Position numbers and translations under genes: made by a program. A model generated the notes under the pieces. That model ran no database searches, had not been told where the DNA came from, and was given only the letters and a program-made list of their open reading frames with translations. 32,013 nt of DNA from a virus, in the IMG/VR virus record IMGVR_UViG_3300046530_000039, positions 1-32,013 of that record; one strand, given 5' to 3'. Below, in pieces: positions 1 to 32,013 of this stretch. Within the stretch, counting starts at the first letter, position 1; each line of letters opens with the position of its first letter.

Positions 1-1
1 C

Positions 2-580
2 AAGGTCGGAGAAAAATCCGAGGAAGGGTCGGAAAAATCTCCGACAAATCAGGATACCAATCATCAGGGTACTAATCAGGATACCAGTCAGGGCTTGCAA
101 GGCAGCCCGGACAAGCCGGCCCGCAATCTGGTTCTGGTGGTTGATCGCACCGATACGCCACGGGTTGAGATTCCCGCTGACATGCCAGGCCCAAAAGACC
201 AGTCCTGCAAAACCTTCAAGGTCTGGGCGAACTACGCCATGGCCTACCGCAAGCGCTACAGCACCTGGCCGGTTTGGAACGCCAAGGTCGGCGGGCAGCT
301 CGGCCAACTGGTCGACCGCCTCGGCGCCGATGTCGCCCACCACGTCGCTGCCCACTTCCTGAAAACCAGCGATGCCGCTGTGCTGCGCAAGTGTCACAGC
401 CTCAACGAGCTGCTGGCCAACGCCGAAAGTTACCACACGCAGTGGGTGACGGGGCAGCGCATCAACGGGACAACTGCCCGCCAGATGGAACGTACCGAAG
501 CGAACGTGTCCGCCGCCGAGCAGGCCGCGCAAATGGTCTTGGCTAAGCGCCAAGCGGGAGAGCGCAATGAGTACCTTTGA
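2..580 (+). CDS. Phage replication initiator (lambda O-like), C-terminal part
   Basis: The reading frame is open from the left edge of the window (codons from base 2), so the N-terminus, where the DNA-binding domain of this family normally lies, is missing. The first ~30 visible residues are a polar repetitive linker (E/S/K-rich, then Asn-Gln-Asp-Thr repeats). A folded, Trp-rich C-terminal region follows (KTFKVWANYAMAYRKRY, then WPVWNAKVGGQLGQLVDRLG), which resembles the C-terminal part of replication proteins in Pseudomonas prophages. In lambda, O binds the origin inside its own gene and recruits P and DnaB; here too the linker DNA is repetitive. The next gene starts inside the last codons, indicating translational coupling. 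The family call rests on the C-terminal resemblance and on the position upstream of nin-type genes; an alternative is another DnaD/DnaT-type primosome protein. Confidence 0.6.
   Translation, partial: KVGEKSEEGSEKSPTNQDTNHQGTNQDTSQGLQGSPDKPARNLVLVVDRTDTPRVEIPADMPGPKDQSCKTFKVWANYAMAYRKRYSTWPVWNAKVGGQLGQLVDRLGADVAHHVAAHFLKTSDAAVLRKCHSLNELLANAESYHTQWVTGQRINGTTARQMERTEANVSAAEQAAQMVLAKRQAGERNEYL
4..94 (+). repeat. Iteron-like repeats inside the replication gene, candidate origin
   Basis: Two imperfect copies of GGTCGGA-A-rich-TCCGA occur at 4-22 and 27-45. The second is a perfect inverted repeat, GTCGGA/TCCGAC, with a 6-base spacer (28-45). ATCAGGATACC-type units follow, starting at 48, 63 and 75, with a shortened one at 87, so the spacing is 15, 12 and 12 bases. 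They encode the Asn-Gln-Asp-Thr linker. Lambdoid phages keep their origin as iterons within the O gene, so this may be the right part of the origin. The repeats could instead be only a protein linker repeat; the window edge hides any further copies. Confidence 0.45.
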
Positions 581-1364
581 AATGAACGATCAGCAGGTTG
601 CTGGGCTTGCTGCAGCGATCTGCGCCACCGCCGAGGCCATGGGTCAGGAAATGAACCCAGGTACCGCGGCGATCATGGCCGAAGATCTCTGTTCTTACCC
701 GGTGCAGGTGGTGAAGGCTGCACTGAAGGCCTGCCGCTTTGAGGTGAAAGGCAAGTTGGCAATGGCTGACATTCTCCAGCGCGTCCAGGTTGCTGATGGT
801 CGCCCGGGCAAGGACGAAGCATGGGCGATCGCCATGACCACAAATGACGAGTTTGAAACCGTGGTGCTGACCGACGAGATTCAGCTCGCCTTGGCAGCTG
901 CAAAACCTGTCCTCGACGCCGGCGACAAGGTCGGTGCACGCATGGCGTTCAACAGTGCTTACGAGCGTCTGGTGGGGCAGGCTCGGGAGGACGGCAAGGA
1001 GGTGAACTGGCATGTGTCTGTCGGCTTCGACGCCAATCGTCGGACGCAGGCGATCACCAAAGCCGTACAAATGCAGCGAATCCCACAGGACCGTGCTCAG
1101 CAGTACTTGGCCGACTTGAGTGTCGCGCCGGTCACTGAAGACGGTCGGGCCGTCGTCGCGCTGCTCACCGGTGAGATCGCTCGGCCTTCGCCAAGGCAGC
1201 GCGAGAAACTCGCCGCAGTGAAGGATTCGATGCTCGCAATGCGAAAAGAATCTGCTGAGAAAAAAACAGAACTGCGAATTCAGTACGCCAACGATTTGGC
1301 TGATCGCCGGGAGCTGCTGATCCAGCAGGCCGAACAATTGGAAGCAAGGAGCGCTGCTCAATGA
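567..1364 (+). CDS. Putative phage replication protein in the helicase-loader (P) position
   Basis: This 265-residue soluble protein starts 14 bases inside the preceding replication gene, with GGGAG upstream of the ATG. The N-terminal half is helical, with a segment (VVKAALKACRFEVKGKLAMADILQRVQ, read in two parts) that recalls the helical region of phage P-type helicase loaders. The C-terminal ~60 residues are charged and probably coiled-coil (KESAEKKTELRIQYANDLAD). No Walker A motif is visible, so it is not an AAA+ DnaC-type loader. Its slot directly after the O-like gene is where lambda P sits, which is the main reason for the call. It could be another early protein of unknown function. Confidence 0.45.
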   Translation: MSTFEMNDQQVAGLAAAICATAEAMGQEMNPGTAAIMAEDLCSYPVQVVKAALKACRFEVKGKLAMADILQRVQVADGRPGKDEAWAIAMTTNDEFETVVLTDEIQLALAAAKPVLDAGDKVGARMAFNSAYERLVGQAREDGKEVNWHVSVGFDANRRTQAITKAVQMQRIPQDRAQQYLADLSVAPVTEDGRAVVALLTGEIARPSPRQREKLAAVKDSMLAMRKESAEKKTELRIQYANDLADRRELLIQQAEQLEARSAAQ

Positions 1365-1588
1365 TCATCGACAAACAAAAACTCCAGAAGCTGCTGTGGA
1401 GTGAAGTCGCCTCCTGGAAGGCTGACTGCGAGGAGTGGAAGCAGAACGCCGAGGCACTCGGTGAATTCCTCGGTGAGAAGACAATGGAGGAGGTGGCGCT
1501 TGAGCTGCTGACCGAGAACGAACGGCTGACACAGCAACTCGGTGAGCTGATCAACGGATTGCCGAACAAGGTGGCCACCCATGGCTGA
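1361..1588 (+). CDS. Small hypothetical early phage protein
   Basis: This 75-residue protein starts in an ATGA overlap with the preceding gene and ends 8 bases inside the next one, so it is a translationally coupled member of the early operon. It is acidic and helical, with a Trp-rich N-terminus (LLWSEVASWKADCEEWKQNA) and a C-terminal heptad-like helix (ELLTENERLTQQLGELI) that may dimerise. No family is recognised. The tight packing and overlap on both sides argue that it is real. Function unknown. Confidence 0.6.
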   Translation: MIIDKQKLQKLLWSEVASWKADCEEWKQNAEALGEFLGEKTMEEVALELLTENERLTQQLGELINGLPNKVATHG

Positions 1589-2051
1589 CAAAATCTCCGT
1601 GAACTGTCAGGCGAAACTCTCCGAGGCCATCACGAAGCTTAGCGCCATGTACCGCGACAAGAAGTTCGTCGTGGTTTCTCTGCGCCCGGGTAAAGACCGC
1701 ACGCTGGATCAAAACCGGCTGTGGTTCGCGATGTACAAGCGGATTGCCGAGATGACCCAGATCGGCGACGAGGCCGACGCCCGCCGGTACTGCAAGTTGC
1801 ACGTCGGCGTACAGATCCTCCTGAACGAGGACGCCGGGTTTCAGGCTGAGTGGTACCGGGTCATGCGACACCTGCCGTACGAGACGAAGCTGGCCATGAT
1901 GGGCGGCTGCCATCTGTTCGGCCCGGACGGCTTCCCGGTGACAAGCCTGTTCAATCGCGCTCAAGGCGTGGCGTACACCGACCGGATCGTCGCGCGCTTC
2001 GCTCAGCAGGGCGTGTACTTCGATGATCTTCTGAGCCAGGAGGCTGCATGA
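1581..2051 (+). CDS. ninB: NinB-like phage recombination protein
   Basis: This 156-residue protein lies immediately before NinG, as in the nin region of lambdoid phages. The motif KDRTLDQNRLWFAMYKRI (about residues 34-51) matches the conserved 'R-LDQNR' segment of NinB (lambda Orf), a single-strand DNA-associated recombination mediator that can substitute for host RecFOR. Downstream, RRYCKLHVGVQIL resembles the longer NinB variants of Pseudomonas and Salmonella phages. It overlaps both neighbours by a few bases. The family assignment rests on the DQNR motif and on gene order. Confidence 0.65.
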   Translation: MADKISVNCQAKLSEAITKLSAMYRDKKFVVVSLRPGKDRTLDQNRLWFAMYKRIAEMTQIGDEADARRYCKLHVGVQILLNEDAGFQAEWYRVMRHLPYETKLAMMGGCHLFGPDGFPVTSLFNRAQGVAYTDRIVARFAQQGVYFDDLLSQEAA

Positions 2052-2653
2052 CGATTGAACGGAAGCAGCCCAAACCGAAGAAATGCCGCGTTGCTACTTG
2101 CAGGGCCTCATTCGTCCCATCGCGGATGGGGCAGGCGGTTTGCAGTCCTGCATGCGCATTGATCGACGCGCCAAAGAATCAGGACAAAGCGCGCAAGGCC
2201 ATCGCCCAGCGCGATCGCCGAGATATCCAGGTGCGCAAGGAGAAGCTGAAGAGTAGGGCGGATCACCTCCGCGAAGCCCAGGCCGCCGTGAACGAGTACG
2301 TCCGCCTACGTGACGTGCACCTCCCGTGCATCAGCTGCGACTCGATGCCGAACGACAACGACCTGATGACTGGCAGCCGCTGGGACGCAGGCCACTACCG
2401 ATCCGTCGGCGCCTGTCCGGAGCTTCGCTTCGAGCCGCTGAACATTCACCGCCAGTGCGTGAAGTGCAACCGCAATCTGTCCGGAAACGCAGTCGAGTAC
2501 CGCATCCGGTTGGTACAACGCATCGGCGCCGAGAAGGTGGCATGGCTTGAAGGGCCTCATCCGGCCTGCAAGCACACCGTCGAAGAAATCAAAACCATCA
2601 AGGCCGAATACCGAGCCAAGACCCGAGAACTGAAAAAGGGGCAGGCAGCATGA
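2048..2653 (+). CDS. ninG: NinG (Rap-like) recombination endonuclease
   Basis: This 201-residue protein carries the signature of NinG, the lambda Rap protein, a structure-specific nuclease that cleaves Holliday junctions and D-loops during phage recombination. An N-terminal zinc-ribbon-like cluster has C13, C18, C32 and C36. The nuclease-like core has CISC (C94, C97), WDAGHYRS (H116) and HRQCVKCN (H134, C137, C140), an arrangement like HNH-type metal sites. The start is in an ATGA overlap with the NinB-like gene and the end overlaps the next start by 4 bases. Length and order fit the family; this is one of the surest calls of the early region. Confidence 0.9.
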   Translation: MTIERKQPKPKKCRVATCRASFVPSRMGQAVCSPACALIDAPKNQDKARKAIAQRDRRDIQVRKEKLKSRADHLREAQAAVNEYVRLRDVHLPCISCDSMPNDNDLMTGSRWDAGHYRSVGACPELRFEPLNIHRQCVKCNRNLSGNAVEYRIRLVQRIGAEKVAWLEGPHPACKHTVEEIKTIKAEYRAKTRELKKGQAA

Positions 2654-3330
2654 ACTACCACAACGTGATTTCAGCAGTAGTCCGGTCCTTGGCCGCTGAG
2701 ACCATAAACAGCTCAGGCGGCTGCAACGTCGAGCCGCGGGTTCAAGCCAGCAAGCTCAAAGGGGAGATATCCGGGAAGGATGCGGCGCTGTTGGCTGACT
2801 GCATCGTGCACAAGCTTCTGCACGCCCAGCTCGCCCCGCGACACTGGAACGCCCTGGTGGCGAAGTACAGCACGCACCGTGGCCGCAAGATCGATTCCAT
2901 CGGGCGGCTGGTCGCCGTGGTGAAGACGCCGGCACCGCAGCGCTTCACTCAGCAGGCCGTTCTGGTTTGGGCGGTACCGCAACAGATGAAAGGCATCCAG
3001 AGAGCGGTAACCCAGATCAAGGCACCGAAGCACCGCGAGAACAAGGAAGAACGGCAGTGGGATTGGCGCAACGCGGCAGCAGATGCGGACATTGCCCGTG
3101 CCAACAAGCATGCGCGCGCCGTAGCAGAGGACAAGCCCGGCGAGATGATCGTCCTGGCCGATTCGAACTACGACATGACGAACTGGGATTCCCAAGGACT
3201 TACAGAGCGCACTTACCAGCGCTGGAACAAGGCCATCAAGGACGGCTTGGAGTCACTTGTGAACGAGGCTCTGGTCGAGGCACAGCACATGCTTGAAGCG
3301 GTCGGAGTGCTGGAAAGCGAGGCGGCATGA
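2650..3330 (+). CDS. Protein in the late antiterminator (Q) position
   Basis: This 226-residue protein starts in an ATGA overlap with NinG and is the last gene of the early operon. Lambdoid phages carry the late antiterminator Q here; Q binds near the late promoter and lets polymerase ignore terminators. Visible features are a basic segment (YSTHRGRKIDSIGRLV), an aromatic middle, and a C-terminal part (TERTYQRWNKAIKDGLESLV, then a long helix) that could be a helix-turn-helix. It lacks the zinc-binding cysteines of lambda Q, so any relation would be to another Q type. The function is inferred mainly from position and from the promoter-terminator pair just downstream. Confidence 0.4.
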   Translation: MNYHNVISAVVRSLAAETINSSGGCNVEPRVQASKLKGEISGKDAALLADCIVHKLLHAQLAPRHWNALVAKYSTHRGRKIDSIGRLVAVVKTPAPQRFTQQAVLVWAVPQQMKGIQRAVTQIKAPKHRENKEERQWDWRNAAADADIARANKHARAVAEDKPGEMIVLADSNYDMTNWDSQGLTERTYQRWNKAIKDGLESLVNEALVEAQHMLEAVGVLESEAA

Positions 3331-3349
3331 AATAGTCCCTCAAAAGGGC

Positions 3350-3379
3350 TTGCATTGTCATGTCGCCATGTCGCATTAT
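3350..3379 (+). promoter_or_regulatory. Candidate late promoter (pR'-like)
   Basis: TTGCAT at 3350-3355 and CATTAT at 3374-3379 are separated by 18 bases and lie 20 bases after the Q-position gene. An intrinsic terminator begins about 40 bases beyond the predicted transcription start. This promoter-short leader-terminator order is that of lambda pR'/tR'. Each hexamer departs from the sigma-70 consensus, so the site is a prediction. Confidence 0.4.
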
Positions 3380-3422
3380 TCACCCATCCTGTCATTCCTG
3401 CGTGTGTAGGACTGACGAACGA

Positions 3423-3452
3423 AACCCGGCCACAGCGCCGGGTTTTTTGTTT
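3423..3452 (+). terminator. Intrinsic terminator (tR'-like)
   Basis: The stem AACCCGGC (3423-3430) pairs with GCCGGGTT (3437-3444) around a 6-base loop and is followed by a T-rich tract. It ends a non-coding stretch of 177 bases between the early operon and the next gene; apart from this hairpin and the candidate promoter nothing else is seen there. Confidence 0.8.
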
Positions 3453-3507
3453 TGAGATGCGCGATATTGTGGCAATGTGACACCTCCAAACCATCGGAGG
3501 GTTATAA

Positions 3508-3981
3508 ATGTCCCGTTTTGCGCAGTTGCGTCAATTGAAGCAAAAACAAGACGAAGCGATTCGCGAGTATTGGCACGACCTACAAGGTACGGCCGGCGTT
3601 ATTCGGAAGGGGTTTTCGGATTATTTAGAGCTTCCGCACGAATTTTATCGTGATGAGGATGGGGACGAGGTTCCCTATGTCCGTCTCGCCAAGAAAGTGA
3701 ATGGTGAATACAAGTACGTCATGCTCCACGAACTCCCGGGGCAGGATTCGTTTCTTGAGTTCTATATTGGGCTGACTATCGATAGGGATGTGAACACATA
3801 CCCGAAGCAGAATGTCTTCACTTTTTTGAGAATGAAGAAAGAGGAAGGTGGTTATCTGGTTGTTTCGCAAGAAAACAACATCTCGCTGACGATTTCAATT
3901 TCCGACGGCACTGCTGATTTTTCTGTGCTCTATGAAGCAATGTTTGAGCTGCTCAAGAACCATTTTAGCTTTAAGCCATGA
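3508..3981 (+). CDS. Hypothetical cargo protein between Q position and holin
   Basis: This 157-residue protein has a good ribosome binding site (CGGAGGG, 7 bases before the ATG). It is more AT-rich than the phage genes around it and is bracketed by two intrinsic terminators (3423-3452 and 4009-4034), the layout of an inserted accessory gene ('moron'). The N-terminus is a charged helix (RQLKQKQDEAIREYWHDLQG); the rest is a mixed alpha/beta soluble protein with no signal peptide or membrane segment. I recognise no family. If the candidate late promoter is real, it would be the first late gene. Confidence 0.6.
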   Translation: MSRFAQLRQLKQKQDEAIREYWHDLQGTAGVIRKGFSDYLELPHEFYRDEDGDEVPYVRLAKKVNGEYKYVMLHELPGQDSFLEFYIGLTIDRDVNTYPKQNVFTFLRMKKEEGGYLVVSQENNISLTISISDGTADFSVLYEAMFELLKNHFSFKP

Positions 3982-4008
3982 TGTAGTTTGCGGACTTCAC
4001 CCATACCA

Positions 4009-4034
4009 AGCCTCGGCACTCGCCGGGGCTTTTT
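4009..4034 (+). terminator. Intrinsic terminator upstream of holin
   Basis: The stem AGCCTCGGC (4009-4017) pairs with GCCGGGGCT (4022-4030), with one G-T pair, around the loop ACTC, and runs into a T tract. It closes off the accessory gene upstream; the holin starts about 110 bases later. Confidence 0.75.
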
Positions 4035-4146
4035 CGTTTTCGGCTCCCCACACCCATTGCTCCGAGCTGGGAGTGCCGTTGGAGCTGATTCAATCTGCAG
4101 GTCACGGCCTGCCACATTCCTGACTCCCTGAAGGGGAGGAACTGAG

Positions 4147-4479
4147 ATGCCAAACATGCCAGACAAACCAGACACATGGGCGATAGCGCTTGCGTGGTTG
4201 AGCCAGCATTCGCCGATCCTCTATGCGGCTGCGCTGTCCTGCGCCATGGCCGTCTTGCGGATCACCTACGGTGGCGGCACGCGTCGCCAGATGCTGGTGG
4301 AGGGTGCCATCTGCGGTGGCCTGACCCTGACGATCATCAGCGGGCTGGACTTCTTCGGGTTGCCCCAGAGCATGGCCACCTTCGCCGGTGGTTGGGTTGG
4401 CTTCCTGGGAGTGGAGAAGATCCGCAATATCGCGGACCGGGTGACTGACTTCAAGCTTCCCACCCGCAAGGCGGAGTAA
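4147..4479 (+). CDS. Holin, lambda S-like family
   Basis: This 110-residue inner-membrane protein has three hydrophobic segments, at about residues 22-43, 48-72 and 76-95, with a basic C-terminal tail (DRVTDFKLPTRKAE). Size, topology and the SPILYAAALSCAMAVLRITYG segment fit the phage holin family that includes lambda S. It would form the lesion that triggers lysis and releases the endolysin. The start has a strong ribosome binding site (GGGGAGGAACTGAG). No dual start is evident, so an S105/S107-type antiholin is not visible. The endolysin is not adjacent; it lies about 25 kb downstream. Confidence 0.85.
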   Translation: MPNMPDKPDTWAIALAWLSQHSPILYAAALSCAMAVLRITYGGGTRRQMLVEGAICGGLTLTIISGLDFFGLPQSMATFAGGWVGFLGVEKIRNIADRVTDFKLPTRKAE

Positions 4480-4520
4480 GTCGCGACACGTTTCGCGAAT
4501 CAGCAAATTGTGTCGCGACA
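4480..4520. repeat. Cluster of TCGCGA palindromes
   Basis: Three palindromes share a TCGCGA core: GTCGCGAC at 4480-4487, TTCGCGAA at 4492-4499 and TGTCGCGACA at 4511-4520. The outer two also form an inverted repeat, GTCGCGACAC/GTGTCGCGAC, which could fold as a large hairpin. It lies between the holin and the 3' end of the reverse-strand gene. No T-run follows directly on either strand, so it is not a standard terminator. Protein binding or RNA structure are both possible. Confidence 0.5.
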
Positions 4521-4554
4521 CTGGACTCAGGATGAGCAACATTTTTTACAGAAG

Positions 4555-4887
4555 CTACAGGCTCACCAAGTAAAGCTTCCTGCACATCTCCCATGCGAAG
4601 TTTCCATTAACCCTTATGGCTTTGTCGTCTTTGCCGTGCGGAATCAATACATCCTGAACACCACCGAGCGCTGCTCGATAGTCGGAAGGGTCAGCCTCCG
4701 GCGAAACATTGCGGCTCAAATGCGGCAAAAAGCCATTCTGGTGAAGCAGCTCAGAAGATTGGGTCAGTCTCTCTTTTGCATGAGATTTGACTGATTCCCG
4801 CTTTTCCCCCTGTTTGCTGAGGTACATATTTGCTGCTACGTACTCGCGAGCCGAGATGAGCAGTTCGTCTTCAGTTGCCATTTCCAT
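4555..4887 (-). CDS. Hypothetical reverse-strand protein between holin and terminase
   Basis: This 110-residue protein reads against the flanking late genes. I place the start at the fifth codon of the longest frame because GGAG lies 6 bases before that ATG. The N-terminus (MEMATEDELLISAREYVAAN) is a plausible amphipathic helix; the protein is soluble, with no signal peptide. A competing forward frame (4510-4794, GTG start) lacks a ribosome binding site and looks like a shadow. No family is recognised. The reverse orientation within a late operon suggests expression in the lysogen as a moron, but no strong promoter is visible upstream. Confidence 0.5.
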   Translation of the reverse strand: MEMATEDELLISAREYVAANMYLSKQGEKRESVKSHAKERLTQSSELLHQNGFLPHLSRNVSPEADPSDYRAALGGVQDVLIPHGKDDKAIRVNGNFAWEMCRKLYLVSL

Positions 4888-4953
4888 AAAGCACTCCATA
4901 AGGTCGTTTTACATAGATTGGGGCGACATACCTAAAAGCAACTTGGAATCGAT

Positions 4954-5475
4954 ATGACCGTAAAGCAACCCGACTGGGAGGCGATCGAACGAGCCTACCG
5001 GGCTGGTCTGCTTTCCCTGCGCGCCATCGCCTCAGAGCATGGAGTAGCGCACAACACGATTATGAAGCGCGCCGAGAAGGAAGGCTGGCAGCGAGACCTG
5101 ACGAGCAAGGTCAGATCCGCCGTAAAGGACAAGGTGACCAGATCGGTGACCACGGATGGTGACCAGAAGAAACTGGTCACTGATGCCGAGATCATCGAAG
5201 AGGCCTCCGATCAAGCGGCGGCGATAGTGCTTGCCCACCGATCCGGTTTGGCTCAGTGGCGAGGCATTGCGAGCAAGCTCAGCACGTTCCTCGCCAGCGT
5301 CACAGTTACTGAAGAAAACCACGGCGACTTCGCTCGGTCACTCAATGCTGGCGTCGACGCTCAGCTCAAGGTGATCAAGGGCGAGCGCCAAGCATTCAAC
5401 CTGGACACGGAAGAGGGCGACAAGACAGTCGACACCCTGGCCGCGATGATGGACGAACTATCGAAGGACGCCTGA
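4954..5475 (+). CDS. terS: Terminase small subunit
   Basis: This 173-residue protein lies directly before the large terminase. Residues 1-50 hold a helix-turn-helix (LLSLRAIASEHGVAHNTIMK) followed by EKEGWQRDL, typical of small terminase subunits that recognise the packaging site and feed DNA to the motor. The central part is helical and suited to ring oligomerisation; the acidic C-terminus (DKTVDTLAAMMDELSKDA) is the usual contact with the large subunit. One base separates it from the next gene. Confidence 0.85.
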   Translation: MTVKQPDWEAIERAYRAGLLSLRAIASEHGVAHNTIMKRAEKEGWQRDLTSKVRSAVKDKVTRSVTTDGDQKKLVTDAEIIEEASDQAAAIVLAHRSGLAQWRGIASKLSTFLASVTVTEENHGDFARSLNAGVDAQLKVIKGERQAFNLDTEEGDKTVDTLAAMMDELSKDA

Positions 5476-5476
5476 C

Positions 5477-6964
5477 ATGAAGCCCGAGCACATGAAGCTG
5501 CTACGGGATAAGCGTTGGCGGTTGAACAATCTCTACTTCATCACCGATAAGCAGGGCAAAAAAGTCCGATTCCGGATGACGGACGAGCAGATCGAATACT
5601 TCGACGGGATGCATACCCGCAACATCATCCTGAAGGCTCGGCAGCTTGGTTTTACGACTGAGTGCTGCATCATCCAGCTGGACGCCGCTCTGTTCGAGTC
5701 GGCCAAGTGCGCATTGATCGCCCACACCCTGAATGACGCCAAGCGCCTGTTCCGGGAGAAGGTGAAATACGCTTATGACAACTTGCCGAAAGAGATCCGC
5801 GCCGCAAACCCTGCGAGCAACGACGCCGCCGGTGAGCTGGTGTTCAGCAAAGGCGGCTCGCTCTACGTCAGCACATCGTTCCGGGGCGGCACGCTACGTT
5901 ACCTGCACGTATCCGAGTTCGGGAAGATCTGCGCTAAGTTTCCGCACAAGGCCCGTGAGATCGTCACCGGTGCCTTCGAGGCCGTGGCCACCGACTGCTT
6001 TGTCACGATCGAATCGACGGCAGAGGGCCGGGCTGGCTACTTTTTCGACTACTCACAGAGTGCCGAGAAGCAGTTGCTGTCCGGTACGCCGCTCGGCAAG
6101 CTGGACTGGAAGTTTTTCTTCTTCAGTTGGTGGAAGAACAAGGCCTACTGGCTCGATCCAGCTGAGGCGATCATCCCGCAGCGCCTGACCGACTACTTCA
6201 ACGAGTTGTTCGCCAAGCACGGCATCGACACGAACCCGGGCCAGCGCGCCTGGTATGCCGCCAAGGAGAAGACCCTCGGCGACGACATGAAGCGGGAATA
6301 CCCGTCGATCCCAGCCGAAGCCTTCCAGCAGTCGATCGAGGGCGCCTACTACGCCCAGCAGTTCACCAAACTGTATGCCGCTCAGCGCATCGGCGCGATA
6401 CCGAACAACAGCCATCTGCCGGTGATGACCTTCTGGGACATCGGCGTCAGCGACTCCACGGCTATCTGGTTCGTGCGCCAAGTTGGCGAAGAGTTTCACG
6501 TCATCGACTACTACGAGAACTCAGGCGAGGGCCTGCGGCACTACATGAAGGTGCTGAAGGACAAGTGTTACACCTACTCCGAACACTGGGGGCCGCACGA
6601 CATAGACAACCGCGAGTTCGGCAGCGATGCCAAGACCCGCCGCGAGTTGGCCCGTGAGGGTTACGAGATCGACGGGGAGAAATACAGCATGACCTTCGAG
6701 GTGGTCCCCAAGCTTGGCGTCAACGACGGTATCGAACAGGTTCGCGAGATCTTGCCGAGGTGTGTGTTTGATGAATCCAAGTGCGAAGAGGGGATCGGTT
6801 GTCTCGAAAACTACCGGAAAGAATGGGACGACAAGCGCGGCTGCTGGAAAAACAACCCGCTCCATGACTGGACCTCTCACGGATCCGACGGATTCCGGTA
6901 CTTCGCTGTGGCGAAGAGCGCCCGGAAGCCGGCCACCAAAATCAGAATGGGATTTGCACGCTGA
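5477..6964 (+). CDS. terL: Terminase large subunit
   Basis: This 495-residue protein is the packaging motor ATPase and nuclease. The adenine/Walker A region is KARQLGFTT (about residues 53-61). LHVSEFGK (143-150) gives the Walker B side with catalytic E147. The C-terminal RNase H-like nuclease begins at FWDIGVSDS (D321), continues with GPHD (H374, D375), and has further acidic residues near HDWTSHGSDGFRY (D464, D471). Length and domain order are normal for the family and the frame is intact. It overlaps the portal start by one base (TGATG), indicating coupled translation. Confidence 0.95.
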   Translation: MKPEHMKLLRDKRWRLNNLYFITDKQGKKVRFRMTDEQIEYFDGMHTRNIILKARQLGFTTECCIIQLDAALFESAKCALIAHTLNDAKRLFREKVKYAYDNLPKEIRAANPASNDAAGELVFSKGGSLYVSTSFRGGTLRYLHVSEFGKICAKFPHKAREIVTGAFEAVATDCFVTIESTAEGRAGYFFDYSQSAEKQLLSGTPLGKLDWKFFFFSWWKNKAYWLDPAEAIIPQRLTDYFNELFAKHGIDTNPGQRAWYAAKEKTLGDDMKREYPSIPAEAFQQSIEGAYYAQQFTKLYAAQRIGAIPNNSHLPVMTFWDIGVSDSTAIWFVRQVGEEFHVIDYYENSGEGLRHYMKVLKDKCYTYSEHWGPHDIDNREFGSDAKTRRELAREGYEIDGEKYSMTFEVVPKLGVNDGIEQVREILPRCVFDESKCEEGIGCLENYRKEWDDKRGCWKNNPLHDWTSHGSDGFRYFAVAKSARKPATKIRMGFAR

Positions 6965-8424
6965 TGAGCGACGTCACTTTCACTCGCCCCGAGTACGACG
7001 CGGCGAAAAAACGCTGGCGCTTGGTGCGCGACGTCTGCAAAGGCTCCGAAACCATCAAGGCTGCTGGCGACCGCTACCTACCAAGGCCGAACGCGGCCGA
7101 CACAAGCGAGGACAACAAGCAGCGCTACGAGGCGTACAAGAAGCGGGCGGTGTTCTACAACGCCACCGGCAGAACGAAGCACAGCCTCGTCGGCGCGGTA
7201 TTCCGTACCTGGCCAACGCTTACCGTTCCTGGTGCGCTCGACTACGTGGCCAAGGACATCGACGGCCAAGGCGTGAGCGTTTACCAGCAGTCCCAGTCCG
7301 TGATCGGGCATCTGCTCGAAGTGGGCCGGCACGGGCTGCTGGTGGATTACGCCGCAGTCGAGGCTGGAACGGTCAGCAGAGCAGACGAACTTGCCGGCCG
7401 GGCCCGGGCAAACATTGCCAGCTACAACGCGGAGTCGATCATCAACTGGAAGACTCGCCAGGTCGGCGGTCAGCACCTGCTGAGCCTTGTCGTGCTGCGT
7501 GAGACGGTAGATGTCGACACGGATGATGGCTTCGGTAGTGAGCAGGTTGTTCAGTACCGCGTATTGCGCCTGGATTCTGCCGGGATGTACACGCAAGAAG
7601 TCTGGAGAGAAGGGGCGGGTGAGACTGCTCAGGTTGTTGCACCATTCACGCCGCTCAATGGCTTGGGGCGGCCATGGAAGTTGATCCCGTTCCAGTTCGT
7701 TGGTAGCGAAAACAACGACACCAGCATCGACGATTCACCGCTGTACGACATGGCTGAGATCAACATCGGTCATTACCGGAACAGTGCGGACTACGAAGAG
7801 GCGGCCTACCTGGTTGGGCAGCCGCAGCCGTGGATGTCCGGCCTGAGCGATCAATGGCGCGACCATTTGGAAGAAGAGGGCATCTACCTCGGCTCCCGAG
7901 CGCCTTGGTTGCTCCCCCAAGGCGGCGCCTGCGGAATGATGCAGGCTCAGCCGAACGCACTCGCCAAGGAAGCCATGGACGCGAAGAAGCAGGACATGGT
8001 TTCGCTTGGCGCCCGATTGATTGAGCGTGGCAGCGCGGTGAAGACCGCCACCCAGGCCGACAACGACAGCGCCGCCGAACACAGCGTCCTGTCTCTGGTG
8101 GTCAGCAACGTCAGCGAGGCTTACAGCCAGTGTCTGGCGTGGATGGCCGAGTTCGTGAATGCCGATGGCGAGGTGATCTACAAGCTCAACCAAGACTTCA
8201 GCCAGATCACCCTTGATCCTACGGTTTTGGTTGCGCTGTTCAACGCGGTGCAAGGCGGCAAGTTGCCGGAAGGCGATTTCTGGCAGTACCTGCGCGATCG
8301 CGGCGTGATCAATCCGGAGAAGACGGACGACGAGATCCGGGATGAGCTGGAGGCGCAAAGCACCGGGCCAAGCCTGGATGACGACGAGGTGATCCCGAAT
8401 GGCGGCAAACCAAGCAATCCTTGA
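6964..8424 (+). CDS. Portal protein (DUF4055 family)
   Basis: This 486-residue protein follows TerL, the usual portal slot. The N-terminal stretch (YDAAKKRWRLVRDVCKGSE, then RAVFYNATGRTKHSLVGAVF) is characteristic of the DUF4055 portal family. The portal is the dodecameric ring at the capsid vertex through which DNA is packed and ejected. The C-terminal part is helical and ends in an acidic, low-complexity tail. It overlaps the next gene by 26 bases. Confidence 0.85.
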   Translation: MSDVTFTRPEYDAAKKRWRLVRDVCKGSETIKAAGDRYLPRPNAADTSEDNKQRYEAYKKRAVFYNATGRTKHSLVGAVFRTWPTLTVPGALDYVAKDIDGQGVSVYQQSQSVIGHLLEVGRHGLLVDYAAVEAGTVSRADELAGRARANIASYNAESIINWKTRQVGGQHLLSLVVLRETVDVDTDDGFGSEQVVQYRVLRLDSAGMYTQEVWREGAGETAQVVAPFTPLNGLGRPWKLIPFQFVGSENNDTSIDDSPLYDMAEINIGHYRNSADYEEAAYLVGQPQPWMSGLSDQWRDHLEEEGIYLGSRAPWLLPQGGACGMMQAQPNALAKEAMDAKKQDMVSLGARLIERGSAVKTATQADNDSAAEHSVLSLVVSNVSEAYSQCLAWMAEFVNADGEVIYKLNQDFSQITLDPTVLVALFNAVQGGKLPEGDFWQYLRDRGVINPEKTDDEIRDELEAQSTGPSLDDDEVIPNGGKPSNP

Positions 8425-9484
8425 TGCCACGATCCGGCACGCCGTCTTCCTCGAGCAGCTGAAGTCGGGAGAGGTGGCGAAGTTCGCACCATTCCTGAAA
8501 GAGATCGACCGTTCGATCCGTGAGCGGCTGACCCAGGCGGGTATGACGGATTACACCGTCGCCCGCCTTGAGCGGCTGCTGAGCGAGGTTGACAGCCTGC
8601 TGCTTGGGATCTTCGACCGGTACAGTGAAAAGCTGAACCTTGATCTGGTGGATGTCGCCAACTACGAGGCAGAGTTTGAGGCGACCAGTCTGACCCGGGC
8701 GGCGCCGGTAGGCGTCTCGTTCGATGCTGCGATGCCAGGTGCGGCGGCGATCAGGGCGGCGATCCTCACCAACCCGCTCAGTGTGCGCGGCGCTGATGGC
8801 GGCAAGCTGCTCAAGTCGTTCATCGATGGCTTCACCGCCACCGAGCGGCAGCGCCTCACAGGCGCGATCCGGCAGGGCTTCTTCGAAGGCAAAACCAACT
8901 TCCAGATCATCAAGAACATTCGCGGCACCAAGGCGCTGAAGTACAACGACGGCATCCTGGCTACGACCAACCGGAATGCCGGTTCGATCGTGCGGACGGC
9001 GGTGCAGCACGTCGCGACCCAGGCGCGCATGGAAACGCTGAAAGCGAACTCCGATGTCGTGTCGGCGGTGGAGTGGGTCAGTACGCTGGATTCGAAGACG
9101 ACCAGCCAGTGCAGGACGCTGGATAAACGTCGCTTCAAGCTGACTGAAGGGCCACGACCGCCAATCCACATCAACTGCCGTTCGACGGTGGTGGCGGTGA
9201 CGCGTTTCAGTGCGCTGTTCGCCGAGGGCGCCACGCGGGCATCTATTGGCGATGCTGGCGCGCAGCAGGTGAGGGCAGATCTCAGCTACTACGACTGGCT
9301 CAAGCAACAGCCGGTGGCGTTTCAGGACAAGGCCATTGGCCAGGTTCGGGCGAAGCTATTCCGCGAAGGCGGATTGAGTGTCGAGCGCTTCGCCGAGCTG
9401 CAGCTTGATCGAAACTTTGCACCGCTGACGCTTGCGCAAATGAAAGCTTTGGAACCACTGGCGTTCGCTCGCGCAGGCGTGTGA
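8399..9484 (+). CDS. Minor head protein, SPP1 gp7 / Mu F-like head morphogenesis protein
   Basis: This 361-residue protein starts 26 bases inside the portal gene. The middle region contains the conserved segment of the gp7/MuF family: a helix with R-T-AVQHVATQARMETL, then VEWVSTLDSKTTSQCRTLD, then PPIHINCRSTVVAV (about residues 200-275). Such proteins bind the portal, enter the procapsid and assist head assembly or early ejection steps. The position between portal and scaffold is standard. Confidence 0.9.
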   Translation: MAANQAILDATIRHAVFLEQLKSGEVAKFAPFLKEIDRSIRERLTQAGMTDYTVARLERLLSEVDSLLLGIFDRYSEKLNLDLVDVANYEAEFEATSLTRAAPVGVSFDAAMPGAAAIRAAILTNPLSVRGADGGKLLKSFIDGFTATERQRLTGAIRQGFFEGKTNFQIIKNIRGTKALKYNDGILATTNRNAGSIVRTAVQHVATQARMETLKANSDVVSAVEWVSTLDSKTTSQCRTLDKRRFKLTEGPRPPIHINCRSTVVAVTRFSALFAEGATRASIGDAGAQQVRADLSYYDWLKQQPVAFQDKAIGQVRAKLFREGGLSVERFAELQLDRNFAPLTLAQMKALEPLAFARAGV

Positions 9485-9488
9485 AAGG

Positions 9489-10100
9489 TCAGTCACCGTC
9501 CTTGTCTAGCGGAGACTTGTACCAGAAGTACGGCTTGATGGGATCCTTGACTGCCGGCTTTCCAGCGAGGAACTCTTTTGCTGCTTCAACATTGAAGTCG
9601 AGAGCGTTGACCGGTCGGTAGAAATCGAACTTCCGTTTTGTGGGAACGAATATCCCAGTGCTCACCAAGGCGTTCACCACTTCTGTAGTTGCCTGCATGG
9701 TGTTGCGGTACGGTGAATTTTTTGAAAGAAATTTCGCTCGAATGAGCGGGTCCAGCGACCCTAGCTGCCGAGCGTCGAAATTGGCCAGGGCCTGCGTGCG
9801 CATGTTTACTGGAAAACTCTCGCCGTACTCTTTTCGCACTTCGTCGAGGTCGTCGTCGGCGCCCATGCTCACTTGGTGCGTCCGGACACAGTAGTCAACG
9901 AGTCGGACGAGATCAATGTGCTCGCCTGGTGCGTGGGGTAGTGAAATGCGTAGCCCGTCCTCCGACAGAAGGCTGCCTCCTGTCGAAGCTGTCCGAGTCT
10001 CATTCATCTGTTTCTGAAGCATCAGGTATTCCTCATATGGGATCAAAGCAAACAGTGGTTTGCCTTCTTGATCGGTGATTATTTGGTGTTTTTTGTTCAT
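9489..10100 (-). CDS. Reverse-strand cargo protein with an antitoxin-like N-terminus
   Basis: A 203-residue protein on the reverse strand separates two late head genes. I choose the ATG at 10100, giving MNKKHQIITDQEGKPLFAL; a longer frame exists, but its extra N-terminus would be encoded over the promoter and operator described below. The first ~35 residues (IITDQEGKPLFALIPYEEYL) resemble the N-terminal strand-helix found in Phd/YefM-like and HigA-type antitoxins. The rest (e.g. PVNMRTQALANFDARQLGSL) belongs to no family I know and holds no clear helix-turn-helix. It ends 4 bases after the forward gene. It is most likely expressed in the lysogen: immunity, anti-phage or regulatory roles are possible but unproven. 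Confidence 0.6.
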   Translation of the reverse strand: MNKKHQIITDQEGKPLFALIPYEEYLMLQKQMNETRTASTGGSLLSEDGLRISLPHAPGEHIDLVRLVDYCVRTHQVSMGADDDLDEVRKEYGESFPVNMRTQALANFDARQLGSLDPLIRAKFLSKNSPYRNTMQATTEVVNALVSTGIFVPTKRKFDFYRPVNALDFNVEAAKEFLAGKPAVKDPIKPYFWYKSPLDKDGD

Positions 10101-10110
10101 GTTGCGCTCT

Positions 10111-10130
10111 TTTTCATTTTGAAATGAAAA
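10111..10130. promoter_or_regulatory. Palindromic operator candidate
   Basis: TTTTCATTTTGAAATGAAAA is a near-perfect palindrome (arms TTTTCATT/AATGAAAA around TTGA). It lies between the -10 box and the start codon of the reverse-strand gene, so a bound protein would block its transcription. Autoregulation by that gene's antitoxin-like product is a reasonable guess. Confidence 0.5.
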
Positions 10131-10156
10131 TATAAACGAAATAAACCAAATTTCAA
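10129..10156 (-). promoter_or_regulatory. Sigma-70 promoter of the reverse-strand cargo gene
   Basis: On the reverse strand, TTGAAA (10151-10156) and TATATT (10129-10134) are 16 bases apart, in an AT-rich patch unlike the surrounding phage DNA. Transcription would start about 25-30 bases before the ATG at 10100. Confidence 0.6.
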
Positions 10157-10215
10157 AGCTCATTTTTCCCCGGTTGACCGGGACTTTCACATCCGCAGGC
10201 AGGGCCTGCACCTAC

Positions 10216-10228
10216 GTCTCTGGGAGAC
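10216..10228 (+). promoter_or_regulatory. Hairpin over the scaffold gene's ribosome binding site
   Basis: GTCTC-TGG-GAGAC forms a 5-bp stem that includes the GGGAGA ribosome binding site of the scaffold gene starting at 10234. Just upstream, GCAGGC-AGG-GCCTGC (about 10195-10209) can also fold. The pair may modulate scaffold translation or mRNA stability. Confidence 0.35.
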
Positions 10229-10233
10229 AACCA

Positions 10234-10941
10234 ATGCTGAAATTCCAACTGGATACCCTGGAAGGGGTAGATGAAGCCGTGCGCGCTCTTTACACCGAGA
10301 AGGACGGCAAGTTCGTACTCGGCATTGAAGGTCTGCCGCAGCAAGAAGATGTATCCGGCCTGAAGGCCAAGGTTGATGAGCTGCTCGGCGAGAAGAAAGC
10401 CGCCGAGAAGAAGGCGCGCGAAGCTGAAGATGCAGCGCGCCTTGAGCGTGAAGAAGCCGCTCGCAAGTCCGGCAACGTCGAAGAGCTCGAGCGTTCCTGG
10501 ACTGAAAAATTTACCCGCCGCGAAGCTGAGCTGAACGGCATGTTGGAACAGGAGCGTGGAACGCTGAGCGGGCAGATCCGGGATCTGACTGTTGGCCGTA
10601 CCGCTACTGATATCGCATCTGCCTTGGCTGTTCAAGGCAGCGCAAAAGCCCTGTTGCCGCACATCGAACGCCGTCTGAGCGTCGAGCAGCGCGACGGGAA
10701 GCCTGTTGTGGTCGTCCTCGACGCACAGGGCAAACTCTCGGCGGCAACGCTGGATGAGTTGAAAGCAGAAATCGCGAATGACGCGGCGTTCGCACCGCTT
10801 ATCGCGGGCAGTAAAGCATCTGGCGGCGGGGCCGGCGGTGCAGGTGGTGGGGGCGGGGCCCCGAAAGGAAAAATCGGCGGTACCAAAGAGGAACGCACGG
10901 CTGCAATCGCAAGCCGGTTCCCAGATCTCCCTCAATCGTAA
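10234..10941 (+). CDS. Head scaffold protein
   Basis: This 235-residue protein is placed just before the major capsid gene. The start at 10234 has GGGAGA upstream; the longer frame beginning at 10174 has no support. The N-terminus (MLKFQLDTLEGVDEAVRALY) and the long charged coiled coil at about residues 45-110 (EKKAAEKKAREAEDAARLER) are typical of phage scaffolding or minor head proteins (GPO/gp20-like). A Gly-rich linker precedes a short basic C-terminal tail, the usual capsid-contact element. It guides procapsid assembly and then leaves the head. Confidence 0.8.
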   Translation: MLKFQLDTLEGVDEAVRALYTEKDGKFVLGIEGLPQQEDVSGLKAKVDELLGEKKAAEKKAREAEDAARLEREEAARKSGNVEELERSWTEKFTRREAELNGMLEQERGTLSGQIRDLTVGRTATDIASALAVQGSAKALLPHIERRLSVEQRDGKPVVVVLDAQGKLSAATLDELKAEIANDAAFAPLIAGSKASGGGAGGAGGGGGAPKGKIGGTKEERTAAIASRFPDLPQS

Positions 10942-10952
10942 GGAAATAACTC

Positions 10953-11921
10953 ATGTCCCTGTCGCAAATGCAGGTTTTCAACGAATACATCATGCCGGCG
11001 ACTCTCGAGACGCTGGATCAGTACCTGGCCGCTTTCAACGCTGCGAGTCGCGGCGCTATCGTGCTGTCCCCGGACGGCTTCACTGGCGACTTCCTCCAAG
11101 AGTCGTTCTTCCAGACCCTGGCTGCTGCTCAGCGCCGCGTGGACCGCTACAGCGCCAACGCCGCCGTTGCTGCCACCGACCTGACCGAGCTGAAGAACAC
11201 TTCGGTTAAAGTCGCCGGCGGCTTCGGCCCGATCCGCTACGAGCCATCGCAGATGACCTGGCTGGAGCGCCCAACCGCGCAAGGTATCGAAGTCGCGAGC
11301 CGTGCATTTGCTGAAATCCTGCTGAAGGACCAGTTGAACACTGCGATCGCGGCATTGGTTGCAGCAATCACCGCCCAAGCCTCCGCGGTCAACGATGTGT
11401 CGGCGACCGCAGGCATCACCTACGCCGGCCTGAACAACGCGCATGCGAAGTTCGGCGACGCCAGTCAGAACTTGGTCACCCAGGTGATGCAGGGCACCAG
11501 TTACCACAAGCTGGTCGGCCAGAACCTGGCGAACCAGCAGCAGCTGTTCCAAGCGGGCAACGTTCGTGTGGTGGATATCCTCGGAAAGATCTCCGTTGTG
11601 ACGGATGCCCCGGCGCTGATGCAGGCCGGCACTCCGAACAAGGAAATCATCCTGTCTCTGGTGCAGGGTGCTGCGTTGGTGCACGACGGTCGCGACATCA
11701 TCAGTAACGTCCAGACCACCAACGGCAAGGAGCGCATCGAAACCACGCTCCAGACCGACTACACCTTCGGCCTGGGCCTGAAGGGTTACACCTGGGACAC
11801 CACCACCGGCGGCAAGTCTCCGACCGACGCCGAGCTGGCGACCGGTACCAACTGGGACAAGACTGCTACCAGCATCAAGCACACCGCCGGTGTGGCTCTG
11901 ATCGGTGATGCCTCCAAGTAA
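10953..11921 (+). CDS. Major capsid protein
   Basis: This 322-residue protein follows the scaffold after 11 bases with an AAGGA ribosome binding site. Codon use is strongly biased toward common codons, as expected for the most abundant virion protein. The sequence is rich in Ala, Thr and Gln and has the size expected for an HK97-fold coat subunit. Segments such as GFGPIRYEPSQMTWLERPTA and NGKERIETTLQTDYTFGLGL fit coat proteins found after DUF4055 portals. There is no N-terminal delta-domain or protease gene nearby, consistent with a separate scaffold. Confidence 0.85.
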   Translation: MSLSQMQVFNEYIMPATLETLDQYLAAFNAASRGAIVLSPDGFTGDFLQESFFQTLAAAQRRVDRYSANAAVAATDLTELKNTSVKVAGGFGPIRYEPSQMTWLERPTAQGIEVASRAFAEILLKDQLNTAIAALVAAITAQASAVNDVSATAGITYAGLNNAHAKFGDASQNLVTQVMQGTSYHKLVGQNLANQQQLFQAGNVRVVDILGKISVVTDAPALMQAGTPNKEIILSLVQGAALVHDGRDIISNVQTTNGKERIETTLQTDYTFGLGLKGYTWDTTTGGKSPTDAELATGTNWDKTATSIKHTAGVALIGDASK

Positions 11922-11971
11922 CCCCTGAATGTTGAGCCGGGCGGTGTGCTCGGCTCGACGAGGTAATGATC

Positions 11972-12556
11972 ATGAGCAACAAAAACATCTGGTACTTGCC
12001 CGGTCCATTCCACCAATATCAGGAAGATGTGAAGGCGCTGGCCAAGCAAAACGGCCTGCGCATTGTTGACGCGAACGCTACTGAAAGCCGTGACGACGAG
12101 GCTGAGGATGTGCCAGAAGTGACGGTGCGACAGGTTGATTCGGCGTCGGTGCTGTTGATCGCCGATAGCGGTGATTTTGACGGCGCTGCGTTGCAGGAGC
12201 TGATTGGCAAGCTGAATGCAGAGCGCGACAGCATCGTGTTGCTGATCGAAGCCGCCGAAGGTCTGACTGAACTGGAGCACCCTGGCGCCGGCGAACTACC
12301 GATTCGCTTGTTCGGTGCGCTGAAAGCCATTCACGAAGGTTTTGAAACGCTCGCAGGTGAACGTGACAACCTGACTGGTGAGGTTGAATCGCTCCGTGCT
12401 GAAGTCGCACGCCTCAAGGCGGTAGCGGACCCGGTCGACAATGCCGAGAAGATCGCGAGCCTCAAAGCGCTACTCGACGCTGCCAACGTGACGTATCGGG
12501 CGAATGCTTCGGTAGAATCGCTGGAAAAGGCAGTTGCTGATCTTCAGCAGGCGTAA
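11972..12556 (+). CDS. Hypothetical head-region protein with coiled coil
   Basis: This 194-residue protein lies between the capsid and connector genes. I prefer the second ATG (11972) because GAGG lies 8 bases before it but only 2 before the first (11966). The N-terminus (YLPGPFHQYQEDVKALAKQN) recurs in proteins at this place in related prophages as I remember them. A coiled coil spans about residues 118-150 (ERDNLTGEVESLRAEVARLK). The last ~35 residues (IASLKALLDAANVTYRANAS) look like a small helix-extended-helix DNA-binding or SAP-like element. A role in head completion or stabilisation is a guess. Confidence 0.6.
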   Translation: MSNKNIWYLPGPFHQYQEDVKALAKQNGLRIVDANATESRDDEAEDVPEVTVRQVDSASVLLIADSGDFDGAALQELIGKLNAERDSIVLLIEAAEGLTELEHPGAGELPIRLFGALKAIHEGFETLAGERDNLTGEVESLRAEVARLKAVADPVDNAEKIASLKALLDAANVTYRANASVESLEKAVADLQQA

Positions 12557-12613
12557 TAATCCGGGTGCCCGTCAATGCGGCGCCCGATCCAGAACACCAC
12601 AGCGAGCTGATTC

Positions 12614-13117
12614 ATGACTCTCATCATTGAGGATGGTGCCGGCAAGCCTGACGCCGAAAGCTATGCATCCGCCGAGGACCTGGCTGTGTACGCCGTGAAG
12701 TTCGGTGTGGTCATCCCGGCAGATGTGCCAGCACAGGAAGCGCTGCTGCGCCGGGCCGCGCTGGCGATGGACGGCATGACGTGGAAGGGGCGAAAGTCCA
12801 ACAGCGAACAGGCCCTGTCCTGGCCGCGCCGAGGCGTTGAGTTGGACTACGAAATCAAGCCTGACAACTACCTGCCGGCTCGAATCCAGTACGGCCAGAT
12901 GGCGCTGGCTGCCGAGATCCACACGGACGACGTCGACCCGATCGAGAAGCGCAAAGGTGCGGTAACGCTGGAACGTGTCGAAGGTGCGGTAACTCGCGAG
13001 TACGCCACGATCTCTAACACCAGCGGCCGCCTGTTGCCGGCGGCCCCGGATCGGCCGAGCGCAACGCAGTTTGCTGACTACCTGCAGAAGCGTGGGCTAT
13101 TCGCTGTTAGAGCCTAA
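12614..13117 (+). CDS. Head-tail connector protein (DnaT-like, DnaT_2 family)
   Basis: This 167-residue protein contains the pattern of the family misleadingly called 'putative DnaT-like ssDNA-binding protein': ESYASAEDLAVYAVKFG, then LLRRAALAMDGMTWKGRKSN, then SWPRRGVELDYEIKPDN. In phage genomes these proteins occur just after the capsid gene and act as head-tail adaptors (gp6/gp15-like) joining the portal to the neck. Position and length fit. A reverse-strand gene follows immediately. Confidence 0.8.
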   Translation: MTLIIEDGAGKPDAESYASAEDLAVYAVKFGVVIPADVPAQEALLRRAALAMDGMTWKGRKSNSEQALSWPRRGVELDYEIKPDNYLPARIQYGQMALAAEIHTDDVDPIEKRKGAVTLERVEGAVTREYATISNTSGRLLPAAPDRPSATQFADYLQKRGLFAVRA

Positions 13118-13118
13118 G

Positions 13119-13388
13119 TCACATCGTCTTGAGCAGGCGTTCAAGATAGTTTTGATCAAGAGCGTCTGATGACCAAGAACCATGCACAGTGGATTCCAAT
13201 ATAAAAGCGCTCGCAATTGGGGTTTCCCCGTGGAGCCGAATTTGCTCTGTGACATTTGCATCGGTCCACTGGTTAGCATCTCGGCCAATGTATTTTTGAC
13301 ACACAAAAGTTGTCAGGTGCGTTTTAACGTAGATATCTGTTTTTTCCTGAGTTTGTAATAGCGTATTTACCTGCTTTGGCGACTTCAT
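13119..13388 (-). CDS. Small reverse-strand cargo protein in the neck module
   Basis: This 89-residue protein is encoded against the late operon, in DNA clearly richer in A and T than both neighbours. The ATG at 13388 has GGAG 7 bases upstream. On the reverse strand TTATAG, with a poor -35 (TAGACC, 17 bases away), could be its promoter. The product is soluble; its N-terminus (MKSPKQVNTLLQTQEKTDIY) and middle (FVCQKYIGRDANQWTDANV) match no family I know. It ends 2 bases from the connector gene. A lysogen-expressed accessory role is inferred from orientation and base composition. Confidence 0.5.
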   Translation of the reverse strand: MKSPKQVNTLLQTQEKTDIYVKTHLTTFVCQKYIGRDANQWTDANVTEQIRLHGETPIASAFILESTVHGSWSSDALDQNYLERLLKTM

Positions 13389-13481
13389 GAGCTCACTCCA
13401 TTGATTTAGAAAGCGCTCTATAACCCGAATTTTGGCTCTAGGTCTACCATCGGAGCTTGTTAATATATTGACGGAGGATCA

Positions 13482-13850
13482 ATGGCCTTCTACGACGAAA
13501 TGGCCTTGATGGCTCTGGAGATGATCACAGAGTTCGGCCAACCCGCAATCATCACCAAGACCGAACCGGGTGAGTACGACCCTGAGACCGGAGGCGACAC
13601 GCGGGGCGCTACCATTGAACAGACCGCCCAAGGCATCCTGCTCGACTTCACCGGTCAGGAATTCCAGAACAACAGCCTCATCAAGCAGGGCGACAAGAAG
13701 CTCAAGCTCGCCGCGCAGGGCCTGGAGTGGGTTCCGGATATGCTGAACAAGGTGATCATTCAGGGGCGCACCTGGTCAATTGTGCCGCCGTTGAAAGAGG
13801 TGAATCCCGCCGGGACGCCGATCCTTTATGAATTCCAGGTGAGGTCATGA
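13482..13850 (+). CDS. Head-closure / neck protein
   Basis: This 122-residue protein has a strong ribosome binding site (ACGGAGG). It is all-beta in character: ITKTEPGEYDPETGGDTRGA, then LIKQGDKKLKLAAQGL, ending in a beta-strand segment with TPILYEFQVRS. This resembles head-closure proteins (SPP1 gp16 / lambda FII-like) that plug the connector after packaging. It overlaps the next gene by 4 bases, and order (connector, closure, gp10-like, tail terminator) supports the call. Confidence 0.65.
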   Translation: MAFYDEMALMALEMITEFGQPAIITKTEPGEYDPETGGDTRGATIEQTAQGILLDFTGQEFQNNSLIKQGDKKLKLAAQGLEWVPDMLNKVIIQGRTWSIVPPLKEVNPAGTPILYEFQVRS

Positions 13851-14443
13851 GCCGGGTAGGCGCCGGTCAATCCGGCAGTTTCGCATTGAGCCTCGCTGAG
13901 TTCGCGGCCCAGACCAGCGAAGCCATCGACGCCAGTGTGCGCGAGATCATTATCGAGGTCGGCAGCAGCCTGATCCGAATGTCCCCCGTGGGCAACCCGG
14001 AGATCTGGGCGCAGAACGCAGTGGCCACCCAGTACAACAAGGCGGTCGACGAACACAACAGCGCGCTGCGCAGCGATCCGGCCAACCTCACCAAGGGCGG
14101 CAGGCTCAAGAAAGGCCGCAAGCTCAACGACGGCATGGACATCAAGGCGCCCGAAAGCTACGTCGGCGGCCGGTTCCGTGCGAACTGGCACATCTCGCTC
14201 GGTGTGGTCGAAACCGTCACCTTCGACGAGGTTGACCCGGGCGGCGCCGAAACAACAGCGGCGCTGGTTGCCGCGATGAGCGATTTCACCGCCGGCCAGA
14301 TGGCTTACATCATCAACAACTTGCCCTACGCGATTCCGCTGGAGTTCGGCCATTCCACCCAGGCACCCGGCGGCATGGTCCGGGTAACCGTGGCTCGCTT
14401 CCAGCAAATCGTGCTGGAGGCCATCAGGAACAACCAGGTATGA
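13847..14443 (+). CDS. HK97 gp10-like neck / tail-completion protein
   Basis: This 198-residue protein starts in an ATGA overlap. The C-terminal motif NNLPYAIPLEFGHSTQAPGG followed by MVRVTVARFQ is the hallmark of the HK97 gp10-like family (Y-x-x-x-x-E-x-G in the neck protein that joins head and tail). A basic insertion (KGGRLKKGRKLN) sits in the middle. It overlaps the tail terminator gene by 4 bases. Confidence 0.8.
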   Translation: MSRVGAGQSGSFALSLAEFAAQTSEAIDASVREIIIEVGSSLIRMSPVGNPEIWAQNAVATQYNKAVDEHNSALRSDPANLTKGGRLKKGRKLNDGMDIKAPESYVGGRFRANWHISLGVVETVTFDEVDPGGAETTAALVAAMSDFTAGQMAYIINNLPYAIPLEFGHSTQAPGGMVRVTVARFQQIVLEAIRNNQV

Positions 14444-14856
14444 GTCACGCAATCATCGCTTCGATCTATGAGGCAAAGCTCATCGCCTGGAACGCTGCCA
14501 GGTCGGAGAAGTTGAAGATCGTCTTCGAGAACATGGCCTATACGCCGGTAGCGGATGAAACCTATCTGCGAGCGTTCACGATCCCGGGCGATACCGCGAG
14601 CAACACACTCGGCGGCGATCATCGGCTGTTTACCGGCGTGTTTCAGGTAAGCGTTATTGCGCCGGCCGGTACCGGCAAAACGAAGACGAATCCAATCGTC
14701 GATGAACTGACAGGCCTGTTCCCTCTGTACGTTCGGGACACGAAAGGGGGTGTGACTGTGGTGACCATGTCGCCAGTTGATCCAGGCCCAGGCATCACCG
14801 GCGATTCCGCGTACACCGTCCCGGTCTCGTTCACCTATCGAGCCGACACCAACTAA
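14440..14856 (+). CDS. Tail terminator protein (DUF4128)
   Basis: This 138-residue protein lies just before the major tail protein, the slot of lambda gpU. The segment AYTPVADETYLRAFTIPGDT, followed by LFTGVFQVSVIAPAGTGKTK, is characteristic of DUF4128, which caps the tail tube and fixes its length. It is coupled to the preceding gene by ATGA. An intrinsic terminator-like hairpin follows. Confidence 0.8.
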   Translation: MSHAIIASIYEAKLIAWNAARSEKLKIVFENMAYTPVADETYLRAFTIPGDTASNTLGGDHRLFTGVFQVSVIAPAGTGKTKTNPIVDELTGLFPLYVRDTKGGVTVVTMSPVDPGPGITGDSAYTVPVSFTYRADTN

Positions 14857-14878
14857 TCCGCCCATTGGGCAAACCCAG

Positions 14879-14901
14879 AACCCGCCATCGAGCGGGTTTT
14901 G
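14879..14901 (+). terminator. Intrinsic terminator or attenuator before the major tail gene
   Basis: AACCCGC (14879-14885) pairs with GCGGGTT (14892-14898) around a 6-base loop, followed by T residues. It lies inside the late operon, so it must be read through for tail synthesis; it may serve to adjust transcript levels or be overridden by antitermination. Confidence 0.65.
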
Positions 14902-14926
14902 TCATTTCTGAAAAGGGGAATCACCC

Positions 14927-15583
14927 ATGGGCTACAAAATTCCGAACGGCGGCACTTTCCAGCACGCTGCTACCTATGCCGCTGCATTGGCGTTCGCTTC
15001 CATCACTAACGCCACTGAAGCGGTGGCCACGGTTGTGGGCGGCACTCTCGTCGCTGGCGATATCGTTCTGCTGACCTCTGGCTGGAGCAAGCTGGACAGC
15101 AAGGTGGTACGTATTAAAGCGGCGACCGCCACGGCAATCACGCTGGAAGGCATCGACACGACCGACACCCAGATCTTTCCGGCCGGCGGCGGTGCGGGCA
15201 CCATGCGCAAGGTTCTGACCTGGGTGCAGATTCCGCAAATCTCCGACGTTGCCTTCTCCGGCGGTGAACAGAACTACCTCGACGTGGTTTTCCTCGAGGA
15301 TGACCAGGGCAAGCAAATTCCGACCGACAAATCCGCAGCCAGCATGGTGCTGACCCTGGCGGATGACCCTGCTCAGGACTTCAACAAGGTGCTGATGAAG
15401 GCTGATGCTGGCAAGCAGGTCGAGGCTGCACGTCTGAACCTGCCGGGCAATGACACTCTGTTGTACGGCGCTTACACGTCGTTTTCCAAGCAGCCAGCAG
15501 TGTCCCGCAACAACCTGCTGACCCGCACTGTGAACCTGGCGCTTCAGGCCGAGCCGACCCGCTACCTGACCGCGGTGGTGTAA
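14927..15583 (+). CDS. Major tail tube protein
   Basis: This 218-residue protein has a strong ribosome binding site (AAGGGGA) and highly biased codon use, as expected for an abundant structural protein. It is beta-rich, with an Ala/Thr-rich N-terminus (NGGTFQHAATYAAALAFASI) and the conserved mid-part (TWVQIPQISDVAFSGGEQNY) seen in phage tail tube proteins of this lineage. It polymerises into the tail tube around the tape measure. It is followed by the chaperone pair, as in lambda V-G-GT. Confidence 0.9.
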   Translation: MGYKIPNGGTFQHAATYAAALAFASITNATEAVATVVGGTLVAGDIVLLTSGWSKLDSKVVRIKAATATAITLEGIDTTDTQIFPAGGGAGTMRKVLTWVQIPQISDVAFSGGEQNYLDVVFLEDDQGKQIPTDKSAASMVLTLADDPAQDFNKVLMKADAGKQVEAARLNLPGNDTLLYGAYTSFSKQPAVSRNNLLTRTVNLALQAEPTRYLTAVV

Positions 15584-15586
15584 CCC

Positions 15587-15967
15587 ATGGCAAAAATCCG
15601 AATCGCTCAGAACCCGACGTTCCAAGCAATGGTGCTGATCCCGATCGTTGGCAGCGTGCCCGAAAAGATCGAGTTCACGTTCAAGTATCGCGACCGGCTG
15701 GAATTGGCCGCTCTTTTCGATGAGTGGAACCAGAATCGCAAGGAAGCCTTGGTCGCGCTCGGGGATCAACCATCGCTTTCTGAAGTGGTTGCTGCTGATG
15801 CAGCCCAGCAGGTTCGGCAAATCAAGGATCTGGTGGCTGGCTGGGCCTTCGACGATAAGTTCGATGAAAAGAGCATCACCGCTCTGGTGAAGTCGTGCCA
15901 AGGCGCAACCGAAGCGGTAGTCGAAGCCTATCAGGGCGCATACAACCAGGCCCGCCTGGGAAACTGA
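15587..15967 (+). CDS. Tail assembly chaperone (lambda G-like)
   Basis: This 126-residue protein lies between the tail tube and tape measure genes. It is acidic and helical (DRLELAALFDEWNQNRKEAL, then VAGWAFDDKFDEKSITALV), as in chaperones that coat the tape measure before the tube forms. Its stop codon lies directly after a slippery heptamer, so a fraction of ribosomes should produce the longer fusion described next. The ATG is 3 bases after the preceding stop. Confidence 0.85.
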   Translation: MAKIRIAQNPTFQAMVLIPIVGSVPEKIEFTFKYRDRLELAALFDEWNQNRKEALVALGDQPSLSEVVAADAAQQVRQIKDLVAGWAFDDKFDEKSITALVKSCQGATEAVVEAYQGAYNQARLGN

Positions 15968-16287
15968 CAGATGCCGCGCGCGCCCTGTATGCGCCCGCGG
16001 CGCCGGTTGAGTTGATGAGTATGTTCGGCCTCTCGCCAGGTGATCTTGAGGAGGAAACGGAGGTTTGGCCATGCAACTGGCCGGCCTTTCTCCTGTTCAA
16101 CCGAATGTCCACGCAGTGGCGGGTCGGCACCGGTGGCGCCATCGGCCTTGATTACAACTGCATCCGCGACGTCGCCGGATTCCTCGGCATCAAGAAAAAG
16201 AAACTCGCTGAAATCTTCCCTGACCTTCAGGTGCTGGAAGGCGAAGCCCTGCGCGTCATGGCGGAGGAAAGGGAAAACAGCCCGTAA
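15587..16287 (+). CDS. Frameshifted tail assembly chaperone fusion (lambda GT-like, DUF1799 C-terminus)
   Basis: A -1 ribosomal slip at 15958-15964 joins the 126 residues of the chaperone to 107 residues read in the -1 frame (15964-16287), giving about 233 residues. The -1 frame segment has no good start of its own at the join. It contains DAARALYAPAAPVELMSMFG, VWPCNWPAFLLFNRMSTQW and a C-terminal basic helix, which fit the DUF1799 family usually found here. In lambda, GT binds the tape measure and recruits tail tube subunits. The fusion ends 27 bases before the tape measure gene. Confidence 0.85.
15958..15964 (+). promoter_or_regulatory. -1 programmed frameshift slippery site GGGAAAC
   Basis: The heptamer is in the required register, G GGA AAC, with the zero-frame stop TGA next. 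After simultaneous slippage both tRNAs can re-pair on GGG and AAA. A very GC-rich stretch about 10-40 bases downstream (GCCGCGCGCGCCC and GCGCCCGCGGCGCC) could form the stimulatory stem or pseudoknot. Confidence 0.85.
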
Positions 16288-16314
16288 GCACGAGCACTTA
16301 TTCAAGGTGAGTCG

Positions 16315-19300
16315 ATGAACATTGCAGAGCTCGGCATCAAGATCGACTCGGCTGATGCAATCGAGGCCAAAACAAGCCTTGATGAAATGGCGAAGGCCGG
16401 CGGCCGGGCCGAGCAGTCCGCCGTTTCGCTGATGAATGAAATGCAGGCGCTGGAGAAGTCGCTTTCTACTAGCGCCAAGACCACGCAGGACCTTGCCAAA
16501 CAGCGCGATGCGTTGGCAAAGCTGACCAAAACCGGCGCCTATGGCGAGGCTGAGGCCGCCAAGATCTCGGCGCAGCTCGACAAGCAGCAGGTAGCGCTGG
16601 CCAAGTCGGCCATGGATGAACAGAAGGCACTCAACAGCCTGCTGGGCGCCATTGACCCGGCCCGCGCCGCACTGGCGAAGCTGGACACCCAGGTTGAGCA
16701 ACTGGGCAAACATCTGGATGCCGGCCGGATCAGTCAGGACGAGTACAACACCGCCCTGAGCAAGATCGACAAGGATTATGACAAGCTCAACAAAACCACC
16801 ACCGGCTTCGACAAGCTGCGCCTCGGCACTCGCCAGGCGCAGGAAAACGTCGTGCAACTGGGTAATGCGCTGTCTTCGGGAGACTGGGGTAGCGGCGTTC
16901 GCGCAGTCGCACAACTGGGCGCCGGCGCTGGTGAGGGCGCGGCCGGTCTGCTGGCAATTCTTGGCCCGCTTGCGCTGGCCACCGCCGCAGTGGGTGGGCT
17001 GGCATACGCTTTCTACAAGGGCAGTGAGGAGCAGGACAGCTACAACAAATCGCTGATCCTGACGGGTAACTATGCTGGCGTCAGCGCTGGCCAGCTTGGC
17101 GACATGGCGCGCCAGGTTAGCGCGACAGTTGGCACCACCGGCCAAGCCGCTGAGGTACTGGCGCTGCTGGCGGGCAACGGCAAGATCGCAGGCGAGAGTT
17201 TCACCGGCATCACTCAAGCCGCTGTCTCGATGCAGGAAGCAACCGGCAAGGCCGTTAGCGAGACTGTCGCCGAGTTCTCCAAGCTCGCAGACGATCCGGT
17301 GAAGGCGTCTGCCGCGCTGAATGAGCAGTATCACTACCTTACTGCTTCGGTTTACTCGCAAATCACCGCACTGGAGAAACAGGGCGATCATGCTGGTGCT
17401 GTGAAGCTGGCTACCGAGTCGTTTGCTGACGCGATCAACGAGCGAACTCCGAGAATTCTGGAGAACCTGAGCTTCTGGGAGAAGGGCTACAACGCTGTAG
17501 CGCGTGCCGCTGATGGGCTGAAGAACATCGGCCGTCCCGATATCGGCGCAGACATTGAGCAGGCTCGTCGCGACTTGGCCGGCGCTCAGGCTGGCAATAT
17601 CGGCTTGTTTCAGAACAAGCAGGAGATGATCGATCTCTATCAGAATCGTCTCAACATGCTTGAGGATCAGAAGGCTGCCGAAGCCGATATCGCCAAGTGG
17701 CAGGGTGAGCAGGCGAAAGCCCAGGGCGATGCTGTCTCGTCGATGGCGAAGATCGACGCACTCACCAAGTCGGCGTGGACGAATGAGCAGAAGCGCACCG
17801 ACGCGATCATGGAGTACAAGCGGCAGCTCGAAGACATCCGCAAGGTAGCGCCGAACGATCCGCGGCTGAATCAGGCGGCGATCGACAAGAACCTGGCGAA
17901 CATCAACGACCAGTTCAAGGATTCGAAAGCGGCTGGTTCACAGGTCGATCTGACCAGTTTCAACAATGCCAAGAACAACCTGGCAGCCATCAGCGAAGAG
18001 TACAAAAACGCCCAGAAGGAACTGGAGGCAGCGCAGAAGGCCGGGCTCGTTTCTCAAGCCGACTACGCCCTGAAACGCGAAGCGTTGATCGGCAACGAGC
18101 GCGACGAGGTTACTGCGGCCTACGAGGCGGAGATTGCTGCGCTGGAAGCCGCGAAGGCGAAGAAGACCACTTCTGCCGCGCAAAGCATCCAGCTCGATCA
18201 GAAGATTGCCGACGCGCGCGGGGGAATGGTCAAAGCGCAAAAGGACGCGGATAGCCAACTCGATGTCTTGGCCACAAACGAGACCGGCCGTCTCGCCCGA
18301 CAAGAGCGTTCAATCACCACCTACGTTCAGGCCTTGGCTCAGCAACAGCGAGCGCTGGAACTGGCAGGGCAGCGCGCCGTTCTCGGCGTCGGTCAGGGCG
18401 ATCGCCTGAACGCGCTCAACAGTGAGTTGAACAGCCAGCAGGATCGGTTCGCACAGCAGTCGCTGGAACTGGCAAATCAGAAGTCCGACCCGTCGCGGAA
18501 TATGTCGGATGAGGAGTTCGCCCGCAAGTCGCAGGCTCTCGCCGATGCGAACAAGGCCGCAACCGATCAGATCCGGCAGAACTACGCCGATGTCGAGAAA
18601 GCTCAAGGGGACTGGACTAAGGGCGCAACGTCGGCTTGGGCCAATTATCTGGACTCGGCGAGCAACATCGCCGGACAGACGAAAACCCTGTTCGGGAACG
18701 CCTTCAGCTCGATGGAAGACGCCGTCGTCAACTTCGCCATGACCGGCAAGCTTTCGTTTGCGGATTTCACTAAGTCGATTCTGGCTGACATGGCGCGGAT
18801 CGCGACCCGTCAGGCCAGTTCTGCGTTGCTTAGTAGCCTCGTCGGTGCTGCCACCAGTTACTTCACTGGCGGAGGCGGCGGTAACGGGCTGGCGGCTGGT
18901 TCTGCCGGTGCAACGTCTTCGAATCTCGGCGCGTCCTCGGCAGGTTACTCCAGCACCTACTTCCCGCAGGCGCTCGGCGGTGCGTGGTCGTCGGGTGTGC
19001 AGATGTTCGCCAACGGCGGCGCCTTCACCAACAGCATTGTCAGCGCGCCGACCGCCTTCGGGATGGCCGGAGGCCGGGCGGGTGTCATGGGTGAGGCGGG
19101 GCCGGAGGCGATCATGCCGTTGACCCGGACTTCCAGCGGCAAGCTGGGTGTTCTCGCGGCTGGCGGTGGTTCCGGGACTGCAATCAGTATCAGCGCGCCG
19201 GTCACGGTGGTGACCGAGGATCGCAGCTCCGAAGGCATGCAGATCGACCAACAAGCGCTTTCCAAAAACCTACAGTCGCAAATGCAGGCCGTGGCCGAGA

Positions 19301-19365
19301 AAGCCGTTGCTGACTCTTGGCGCGCGGGCGGTACCAGCTTCCGAAATGCAAATGGGAGGGCCTAA
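16315..19365 (+). CDS. Tail tape measure protein
   Basis: At 1016 residues this is the second longest gene here, directly after the chaperone pair. The start MNIAELGIKIDSADAIEAKT and long helical, Ala/Lys/Gln-rich coiled coils are typical. A hydrophobic segment at about residues 208-235 (LLAILGPLALATAAVGGLAY) may act in membrane passage during DNA ejection. The C-terminal quarter (FADFTKSILADMARIATRQA-like stretch, Gly-rich linker, GVMGEAGPEAIMPLTRTSSG) matches the conserved end of lambda H-like tape measures. The gene length implies a tail of about 150 nm by the usual ~1.5 angstrom per residue rule. Confidence 0.93.
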   Translation: MNIAELGIKIDSADAIEAKTSLDEMAKAGGRAEQSAVSLMNEMQALEKSLSTSAKTTQDLAKQRDALAKLTKTGAYGEAEAAKISAQLDKQQVALAKSAMDEQKALNSLLGAIDPARAALAKLDTQVEQLGKHLDAGRISQDEYNTALSKIDKDYDKLNKTTTGFDKLRLGTRQAQENVVQLGNALSSGDWGSGVRAVAQLGAGAGEGAAGLLAILGPLALATAAVGGLAYAFYKGSEEQDSYNKSLILTGNYAGVSAGQLGDMARQVSATVGTTGQAAEVLALLAGNGKIAGESFTGITQAAVSMQEATGKAVSETVAEFSKLADDPVKASAALNEQYHYLTASVYSQITALEKQGDHAGAVKLATESFADAINERTPRILENLSFWEKGYNAVARAADGLKNIGRPDIGADIEQARRDLAGAQAGNIGLFQNKQEMIDLYQNRLNMLEDQKAAEADIAKWQGEQAKAQGDAVSSMAKIDALTKSAWTNEQKRTDAIMEYKRQLEDIRKVAPNDPRLNQAAIDKNLANINDQFKDSKAAGSQVDLTSFNNAKNNLAAISEEYKNAQKELEAAQKAGLVSQADYALKREALIGNERDEVTAAYEAEIAALEAAKAKKTTSAAQSIQLDQKIADARGGMVKAQKDADSQLDVLATNETGRLARQERSITTYVQALAQQQRALELAGQRAVLGVGQGDRLNALNSELNSQQDRFAQQSLELANQKSDPSRNMSDEEFARKSQALADANKAATDQIRQNYADVEKAQGDWTKGATSAWANYLDSASNIAGQTKTLFGNAFSSMEDAVVNFAMTGKLSFADFTKSILADMARIATRQASSALLSSLVGAATSYFTGGGGGNGLAAGSAGATSSNLGASSAGYSSTYFPQALGGAWSSGVQMFANGGAFTNSIVSAPTAFGMAGGRAGVMGEAGPEAIMPLTRTSSGKLGVLAAGGGSGTAISISAPVTVVTEDRSSEGMQIDQQALSKNLQSQMQAVAEKAVADSWRAGGTSFRNANGRA

Positions 19366-19703
19366 TGGCCATCGAGAAATTCACCTGGCCAACCCAGCGC
19401 GGGGAAACACCCGATATCAATTATCGGGTGCGCACCTCGAAGTTCGGCAATGGCTACGCCCAAAACGTCGGCGACGGACCAAATAACAAAGAGGACTCCT
19501 ATCCGATCACCTGCGTCGGCCACAAGGCCAAGGTGCAGCAGATCATGGCGTTCCTCGACCGGCACGCCGGGGCAAAGGCGTTTCTTTGGACGACCCCACT
19601 CGGCGAGCTCGGGCTGTTCACCTGCAAAAATCCCGCTCCCATACCAATGGGCGGCGAGGCCTTCAAACTCACCGCCACATTCGAGCGGGCATTCCAACCA
19701 TAA
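19365..19703 (+). CDS. Minor tail protein, lambda M-like
   Basis: This 112-residue protein overlaps the tape measure stop by one base and has GGGAGGG upstream, so 19365 is preferred over the longer frame from 19317. The sequence (MAIEKFTWPTQRGETPDINY, then SKFGNGYAQNVGDGPNNKED and FKLTATFERAF) is the phage minor tail (gpM) family. In lambda, M is part of the tail-tip hub complex with L. Confidence 0.88.
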   Translation: MAIEKFTWPTQRGETPDINYRVRTSKFGNGYAQNVGDGPNNKEDSYPITCVGHKAKVQQIMAFLDRHAGAKAFLWTTPLGELGLFTCKNPAPIPMGGEAFKLTATFERAFQP

Positions 19704-19712
19704 GGGGCAATC

Positions 19713-20462
19713 ATGCCGCTGATCAGTGACATCCAGGTGCTTGAGCCTGGCAGCGAAGTGCTGCTCTTTGAATTGGACGGCACGGACTACGGCGCGGACG
19801 TGCTGCGCTTCCACGGGCACGCGATTCCGCACACGTCGGCCGAGCTGATCGCTGCCGGCGACAATGCAGACCAGCTGCCGGCGAAGGCGATCTACTGGCA
19901 GGGTAACGAGTACAGCGCCTGGCCGATGCAGATCGAAGGCATCGAGGCGAACGGTGACGGCACAGCAGTTCGGCCTACGCTGTCGGTCGGCAACGTCAAC
20001 GGGCGCATCACGGCGCTTTGCTTGGCGTTCCAAGACTTGGCCGATTTCAAACTGACGATGCGCCACACGCTCGGCACATACCTTGATGCAGCGAACTTTC
20101 CGGCGGGCAATCCCGCGGCGGATCCGACTCAAGAGACGATTGAGGTTTGGTACGTCGACCAGAAGATGAACGAGGATGGTGAAACCGTCAGTTGGGAGTT
20201 GGCCAGCCCGGGCGACGTTGGCGGCGAGTCTGTCGGCCGACAAGCCACCACGCTGTGCCACTGGTGCCTCACCGGGGGATACCGAGGGCCGAATTGTGGC
20301 TACACCGGGCCATACGTGACCAAGGACGGCGTCGTAACCGAGAACCCGGAACTGGATGAGTGTGACGCCACCTTGGGCAAGGGGTGCATGCCGCGATTTG
20401 GCGAGAATAATCCACTCCCACACGGCGGCTTCCCGGCTGTTTCCCTCATCGCAAGGAGCTGA
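19713..20462 (+). CDS. Minor tail protein, lambda L-like
   Basis: This 249-residue tail-tip hub protein follows M. The N-terminus (MPLISDIQVLEPGSEVLLFE) and the C-terminal cysteine cluster (C182 and C185 in LCHWC, C195, C217, C225) match the gpL family, whose C-terminal domain in lambda binds an iron-sulfur cluster. The cysteine spacing is preserved here, so cluster binding is likely. One base separates it from the next start. Confidence 0.9.
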   Translation: MPLISDIQVLEPGSEVLLFELDGTDYGADVLRFHGHAIPHTSAELIAAGDNADQLPAKAIYWQGNEYSAWPMQIEGIEANGDGTAVRPTLSVGNVNGRITALCLAFQDLADFKLTMRHTLGTYLDAANFPAGNPAADPTQETIEVWYVDQKMNEDGETVSWELASPGDVGGESVGRQATTLCHWCLTGGYRGPNCGYTGPYVTKDGVVTENPELDECDATLGKGCMPRFGENNPLPHGGFPAVSLIARS

Positions 20463-20463
20463 C

Positions 20464-21225
20464 ATGCGAAAGCACATCTTGAACGCGATCCAGGCACACG
20501 CGGCCGCCGAGTACCCGAAAGAGTGCTGCGGGCTGCTGCTGGCGATCGGGCGCAAGCAACAATACTTCCCCTGCAATAATGTCTCGACCGAACCGAGCGA
20601 AGAGTTCCGAATCGATCCGGAGGAATACGCCCGTGCCGAAGATATCGGCGAAGTAATCGGCGTGGTTCATTCGCATCCGGACGCTACCAGTCGACCGTCA
20701 CCGCGCGACTTGGCCATGTGCGAGGCCACCGCGCTGCCGTGGCACATACTCAGTTGGCCGGAGGGGGATCTGAGGACGGTCATGCCGTCGGGCGATGTTC
20801 CGCTGCTGAAGCGGCCGTTCGTCCATGGCGCGTGGGACTGCTGGCAGGTATGCGCTGATTGGTACAAGCGCGAGTGGGGGCTGGAATTCGAAGCCTTCAA
20901 GCGTGTCGATGGCTGGTGGGAGAGTAAGGGAAACACCAGCCTGTACGAGGCGAACTACGAGGCCGCCGGATTCTACCGTGTCGACCAGCCACAGCGCGGC
21001 GACATGATCGTGATGGAAGTAGGGCGGACGGTTTACCCGAATCACGCCGGGATCTTTCTCGGTGCAGATCCGGCATTGCCAGGCCAGGACGCAATGACCT
21101 TCGGCCCCGGCCCGTTCCTGCTGCACCACCTATACGGGAGGCCGTCAGAGGTAATCGTTTTCGGTGGGCCGTGGCTCGACCGGGCTCGCCTGATCCTGCG
21201 TCACAGAGCTTATCGGCATAATTAG
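20464..21225 (+). CDS. Tail assembly protein, lambda K-like (JAMM plus NlpC/P60)
   Basis: This 253-residue two-domain protein starts at 20464, two bases after gpL. Residues 1-115 are a JAB/MPN metalloprotease-like domain: E20 in ECCGLLL, then HSHP with H69, H71, S79 and D82, a complete JAMM zinc motif. Residues ~118-250 are an NlpC/P60-type domain with catalytic C126 (WDCWQVCADW) and H194 (NHAGIFLG). In lambda, K acts in tail-tip assembly and may process tip proteins or cut peptidoglycan during entry. The order L-K-I-J is interrupted here: a toxin-antitoxin pair and a lipoprotein lie between K and I. Confidence 0.92.
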   Translation: MRKHILNAIQAHAAAEYPKECCGLLLAIGRKQQYFPCNNVSTEPSEEFRIDPEEYARAEDIGEVIGVVHSHPDATSRPSPRDLAMCEATALPWHILSWPEGDLRTVMPSGDVPLLKRPFVHGAWDCWQVCADWYKREWGLEFEAFKRVDGWWESKGNTSLYEANYEAAGFYRVDQPQRGDMIVMEVGRTVYPNHAGIFLGADPALPGQDAMTFGPGPFLLHHLYGRPSEVIVFGGPWLDRARLILRHRAYRHN

Positions 21226-21236
21226 CTTGAACAGAT

Positions 21237-21542
21237 TTATGCGAGCTCGGGAGCGCGTTGGACTTGGTGTGCTATGTCGGCGCCATGATCTATCTCGGCA
21301 CGACGCAGATCATATGTCGCCTGTAGATTCGCCCAGAACTGAGCGCTGGTATCCAAGCAGGCCGCCAGCCTCAAAGCTACGTCTGCGGTGATTCCGCGCC
21401 GACCGTGCACTATTTCGAGAACGGTAGGCGGGGAAACGTGGAGCATTCGGGCCAAAGCTGTCGGCGTAATGTCCAGGGGGTGGAGGTACTCTTCCACCAG
21501 TATTTCGCCCGGGTGGACGGGGCGCATGCCGTTATTAAACAC
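21237..21542 (-). CDS. higA: HigA-family antitoxin
   Basis: This 101-residue helix-turn-helix protein begins at a GTG (GAGG 6 bases upstream), 8 bases after the toxin stop. The motif HPGEILVEEYLHPLDITPTA, then LARMLHVSPPTVLEIVHGRR, is the classic HigA/VapI XRE-type antitoxin; ITADVALRLAACLDTSAQFW completes it. It should neutralise HigB and repress its own operon through the palindrome at 21839-21855. The toxin-first gene order is typical of higBA. Confidence 0.92.
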   Translation of the reverse strand: MFNNGMRPVHPGEILVEEYLHPLDITPTALARMLHVSPPTVLEIVHGRRGITADVALRLAACLDTSAQFWANLQATYDLRRAEIDHGADIAHQVQRAPELA

Positions 21543-21550
21543 AAGTCACC

Positions 21551-21832
21551 TCAGTGGTAGTCTACAATTTCAACGTTTTCAGGTCCGTGAGCATCCCAGG
21601 TGAAGCAAATGCGGTACTGATCATTAATTCGGATGCTATGTTGACCTTGCCGGTTCCCTTGTAGTGCTTCCAGCCGATTCCCTGGCGGCGATCCTAAATC
21701 GTGCAAAGTGGTCGCCGCGTTGAGCATCGTCAGCTTTCTTTGAGCGACAGATGATATCGCTTGCCAGCGCCTGCAGGCTCCGGTCGTATACAGCGATTCA
21801 GTATCGGCACAGCGAAAACTGATAATCATCAT
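21551..21832 (-). CDS. higB: HigB-family (RelE superfamily) toxin
   Basis: This 93-residue protein carries the conserved C-terminal half of HigB: GNRLEALQGNRQGQHSIRIN, then DQYRICFTWDAHGPENVEIV and a final DYH. HigB toxins cleave mRNA on the translating ribosome. The conserved R/N-x-Q-x-R-I-C-F core is intact, so the toxin looks functional. The ATG at 21832 has a weak ribosome binding site, which is common for toxins. The pair sits on the reverse strand inside the tail-tip genes and probably stabilises the prophage or acts in phage defence. Confidence 0.9.
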   Translation of the reverse strand: MMIISFRCADTESLYTTGACRRWQAISSVAQRKLTMLNAATTLHDLGSPPGNRLEALQGNRQGQHSIRINDQYRICFTWDAHGPENVEIVDYH

Positions 21833-21838
21833 TAATGC

Positions 21839-21855
21839 TTAACGTTGTTCGTTAA
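21839..21855. promoter_or_regulatory. Palindromic operator of the higBA operon
   Basis: TTAACG-TTGTT-CGTTAA is a perfect 6-bp inverted repeat with a 5-base spacer, starting 7 bases upstream of the toxin ATG. HigA proteins bind such palindromes to repress their own promoter. A possible reverse-strand -10 (TACAAT, about 21862-21867) lies just upstream. Confidence 0.65.
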
Positions 21856-21912
21856 CGGTGATTGTAGGTCTGCCGAAAATCATAATTTATTTTTTCGACG
21901 AACGGCTTTCGT

Positions 21913-21941
21913 TTGGGGTTTTCGTTACGCGACTGTACATT
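21913..21941 (+). promoter_or_regulatory. Candidate promoter of the lipoprotein gene
   Basis: TTGGGG (21913-21918) and TACATT (21936-21941) are 17 bases apart and lie 28 bases before the lipoprotein ATG, within an AT-rich intergenic stretch divergent from higBA. Agreement with the consensus is moderate. Confidence 0.35.
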
Positions 21942-21968
21942 TTTATTTTTTCAGGATGAGAAACGATT

Positions 21969-22391
21969 ATGCGTGTGCTTTTAGGAGCGTTAGCGGTAGC
22001 GCTGTTGGCGGGGTGTGCGACTTCGCCGACGCCTTCCAATGAAGCCAAGCAGGCGCCGTCAAGTCAGCTGTCGGCCTACCAGTCCAAGCCATCTGGGGCA
22101 TATGGGACGCTGCAAGTGATTCGCGACTCTGGGCAGACTGGAAGCCTTTGTTCAATGGCCGTTTTCATCGATGGCAAGCAGGCCGCCAAGCTCGACCCAG
22201 GCCAGAAGGCATCGTTCTATCTACCGCCTGATTCGGTTTCAGTCGGTGCGGCTTACACCGGATCTGGAATCTGCTCCATGGGCGCGGCCCGAGTGGAGCG
22301 GGAAGCGATCGTGAAAGACGGCGCATTCAAGAAATACCGAGTTTTCACCGGAGGCGATGGGCAGATCGACATACTGCCCACGACTCTCTAA
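21969..22391 (+). CDS. Prophage-encoded lipoprotein
   Basis: This 140-residue protein starts with a short signal peptide and lipobox: MRVLLGALAVALLAGC, with lipidated C16. The mature part has a polar linker (about residues 17-45), then a compact beta-rich domain (GTLQVIRDSGQTGSLCSMAV, then FIDGKQAAKLDPGQKASFYL) with two further cysteines, resembling DUF2846-type periplasmic domains. It follows Asp-free +2 residues (Ala-Thr), which favours the outer membrane. It sits with its own candidate promoter and terminator. In other phages, lipoproteins at this place block receptors against superinfection; that role is inferred. Confidence 0.75.
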   Translation: MRVLLGALAVALLAGCATSPTPSNEAKQAPSSQLSAYQSKPSGAYGTLQVIRDSGQTGSLCSMAVFIDGKQAAKLDPGQKASFYLPPDSVSVGAAYTGSGICSMGAARVEREAIVKDGAFKKYRVFTGGDGQIDILPTTL

Positions 22392-22395
22392 ACAG

Positions 22396-22416
22396 ACCGC
22401 CTCCGGGCGGTTTTTT
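22396..22416 (+). terminator. Intrinsic terminator after the lipoprotein gene
   Basis: ACCGCC (22396-22401) pairs with GGCGGT (22406-22411) around TCCG and runs into a T tract. It isolates the lipoprotein transcript from the next tail gene. Confidence 0.8.
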
Positions 22417-22433
22417 ATTGCCTGGAGAGTGGC

Positions 22434-23042
22434 ATGTGCTCAGCAATTACCTACACGCCAATGACGAAAGTCATGTTGTCCGGCTCGCTTGCGAAGAAGT
22501 TTTTTCGAAGCAAGCAATTCCTGCTCGACGGCGGATCGGCCGTGGAGGTGTTCCGTGCGCTCAATGCGACCATTGATGGTTTCGCCGATGAGATTAAACG
22601 ACTGGAGCGCCTTGGGCTGAAGTTTGCGATCTTCCGGAATCGCGCAAACATCGGAATGGACGGATTCGATCTCGGCGGTACGCGTGAAATTCGTATTGTT
22701 CCGGTGATTTCCGGGAGCAAGCGCGCCGGCGGTCTGCAGACCATCATCGGCACAGTGATGATCGCCGCAGCCTACGTACTGTCATTCACTCCGTTTGCAG
22801 CCGCATCGCCGTTTTTGTATGCGGCCGGCGCGTCTATGGCGATCGGCGGCGTCATTCAGATGCTAAGCCCGCAGGCCTCAGGACTGAAGCAAAGCGTATC
22901 CCCAGAGAACTCGCCGTCCTATGCCTTCGGCAGCGCCAAGAACACCACGGCCAGCGGAAACCCGGTGCCGATCTGCATCGGCGAACGTAGGTGGGGCGGA
23001 ATGATCATCTCGGCCTCGATCCTGGCTGAAGACAAAGCTTGA
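22434..23042 (+). CDS. Tail assembly protein, lambda I-like
   Basis: This 202-residue protein has a good ribosome binding site (TGGAGAG). The N-terminal half is soluble (MTKVMLSGSLAKKFFRSKQF, then FRALNATIDGFADEIKRLER). A hydrophobic stretch at about residues 103-145 (TIIGTVMIAAAYVLSFTPFA and following) and the C-terminal GSAKNTTASGNPVPICIGER are characteristic of the lambda gpI family. It acts in tail-tip assembly with J and K. It is separated from J by an inserted gene, which is unusual. Confidence 0.88.
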   Translation: MCSAITYTPMTKVMLSGSLAKKFFRSKQFLLDGGSAVEVFRALNATIDGFADEIKRLERLGLKFAIFRNRANIGMDGFDLGGTREIRIVPVISGSKRAGGLQTIIGTVMIAAAYVLSFTPFAAASPFLYAAGASMAIGGVIQMLSPQASGLKQSVSPENSPSYAFGSAKNTTASGNPVPICIGERRWGGMIISASILAEDKA

Positions 23043-23102
23043 CTTACTTTTATATGGCGTTGATCTTGCCTAGAACATCAAGGCAATTGGATGCGTTTGT
23101 AA

Positions 23103-23579
23103 ATGGAAAAAAATAGTGAGCTGGGCTGGTTTGCTCCGACCGGGGATGACCCAACATCTTCGAGCGTTTGGTACGCGCTGCCTTCAGGGATCAATGACCA
23201 AAACGTCCTTGCCATCAAGTGGATTTGTATACCCCAAGATGACGATAGTGGTTTCGTTTTTGCAATCGACGAGTGGGTGAAAGCCTCGTCTAAATCTGGG
23301 GCTTACGAATGGCGTGTTCGCTTTTGTAAGCGCGCGTCTTGCTCACCTAACACAACGAGTCTTTACCGTGAAAATGCATCGAAAAATGAAGGATTTGTTG
23401 CTGATAATATTTTTGAACAAGGCTTAAAACAGGCCAACTTGGGAGAAGTGCTCTGCGGACTTTCTATTGACGATCTCGGTGGTAAGCCGAGGCTTTCTTT
23501 GACTGATGCACAAGACGCGCTTGCGAAGTACTACGGTGTTAAGTCAACCCAGATATTTATAAGCATTCAAAATAAGTAG
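23103..23579 (+). CDS. Hypothetical cargo protein between tail genes I and J
   Basis: This 158-residue soluble protein is more AT-rich than its neighbours and is followed by a terminator, so it looks like an inserted gene. No convincing ribosome binding site precedes the ATG. The sequence is rich in Ser, Asp and Trp in its first part (SSSVWYALPSGINDQNVLAI) and has a basic Cys-containing middle (EWRVRFCKRASCSPNTTSLY); the last ~40 residues are helix-strand. I recognise no family. TTGACT at 23039-23044 is a possible -35, but a matching -10 is not clear. Confidence 0.55.
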   Translation: MEKNSELGWFAPTGDDPTSSSVWYALPSGINDQNVLAIKWICIPQDDDSGFVFAIDEWVKASSKSGAYEWRVRFCKRASCSPNTTSLYRENASKNEGFVADNIFEQGLKQANLGEVLCGLSIDDLGGKPRLSLTDAQDALAKYYGVKSTQIFISIQNK

Positions 23580-23597
23580 TAATCCATATTCGTTTAG

Positions 23598-23620
23598 AAC
23601 CCGCCTCGGCGGGTTTTTTT
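23598..23620 (+). terminator. Intrinsic terminator before the J gene
   Basis: AACCCGC (23598-23604) pairs with GCGGGTT (23609-23615) around a 4-base loop, followed by seven T residues. It ends the accessory gene transcript 17 bases before the J start codon. Confidence 0.8.
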
Positions 23621-23636
23621 ATGCCTGGAGGAAAGC

Positions 23637-26600
23637 ATGGGCGCAGCAGCACAGATCGATATCCACGGCGAGAAGGGCGGTAGCAGCAAGCCGAAGTCGC
23701 CGACCGAAGCCAGCGACAGCCTGCGCTCGACCAACCTGGCCAAGCTGCTGATCGCCGTGGGCGAGGGTGAATTCGACAGCGTCCCGACCGATTACGACAT
23801 CTACCTGGACAACACGCCAATCCGCGATTCCAGCGGCAACTACAACTTCCCGAACGTGAAGTGGGATTGGCGCCCGGGCTCCGTGGATCAGACCTACATC
23901 CCCGGCATTCCGGCCGTGGAGAATGAGACATCGCTGAACATCGAACTGCGCAGCGATACCGCGTGGGTGCGGTCGATTACTAACACTCAGCTTTCTGCGG
24001 TGCGCATGCGACTGGCCTGGCCGGCACTGCAACGGTCCGACGACGAAGGCAACGTTGGCGGGTACCGCATGGAGTACGCCATTGATGTGGCCACCGACGG
24101 CGGCGCCTATCAGCAGGTGCTGGTGGATGCTGTCGACGGCAAGACCACCACGCGCTACGAGCGCTCGCGCCGCATTGACCTGCCGGACGCCACTACCGGC
24201 TGGCAGATCCGCGTGCGCCGCCTGACTCCGAATCAGAACACCAACAAGATCGCCGACACCATGCTGGTGGCCGGCTACACCGAGGTGATCGACGCGAAGC
24301 TTCGCTACCCGAATACCGCGCTTCTCTACATCGAGTTCGACGCTGAGCAGTTCACCAACATCCCGGCCGTCACCGTCAAGTGCAAGGCTCGCCGCTGGAT
24401 GGTGCCGAGCAACTATGACCCGATTCAGCGCACCTATACGGGGACGTGGGACGGCTCGATGAAATCGGCCTGGACCAATAACCCGGCGTGGATCACCTAC
24501 GGCATTTGCACTGAAGAGCGCTTCGGCTTGGGCAAGCGCATCAAGCCGTTCATGGTCGACAAGTGGGAGCTGTATCGCATCGCCCAATACTGCGACCAGC
24601 TGGTGCCGAACGGATTAGGTGGGCAGGAACCACGCTTCCTCTGTGACATGAACCTGCAGGGGAAGGCCGATGCCTGGTCGCTGCTGCGCGATATCTCGGC
24701 GATTTACCGAGGCATGACGTACTGGGCGCAGGGACAGTTGGTGATGCAGGCAGACATGCCGCGAGCGCAGGACTTCGACTACGTCTTCACCCGGGCAAAC
24801 GTCATCGATGGCAAATTCTCGTATGGCAGCGCCTCGGCGAAGACCCGTTACACCCGGGCACTGGTCAGCTACGACAACCCGGCAAACAACTACGACACTG
24901 ACGTAATCCCGTTCGCCGACTTGGATCTGCAACGCCGTTACGGCGACCGGCCGACCGAGCTGAGCGCGATTGGCTGCACTCGAGCATCTGAGGCTCAACG
25001 CCGTGGCAAGTGGGCGATCTTGAGCAACAACCAAGATCGCACTGTTTCGTTCAAGACCGGCATGGAAGGCGTGATTCCGCTGCCTGGCCATATCATCCCG
25101 GTTGCCGATTCGCTACTCGCTGGTCGTGAAGTCGGCGGCCGGATCTCGGCAGTGGCGGGTCGAGTGATTACGCTCGATCGCGACACCCAAGCCAAAGCCG
25201 GCGATCGGCTGATCATCAACCTGCCCGGCGGCCGTGCCGAAGGGCGTACCGTGCAGAGCGTCAACGGCCGCGCTGTGACCGTCACAGTTGCCTATAGCGA
25301 ACCACCGATTGCGCAACTGCAATGGGCGCTTGACGCCGATGATTTGGCAATCCCGCTGTACCGCGTGCTGCGCACCAAACGCACGACTGAGGGCGACTAC
25401 GAAATCAGTGCGTTGCAATTTGAACCGAGCAAGTTCGCCTATATCGATACCGGCGCCCGCTTGGAAGAGCGGCCGATCAGCGTCATCCCGATCACCGTTG
25501 TTCCAGCGCCGGCGAGCGTGACACTGTCGTCGACGTCGTCGATCGTGCAGGGTCTGGCCGTGGCCACCATGACCATAAGCTGGCCCGCCGTGGACGGCGC
25601 GGTTGGCTATGACGTGGAATGGCGCAAGGACAGCGGTAACTGGATCAAACTACAGCGCACAGGTATGACCAACGCAGACGTGGTCGGTATCTATGCCGGT
25701 GCCTACGTGGCGCGGGTGCGTGCGGTGAGCGCGTTCGACATCACTTCGCCATGGCGCAACTCGATCCTGACGAACCTCAGCGGGAAGCAGGGGCTGCCGC
25801 CCGCACTGGCGTATCTGAAAACGATCAGCAAGGTTTACGGCATTGGTCTGGAATGGGGGTTTCCGCCTGGTGCGGAAGACACCCAGCGCACGGAAATCTG
25901 GAACAACAAGATCAACGATCTGGCTACTGCTGTGAAGTTGGCGGATTTCGCCTATCCCCAATCGAACCACGAAATGCAGAACGTTGTGCCGGGCACAAGT
26001 CTGTTTTTCTGGGGGAGGCTGGTCGATCGCATTGGCAACGTAGGGCCATGGTACCCAGCAGTAAATGGTGTCAACGGGCAGGTGAGCATCGACCAGTCTG
26101 AGTACGAGCAGTATTTCCTCGGGAAAATCCAAGAGTCAGCCTTGGGAGAGCAGCTTTTCAAAGAGATTGGGAAAATCTCTGGCGATGGCGAGGGTTCGGT
26201 CAATGAGCGGCTTGAGCAAGCCAAGCAAGAGCTTGAAAACCTGATCGGCGAAATCACCGATGCCATGGTCTATGACCCGGCGAAGCCATACGGAAAAGGC
26301 GAAATAGTGCGGTTGGATGGCCGGCTGTTTTCAGCCATCAAGGCTGTGCCGGCCCGCACAACGCCGCCGAATGCTGAGTTCTGGTACGACATGGGCACCA
26401 TTGCCGAAACCACCAATGCGATGGCCTTACAGATCCAGCAGCACACGACGCTGATTCAAACCATCGATGGCAAGGTTTCCGCGCAGGCATCAACGATGCA
26501 GGCCCTGCAAGCGGCGTGGCGAGAGGATGACGGCACTGGCGCAATGAGCGAGGCGCTGAAGGCATATCACAACACGGCCAGCATCGTGACAAATGAGAAG

Positions 26601-27242
26601 GTAATGGCGGAGGAGAAGCTTGCGTCAGCAACGCGCTTCACGTCCATTGATGCTGCGGTAGGGAAAAATGCCGCGAATCTCTCAACACTGGAATCTGCGG
26701 TTGCAACAGATAAGGAAGCCACGGCGCAGCGCATCGAGACCATCTCGGCTACCGCCAACAACGCCACCGCAAAAGCAGAAACCGCGAGCACCGCCGTTTC
26801 TGGTTTGAACGGCAAAGTGTCTGCGCTGACCACCATCAAAACTTCCACCACTGTGGGAAACAGAACAGTGATGGCTGGCCTCGCCATCGGCGTGGAGGGT
26901 GAACAGCAAGAGTCGCAGATCCTTGCGTTTGCTCAACGTTTCGCGATCCTTGATGAAGTGAGCGGCCAAATGATTGCGCCATTTGTTGTACAGAGTGGCC
27001 AGGTGTTCATGAACACCGCAATTATCAGCCAAGCCTTCATCAAGGATCTGGTCCTAGGCATGACGCTGCGTTCGGCAACATTAAACGCTCAAGGCCAGCC
27101 GCTGTTGGAAATCAACATTCCAGCCGGGACATTGACACTGCGAAGCGCTGGCTCTGGAGGTTCGTCTCTTCTCAATAATGATGGACTTGCGGCATTCGAT
27201 GCAGCTGGAACACTGCGAGCCAAATTCGGGAGGCTTTCATAA
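23637..27242 (+). CDS. Host-specificity tail tip protein, lambda J-like
   Basis: At 1201 residues this is the longest gene. A strong ribosome binding site (TGGAGG) precedes the ATG. The first ~620 residues hold the conserved J core (AQIDIHGEKGGSSKPKSPTE at the start). A fibronectin type III-like domain spans about 622-710 (TMTISWPAVDGAVGYDVEWR). Residues ~878-920 (YDPAKPYGKGEIVRLDGRLF, then a final W-Y) resemble a chitin-binding-like carbohydrate module. A helical repeat region follows, then a DUF1983-like end (from about 1065). J forms the central tip and binds the receptor; the variable C-terminal part decides host range. Confidence 0.92.
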   Translation: MGAAAQIDIHGEKGGSSKPKSPTEASDSLRSTNLAKLLIAVGEGEFDSVPTDYDIYLDNTPIRDSSGNYNFPNVKWDWRPGSVDQTYIPGIPAVENETSLNIELRSDTAWVRSITNTQLSAVRMRLAWPALQRSDDEGNVGGYRMEYAIDVATDGGAYQQVLVDAVDGKTTTRYERSRRIDLPDATTGWQIRVRRLTPNQNTNKIADTMLVAGYTEVIDAKLRYPNTALLYIEFDAEQFTNIPAVTVKCKARRWMVPSNYDPIQRTYTGTWDGSMKSAWTNNPAWITYGICTEERFGLGKRIKPFMVDKWELYRIAQYCDQLVPNGLGGQEPRFLCDMNLQGKADAWSLLRDISAIYRGMTYWAQGQLVMQADMPRAQDFDYVFTRANVIDGKFSYGSASAKTRYTRALVSYDNPANNYDTDVIPFADLDLQRRYGDRPTELSAIGCTRASEAQRRGKWAILSNNQDRTVSFKTGMEGVIPLPGHIIPVADSLLAGREVGGRISAVAGRVITLDRDTQAKAGDRLIINLPGGRAEGRTVQSVNGRAVTVTVAYSEPPIAQLQWALDADDLAIPLYRVLRTKRTTEGDYEISALQFEPSKFAYIDTGARLEERPISVIPITVVPAPASVTLSSTSSIVQGLAVATMTISWPAVDGAVGYDVEWRKDSGNWIKLQRTGMTNADVVGIYAGAYVARVRAVSAFDITSPWRNSILTNLSGKQGLPPALAYLKTISKVYGIGLEWGFPPGAEDTQRTEIWNNKINDLATAVKLADFAYPQSNHEMQNVVPGTSLFFWGRLVDRIGNVGPWYPAVNGVNGQVSIDQSEYEQYFLGKIQESALGEQLFKEIGKISGDGEGSVNERLEQAKQELENLIGEITDAMVYDPAKPYGKGEIVRLDGRLFSAIKAVPARTTPPNAEFWYDMGTIAETTNAMALQIQQHTTLIQTIDGKVSAQASTMQALQAAWREDDGTGAMSEALKAYHNTASIVTNEKVMAEEKLASATRFTSIDAAVGKNAANLSTLESAVATDKEATAQRIETISATANNATAKAETASTAVSGLNGKVSALTTIKTSTTVGNRTVMAGLAIGVEGEQQESQILAFAQRFAILDEVSGQMIAPFVVQSGQVFMNTAIISQAFIKDLVLGMTLRSATLNAQGQPLLEINIPAGTLTLRSAGSGGSSLLNNDGLAAFDAAGTLRAKFGRLS

Positions 27243-27559
27243 TGGAATATGGATTGGGTACGTGGAGTGCACAAGGACTTCCGGAGATTGACGAGAACTC
27301 ATTCACTGTCAGGTTGGTATTGTCAGTGGTGGTGACCTTTCCTAACGCAAAAGGAACACAGGACTTTGCTGTTCCCGGCTGTAATCCAAATAATGCAATC
27401 GCGTTTATCCTGCCAATAACAACACCTACGTCAAATGATAGACAGTTTGAGACTGAAATGCTGAATGGTGTCGCGCGCGTGTATAACTATACGCGCATGT
27501 TCGAGGCCAGTAATACATCAGCAGGTTCTATGCGGTTGTTTGTTGTGAGGTTTCGCTAA
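27242..27559 (+). CDS. Small tail-tip accessory protein
   Basis: This 105-residue protein overlaps the J stop by one base and the next start by one base, so it is co-translated with them. It starts MEYGLGTWSAQGLPEIDENS and is beta-rich. The next gene starts with a similar M-x-Y-G-L sequence, suggesting the two arose by duplication. It is AT-richer than J. Proteins at this position often decorate the tail tip or fibre; no firm family. Confidence 0.6.
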   Translation: MEYGLGTWSAQGLPEIDENSFTVRLVLSVVVTFPNAKGTQDFAVPGCNPNNAIAFILPITTPTSNDRQFETEMLNGVARVYNYTRMFEASNTSAGSMRLFVVRFR

Positions 27560-28242
27560 TGACCTATGGTCTGAGCTTTGTCAATAAAGACAATGAAGTT
27601 GTCCTGGATTCGGAATATGCAAGGCTGTGTGTGATTTTCACAGGGCGATATTCGCCGAACTACGGCCCCGGTAATTATGGCTCTGTGGTCACCTTCCCAA
27701 CCCCTATAACCACCATCGAACAGCCCTTTATTTTCATCAGGCCGGATACGGTTGACGGGATGGCACAGTTGGGCGGCGCTGCTGGCTTGATAGGTAGCCC
27801 CGGTAACTGGACAGGTTTTTTGACGGGGATGTACAACCAGATCGGGTTTTATCCAAACGGCAGGTATATCGTCGCTTCGTTTGGTGCTCAGTCGATTGCA
27901 GAATACGGAGTCAGACTTTTCTCCGAGACTGCCAAGCCTATTTTCGATACTGGTACGCCGAGCGTATTGTTTACTCGCGCGTTCCAAAACTGGACTTACG
28001 TGATGACTGGTCGAGGGGCGCAGGGCGAATATATTAACTACTATACTGTACCATTTGATTTTCCTGAAAATGAATACCTTCTGGCTAACTCGTTTTCCAC
28101 CCGAATGTATAACAATGATAACGTTGGTAGGGCTCTTTATTTGTGGTGGGATTTCAAAAATAAGGCGCTATATGCGGTAACTGTCGCATTCTCAAACCCT
28201 TATGCATTCTGGTTACCGGCGATGTTTGCAAAGCTCGGCTGA
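27559..28242 (+). CDS. Tail-tip or fibre accessory protein (DUF6453-like)
   Basis: This 227-residue beta-rich protein starts MTYGLSFVNKDNEVVLDSEY, a pattern I associate with small virion proteins encoded after J in Pseudomonas phages (DUF6453-type). It is rich in aromatic residues (YSPNYGPGNYGSVVTFPTPI, WTYVMTGRGAQGEYINYYTV) and has no signal peptide. It shares the start motif with the preceding protein. Base composition is low in GC, as is common for receptor-facing genes that exchange between phages. Confidence 0.6.
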   Translation: MTYGLSFVNKDNEVVLDSEYARLCVIFTGRYSPNYGPGNYGSVVTFPTPITTIEQPFIFIRPDTVDGMAQLGGAAGLIGSPGNWTGFLTGMYNQIGFYPNGRYIVASFGAQSIAEYGVRLFSETAKPIFDTGTPSVLFTRAFQNWTYVMTGRGAQGEYINYYTVPFDFPENEYLLANSFSTRMYNNDNVGRALYLWWDFKNKALYAVTVAFSNPYAFWLPAMFAKLG

Positions 28243-28297
28243 TACAATGGTATTAATTTAAATTGCAAGTTTGGTATTTTGCCAAAGAGGGGTAACT

Positions 28298-29299
28298 ATG
28301 CCTTGGCTTAGAGGCGGGACAGTTAATGTCATGAACGGATCCACGACGGTTATTGGTGTGAATGCAGACTTTGCCGCAAACGCAAAGATAGGTGACGCCT
28401 TCGTTGGGCCGGATGGTTTGAATTACGAAATAGGAAATGTTGCTAGCGCGACAGTTATTTCAATTATACCGGCTTACAAAGGTGCAACTGCGAGCGGGGC
28501 AACATACGCAATTATGCCGGTTCAGGGTTATCCGAAAGCGCTGGCTGATGCCTTTAATAATATCAACCTGCAGTGGGGAGAGAAACTCGCTGCCCTCGGC
28601 ACCACGGGTAACTACGAAATCCTGCCATTGACCAAGGGCGGTGTCGGGGTCGCGACGAACAACAACACTGAATTGCTTGCTGCTATTGGTGCTATGCCTG
28701 TGGCGGGTGGCGCCTATACGCCCATTTTCAATTCGCTTCGTGTGGTGACCGGGGCAGTACCCTCGGGCGGTGGTGGTTTCCTAGGCTGGAACGAAACCGG
28801 TAATGGCAGCGGTATGTCTGGTGCAGTGTCCTTCACCTGCAATCAAGGCGGCGGAACCGGCGGTTTCAGTTGGCGAACCGTCAACCAAGCCAACACCGCC
28901 GGCGGCCCGTTCATGAGTTACTCCTATGCAGGCGTGCTGAACGTACCAGTGGGTCTTCAGCTTGCTGGGCGCAATGTCGTGGAGAGTGGGTCGAACGTCA
29001 ACGGGACCTGGGTTCGTTTTGCTGACGGGACGCAGTTCTGTACGAGCACGACCGGTGCGACTACGGCGACGACAGCACAAGGGAATGGCTGGATGAGCTC
29101 CGGTACCGTCTGGACGTTTCCTGCCGCGTTCGTGGCTGGGTCAGAACCGGTATTCCTCGGGATGCCCAACACGGGTAACGGCGTCATGACCCAAAATGCA
29201 CCGCCGACACCAACCAGCGTGAACTGGTCGCGAATGGCTTTCTACAACGATTCCACCGGTCGCGCTTCGCGTCTGTTCGCAACCGGCCGCTGGTTCTAA
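28298..29299 (+). CDS. Tail fibre protein
   Basis: This 333-residue protein begins at 28298, with AGAGGGG upstream; the longer frame from 28271 is not supported. The N-terminal domain (MPWLRGGTVNVMNGSTTVIG, then AFVGPDGLNYEIGNVASATV) is the virion-attachment domain frequent in Pseudomonas tail fibres. A Gly/Ala/Asn-rich shaft follows (GVATNNNTELLAAIGAMPVA). The last ~90 residues start with WVRFADGTQFCTSTTGATTA and resemble the C-terminal tip of phage fibres. The N-terminal third is AT-rich and the shaft GC-rich, suggesting a mosaic gene. Confidence 0.8.
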   Translation: MPWLRGGTVNVMNGSTTVIGVNADFAANAKIGDAFVGPDGLNYEIGNVASATVISIIPAYKGATASGATYAIMPVQGYPKALADAFNNINLQWGEKLAALGTTGNYEILPLTKGGVGVATNNNTELLAAIGAMPVAGGAYTPIFNSLRVVTGAVPSGGGGFLGWNETGNGSGMSGAVSFTCNQGGGTGGFSWRTVNQANTAGGPFMSYSYAGVLNVPVGLQLAGRNVVESGSNVNGTWVRFADGTQFCTSTTGATTATTAQGNGWMSSGTVWTFPAAFVAGSEPVFLGMPNTGNGVMTQNAPPTPTSVNWSRMAFYNDSTGRASRLFATGRWF

Positions 29300-29309
29300 G
29301 GAGTACTTC

Positions 29310-29600
29310 ATGATCATCAAGCTTTCCCCCATCCGCATGGACGGCGTCATGACGCTTTCCAAGTCTGGCGACGCGCTCACCATTGACGGTGAGACCTTCG
29401 ACTTCACTGCATTGCCGGACGGCGCGACATTGCCGGCCGAAGCCGTAGGATGCCGGCGGGTCGAACTCCCGGTTGAGCGGGTAAACGGCCAGCTGGTTAT
29501 CACTTTGTCACTTCCAATTGCCGTGGACGCCGGTGAGGCTGCGTGCTTTCCGGTCGATATCGTCAACCCGCCAGACGGCGAAGTGAGGCTGCCGGAATGA
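29310..29600 (+). CDS. Hypothetical protein downstream of the tail fibre
   Basis: This 96-residue protein has AAGGAG upstream and is beta-rich (MDGVMTLSKSGDALTIDGET, then VNGQLVITLSLPIAVDAGEA). It is followed by an overlapping small gene in a TGA/ATG overlap. It may be a fibre chaperone or accessory, as genes here commonly are, but no family is certain. Confidence 0.6.
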   Translation: MIIKLSPIRMDGVMTLSKSGDALTIDGETFDFTALPDGATLPAEAVGCRRVELPVERVNGQLVITLSLPIAVDAGEAACFPVDIVNPPDGEVRLPE

Positions 29601-29839
29601 ACATCGACTTCAGCAAAGTGATCACCGCCGAGCAGCGGAAGTCTGAGCAGTTTCAGGCCGATTTCGAAACAGCCCGTGCGCAGCGCCGTGCGGCCTATCA
29701 GGCGGAGTCGGATCCGCTGCGTTTGGAAATCGCCTATGACGCACTCAGTCAGGGACTGGAGCCGGACTATTCGCCGTGGGTCGCCTCAGTAGCGGCGATC
29801 AAAGCGCGGTACCCGCTGCCGCAAGCCAACCCGGCGTGA
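29597..29839 (+). CDS. Small hypothetical protein, possible tail fibre assembly factor
   Basis: This 80-residue protein starts with the ATG that overlaps the preceding stop (29597), not the longer frame at 29543. It is a charged helical protein (EQRKSEQFQADFETARAQRR) with a WVASVAAIKARYPLP end. Helical proteins of this size occur after tail fibres as chaperones or spacer proteins. It ends the tail module; a terminator follows. Confidence 0.65.
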   Translation: MNIDFSKVITAEQRKSEQFQADFETARAQRRAAYQAESDPLRLEIAYDALSQGLEPDYSPWVASVAAIKARYPLPQANPA

Positions 29840-29858
29840 TCGAACCGAGAACACCCGG

Positions 29859-29880
29859 CCGCCCATGAGGCGGTTTTTTT
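29859..29880 (+). terminator. Intrinsic terminator between tail and lysis modules
   Basis: CCGCC (29859-29863) pairs with GGCGG (29869-29873) around CATGA, followed by seven T residues. The endolysin start lies 17 bases further on. Confidence 0.7.
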
Positions 29881-29896
29881 GTGCCTGGAGATACTG

Positions 29897-30319
29897 ATGA
29901 CTACAACCGAAAAAGATCGAGACATACTCGCGCGCACGCTGTGGGGGGAGGCTCGCGGCGAAGGAACTGCAGGCCAGATCGCCGTGGCCTGGGCGATCAA
30001 AAACCGCGTGTTTGATGGGAGGGAAAAATCATGGTGGGGTGAGGGCTACGCTGGCGTTTGCCAGTCAAAGTACCAGTTCAGCTGCTGGAACAAGACCGAC
30101 CCGAACTATCAGTTCCTGATTGGCGTGAAGCAGATTCCGTTCCGAGAGCTGGCGCAGTGCCGGATCGCGGCTGACCAGGTGATCGATGGGAAAGTGCCCG
30201 ATCCTACCGGCGGTGCAACGCACTACTACGCCACCAGCATCAAGGCCCCGGCCTGGGCGGCGAAGGCAAAGCAGACGCTCAATTTGGGTGGTCACGTATT
30301 CTTCAGGGATGTGCCGTGA
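29897..30319 (+). CDS. Endolysin, SleB-like cell wall hydrolase
   Basis: This 140-residue protein starts at 29897 (CTGGAG 6 bases upstream); the GTG start at 29879 lies in the terminator tail and is rejected. The motif LWGEARGEGTAGQIAVAWAI with E18 as likely catalytic acid, then GGATHYYATSIKAPAWAAKA, is the SleB/CwlJ hydrolase family (lytic-transglycosylase-like), which cleaves the glycan strands of peptidoglycan. There is no signal peptide, so export depends on the holin encoded at 4147-4479. The gene overlaps the spanin gene by one base. Confidence 0.88.
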   Translation: MTTTEKDRDILARTLWGEARGEGTAGQIAVAWAIKNRVFDGREKSWWGEGYAGVCQSKYQFSCWNKTDPNYQFLIGVKQIPFRELAQCRIAADQVIDGKVPDPTGGATHYYATSIKAPAWAAKAKQTLNLGGHVFFRDVP

Positions 30320-30843
30320 TGGTCGTACCTTGGAAAGCGGTGGGCGCGCTTGTGCTGGTGCTCGCCGGCTTCGGCAGCGCCTGGCAGTTTCAGGACTGGC
30401 GTTATGGGAAACAGTTGGCGGAGCAGGCGAGGCTGAGCGCGGAAACCCTCAATCAACTGACCATCGCTGCGGCTACCGCCCAACAGGCCGAGCAGGATAA
30501 GCGCCTGGCGCTCGAGCAGAAGCTTTCGGCCAGCGAGAAAACCCACTTTGAGAAAATGACCGATGCCCAACGTGACCAAGATCGCCTGCGCGATCGCCTT
30601 GCCACTTCTGATATGCGGTTGTCAGTCCTCCTCGACTCAACCGACGTTGCCAAAGGCTGCGACGTGCCTGCCACCGCCGGCGCCGGCGGCGTGGATCATG
30701 CAGCCGTACGCGCCCGACTTGACCCGGCGCATGCTCAACGAATTATCGCCATTACCGACACCGGTGACCGGGGACTGATAGCGCTGCAGGCGTGCCAGGC
30801 GTATGTGAAGGCTGTCAGCGCCTCCGATCCCGCGCTTCCCTGA
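30319..30843 (+). CDS. Rz: Inner-membrane spanin (Rz-like)
   Basis: This 174-residue protein starts at ATG 30319, overlapping the endolysin stop; a GTG one codon earlier is an alternative. One N-terminal membrane anchor (about residues 7-25, AVGALVLVLAGFGSAW) is followed by a long periplasmic coiled coil (LSAETLNQLTIAAATAQQAE, then ASEKTHFEKMTDAQRDQDRL). The C-terminal part HAQRIIAITDTGDRGLIALQ, ending ACQAYV, is the Rz signature. It connects to the outer-membrane spanin, whose gene lies inside this one, and fuses inner and outer membranes in the last step of lysis. Confidence 0.9.
   Translation: MVVPWKAVGALVLVLAGFGSAWQFQDWRYGKQLAEQARLSAETLNQLTIAAATAQQAEQDKRLALEQKLSASEKTHFEKMTDAQRDQDRLRDRLATSDMRLSVLLDSTDVAKGCDVPATAGAGGVDHAAVRARLDPAHAQRIIAITDTGDRGLIALQACQAYVKAVSASDPALP
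30563..30778 (+). CDS. Rz1: Outer-membrane spanin lipoprotein (Rz1-like), nested in Rz
   Basis: A 71-residue frame lies wholly inside Rz in another reading frame. It begins MPNVTKIACAIALPLLICGC, a signal peptide with a lipobox and lipidated C20, and the mature part is proline-rich (11 prolines in about 52 residues, e.g. CLPPPAPAAW). These are the defining features of Rz1: small, lipidated, proline-rich, embedded in Rz. No strong ribosome binding site is evident beyond GAGAAAA. It partners with Rz across the periplasm. Confidence 0.88.
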   Translation: MPNVTKIACAIALPLLICGCQSSSTQPTLPKAATCLPPPAPAAWIMQPYAPDLTRRMLNELSPLPTPVTGD

Positions 30844-31147
30844 GAAGGCGCTGATTTTCGTGGAAGAGGTGGTCCCTCTGGTGCGCCACGTCCGCAAATC
30901 TGCGCTTTTCGCTCAGCAAATCACCCTCGGCGTACTGAAGCTTTGCCCTAAGAGAATTTCTCTCCTGGGTGAGCGCGTCATTGTCTCTGACCAGGCCTTC
31001 GATATTCACCAACGCTCGATCAAGCTTGAGAGTGAGCGCTTCAAATTCGTTCTCGTACATCCTGAGCTGGTGTCGGCAGGTTTCGAGCGGGGTCGGGTTG
31101 CCGAGCCAATCGTCTGTATCTTCTATATAGAGGGGTTCCACGGGCAC
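30815..31147 (-). CDS. Reverse-strand coiled-coil protein behind a LexA box
   Basis: This 110-residue protein is encoded against the lysis genes and overlaps the Rz 3' end by 29 bases. GTG at 31147 opens the frame; the GTG two codons later is better spaced from AAGG and may be the real start. The N-terminus is acidic (VEPLYIEDTDDWLGNPTPLE); residues 30-110 form a nearly continuous coiled coil (EFEALTLKLDRALVNIEGLV, then KRRFADVAHQRDHLFHENQR). No family recognised. The LexA box at 31159-31178 just upstream implies SOS control: silent in the lysogen, switched on by DNA damage. Confidence 0.65.
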   Translation of the reverse strand: MPVEPLYIEDTDDWLGNPTPLETCRHQLRMYENEFEALTLKLDRALVNIEGLVRDNDALTQERNSLRAKLQYAEGDLLSEKRRFADVAHQRDHLFHENQRLLREARDRRR

Positions 31148-31158
31148 GCCTTACTGAA

Positions 31159-31178
31159 TACTGTTTGCATATACAGTA
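31159..31178. promoter_or_regulatory. LexA (SOS) box
   Basis: TACTGTTTGCATATACAGTA contains CTGT-N8-ACAG, the full consensus of the LexA operator of gamma-proteobacteria, with matching TA flanks on both sides. It lies 12 bases upstream of the reverse-strand start at 31147. On the reverse strand TATTCA directly after it can serve as -10, with a poor -35 17 bases upstream. The only plausible target in the window is the reverse-strand gene. Confidence 0.85.
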
Positions 31179-31219
31179 ATCGAGGCCGTGCCAGCGGGCG
31201 AGATTGAGGCGACGAGCTG

Positions 31220-31429
31220 TCAGTCGGGCGTCATCAAAACAGCCAAGGTCATTCTGATGAATTCTTCATTCCGATCGAGCGCGGCCAGAGAGCTTCGGAC
31301 ATTTTCGGCGACATCGGCGGATCCCCGCTGCTCGACCCAAAGGGTGAGTTCCATAATGGCGGCTTCGAGCGCGAGTTGATTTTCGTTGATCTTGACGAGC
31401 AGGGAAGGGAGTAGATCTGAGTTCGGCAT
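31220..31429 (-). CDS. Small conserved-looking hypothetical protein at the prophage edge
   Basis: This 69-residue protein has its start set at 31429 because GGAGG lies 8 bases before that ATG; the longer frame to 31504 is not supported. It reads MPNSDLLPSLLVKINENQLA, followed by an amphipathic helix with EAAIMELTLWVEQRGSADVA. I recall similar short acidic helical proteins as common hypothetical proteins in Pseudomonas genomes. It lies upstream of, and in the same direction as, the LexA-controlled gene, 72 bases apart. Function unknown; the last phage-side gene before the attachment region. Confidence 0.65.
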   Translation of the reverse strand: MPNSDLLPSLLVKINENQLALEAAIMELTLWVEQRGSADVAENVRSSLAALDRNEEFIRMTLAVLMTPD

Positions 31430-31512
31430 TTTGGTTTCCTCCGTGGAAGAAACCAGAGTAGCAGGGGAATTGTTAGATCGGCAGAACGCCGGGGATGGTG
31501 CCAAAAAGGCTC

Positions 31513-31533
31513 AGTGACTTTCCGAGTGACTTT
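31513..31533 (+). repeat. Direct repeat, candidate integrase arm site
   Basis: AGTGACTTT occurs at 31513-31521 and 31525-31533, a period of 12 bases. Tyrosine-integrase arm sites are short direct repeats of about this length and distance, located within ~150 bases of the crossover core. This lies about 90 bases from the tRNA fragment. Confidence 0.45.
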
Positions 31534-31539
31534 GTAAAA

Positions 31540-31567
31540 CACGGTTGCGCACGGTTGGGCATCGTTG
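31540..31567 (+). repeat. Three tandem 10-base units near the attachment core
   Basis: CACGGTTG at 31540-31547 and 31550-31557, then CATCGTTG at 31560-31567, all start exactly 10 bases apart, one helical turn. They may be binding sites for an integrase, excisionase or accessory protein. Together with the tRNA fragment they fill the 330-base stretch 31430-31758, in which no gene is seen. Confidence 0.45.
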
Positions 31568-31622
31568 CAGCGAGCGCCCGGCGCGAAGCCTCTGGTTTGG
31601 CGGGCTGTAGAGCAGTCCGCTT

Positions 31623-31669
31623 GCATGGGGTGCTAGGGGTCGAGTGTTCGAATCACTCCGTCCCGACCA
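31623..31669 (+). other. Right attachment site: 3' fragment of tRNA-Pro (GGG)
   Basis: The stretch contains an anticodon-loop ATGGGGT, then GGGGTC, then a T-arm (GAGTG-TTCGAAT-CACTC) and the acceptor end CGTCCCGACCA, as in tRNA-Pro with GGG anticodon. The 5' part is missing: where the acceptor 5' strand (TCGGGAC) should lie, near 31593, there is unrelated sequence. The 5' anticodon strand CTTGC does not pair with the 3' strand GCTAG, which places the junction at about the anticodon stem. A tRNA 3' fragment at the end of a prophage is the standard duplicated att core. The functional tRNA should be at the other end of the prophage, outside this window. Confidence 0.75.
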
Positions 31670-31685
31670 TATAATTCAATGACTT

Positions 31686-31713
31686 AGCCCAATCTGAAAA
31701 GGTTGGGCTTTTT
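31686..31713 (+). terminator. Terminator after the tRNA fragment
   Basis: AGCCCAA (31686-31692) pairs with TTGGGCT (31703-31709) around a 10-base loop and is followed by T residues. It is probably the original terminator of the tRNA gene, on the host side of the attachment site. Confidence 0.75.
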
Positions 31714-31758
31714 CATGCGTGGGGAATTTGCGGGGGGGCATCTCGTTTTCTCCTCAAG

Positions 31759-32013
31759 ATGATCAGAGCCGGTCCTCGCGAACTGATTGACCTCGATGCG
31801 GACTCAGCCAAAAGCTGCGACGTCAGGTTGCGTGGGTCATGCGGTCGTATTCGCCACGACTGCACCAATGCATGCTCAGCGAGTAACCTCATCACCAACG
31901 CGGACATCCGCAGACTCATTGCGCTTCAGGCAGGCAAGATGTCGATGAAAGCCATTATTTCCGATGTCAGACGACATTACTTCCAGCGTGTCGCGTCTTT
32001 TGGGGGTAATCAA
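31759..32013 (+). pseudogene. Decayed Rz-like spanin relic, running off the window
   Basis: A frame of 85 codons is open from ATG 31759 to the window end. Parts match the C-terminal third of the intact Rz in this window: LIDLDADSAKSCDV against LLDSTDVAKGCDV, and LITNADIRRLIALQAG against AITDTGDRGLIALQAC. The DNA also aligns: CATGCTCA followed ~50 bases later by GCGCT-CAGGC in both, and a GTGG-TCATGC block. The middle differs and the N-terminal anchor is absent, so the gene is broken or fused to new sequence. It lies beyond the tRNA fragment, so it belongs to a different, older element. A new functional ORF formed from the relic cannot be excluded. Confidence 0.55.

Follow-up and report, generated by a model that had tools for sequence, protein, structure and literature searches.

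Between two forward-strand head genes of a Pseudomonas phage DNA stretch of 32,013 nucleotides, analysed as a whole and referred to below as the window, lies a gene on the opposite strand. The features of this locus, in positions of the window, are as follows.

8399..9484, forward strand: head morphogenesis protein, Mu F-like, flanking gene (PF04233, E = 2.9e-11; phrog_241, E = 1.3e-145)
9485..10194, no strand: cargo slot, from the head gene stop to GCAGGCAGGGCCTGC; empty or otherwise filled in related loci
9489..10100, reverse strand: coding sequence of a solitary antitoxin-like protein (P0001, 203 aa; phrog_20342), from translation, PHROGs match and dN/dS
9540..9965, reverse strand: C-terminal winged-helix-like domain, residues 46-187 (AlphaFold2, VIA-align, hhalign)
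9993..10091, reverse strand: N-terminal module, residues 4-36, a beta-hairpin and helix common to Xre antitoxins of RelE/ParE-type toxins
10111..10130, no strand: 20-bp palindrome TTTTCATTT-TG-AAATGAAAA (perfect 9+2+9), proposed operator
10129..10134, reverse strand: predicted -10 hexamer TATATT (promoter scan, p = 0.007)
10132..10145, reverse strand: further operator-like sequence TTTATTTCGTTTAT in the spacer of the promoter; its word type is that of the palindrome arms
10151..10156, reverse strand: predicted -35 hexamer TTGAAA (promoter scan, p = 0.007)
10195..10209, no strand: boundary element GCAGGCAGGGCCTGC, conserved in all 6 empty sites and in 65 of the 71 that are filled
10216..10228, no strand: inverted repeat GTCTC-TGG-GAGAC, which closely precedes the scaffold start and belongs to the fixed site (site comparison)
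10234..10941, forward strand: scaffold protein, flanking gene (phrog_206, E = 1.6e-57)

The open reading frame at 9489-10100 is a real gene under purifying selection: dN/dS is 0.08 against a relative of 87% identity and 0.03-0.17 over seven family pairs. Relatives of P0001 share 32-87% identity with it. Its sole whole-length match was phrog_20342, a family of unknown function to which it aligns over the full length (E = 2.6e-42) with no difference in kind. Searches by tblastn detected no P0001 relatives among INPHARED phages or in PLSDB, and two distant family members likewise found none in INPHARED. Assignment to a virion structural family, named beforehand as an outcome that would refute the cargo gene proposal, was rejected, the only such match being to Phage_TAC_9 (E = 0.08, 13.4 bits), far below the cut-off of 25 bits.

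A cargo slot in the head operon

The original prediction described a self-contained cargo gene inside the head operon, and comparison with related loci bears this out. Among 80 loci encoding close relatives of the head morphogenesis protein (L164-L243), both flanks of the slot were visible in 77. Nine of these slots hold a member of the P0001 family, in antisense orientation, 62 hold other genes on either strand, and six are empty. At the empty sites the head gene stop is followed by GCAGGCAGGGCCTGC, GTCTCNGGGAGAC and the scaffold ATG, all within 44-48 bp. These counts make the stretch from the head morphogenesis gene to the scaffold gene a hotspot for cargo, and its empty sites are precise. 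The gene for P0001, present or absent between conserved phage genes and provided with its own predicted promoter, has by its sequence context the properties of a moron.

The occupants fall into about 25 kinds by longest-ORF clustering, a figure that is only approximate, as shadow ORFs were picked in some loci. Ten occupants other than P0001 were tested; one Gp49-like and one NinX-like protein were recognized among them, the rest being uncharacterized, and PADLOC gave no match for any of the ten. Apart from the P0001 family, this head-operon hotspot is thus occupied mostly by uncharacterized small genes, which are hence candidates for immunity or counter-defence. Plus-strand occupants at L193, L206, L232 and L029 belong to the Gp49/Sf6 gene 66 family (PF13876, E = 5.6e-31 for L193), and several plus-strand occupants terminate in terminator-like hairpins just before GCAGGCAGGGCCTGC. 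Five reverse-strand occupants (L169, L198, L201, L231 and L236) encode proteins of 160-213 aa that have a strong hydrophobic segment close to the N-terminus; they are candidate membrane immunity proteins, and the one tested (L169) had no Pfam, PADLOC or PHROGs match. The inverted repeat GTCTC-TGG-GAGAC is retained in nearly all relatives and may act as an mRNA hairpin or as a recombination anchor.

We collected about 30 distinct relatives of P0001. Wherever their flanks are readable, the gene nearly always lies antisense beside or near a head-morphogenesis gene, and this placement is kept even where the head-morphogenesis protein is only about 31-57% identical. In the L054/L056/L062/L298 group an extra gene intervenes before the head-morphogenesis gene, and the flank of L066 is uninformative. 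The P0001 slot lacks a second gene and the flanks of its relatives are head genes; no toxin gene adjoins the family gene in the window slot or in any relative with a readable slot, as predicted for the window. A complete toxin-antitoxin system was therefore rejected, the slot having no second gene and the protein no Xre domain.

The search for the same gene at other places gave a divided answer: phage relatives nearly all sit by the head-morphogenesis gene, but two chromosomal copies are located apart from head genes, L034 (near a tRNA-Pro gene and an integrase remnant) and L035. What these otherwise unrelated loci have in common is only the gene and some 50 bp of its control DNA (82% identity over 518 bp), which shows that the transcription unit is self-contained. 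At the far end of the window, positions 31620-31717 match the tRNA-Pro region bordering the L034 prophage remnant and also a stretch of L043; going by these matches, they probably represent the end of the phage that carries the attachment site.

Antitoxin-type parts of P0001

The antitoxin-like N-terminus of the original prediction can now be narrowed to a specific module. In the predicted model it consists of two strands (residues 6-9 and 15-19) and a helix (22-37). Outside the phage family, profile A3 matched only residues ~2-36 (one match extending to 71), at the start of Xre proteins of about 116 aa. Several of these, from elsewhere in Proteobacteria, are encoded next to or overlapping a RelE/ParE-like toxin gene (L245-L249, L259, L261 and L262), and phrog_20342 matches one such Xre antitoxin with E = 0.0013. 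P0001 thus has in common with RelE/ParE-partner Xre antitoxins (phrog_7241-like, ~116 aa) the N-terminal ~35 residues, but a winged-helix-like domain takes the place of the Xre helix-turn-helix and there is no adjacent toxin gene. Matches of Pizza proteins to the Xre antitoxin N-terminus were discounted, these being designed repeat proteins. In Pseudomonas, proteins combining the module with Xre were found in 63 of 199 genomes, some of the matches covering only the Xre half, and a motif scan placed an adjacent toxin beside just 3 of 30. Since most of them are solitary, toxin binding is not a necessary property of the module. Judged by these matches, the N-module is antitoxin-type, although toxin binding cannot be assumed. 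Its likeness to Phd is weaker than that to the RelE/ParE-partner Xre antitoxins, and membership of P0001 in Phd/YefM was rejected (TIGR01552, E = 0.018, 14.4 bits against a cut-off of 20.8).

The remaining ~165 residues had been described as unknown, a statement that no longer holds. As the original prediction proposed, the structure of the 203 residues was predicted: the AlphaFold2 model, built from a 43-row alignment, has a pLDDT of 82 and shows the beta-hairpin and helix (6-37), a loose linker and then a winged-helix-like domain. The top VIA-align rows were a Wadjet JetABC chain (Z = 5.7) and SarS (Z = 5.5), and lower rows were mainly MarR-, SarA- and PadR-type winged helices. The best Foldseek E-value was 0.13, with none below 0.001, and neither Foldseek against BFVD nor sequence searches against solved structures, the latter for the family, returned a significant or useful match. 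The modelled C-terminal fold is therefore probably a winged helix, not a proven one, because Foldseek alone is non-significant.

The same domain has a relative in another antitoxin context. By hhalign, residues 47-155 of P0001 match the C-terminal part of HicB fusions (probability 98, E = 1.7e-14), in which a related domain is joined to HicB and Xre in Pseudomonas prophages and viral contigs (L038-L041, L084-L099, L114 and L136). The HicB part of the fusions matches E. coli HicB structures. In 17 of 18 loci hicA lies upstream, so these are genuine hicAB pairs; the idea that they too are solitary antitoxins was ruled out by the preceding hicA gene. P0001 and these fusions (phrog_497 plus a phrog_20342 part), found in the same Pseudomonas prophage group, thus have homologous C-domains, but P0001 lacks the HicB (RNase H-like) domain, the Xre domain and hicA. 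Searches of Pfam and PHROGs gave no HicB match for P0001, domain and family profiles gave no Xre DNA-binding match, and a hicA partner is absent. In the tree, HicB-fused and solitary C-domains form two separate groups (support 100/99). With a front end of the Xre-antitoxin kind and a C-domain related to that of the HicB fusions, P0001 is accordingly a chimera of antitoxin-type parts, while being itself a member of neither Phd nor HicB. In Pseudomonas prophages, antitoxins of the RelE/ParE type are thereby connected with HicB antitoxins by one shared domain; the open-access literature that we searched, on solitary phage antitoxins and on HicB with winged helices, does not describe such an arrangement.

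Within this prophage group, HicB proteins other than the fusions have different C-terminal extensions or none. Across L084-L163, Pseudomonas-prophage HicB antitoxins share the HicB-Xre part and carry at least five C-terminal extensions or none, and 43 of 45 without the winged-helix domain are also preceded by hicA. A relative of the C-module is found at the N-terminus of a 382-aa protein (L044:7246-8394), beside a reverse-strand ORF of 2088 aa, and L042 has a short version of 102 aa.

Control region

Upstream of the gene, the expected promoter, palindrome and AT-rich region were all recovered. The predicted promoter TTGAAA-16-TATATT (10156-10129) agrees with the sigma-70 consensus at 10 of 12 positions and is significant within the 90-nt region upstream of P0001 (p = 0.007), the scan of 1.8 kb returning 2 sites where 0.5 would be expected. 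Located between promoter and start, the palindrome overlaps the -10 hexamer with its final two bases; on its own it is marginal (p = 0.055 against AT-rich shuffles) because the surrounding stretch is so AT-rich. The GC content of the control region is 27%, compared with 58% for the window, where equally AT-rich 60-mers make up 0.13%. The palindrome occurs once in the window even with up to 3 mismatches allowed. A phage-wide regulon sharing the operator was rejected on this count, and any action within the phage would be local.

The control region is conserved in kind among relatives. Taking the best inverted repeat per 70-nt control region in 21 distinct relatives, we found such repeats enriched (combined p = 6e-10), and promoter-like sites as well (combined p = 0.004), both values being rough because the relatives are not independent; for certain lineages the promoter match does not exceed chance. 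The repeat words vary by lineage, being of TTTCATTT, TACATTGTA or GGAGCG type, and the TTTATTTCGTTTAT word type is seen again in L047-L049, L054 and L061. Inverted repeats with lineage-specific sequence in 21 lineages point to autorepression. The autoregulation proposed originally thus stands as far as this comparison of control-region sequences, from which it draws all its support.

As to which domain might read the operator, similarity between control regions follows that between C-domains (partial rank correlation 0.45, permutation p = 0.0005) more than that between N-modules (0.14, p = 0.05), which fits a DNA-binding winged helix. One relative, L061, combines a B-type C-domain with an A-type operator, its N-module being closest to A-type proteins; from its sequence, this combination may reflect an influence of the N-module on operator choice. 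The suggested autorepressor logic resembles that of Aca proteins, helix-turn-helix-type autorepressors acting on inverted repeats of a phage accessory promoter (PMC9410906, PMC8434428). Compared with Aca, P0001 differs in its domain make-up and in having no accompanying acr-like gene.

Possible roles of the gene

Taken together, these observations are best explained by a cargo gene of the moron type that occupies a hotspot of the head operon and encodes a chimeric, solitary, antitoxin-like autorepressor, a reading to which we give an even chance of being right. According to it, the winged helix would bind the palindrome and shut the gene's own promoter. The promoter would then be open just after DNA entry, before the repressor builds up, and expression in the lysogen would be low and steady; during lytic growth, late antisense transcription would run over the gene. 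The N-module might bind a toxin-type partner from the host or a rival element in trans, in which case P0001 would act as a self-limiting antitoxin mimic. A broader proposal, which we make tentatively and regard as doubtful, is that phage-specific chimeric solitary antitoxins, expressed on DNA entry from a self-limiting promoter, neutralize toxins of the host or of rival elements in trans, and that such antitoxin-mimic counter-defence arises by swapping a winged helix between RelE-type and HicB-type front ends. Either way, an uncharacterized phage protein family gains a testable make-up and control scheme.

The main rival is anti-phage immunity, since the anatomy of the locus matches that of tab in Pseudomonas phage JBD26, which lies on the minus strand of a late operon, has its own promoter and encodes a product that blocks tail assembly of invading phages (PMC10884400). 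P0001 might similarly be an effector against superinfection expressed from the prophage, its antitoxin-type parts being a regulatory scaffold only. The many alternative cargo genes of the slot, including the reverse-strand hydrophobic-segment proteins, fit such a role too. However, the likeness to Tab is one of anatomy (minus-strand late-operon cargo with its own promoter) and makes Tab a precedent for the arrangement rather than evidence of function. Tab has 83 aa, is encoded between terminase genes and is paired with anti-Tab (PMC10884400), whereas the P0001 slot lacks a comparable plus-strand companion. P0001 matched 0 PADLOC families, and both of its recognizable domains are of regulator or antitoxin types, with no additional effector domain. 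We therefore consider an effector role somewhat unlikely, if worth serious attention.

It is considerably less probable that the gene acts on its own phage only, antisense transcription or local repression silencing the head operon in the lysogen. Such an action would agree with the antisense position near a head-morphogenesis gene wherever phage flanks are readable, and no terminator was found after the P0001 stop in the window. But clear terminators are present in some relatives (e.g., L062 and L067, from their sequence), related phages dispense with the gene altogether, having empty slots or plus-strand occupants, and the two free-standing chromosomal copies are distant from head genes. We see equally little likelihood that P0001 is primarily a repressor of host or rival-phage promoters sharing its operator, autoregulation being a side effect: a winged-helix-like domain and a conserved operator-like element would suit this function, but the operators are lineage-specific and the window holds no second site. 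Finally, antitoxin-type parts without a toxin gene might suggest a decaying toxin-antitoxin remnant with no present function, but the low dN/dS across lineages makes this most unlikely, and control regions that retain inverted repeats and the same absence of a toxin from the slot in ~20 distinct lineages also speak against it.

Beyond the P0001 gene, the window has two further cargo candidates. One is a reverse-strand ORF of 114 aa at 4555-4899, without matches. Another is P0004, encoded on the forward strand at 3508-3981 and matching phrog_5091, of unknown function; the equivalent place in L041 is taken by a HicB gene with the winged-helix fusion.
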